Source: Anaerolineaceae bacterium | GTDB taxonomy: Bacteria > Chloroflexota > Anaerolineae > Anaerolineales > Anaerolineaceae | Length of the DNA stretch: 10,487 nt | NCBI GenBank assembly: GCA_003158355.1 | Contig: PMIV01000247.1 | Span: 6,935 to 17,421, forward strand | Direction of reading: 5' to 3' | Part shown: one piece after another, positions 1-10,487 of the stretch | Layout of the letters: the number at the start of each line of letters is the position of its first letter | Numbering within the stretch: the first letter of the stretch is position 1 | The notes under the pieces: model-generated | What the model saw: only the letters and a program-made list of their open reading frames with translations | Database searches by the model: none | What the model was told of the DNA's origin: nothing | Program-made: the position numbers and the translations under genes

Positions 1-1098
1 CGGGGTGCTGCCATTGTGTTGAGCTCATTGGCGATAATTTCTTTGTTACTTTACTTGATACCATCCGCTTCGATTACGCTTTACCCGATAACAACTCAAA
101 AACAAATCACTCTCTCCATTTGGGCCTCCCCCCAGGTGCACGAGATCAATGTAAATGGGAATTTACCGGCAATACAAAAACAAATTGAAGTGAGTGCCCA
201 ATTACAGGGAAAAAGCAGCGGCAATGCCAACATTCCCAGCGATTTTGCCAAAGGCGAAGTAACTTTTACTAATTTAACAAATCAATCCATCGTTGTCCCC
301 ACAGGGACGGTGATCAGCACTATCAACGATCCTGTCATCCGATTTTCAACTTTATTAGAGGCCTTTGTTCCTGCGGGGAAGAACCCAATAGTTTCAATAG
401 ATGTGCAAGCAGAACAAGCCGGTTCCACAGGTAATTTAGAATCCGGGACTTTGGTGGTCATCGAAGGTTCTCTAGGAGAAAGTTTAACGGTGACAAATAA
501 TTTGCCAACCAGTGGTGGAACAGATCTTCAGGCACCTTCACCCACTAAACAGGATTATGCAAAGATAAATGATCAACTGAAGGCACAGCTTCGAAAGCAG
601 GCGATCAGTGAGATCGCGGTCTCAGATGAAAGATTGATCACGGAGTCTTTGGACTCAGGAAAAGTTGTCTCAGAAGTACGATCTCTGGAACCCGGCTTAC
701 CAGGTGAACAGTTCAATTTATCATTGACGGTTCGATTTACAGGTTTGGTTTATTCCGAAAATGATCTTGAATTACTAGCAGGTAAAGCCATGTCTGCTGG
801 TTTGATCAGTTCAAACGAAAGCAATTACAGTGGTGAGGTACAGCTTAAAGCAACAGATACTTCTGTTGAGATTTCGAGCGATGGGACAAAGTGGAAAGAA
901 ACCGCTATTGCTGATGTAGGTCCAATTATTGATGCAAATTACCTGGCCTCTTTAGTTTCCGGGAAGAAAATCTCTGAGGCTTCTCAGTTATTACAGGCGA
1001 AGGTACCTTCAAAAAGTACTCCAATCATTAATGTTTATCCATTTGGATGGATGCGGCTGCCTTGGGCCAGTTATCAGATTCAAATTCAGGCAAAATAA
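1..1098 (+). CDS. Baseplate-J/gp47-like membrane-anchored protein (5' partial)
   Basis: The frame is open to the window edge, so the true start lies upstream. A GTG at 16 falls just before a hydrophobic stretch and is unlikely to be the start. About 365 residues are visible. The first ~20 form one membrane helix ending in S-A-S-I-T-L-Y-P, so the rest probably lies outside the cytoplasm. A beta-rich part follows with baseplate-J-like features: T-N-L-T-N-Q followed by a V-P-x-G-T-V segment, then V-R-F-S-T, then V-P-A-G, and A-G-S-T-G-N-L-E-S-G-T. The C-terminal ~180 residues are less conserved and end in a P-W-A-S-Y-Q-I-type strand. The family name comes from phage baseplate proteins, but no phage structural gene is nearby, and I recall similar proteins beside ruvX and mltG in Anaerolineae. 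The cellular role is unknown; a surface or envelope function is an inference. Its TAA overlaps the ruvX ATG by one base. Confidence 0.72.
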   Translation, partial: RGAAIVLSSLAIISLLLYLIPSASITLYPITTQKQITLSIWASPQVHEINVNGNLPAIQKQIEVSAQLQGKSSGNANIPSDFAKGEVTFTNLTNQSIVVPTGTVISTINDPVIRFSTLLEAFVPAGKNPIVSIDVQAEQAGSTGNLESGTLVVIEGSLGESLTVTNNLPTSGGTDLQAPSPTKQDYAKINDQLKAQLRKQAISEIAVSDERLITESLDSGKVVSEVRSLEPGLPGEQFNLSLTVRFTGLVYSENDLELLAGKAMSAGLISSNESNYSGEVQLKATDTSVEISSDGTKWKETAIADVGPIIDANYLASLVSGKKISEASQLLQAKVPSKSTPIINVYPFGWMRLPWASYQIQIQAK

Positions 1099-1541
1099 TG
1101 GATGCGTCTAGAAGAATACTGGCGGTAGACCCCGGTTCCAAGAATATTGGTATTGCAATCAGCGATCCAACGTCAACAATTGCCAGACCTCTGCAAGTGG
1201 TCAAGCATGTGAGTATGTTGTTGGATGCAGCGCAGATCGTTCAGATTGCCACAGAAAATGAGGCAAAAGAAATTATCGTCGGGTTGCCAACCGGGGGGAG
1301 CGGAGAATTGATTTCCCAGAGCAGGCATTCACAAAAACTAGCTGAAGTCATTCGGTCTCAAAGTGAGATTTCAGTGATTCTTTGGGACGAAAACAACAGT
1401 ACACAAATAGCACGCAGATCTCTGATCGATCTCAATATTTCTGTATCCAAAAGAAGCGGTCATCAAGATGCATTAGCTGCCGCAGTGATTCTCCAATCAT
1501 ATCTGGATGCACACCCTCACAACGGAGAAATGCATGAATAG
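1098..1541 (+). CDS. ruvX: Putative Holliday junction resolvase RuvX (YqgF family)
   Basis: A 147-residue RNase H-fold protein of the family's normal length. YqgF/RuvX proteins are predicted cytoplasmic Holliday-junction nucleases and are also linked to pre-16S rRNA 5' end processing. All key elements are visible: D-P-G-S-K-N-I-G at 11-18 with catalytic Asp11, the V-G-L-P strand at 61-64, W-D-E at 96-98 with Glu98, and G-H-Q-D-A-L-A-A from 121 with Asp124, followed by the usual I-L-Q-S-Y-L end. I chose ATG 1098 because it puts the first beta strand at the N-terminus and forms a TAATG junction with the preceding stop. An in-frame ATG at 1047 would add 17 residues that only duplicate coding sequence of the upstream gene. 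No strong Shine-Dalgarno precedes 1098, which fits translation by termination-reinitiation. Confidence 0.93.
   Translation: MDASRRILAVDPGSKNIGIAISDPTSTIARPLQVVKHVSMLLDAAQIVQIATENEAKEIIVGLPTGGSGELISQSRHSQKLAEVIRSQSEISVILWDENNSTQIARRSLIDLNISVSKRSGHQDALAAAVILQSYLDAHPHNGEMHE
1524..1527 (+). promoter_or_regulatory. Ribosome binding site of mltG
   Basis: GGAG lies inside the 3' end of ruvX, six bases before ATG 1534. It selects 1534 over the in-frame ATG at 1507, which would add nine residues and has no comparable site. Confidence 0.65.
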
Positions 1542-2670
1542 ACGCAAAAGTTATCCTGACGTTTCGAATGGATTGCTAACATTTCTACTGCTTTGCATGA
1601 TTGCACTAGCAGGTCTGCTCATCTGGATACTTATCCCCATGCTAGCGAGTGATTCTTTTGGGCCTGCCAGCACGTATCTGAGCAAATCTCAAGTGTGGGC
1701 GTATAGCGCGCAGCTACTTTTACATAAAAATGAATTAACTACTGCAAGCTGCGAAAATGGACAGGTTCAAGATTTCACAATTTCTCTCGGAGATTCGATC
1801 AGCAACATTGCCGCGAAACTTTCAGCAAGTGGTTTGATACAAAATTCAGATTCTTTCAGGAATTATTTGATCTATAAAGGATTGGATACAAATATTAGAG
1901 CTGGATCGTACTCATTAAGCTGCAATATTGCACCTTTAGAGATTGCAGCAGAAATTGAGAACCATTATCTGGAAAATGTTGTCTTTGATATTTTGCCTGG
2001 TTGGCGATCAGAAGAAATTGCCAACGCGTTAGCAACATCAGGGATAGGAGTCTCTGGAAGTGATTTTCTGGCTGAAGTGAATAATCCTTCTGATCTGCAA
2101 CTACCGGATTCTCTTTCTCAACTCAAATCCGCGGAAGGCTTGCTTTTCCCGGGGGAATATACTGTACCTAGAAATATATCTGCAAAAGAACTTGTACAGA
2201 TGTTTGTGACACGTTTTGGTAATGAAGTAAAAAATGCTGGTTTATCAAAAAAAAATACAAATGGATTGAGTTTTTACCAGACAATCGTGTTGGCATCCAT
2301 CATTCAACGAGAATCATATGTTGATGCCGAAAGGCCCATGATCGCATCTGTGTTCTATAATCGGCTTGCTAACGGGATAAAACTGGAGACAGACCCAACC
2401 GTGCAATACGCACTTGGCTATAATAAAAAATGGGGATGGTGGAAGAGTCCGTTAAGTTCGGATGACTTAACCATTCAATCCGAGTACAACACGTATAGCA
2501 TTGCCGGGTTACCTCCTGCTCCAATCTCAAACCCCGATATTTCTTCCATCCGGGCAGCGGAGAACCCCGCACAATCAAATTATTATTTCTTCAGGGCAAA
2601 ATGTGATAACAGCGGAGAACATTTTTTTGCAGAAACTCTGCAAGAACAAATAGCCAATGCCTGTCAATAA
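1534..2670 (+). CDS. mltG: Endolytic murein transglycosylase MltG (YceG family)
   Basis: A 378-residue membrane-anchored enzyme that cleaves nascent glycan strands of peptidoglycan and is thought to act as a terminase that sets strand length. It has a short cytoplasmic N-terminus, one membrane helix at about 14-37, a spacer, a LysM-like part (about 78-150, including an S-L-G-D-S-I-S-N-I-A-A-K-L segment) and the YceG catalytic domain. In the latter, E-G-L-L-F-P-G-E-Y-T (201-210), A-S-I-I-Q-R-E-S with putative catalytic Glu260, V-F-Y-N-R-L (273-278), T-D-P-T-V-Q-Y (287-292 region) and Y-N-T-Y-S-I-A-G-L-P-P (318-328) are textbook signatures. Four cysteines (73, 130, 357, 377) lie on the outside. 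The start overlaps ruvX by 8 bp, so the two are probably co-translated. A peptidoglycan enzyme fits a walled Chloroflexota cell. Length and motifs show no sign of damage. Confidence 0.95.
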   Translation: MNRRKSYPDVSNGLLTFLLLCMIALAGLLIWILIPMLASDSFGPASTYLSKSQVWAYSAQLLLHKNELTTASCENGQVQDFTISLGDSISNIAAKLSASGLIQNSDSFRNYLIYKGLDTNIRAGSYSLSCNIAPLEIAAEIENHYLENVVFDILPGWRSEEIANALATSGIGVSGSDFLAEVNNPSDLQLPDSLSQLKSAEGLLFPGEYTVPRNISAKELVQMFVTRFGNEVKNAGLSKKNTNGLSFYQTIVLASIIQRESYVDAERPMIASVFYNRLANGIKLETDPTVQYALGYNKKWGWWKSPLSSDDLTIQSEYNTYSIAGLPPAPISNPDISSIRAAENPAQSNYYFFRAKCDNSGEHFFAETLQEQIANACQ

Positions 2671-2707
2671 AAATAGAGGTTCCGATAAAAAGGAACCCCT
2701 ATTTTTT
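2671..2707 (+). terminator. Bidirectional intrinsic terminator between mltG and the ferredoxin gene
   Basis: GGTTCC (2678-2683) pairs with GGAACC (2692-2697) over an 8-base loop. One A/C mismatch follows outward, then AAATAG (2671-2676) pairs with CTATTT (2699-2704). The + strand continues into a T run (2702-2707) directly after the mltG stop. On the - strand the stem is followed by another T-rich run, so it can also end the ferredoxin transcript. Confidence 0.85.
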
Positions 2708-2719
2708 ACAAAAAAGAGT

Positions 2720-3127
2720 TTACTTTGCGTTATAACCAGGGCCAGATTTAAAGAAATCGGCATTCTTGGCGATTGATGGAGTTAAATCAACAACCTCTCC
2801 AACTTTCAAAGTTCTGGTACTGGCAAAGTGAACGGGGTCACCATCGTGATTTTTGCCATCATAGGGTTCGGTAAACCCGGCAGTACCGGCTGAAGCAGAT
2901 TGTCTTTCACCGCCCTTTGCTTTGTAAGTAGCAGGAACTTCGTCTTCCAGAAATATGGCGCCAAAAGGACATTCAGATTCACAGGCGCCGCAGTCAATGC
3001 AGGTGTCAGAATCAATGTAGTAATTGGGCCAGTCTCCCTCAGGTTTTCCGGGAACAATACACTCCACCGGGCAAACAGGTGCACAAGCACCATCGCGCAA
3101 ACACAATGACGTAATTACATGAGACAT
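2720..3127 (-). CDS. Two-cluster ferredoxin (7Fe/8Fe type) with C-terminal extension
   Basis: A 135-residue soluble electron carrier. The N-terminal ~60 residues hold two cysteine motifs: C9-x5-C15-x3-C19-P-x2-C23 and C43-x2-C46-x2-C49-x3-C53-P. Compared with Azotobacter-type 7Fe ferredoxins, which have C-x7-C with an extra Cys inside, the first spacing is two residues shorter and the internal Cys is absent. By that comparison C9, C15 and C53 could hold a 3Fe-4S (or unusual 4Fe) cluster, and C19, C43, C46 and C49 a 4Fe-4S cluster. Residues ~65-135 are a polar, Gly/Ser/Asp-rich tail with no motif I recognise. The start at 3127 is supported by AGGAG (3138-3142) ten bases upstream. It is a single-gene unit with its own strong promoter and a terminator. 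Redox partners cannot be told from this context; anaerobic metabolism is an inference. Confidence 0.9.
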   Translation of the reverse strand: MSHVITSLCLRDGACAPVCPVECIVPGKPEGDWPNYYIDSDTCIDCGACESECPFGAIFLEDEVPATYKAKGGERQSASAGTAGFTEPYDGKNHDGDPVHFASTRTLKVGEVVDLTPSIAKNADFFKSGPGYNAK

Positions 3128-3194
3128 TTTATTTGTTCTCCTATTTTATTAAGGTATCAAAGTATGAAATTCCTAAATGTTCTATTACAATAAA

Positions 3195-3223
3195 ATTCTA
3201 GCGATGGAAGTTTAATTTGTCAA
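3195..3223 (-). promoter_or_regulatory. Near-consensus sigma-70-type promoter of the ferredoxin gene
   Basis: Read on the - strand, TTGACA (3223-3218), a 17-base spacer and TAGAAT (3200-3195). The -35 box is perfect, the -10 box differs at one position and the spacing is ideal. The transcript would start near 3188, giving a leader of about 60 bases ending in the AGGAG site. This suggests strong constitutive expression. Confidence 0.8.
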
Positions 3224-3243
3224 GAAAATAACTAGAGTAATAT
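3217..3243 (+). promoter_or_regulatory. Weak candidate promoter for the DMT transporter
   Basis: TTGTCA (3217-3222) and TAATAT (3238-3243) are separated by only 15 bases, shorter than ideal. The -35 box occupies almost the same bases as the ferredoxin -35 box on the other strand. The whole 154-base gap (3128-3281) is very AT-rich, so chance matches are likely. The gene's ribosome binding site is probably AGGA at 3267-3270, 11 bases before the ATG. Confidence 0.25.
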
Positions 3244-3281
3244 TACAAAATTTGTAAAAATAATTTAGGATCGGTAAATTA

Positions 3282-4244
3282 ATGGATAAAACGAAAAATA
3301 GTACATTCTCTCCGGTCTTGGGACTAGTTTTCGGAATATTAGCAGTTTCTTCTGCCTCCTTATTAATTCGGTTCGCGCAAAAAGAAGCTTCGTCGCTGGT
3401 AATTGCGGCTTTTCGGATGGTACTGGCGGCTGTGATCGTGGCTCCATTTTGTTGGGGCAGTTTCAAGGAAGAAGTTAAAAAAATAAGAAAGAAAACGATC
3501 TTTTTGCTAGCCTTGTCAGGAACATTTCTGGCGCTTCATTTTGTATTTTGGATTACTTCACTTGAGTACACGAGTGTTGCCAGTTCGGTTGTTCTGGTAA
3601 CGACAGCTCCCTTATGGGTGGCTTTACTTTCGCCGGTATTTCTAAAGGAAAAAATAACGCGGTGGGTATTAATTGGATTGATTGTTTCCCTGACAGGCAG
3701 TGTCATTGTTGGGTTGAGCAGCGGTTGCAGTTTTAACTACAGTGTACTATCTTGTGAAGATCTTGCGATGACATTTCACGGTCGAATGTTTGTTGGAGAT
3801 CTTATGGCCCTGGCAGGTGCTTTTCTTTCAGCGGGTTATTTGATGATTGGAAGAAAAGTGAGGAGTGAAGTTTCACTTTCCAGTTATATTTTCTCAGTTT
3901 ACAGCACTTCTGCTGTGATATTGTTATTGCTGGTTTGGGTGACTGGTGCGAAAATATCCGGATTTTCGGGTCAAATTTATCTTTGGCTGTTTGCGCTTGC
4001 TATTGTGCCCCAGGTTATTGGACATTCCGTATTTAATTGGGCACTTAAATATCTCTCGGCAGCTTATGTTTCGATTGCCTTATTAGGAGAGCCGATCGGG
4101 ACAGTGATGTTAACTATGATTTTTTTGCATGAATCACCGTCAATTATGGAATTGGCAGGTGGTCTGTTTATACTCACCGGAATTGTCCTGGCAACACGAA
4201 ATGAGACATCCAACAATAATTTAAACGAAAACAAGGTCCTGTAA
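3282..4244 (+). CDS. DMT-superfamily (EamA) inner-membrane transporter
   Basis: A 320-residue integral membrane protein with ten predicted helices in two EamA repeats (about 14-145 and 172-305). EamA/DMT proteins export or exchange metabolites such as amino acids, nucleosides or drugs; the substrate cannot be read from sequence. Family features include an early S-A-S-L-L-I-R-F segment (24-31), A-A-F-R-M (42-46), the helix-4 segment V-V-L-V-T-T-A-P-L-W (103-112), L-K-E-K-I (121-125), and in the second repeat N-W-A-L-K-Y (252-257) and L-L-G-E-P-I-G (267-273). The loop between repeats (about 145-171) is longer than usual and carries Cys149 and Cys158. The C-terminus is a short Asn-rich tail. The gene stands alone, divergent from the ferredoxin and convergent with malQ. 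ATG 3282 is the only plausible start. Confidence 0.92.
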   Translation: MDKTKNSTFSPVLGLVFGILAVSSASLLIRFAQKEASSLVIAAFRMVLAAVIVAPFCWGSFKEEVKKIRKKTIFLLALSGTFLALHFVFWITSLEYTSVASSVVLVTTAPLWVALLSPVFLKEKITRWVLIGLIVSLTGSVIVGLSSGCSFNYSVLSCEDLAMTFHGRMFVGDLMALAGAFLSAGYLMIGRKVRSEVSLSSYIFSVYSTSAVILLLLVWVTGAKISGFSGQIYLWLFALAIVPQVIGHSVFNWALKYLSAAYVSIALLGEPIGTVMLTMIFLHESPSIMELAGGLFILTGIVLATRNETSNNNLNENKVL

Positions 4245-4260
4245 TAAAAGAACCTTGTTT
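4229..4260. terminator. Bidirectional hairpin between the transporter gene and malQ
   Basis: A nine-base-pair stem, AAACAAGGT-type (4229-4237) with ACCTTGTTT (4252-4260), closes a 14-base loop that contains the transporter stop codon (4242-4244). T-rich sequence follows on the - strand, less clearly on the + strand. It lies between two converging genes and probably ends both; the malQ stop is at 4269. Confidence 0.6.
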
Positions 4261-4268
4261 AATGTTGG

Positions 4269-5759
4269 TTAATCTCTGGAATACAAGGAATTAATTTCTT
4301 TCAGTCGGAGCACTAGATATGGTTGAATCTGATCCGGTAGAAAACGCCAACCCCAATTACCAGAGGGTTTACCCGGGTAATTCATACGCGCATCAGTTCC
4401 AAGGCTTAGCAAATCCTGAAGAGGGCAAAGGCTGAACATGGCCACGGAACTCCATATCCCACGAATTAAATCCCAGGAGATATCCTCTCCGGAACGAGAA
4501 AGATAGCGGCGGTAGAAATCCCTTTCTTTTTCGGGGGCTGAGTTATACCAACCAACTGATGTGTCATTATCATGAGTGCCGGTATATGCCACACAATTCT
4601 TGGGGTAATTGTGGGGTAAAAATGGATCTGCAGCGGTAGCACTAAAAGCGAATTGGAGGATCTTCATTCCGGGCAAATTATTGTCATCACGCAGTTTGAT
4701 TACATCCGGGGTAATTTCTCCCAGGTCTTCAGCAATAATGGGCAAAGTCCCCAATTGGGATTTAATCGAGTCAAAGAAAGGTTGTCCGGGGCCTTTTGCC
4801 CAACGCCCAATCTCTGCAGTTGGCATTCCTGCGGGAATTTCCCAGTACCCGGCAAAACCCCGAAAGTGATCGAGGCGGACAATATCTACAGTGCTCAAGA
4901 CCGATTTAAAGCGTTTGACCCACCAGGCATAATTTTCTTTTTGATGAGCGTCCCAGCGGTAAAGCGGGTTACCCCAGAGTTGCCCGGTTGGAGAAAAATA
5001 ATCTGGTGGAACTCCGGCAACTACAGTGGGTTTGCCTGAATCATCCAGGTAAAAGAGTTCCGGGTTTGCCCAAACATCAGCCGAATCGAATGCGATAAAG
5101 ATCGGAATATCGCCGATTACCTGAATTTCTTTTGAATTTGCATATTTGTGTAAGTTTGACCATTGATTATAAAAAAGAAATTGGCGAAATTTATGTTTCT
5201 CGATCGCATCAGAATTCATTTGCTTGAAGGAATTTAAAGTTTCTACCTTGTGACTGCGTAAATTTTCAGGCCAGTTATCCCAGGACACACCACCTTGTGA
5301 TTCTTTTATGGCGATAAATAGGGCAAAATCATCAAGCCAATCTGCATTCAAATTGCAAAATGAGCTATATGCTTTCTGCAATTCAGGAAAGTTGCCATTT
5401 TTGAAATTGTTAAAAGCTCGATCCAGCAGGGTGAGTTTCCAGTTGATCACTGGACCAAAATCCACTTTATTAGCGGGAAAATCAGGGCGATCAATGAGGT
5501 CAAAACGGGTTAAAAGATCCTGATCAAGTAATAGGGTTGGGCTGATCAGATAGGGGTTCCCGGCAAAAGCTGAGAAACATTGATAGGGAGAATCACCGTA
5601 ACCGGTGGGGCCTAAAGGTAGAACTTGCCAGAGGTGGCATTTTGCCTCATACAGGAAATCGATCCAGCGGTAGGCTTCCGGGCCGAGGTCGCCAATGCCA
5701 TCCGGTCCAGGTAAACTGGTGGGGTGCAACAGAATTCCCGAAGCTCTCTTGAATGACAT
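4269..5759 (-). CDS. malQ: 4-alpha-glucanotransferase (amylomaltase, GH77)
   Basis: A 496-residue cytoplasmic enzyme that transfers alpha-1,4-glucan segments between maltodextrins (EC 2.4.1.25); length matches the bacterial amylomaltase norm. It opens with G-I-L-L-H-P-T-S-L-P-G (8-18) and W-Q-V-L-P-L-G-P-T-G-Y-G-D-S-P-Y (44-59). The GH77 catalytic residues are present: nucleophile Asp297 in R-L-D-H-F-R-G, acid/base Glu344 in I-A-E-D-L-G, and Asp397 in T-G-T-H-D-N-D-T. The 250s loop (A-G-V-P-P-D-Y-F-S-P-T-G-Q-L-W-G-N-P) is intact, and I see no extra starch-binding domain. I place the start at ATG 5759, preceded by GGGAGG five bases away. The open frame continues 41 codons further upstream into glgA, but that part does not resemble the family. 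Last gene of the operon, 29 bp after glgA, so likely co-expressed with glycogen synthesis. Confidence 0.95.
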   Translation of the reverse strand: MSFKRASGILLHPTSLPGPDGIGDLGPEAYRWIDFLYEAKCHLWQVLPLGPTGYGDSPYQCFSAFAGNPYLISPTLLLDQDLLTRFDLIDRPDFPANKVDFGPVINWKLTLLDRAFNNFKNGNFPELQKAYSSFCNLNADWLDDFALFIAIKESQGGVSWDNWPENLRSHKVETLNSFKQMNSDAIEKHKFRQFLFYNQWSNLHKYANSKEIQVIGDIPIFIAFDSADVWANPELFYLDDSGKPTVVAGVPPDYFSPTGQLWGNPLYRWDAHQKENYAWWVKRFKSVLSTVDIVRLDHFRGFAGYWEIPAGMPTAEIGRWAKGPGQPFFDSIKSQLGTLPIIAEDLGEITPDVIKLRDDNNLPGMKILQFAFSATAADPFLPHNYPKNCVAYTGTHDNDTSVGWYNSAPEKERDFYRRYLSRSGEDISWDLIRGIWSSVAMFSLCPLQDLLSLGTDARMNYPGKPSGNWGWRFLPDQIQPYLVLRLKEINSLYSRD

Positions 5760-5764
5760 AAAAA

Positions 5765-5770
5765 CCTCCC
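5765..5770 (-). promoter_or_regulatory. Ribosome binding site of malQ
   Basis: GGGAGG on the - strand, five bases before ATG 5759, within the 29-base gap after glgA. It fixes the start and rules out the longer reading that would run into glgA. Confidence 0.8.
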
Positions 5771-5788
5771 GATGATTCCAATGAGCAG

Positions 5789-7252
5789 TTACAAAATTGA
5801 GTTGTATAGCGAATAATATTTTGCAGCAGAATTTTGCCATGAAAAATCCTGGCTCATTCCGTTTTGTTGAATTTTCTGCCAAATTTCGGTTTGTTGAAAT
5901 ATCTTGATGGCAGATTCGATGGTTTGTGAAAATTGTAATCCGCTTGTGTTTTGGAACAAGAAGCCAGTAGCTAATTTTGGCTCACTTGAATAATCAACAA
6001 TTGTATCTACCAAACCACCGGTTGCTCGAGCCAATGGCACGCAGCCGTAGTGCATGGCTATCATTTGCGCAAGACCGCAAGGCTCATAACGAGAAGGCAT
6101 CAACAGCATGTCGGCACCTGCATATAATCGGTGAGATAGGGCTAAATCAAAGCGAAGCGCTGCTCGAATTTGATCTGGAAATTGACATTGCAAAGCTTGG
6201 ATCTGTGCTTCAAGTTCTGATAACCCTTTACCCAAAAATATTAATTGCCAATTCTTGTTTTGTAAATCCTGCAATGCCTCAATGACCAGATCAATCCCTT
6301 TTTGCTTGTCGAGACGACCAATAAACGTGAGTAATGGTTTGTTTGGATCTATCGATAGTGAAAATTCTTTTTGAAGAGCCAACTTGTTCTCAGCCCGAGC
6401 GGATAATTGGCCGGTCGAAAAGTTGGATTGAATAAATTGATCTTTTATCGGATTCCAAACATTGAAATCGATACCGTTTATGACGCCTGTAATTTTTTTC
6501 TTTTTGGTTTGTAAAAAAGATTGCAGATCACATCCAAAATCACTGGTCAATATCTCATTGGCGTACGTGGGAGAAACTGCAACAATTTTATCAGCAGCAT
6601 TCATTCCCATTGGCAAGGGCAATGTACGAGACCAGGGGGGCATCCGGGGATTTTTGGCAGGGGTGATAAGAAACTTTTTCAGAGCGTTTTGGGAACCCGC
6701 TCCCATAAACGGTAAATTATGTATGGTAAGTAGTGATCTTACATACGACAGTTCAGGAATTTCTTTTTTTCTGGCTACTAATTCATATATAGAAATGGCA
6801 GTATGCCAATCATTGGCATGGAGAATATCGATCTGCCAATGAAGGTGCATCGGAAGATACAGGCACGCCAGGGAAAAAAAGACGAATTTTTCTGCGTCCA
6901 TTTCAAAGTCAGTGCCATAGACCTCTTTATTTGCCGCAATCGGTTTACCGTCAATTAAATAGACTGGCAAATCACCCAGTCTCGTTTCAAAGATATCCGC
7001 CTGAACATCACCAATTGTTGAAGGGATTGAAAAGCTGGTCACAAGATCAGCCTGAACATTAGACCTATGGATCACTTCATAAAACGGAATTGCCAAACGA
7101 ATATCCAGAGAAGGAACGAACTTTTTCAAAGCAATAGGCAAGGATCCGGCTACATCACCCAATCCGCCAACTTTGATAAAGGGATCTGCCTCTGCGGCGA
7201 TAAAAAGAACGTTTAGAGGTCTATTGGAACAAACTGATTTTTTACTTTTCAA
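5789..7252 (-). CDS. glgA: Glycogen (starch) synthase, GT5
   Basis: A 487-residue cytoplasmic glycosyltransferase that extends alpha-1,4-glucan using ADP-glucose (EC 2.4.1.21). The GT-B fold is complete. The N-terminal half begins around residue 14 and has K-V-G-G-L-G-D-V (27-34, the ADP-glucose K-x-G-G-L loop), H-A-N-D-W-H (145-150), T-I-H-N-L (176-180) and A-V-S-P-T-Y-A (225-231). The C-terminal half has N-G-I-D-F-N-V-W-N-P (259-268), G-R-L-D-K-Q-K-G with Arg313 and Lys318, and S-R-Y-E-P-C-G-L with Glu390, followed by T-G-G-L-V-D-T (411-417). The start is TTG 7252: no ATG occurs before residue 118, AAAGG lies five bases upstream, and this choice leaves 8 bp after the preceding stop. Third gene of the four-gene operon, just before malQ. 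ADP-glucose pyrophosphorylase and branching enzyme are not in the window. Confidence 0.95.
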   Translation of the reverse strand: MKSKKSVCSNRPLNVLFIAAEADPFIKVGGLGDVAGSLPIALKKFVPSLDIRLAIPFYEVIHRSNVQADLVTSFSIPSTIGDVQADIFETRLGDLPVYLIDGKPIAANKEVYGTDFEMDAEKFVFFSLACLYLPMHLHWQIDILHANDWHTAISIYELVARKKEIPELSYVRSLLTIHNLPFMGAGSQNALKKFLITPAKNPRMPPWSRTLPLPMGMNAADKIVAVSPTYANEILTSDFGCDLQSFLQTKKKKITGVINGIDFNVWNPIKDQFIQSNFSTGQLSARAENKLALQKEFSLSIDPNKPLLTFIGRLDKQKGIDLVIEALQDLQNKNWQLIFLGKGLSELEAQIQALQCQFPDQIRAALRFDLALSHRLYAGADMLLMPSRYEPCGLAQMIAMHYGCVPLARATGGLVDTIVDYSSEPKLATGFLFQNTSGLQFSQTIESAIKIFQQTEIWQKIQQNGMSQDFSWQNSAAKYYSLYNSIL

Positions 7253-7257
7253 GTTTG

Positions 7258-7262
7258 CCTTT
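7258..7262 (-). promoter_or_regulatory. Ribosome binding site of glgA, overlapping the preceding stop codon
   Basis: AAAGG on the - strand, five bases before the TTG start at 7252. It begins inside the TAA stop (7263-7261) of the amidohydrolase-CYTH gene, so ribosomes finishing that gene can reinitiate here. Confidence 0.65.
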
Positions 7263-9231
7263 AATGTACCATCTCAATATAGTCTTCAGTGGTTGTTTCT
7301 TCGATATCAGCGCCTAATGCCTGAATCAGGCGTGTGATCAAATTTGCTTTGTTTTCGGCATCCTGGCGGCTCCAGGTTCGGCTCTTCACTTCAAGGAAAT
7401 ATCCGATCTTGGGTACAACGATCTCATCCAAATTTATAAAGAATTCGGTATTTTCGTATTTTACCAAGAAACGGCGTCTATCTTTTTCAATTTCTTTTTC
7501 TGTATGCGGCTTAAAGTATTCTCGATAGAAACGCAGTGTTTGTGAAGCTGGGGCCAGATAACGGCTGCGGGAAAGCAATACTTCATTACCAAAGTGCCCT
7601 TCATTGGTTGGGCCAATTAAAGTTAATCGGGAACGTACATTCTCGACTTTACCAAGATCGTCAATGAAATCATCTTCGCGGTAACGGATCATCCCCTGAT
7701 CGACATCAGCAAAGAAGAAATAATCATCATATTCTTTGAAGTGGCGCTTGCGAATGATCTCGATTTCTGGGGAATGCAGTTTCTGCAAAATGGAATCCAG
7801 ATCTTTAACGCGTACTTTTGCCTGGATCTCGAAGCTTTCCTCTTCGGCTGCGCCGCCAATAGCAATCAGTTTTGAGAGAATGGACGTTTCGCGTTTCATC
7901 AGGAATGTGTCAATCTTTTTGGCATAAAACTGGCTGGCGATGATCAATTCTTTCTCGTCCAAAGTGAGTAATTGATGACTGCGCATCAACCATTGACCGT
8001 TTACCATCACGTCGCTGATATCTGATGCTTTGGAAGCGTAAACCACCTGTGCATAGGTTCCCTGGGGGTCATGTTCAAAATGCGGGGAGTTGTGTAATTG
8101 ATCAATATCCAATAAGACCAGATCAGCCCGTTTACCTGGTTCAAGTGAACCTGTAATATCTCCAATATGCAGGGCATTTGCGCCCATGCGGGTAGCCATA
8201 AGTAATGTCTGATTGGCTGGCAAAATTGTTGGATCACCACTGAAACCCTTTTGAAGGAAGGAAGCCAGTCGCATCTCTTCAAACATATCCAGATCGTTGT
8301 TCGAGGCAGGGCCATCGGTACCAATTCCGACGTTCAATCCCAACTCAAGCATTTTCTTGACCGGGGCGACACCTGATGCCAGTTTCAGGTTGGAGGAGGG
8401 ATTATGGGAAACCCCTGCATTGTAATGCTTAAGGGTATGAATTTCACCTTCATCAATATGCACGCAATGAGCTGCAATTACCTTGGCATCAAATAACCCT
8501 TGCTTCTTTACATAGGGAACGACAGGCATACCCTGTTCACGACGCATATTTTCCACTTCAGAAGCGGTCTCAGAAATGTGAATATGCAGCGGAACATCAA
8601 ATTCAATTGCAAGTGCTGCCGAAGCCTGTAAAATTTCTGGTGTGCAGGTATAAGGTGCATGGGGGGCTACCGCCGGAACAATTAATTCATGGTTCTTCCA
8701 TCTTTTTATATAATCCCTGGACATAGCGAGGGATTCTTCAAAGAATTTGGCATCTGGCGTGGGGTATTTCATTACTGACTGCCCGCAAACAGCGCGCATA
8801 CCAACACTGGCTGTTGCGCGGGCAATGTCTTCTTCAAAATAGTACATATCATTAAAAGTGGTAATACCTGAACGGATCATTTCTGCGCAGGCCAGTTTTG
8901 TGCCTAACTGTACAAAATCTGGCGATACGAATTCTCTTTCAACTGGCATCATATAACCCATCAGCCAGACATCCAAGCGCAGATCATCTGCAAGACCGCG
9001 CAGAAGAGTCATTGGCACGTGTGTATGGGCGTTAATCAGACCTGGCATCAATATCTTCATGCCGCAGTCAATGGTCTGAGATGCTTCATATTCTTTCAAA
9101 ACCCGTTCCTGATCTCCGACGGCAGCAATACTGTTGCCTATAATTGCAACAGCCCCTGATTTGTACTGATGAAAATCTTCATCCATGGTCAAGACATTGG
9201 CGTTGATTAAAAGAATATCGACTTTTTTCAT
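7261..9231 (-). CDS. MTA/SAH deaminase-like amidohydrolase fused to a C-terminal CYTH domain
   Basis: A 656-residue two-part protein; ordinary MtaD-type deaminases have about 400-440 residues. Residues 1-~440 form a metal-dependent amidohydrolase close to 5'-methylthioadenosine/S-adenosylhomocysteine deaminase (EC 3.5.4.28/31), which converts the adenine ring to hypoxanthine. Metal ligands and catalytic residues are present: His69 and His71 (N-A-H-T-H), His218 and Glu221 (H-I-S-E-T), His255 (A-A-H-C-V-H), Asp306 (G-T-D-G). S-H-N-P-S-S-N-L-K-L (275-284) and L-L-R-G-L-A (76-81) are also typical. After a helical linker, residues ~462-656 resemble a CYTH domain: E-I-Q-A-K (468-472), I-R-Y-R-E-D (515-520), R-L-T-L-I-G-P (535-541), L-D-E-I-V (601-605), F-L-E-V-K-S (612-617) and a closing helix with L-I-Q-A-L-G. 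ATG 9231 has AAAGGG five bases upstream. Second gene of the operon, 14 bp after cinA. The deaminase class is firm; exact substrate and CYTH role are open. Confidence 0.88.
   Translation of the reverse strand: MKKVDILLINANVLTMDEDFHQYKSGAVAIIGNSIAAVGDQERVLKEYEASQTIDCGMKILMPGLINAHTHVPMTLLRGLADDLRLDVWLMGYMMPVEREFVSPDFVQLGTKLACAEMIRSGITTFNDMYYFEEDIARATASVGMRAVCGQSVMKYPTPDAKFFEESLAMSRDYIKRWKNHELIVPAVAPHAPYTCTPEILQASAALAIEFDVPLHIHISETASEVENMRREQGMPVVPYVKKQGLFDAKVIAAHCVHIDEGEIHTLKHYNAGVSHNPSSNLKLASGVAPVKKMLELGLNVGIGTDGPASNNDLDMFEEMRLASFLQKGFSGDPTILPANQTLLMATRMGANALHIGDITGSLEPGKRADLVLLDIDQLHNSPHFEHDPQGTYAQVVYASKASDISDVMVNGQWLMRSHQLLTLDEKELIIASQFYAKKIDTFLMKRETSILSKLIAIGGAAEEESFEIQAKVRVKDLDSILQKLHSPEIEIIRKRHFKEYDDYFFFADVDQGMIRYREDDFIDDLGKVENVRSRLTLIGPTNEGHFGNEVLLSRSRYLAPASQTLRFYREYFKPHTEKEIEKDRRRFLVKYENTEFFINLDEIVVPKIGYFLEVKSRTWSRQDAENKANLITRLIQALGADIEETTTEDYIEMVH
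7264..7848 (-). other. CYTH (triphosphate tunnel) domain of the fusion protein
   Basis: Codons ~462-656. CYTH domains bind or hydrolyse triphosphates (thiamine triphosphatase, inorganic triphosphatase, class IV adenylyl cyclase). The strand order and spacing fit: E-x-[E/Q]-x-K, a Y-D-D-Y-F-F-F strand, R-Y-R, L-T-x-x-G-P, K-D-R-R-R, L-D-E, L-E-V. Several usual catalytic positions differ: the second Glu of E-x-E-x-K is Gln470, the Lys of L-T-x-K-G-P is Ile539, and E-x-E near the end reads E614-V-K616. No frame break separates it from the deaminase part. Confidence 0.75.
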
Positions 9232-9236
9232 TCAAT

Positions 9237-9242
9237 CCCTTT
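9237..9242 (-). promoter_or_regulatory. Ribosome binding site of the amidohydrolase-CYTH gene
   Basis: AAAGGG on the - strand, five bases before ATG 9231, within the 14-base gap after the cinA-like stop. Confidence 0.7.
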
Positions 9243-9245
9243 CTG

Positions 9246-10388
9246 TTATTCCAGAATAATTAAGGTTTGACGTAAAGTTTCTAAGAAGATATTGACTGCC
9301 CAGGTTGGGCCCTGAGCACTGGGTCCATTATACAAATTTGAAAAATGCTGACTTTTCTCTTTAGTGATCAGATTAAACTCCATCTTACTCTCACCATCCA
9401 ATTGTGCAAAACTACAATCAGCTTGAAGAGGAGCAGAACAATTGTGATCGTACTTGATCTGTAATGGATTGTGTGGTTGAATCAGTTTTTGAAGTAGAAG
9501 AGTATTTTGGAAACTAGCAAATAAATCTGGTGGCCAATTTTCATCCAACCCAAAACAGGTAATTGAGATTGTTGAAGATTTTGATTTAGCCAGATTAATT
9601 ACCGAATTTAAAAGGGTGTCACTATCGTAGCCAAATATCTTGTTTGGAAATGCTGTAATAATTTGTTTTTCAATTTCTGCGATCATCAAATCAGCTGCGC
9701 TGATCGAATCGGCTTTGGCAGTAATACGTACATCCACAATACCAGGGTGCGCCAGAAGCCCTACAGTTGGATTTGAGAGCTTTTCAAGATCACCAATAGC
9801 TGCATCAACAACGCTCTCACCAATCCCGGCTAAATGGATCACCCGAGGTTTAATGATGCCTTGCAGTTGATATAATTGCTTTAGTAAAGGAAGAACAGCA
9901 ATTTCGGTGAGAGTTTCCATTTCCTTGGGAACCCCCGGCAGGCAAATTATGATCTTGTTACCTTTTTGCATATAAAAGGCAGGTGCTGTTCCTACCGGGT
10001 TATGGATCACTTCGGCTCCGATAGGGAGAAATGCCTGACGACGATTATTTTCGGTTGGAATCATACCACGTCGTAAGAATCTCTGCTCAATTTCTTGCCA
10101 GAGTTCCGGATGAAACTCCGTCTTCGTATCAAAGGCTAATGCCATTGCATCACGGGTTGGGTCATCCACGGTGGGTCCCAAGCCGCCGGTGGTGATGATG
10201 ATATCCGACCTATTCAATGCTTCTTTCACCAAGTCGGCGATACGAACAGCGTTGTCTCCGATCATGGTGATTCGGAAGAGGTCAATATTGATGTCTTTAA
10301 TAATTTTTGCAAGATGACGGGTATTTGTATCTTGAATTTCTCCAAGTAATAACTCAGTACCAATAGTAATTAATTCGGCAGACGGCAT
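9246..10388 (-). CDS. CinA-like protein: intact MoCF/COG1058 domain, unrecognisable C-terminal domain
   Basis: A 380-residue protein; typical CinA has about 410-420. Residues 1-~170 are the MoCF-type fold: I-G-T-E-L-L-L-G-E (9-17), T-T-G-G-L-G-P-T (66-73) with D-D-P-T-R-D-A (75-81), N-P-V-G-T-A-P-A-F (130-138) and L-P-G-V-P-K-E-M (150-157). Residues ~180-250 match the connecting domain (G-I-G-E-S, V-G-L-L-A-H, V-D-V-R-I-T-A). COG1058 domains have reported ADP-ribose pyrophosphatase activity; full CinA adds a PncC NMN-deamidase domain (EC 3.5.1.42). From ~255 on, the PncC hallmark E-S-C-T-G-G and the T-G-I-A-G-P segment are missing, although the frame is open and the length close to a small PncC domain. 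I chose ATG 10388, with GGAG four bases upstream; an in-frame TTG at 10403 would add five residues. First gene of the operon. Confidence 0.85.
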   Translation of the reverse strand: MPSAELITIGTELLLGEIQDTNTRHLAKIIKDINIDLFRITMIGDNAVRIADLVKEALNRSDIIITTGGLGPTVDDPTRDAMALAFDTKTEFHPELWQEIEQRFLRRGMIPTENNRRQAFLPIGAEVIHNPVGTAPAFYMQKGNKIIICLPGVPKEMETLTEIAVLPLLKQLYQLQGIIKPRVIHLAGIGESVVDAAIGDLEKLSNPTVGLLAHPGIVDVRITAKADSISAADLMIAEIEKQIITAFPNKIFGYDSDTLLNSVINLAKSKSSTISITCFGLDENWPPDLFASFQNTLLLQKLIQPHNPLQIKYDHNCSAPLQADCSFAQLDGESKMEFNLITKEKSQHFSNLYNGPSAQGPTWAVNIFLETLRQTLIILE

Positions 10389-10392
10389 TTTT

Positions 10393-10396
10393 CTCC
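10393..10396 (-). promoter_or_regulatory. Ribosome binding site of the cinA-like gene
   Basis: GGAG on the - strand, four bases before ATG 10388. It favours this ATG over the TTG at 10403, which has no such site. Confidence 0.55.
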
Positions 10397-10403
10397 ATGA
10401 CAA

Positions 10404-10487
10404 TGAATGGCAATAATTTTGTTTTGTCTAGTTTAACATGAAACAATAAAAAGGCAAGATAGGGTAGAATCCACATTTGGAGAATTT
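10404..10487. other. Upstream region at the right window edge
   Basis: No coding frame is evident. Besides the operon promoter on the - strand, the + strand has TAGAAT (10465-10470) and GGAG (10479-10482) near the edge, which could precede a divergent gene outside the window. No matching -35 box is visible, so this is only a hint. Confidence 0.25.
10430..10457 (-). promoter_or_regulatory. Candidate promoter of the cinA-like/amidohydrolase/glgA/malQ operon
   Basis: On the - strand, TTGCCT (10457-10452), a 16-base spacer and TAAACT (10435-10430), with TG one base before the -10 box (extended -10). Transcription would start near 10423, about 35 bases before the ATG. No other good match lies between the gene and the window edge, and the gaps between the four genes are too short to hold obvious promoters. 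Confidence 0.45.

Follow-up and report, generated by a model that had tools for sequence, protein, structure and literature searches.

A conserved fusion of an MTA/SAH-type deaminase with a predicted CYTH-fold tunnel of altered charge in Anaerolineae

One gene in a window of 10,487 nucleotides (the whole stretch of DNA analysed here, from an Anaerolineaceae bacterium) raises the question of what a triphosphate tunnel might do at the end of a purine-nucleoside deaminase. The first-pass annotation had proposed that both parts lie in one protein, and indeed a single uninterrupted frame was found, with an identical deaminase-CYTH layout in 80/80 loci (the best 80 of 290 relatives in a genome-wide scan). 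Coordinates are given in Table 1. Among 50 diverse aligned sequences the linker residues F443, E448 and K454 are invariant, although the linker overall is not the more conserved part (mean entropy 1.14 vs 1.15 for the deaminase). Judged by sequence and fold modelling, the protein consists of two halves: a deaminase of the MTA/SAH type whose metal site is complete and, behind a conserved linker, a predicted CYTH-fold tunnel. In automatic annotation it appears as a plain deaminase or amidohydrolase; in the precomputed Pfam annotation of the best 120 matches, the CYTH part carries no mark.

Table 1. Features of the fusion gene and its direct neighbours (positions in the window).
Feature	Position	Strand	Remarks
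CinA-like gene, upstream, 14 bases from fusion	9246..10403	(-)	neighbour only
Whole fusion gene	7261..9231	(-)	single ATG-to-stop frame, 656 codons + stop
MTA/SAH-type amidohydrolase deaminase, residues 1-442	7906..9231	(-)	
H69-x-H71, metal ligands	9019..9027	(-)	50/50 rows
H218 to E221	8569..8580	(-)	50/50 rows each
H255, metal ligand	8467..8469	(-)	50/50 rows
D306, metal ligand	8314..8316	(-)	50/50 rows
Helical linker, residues 443-461	7849..7905	(-)	
Predicted CYTH / triphosphate-tunnel domain, residues 462-656	7264..7848	(-)	
E468-x-Q470-x-K472, changed ExExK (second Glu to Gln)	7816..7830	(-)	50/50 rows
D502-x-Y504, DxY motif	7720..7728	(-)	50/50 rows
R516-x-R518, predicted triphosphate-binding arginines	7678..7686	(-)	50/50; role from PMC8233210
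R557 replacing strand-5 acidic-patch Glu	7561..7563	(-)	50/50; position from hhalign alignment
K583-x-R585-x-R587, basic strand	7471..7485	(-)	50/50 rows
E614-x-K616, changed ExE (second-metal Glu to Lys)	7384..7392	(-)	50/50 rows
Glycogen synthase gene, downstream, 8 bases from fusion	5789-7252	(-)	

An alignment search with the C-terminal part matched 89 of 400 genomes of the phylum. According to a kinship-ordered listing, from which the class split was read, 50/55 genomes of the window's class have a match (those without are G176, G088, G128, G208 and G276), compared with 39/345 genomes outside it, in families f25, f35, f61, f64 and f82, which are probably the class Chloroflexia and its kin. 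The match places sit in frames of at least 656 aa in 88/90 cases, and the remaining two, which are shorter, stop at contig ends; when 20 fused genomes were compared, 18 aligned with the window's protein starting at residue 1-4 and reaching at least residue 640, and two were cut. Therefore, the pairing is no assembly artefact, contrary to the sequencing-error junction that had been considered for this gene. When 50 fused and 23 unfused deaminases were placed in one tree, all fused proteins grouped in a single clade (100/100), which takes one change of state. Six short-match rows of the 29 considered (L117, L132, L142, L143, L144 and L147) were left out of this tree, and L118 was not considered. 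The fusion thus appears to have arisen once within the sample of the tree, in which the unfused rows are all from the window's phylum and several sit on long branches, and fusions may exist beyond the relatives covered. Two loci labelled Candidatus Riflebacteria (L077 and L080) carry the fusion and were placed among Anaerolineae rows, reflecting either gene transfer or mis-binned contigs.

The deaminase half has the full HxH, H, E, H, D site of MTA/SAH-type deaminases in 50/50 aligned sequences, in which we take H218 to be a metal ligand and E221 the catalytic glutamate. Over residues 1-442 it shares the fold, the metal ligands and 33-39% identity with the MTA/adenosine deaminases of P. aeruginosa (4dyk/4gbd), X. 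campestris (4dzh), C. violaceum (4f0r) and T. maritima (TM0936, 1p1m), and together with the complete metal site this upholds the initial enzyme assignment. The first-pass annotation placed the end of known enzymes of this type near residue 440, which agrees with the aligned chains: they are single-domain, comprise 404-441 residues and stop near residue 442, whereas the fusion continues. Each of the 25 matches listed for the fusion protein among the curated NCBIfam equivalogs was under its cut-off (best 455.3 vs 540). We predict that the deaminase half acts on a 5'-substituted adenosine, namely 5'-deoxyadenosine, MTA or SAH. A candidate substrate is the 5'-deoxyadenosine from radical SAM enzymes; a methanogen 5'-deoxyadenosine deaminase is mentioned in the accessible part of PMC6302742. 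The window's genome also encodes an unfused deaminase paralogue of 453 aa, 37% identical to the fusion (L113, G000:C106:6195-7478), on a contig that bears two additional amidohydrolases.

A role of the fusion as a stand-in for a missing SAH or MTA enzyme was considered and rejected. The window's genome has two PF00962 adenosine deaminase matches and PF01048 nucleoside phosphorylases, one of them with a TDYD motif, which presumably marks MTA phosphorylases. Its adenosylhomocysteinase, over the NCBIfam cut-off, shows the HxTxE motif that the available part of PMC10978960 ties to SAH preference; thus, the S-inosylhomocysteine route, in which SAH is deaminated and then hydrolysed, is not indicated. 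Since an SAH hydrolase, phosphorylases and adenosine deaminase members are present in the host, the fusion is no substitute for an absent step. Class-wide, PF05221 was detected in 57/60, PF01048 in 59/60 and PF00962 in 18/41 genomes.

The eight-stranded beta tunnel that characterises the CYTH/TTM fold superfamily was recovered in the C-terminal part of the fusion, and hhalign against CYTH gave 97-98%, in support of the CYTH claim. The suggested search with PF01928 had a split outcome: at family level the domain was found in 14/52 relatives (E<=1) and at the place of the fusion in 6/12 fusion-bearing genomes (4 above cut-off), but a Pfam search did not find it in the window's own protein. Compared with the PDB, the C-terminal part gave zero matches at E<=1 by profile and three chance matches by single sequence, neither of which excludes anything. 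The ThTPase motif W/Y-x-R-x-R is not matched in the window's protein, which has Met at 514 (Arg 30, Tyr 5 and Trp 2 across the 50 sequences), nor is the HFxxxxExExK of class IV adenylyl cyclases, where the window has A462/E463 and Phe at 463 occurs in 0/50. By sequence, membership of the VTC family was rejected, as PF09359 is not among the Pfam matches and hhalign against six VTC proteins of the phylum gave 0.2%.

How the tunnel might work can be read against characterised relatives. The available part of PMC8233210 describes for SaTTM that metal 1 is bound by E7 and E135 and metal 2 by E5, E7 and E137, that R56, R58, K69, K110 and R112 grip the phosphate, that D38 and Y40 position a water, and that Y168 lies on the plug helix; it gives ExExK and ExE as the motifs for TTM/ThTPase function. 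In AtTTM3, the acidic patch of Glu-2, Glu-4, Glu-90 and Glu-171 makes up metal site 2, where the water for the attack is activated (PMC4641920, accessible part). Equivalences between the fusion and these enzymes, set by the hhalign alignment and the order of motifs, place the patch at E468, Q470, R557 and K616, metal 1 at E614, and the counterparts of D38/Y40, R56/R58 and K110/R112 at D502/Y504, R516/R518 and K583/R585. Y651 aligns with the plug tyrosine and is invariant in the 50 sequences. Compared with the SaTTM-type triphosphatases (7ns9 of Sulfolobus acidocaldarius; PH1819, 2een), however, the fusion has Gln for the second Glu of ExExK, Arg for the strand-5 Glu and Lys for the second Glu of ExE, and the tunnel Lys-69 is not retained, position 539 being Ile, Thr, Leu, Val or Met. 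Of the acidic patch, E468 alone stays; the other three of its four residues are gone in every aligned relative. In a wider but biased set of 321 (241 proteins and 80 loci, mostly close kin and with the window itself twice), Q470, R557 and K616 were 321/321, 14 checked positions were likewise 321/321, and Y651 was present in 316.

Thirty-two aligned pieces of ordinary CYTH proteins from the phylum served as a control. They have Glu at the second ExExK place in 29/29, Glu (25) or Asp (2) at the strand-5 place of 30, and Glu at the second ExE place in 11/11, strand 8 being aligned in 11 only. Because these controls keep the glutamates, the change of the acidic patch is specific to the fusion. Invariant positions accounted for 15/48 tunnel-facing and 2/47 outward strand positions (Fisher p 0.0009; entropy p 0.027) when the inward/outward parity was anchored on known motifs; without such an anchor, a test for alternation in entropy showed no excess (3695/5000 shuffles as high). 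The alignments and the modelled fold show a CYTH-fold tunnel in which Gln/Arg/Lys take the place of the second-metal patch; the first-metal Glu E614, the DxY pair, the plug tyrosine and, apart from one Lys, the basic lining are kept. On this reading, the tunnel has retained most of its phosphate-chain grip and lost the cutting residues. Since three patch residues are lost, the tunnel is unlikely to hydrolyse triphosphate or ThTP by the two-metal mechanism known from its relatives.

The pairing itself had been noted as unfamiliar, and this impression is borne out: among the open-access papers listed, there is no report of a CYTH/tunnel domain paired with an amidohydrolase or deaminase, and a purine-nucleoside deaminase is outside the list of CYTH multidomain pairings in the available part of PMC8233210. 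In CYTH-CHAD proteins (YgiF) the tunnel is also joined to another domain, but the partner differs, and CYTH domains combined with an HD hydrolase, exopolyphosphatase or nucleotidyl kinase resemble the fusion in that a tunnel is joined to an enzyme. The plant kinase-TTM proteins TTM1/2 (7z67) are, like the fusion, without ExExK and ExE (PMC8233210, accessible part).

The surroundings of the gene differ among loci. Glycogen synthase lies downstream of the fusion in 32/97 loci. Near two distant loci, genes over cut-off encode an MTA phosphorylase (L157) and a purine-nucleoside phosphorylase (L156), which fits nucleoside salvage. The CinA-like protein of the window (9246-10403, (-)) has MoCF and CinA_KH domains; its last 104 residues (9246-9560) have zero Pfam matches at E<=0.1, and a CinA amidase domain is not listed. 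Elsewhere in the window, a frame at 16-1098 (+) has a weak Baseplate_J match (E 8e-9) and adjoins ruvX and mltG.

Several functions of the tunnel have to be weighed. In a bifunctional two-step enzyme, the CYTH part would hydrolyse PPPi, ATP or ThTP and the deaminase would take a related adenine product. SAM synthesis leaves PPPi, and MTA and 5'-deoxyadenosine likewise arise from SAM metabolism; the CYTH fold and the basic tunnel are also retained. However, the motifs for TTM/ThTPase function read ExQxK and ExK in 50/50 sequences, and mutating the metal glutamates impairs the activity of AtTTM3 and ygiF (accessible part of PMC4641920). The loss of three patch residues in every aligned relative weakens this idea, which the first-pass annotation had put forward, and we regard it as improbable. 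A dead structural module for oligomerisation or stability would be compatible with a missing catalytic patch, and Mediator subunits such as Med18/Med20 have the fold without activity (same source, available part). Yet no part of the domain is more fixed than its inward-facing charges (50/50 in diverse sequences), unlike in a mere scaffold, and we consider such a module unlikely.

A polyphosphate-binding or VTC4-like phosphotransfer tunnel, with one metal and the phosphate chain along a basic patch, is suggested by yeast Vtc4p (VTC polymerase; 3g3r, PF09359), which has basic residues at the four patch glutamates of AtTTM3 and metal site 1 only (PMC4641920, accessible part). At these four places the fusion has two basic residues (R557, K616) and one neutral (Q470), and it shares the strand-8 E-x-K with the VTC family, in which it occurs in 8/8 matches of the phylum (L203-L210; VTC-domain genes were found in 7/101 Chloroflexota genomes searched). 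On the other hand, the Glu at E468 is kept, and the hhalign values given above are for CYTH and against VTC. The PPK1 family, on which the comparison of polyphosphate synthesis rests, is present in 13/41 genomes of the class and was not found in the window's 84%-complete genome; polyphosphate synthesis therefore does not track the fusion, and a VTC4-like tunnel is no more probable than the two-step enzyme. Alternatively, the tunnel might bind another anionic partner, i.e. a CoA or NAD precursor, an RNA end or a protein. A same-strand CinA-like gene directly upstream in 74/97 loci (0/16 of the more distant loci) and a dephospho-CoA kinase (CoaE) gene, over cut-off, adjoining the fusion in L153 would point in this direction, but because neighbours vary by group, there is no one partner pathway that goes with the fusion, and we consider such a partner improbable.

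We favour a sensor or phosphate-regulated deaminase. More precisely, and with a probability of roughly 45%, the fusion is a two-domain salvage enzyme, in which a non-hydrolysing, triphosphate-binding tunnel tunes the activity of the deaminase. The tunnel, holding one metal at most, would bind but not hydrolyse a ligand that bears a triphosphate (an NTP, tripolyphosphate or some other polyanion), ligand binding would be relayed via the linker to raise or lower deaminase activity, and the breakdown of adenine nucleosides might thereby track the energy or phosphate state of the cell. As the putative ligand, ATP, PPPi or a similarly common triphosphate is favoured over polyphosphate, because the sequence places the fusion with CYTH rather than VTC and PPK1 does not track it. 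So conserved a tunnel could alternatively be an active site for another reaction. It is tempting to speculate that the charge-altered, non-hydrolysing CYTH tunnel is a built-in ATP/PPPi gauge for a deaminase of SAM by-products in the class and a second family group, although this more specific proposal is tentative and rather doubtful.

If the tunnel binds without cutting, it would represent a well-studied active site in a naturally non-catalytic form and would offer a route for nucleoside breakdown to follow the ATP, PPPi or phosphate state. A predicted binder that is set apart from known triphosphatases by one residue (K616 or Q470) would also provide a clean mutational contrast. In summary, if the proposed ATP/PPPi gauge is real, the tunnel fold would serve as an allosteric sensor within the core metabolism of bacteria.
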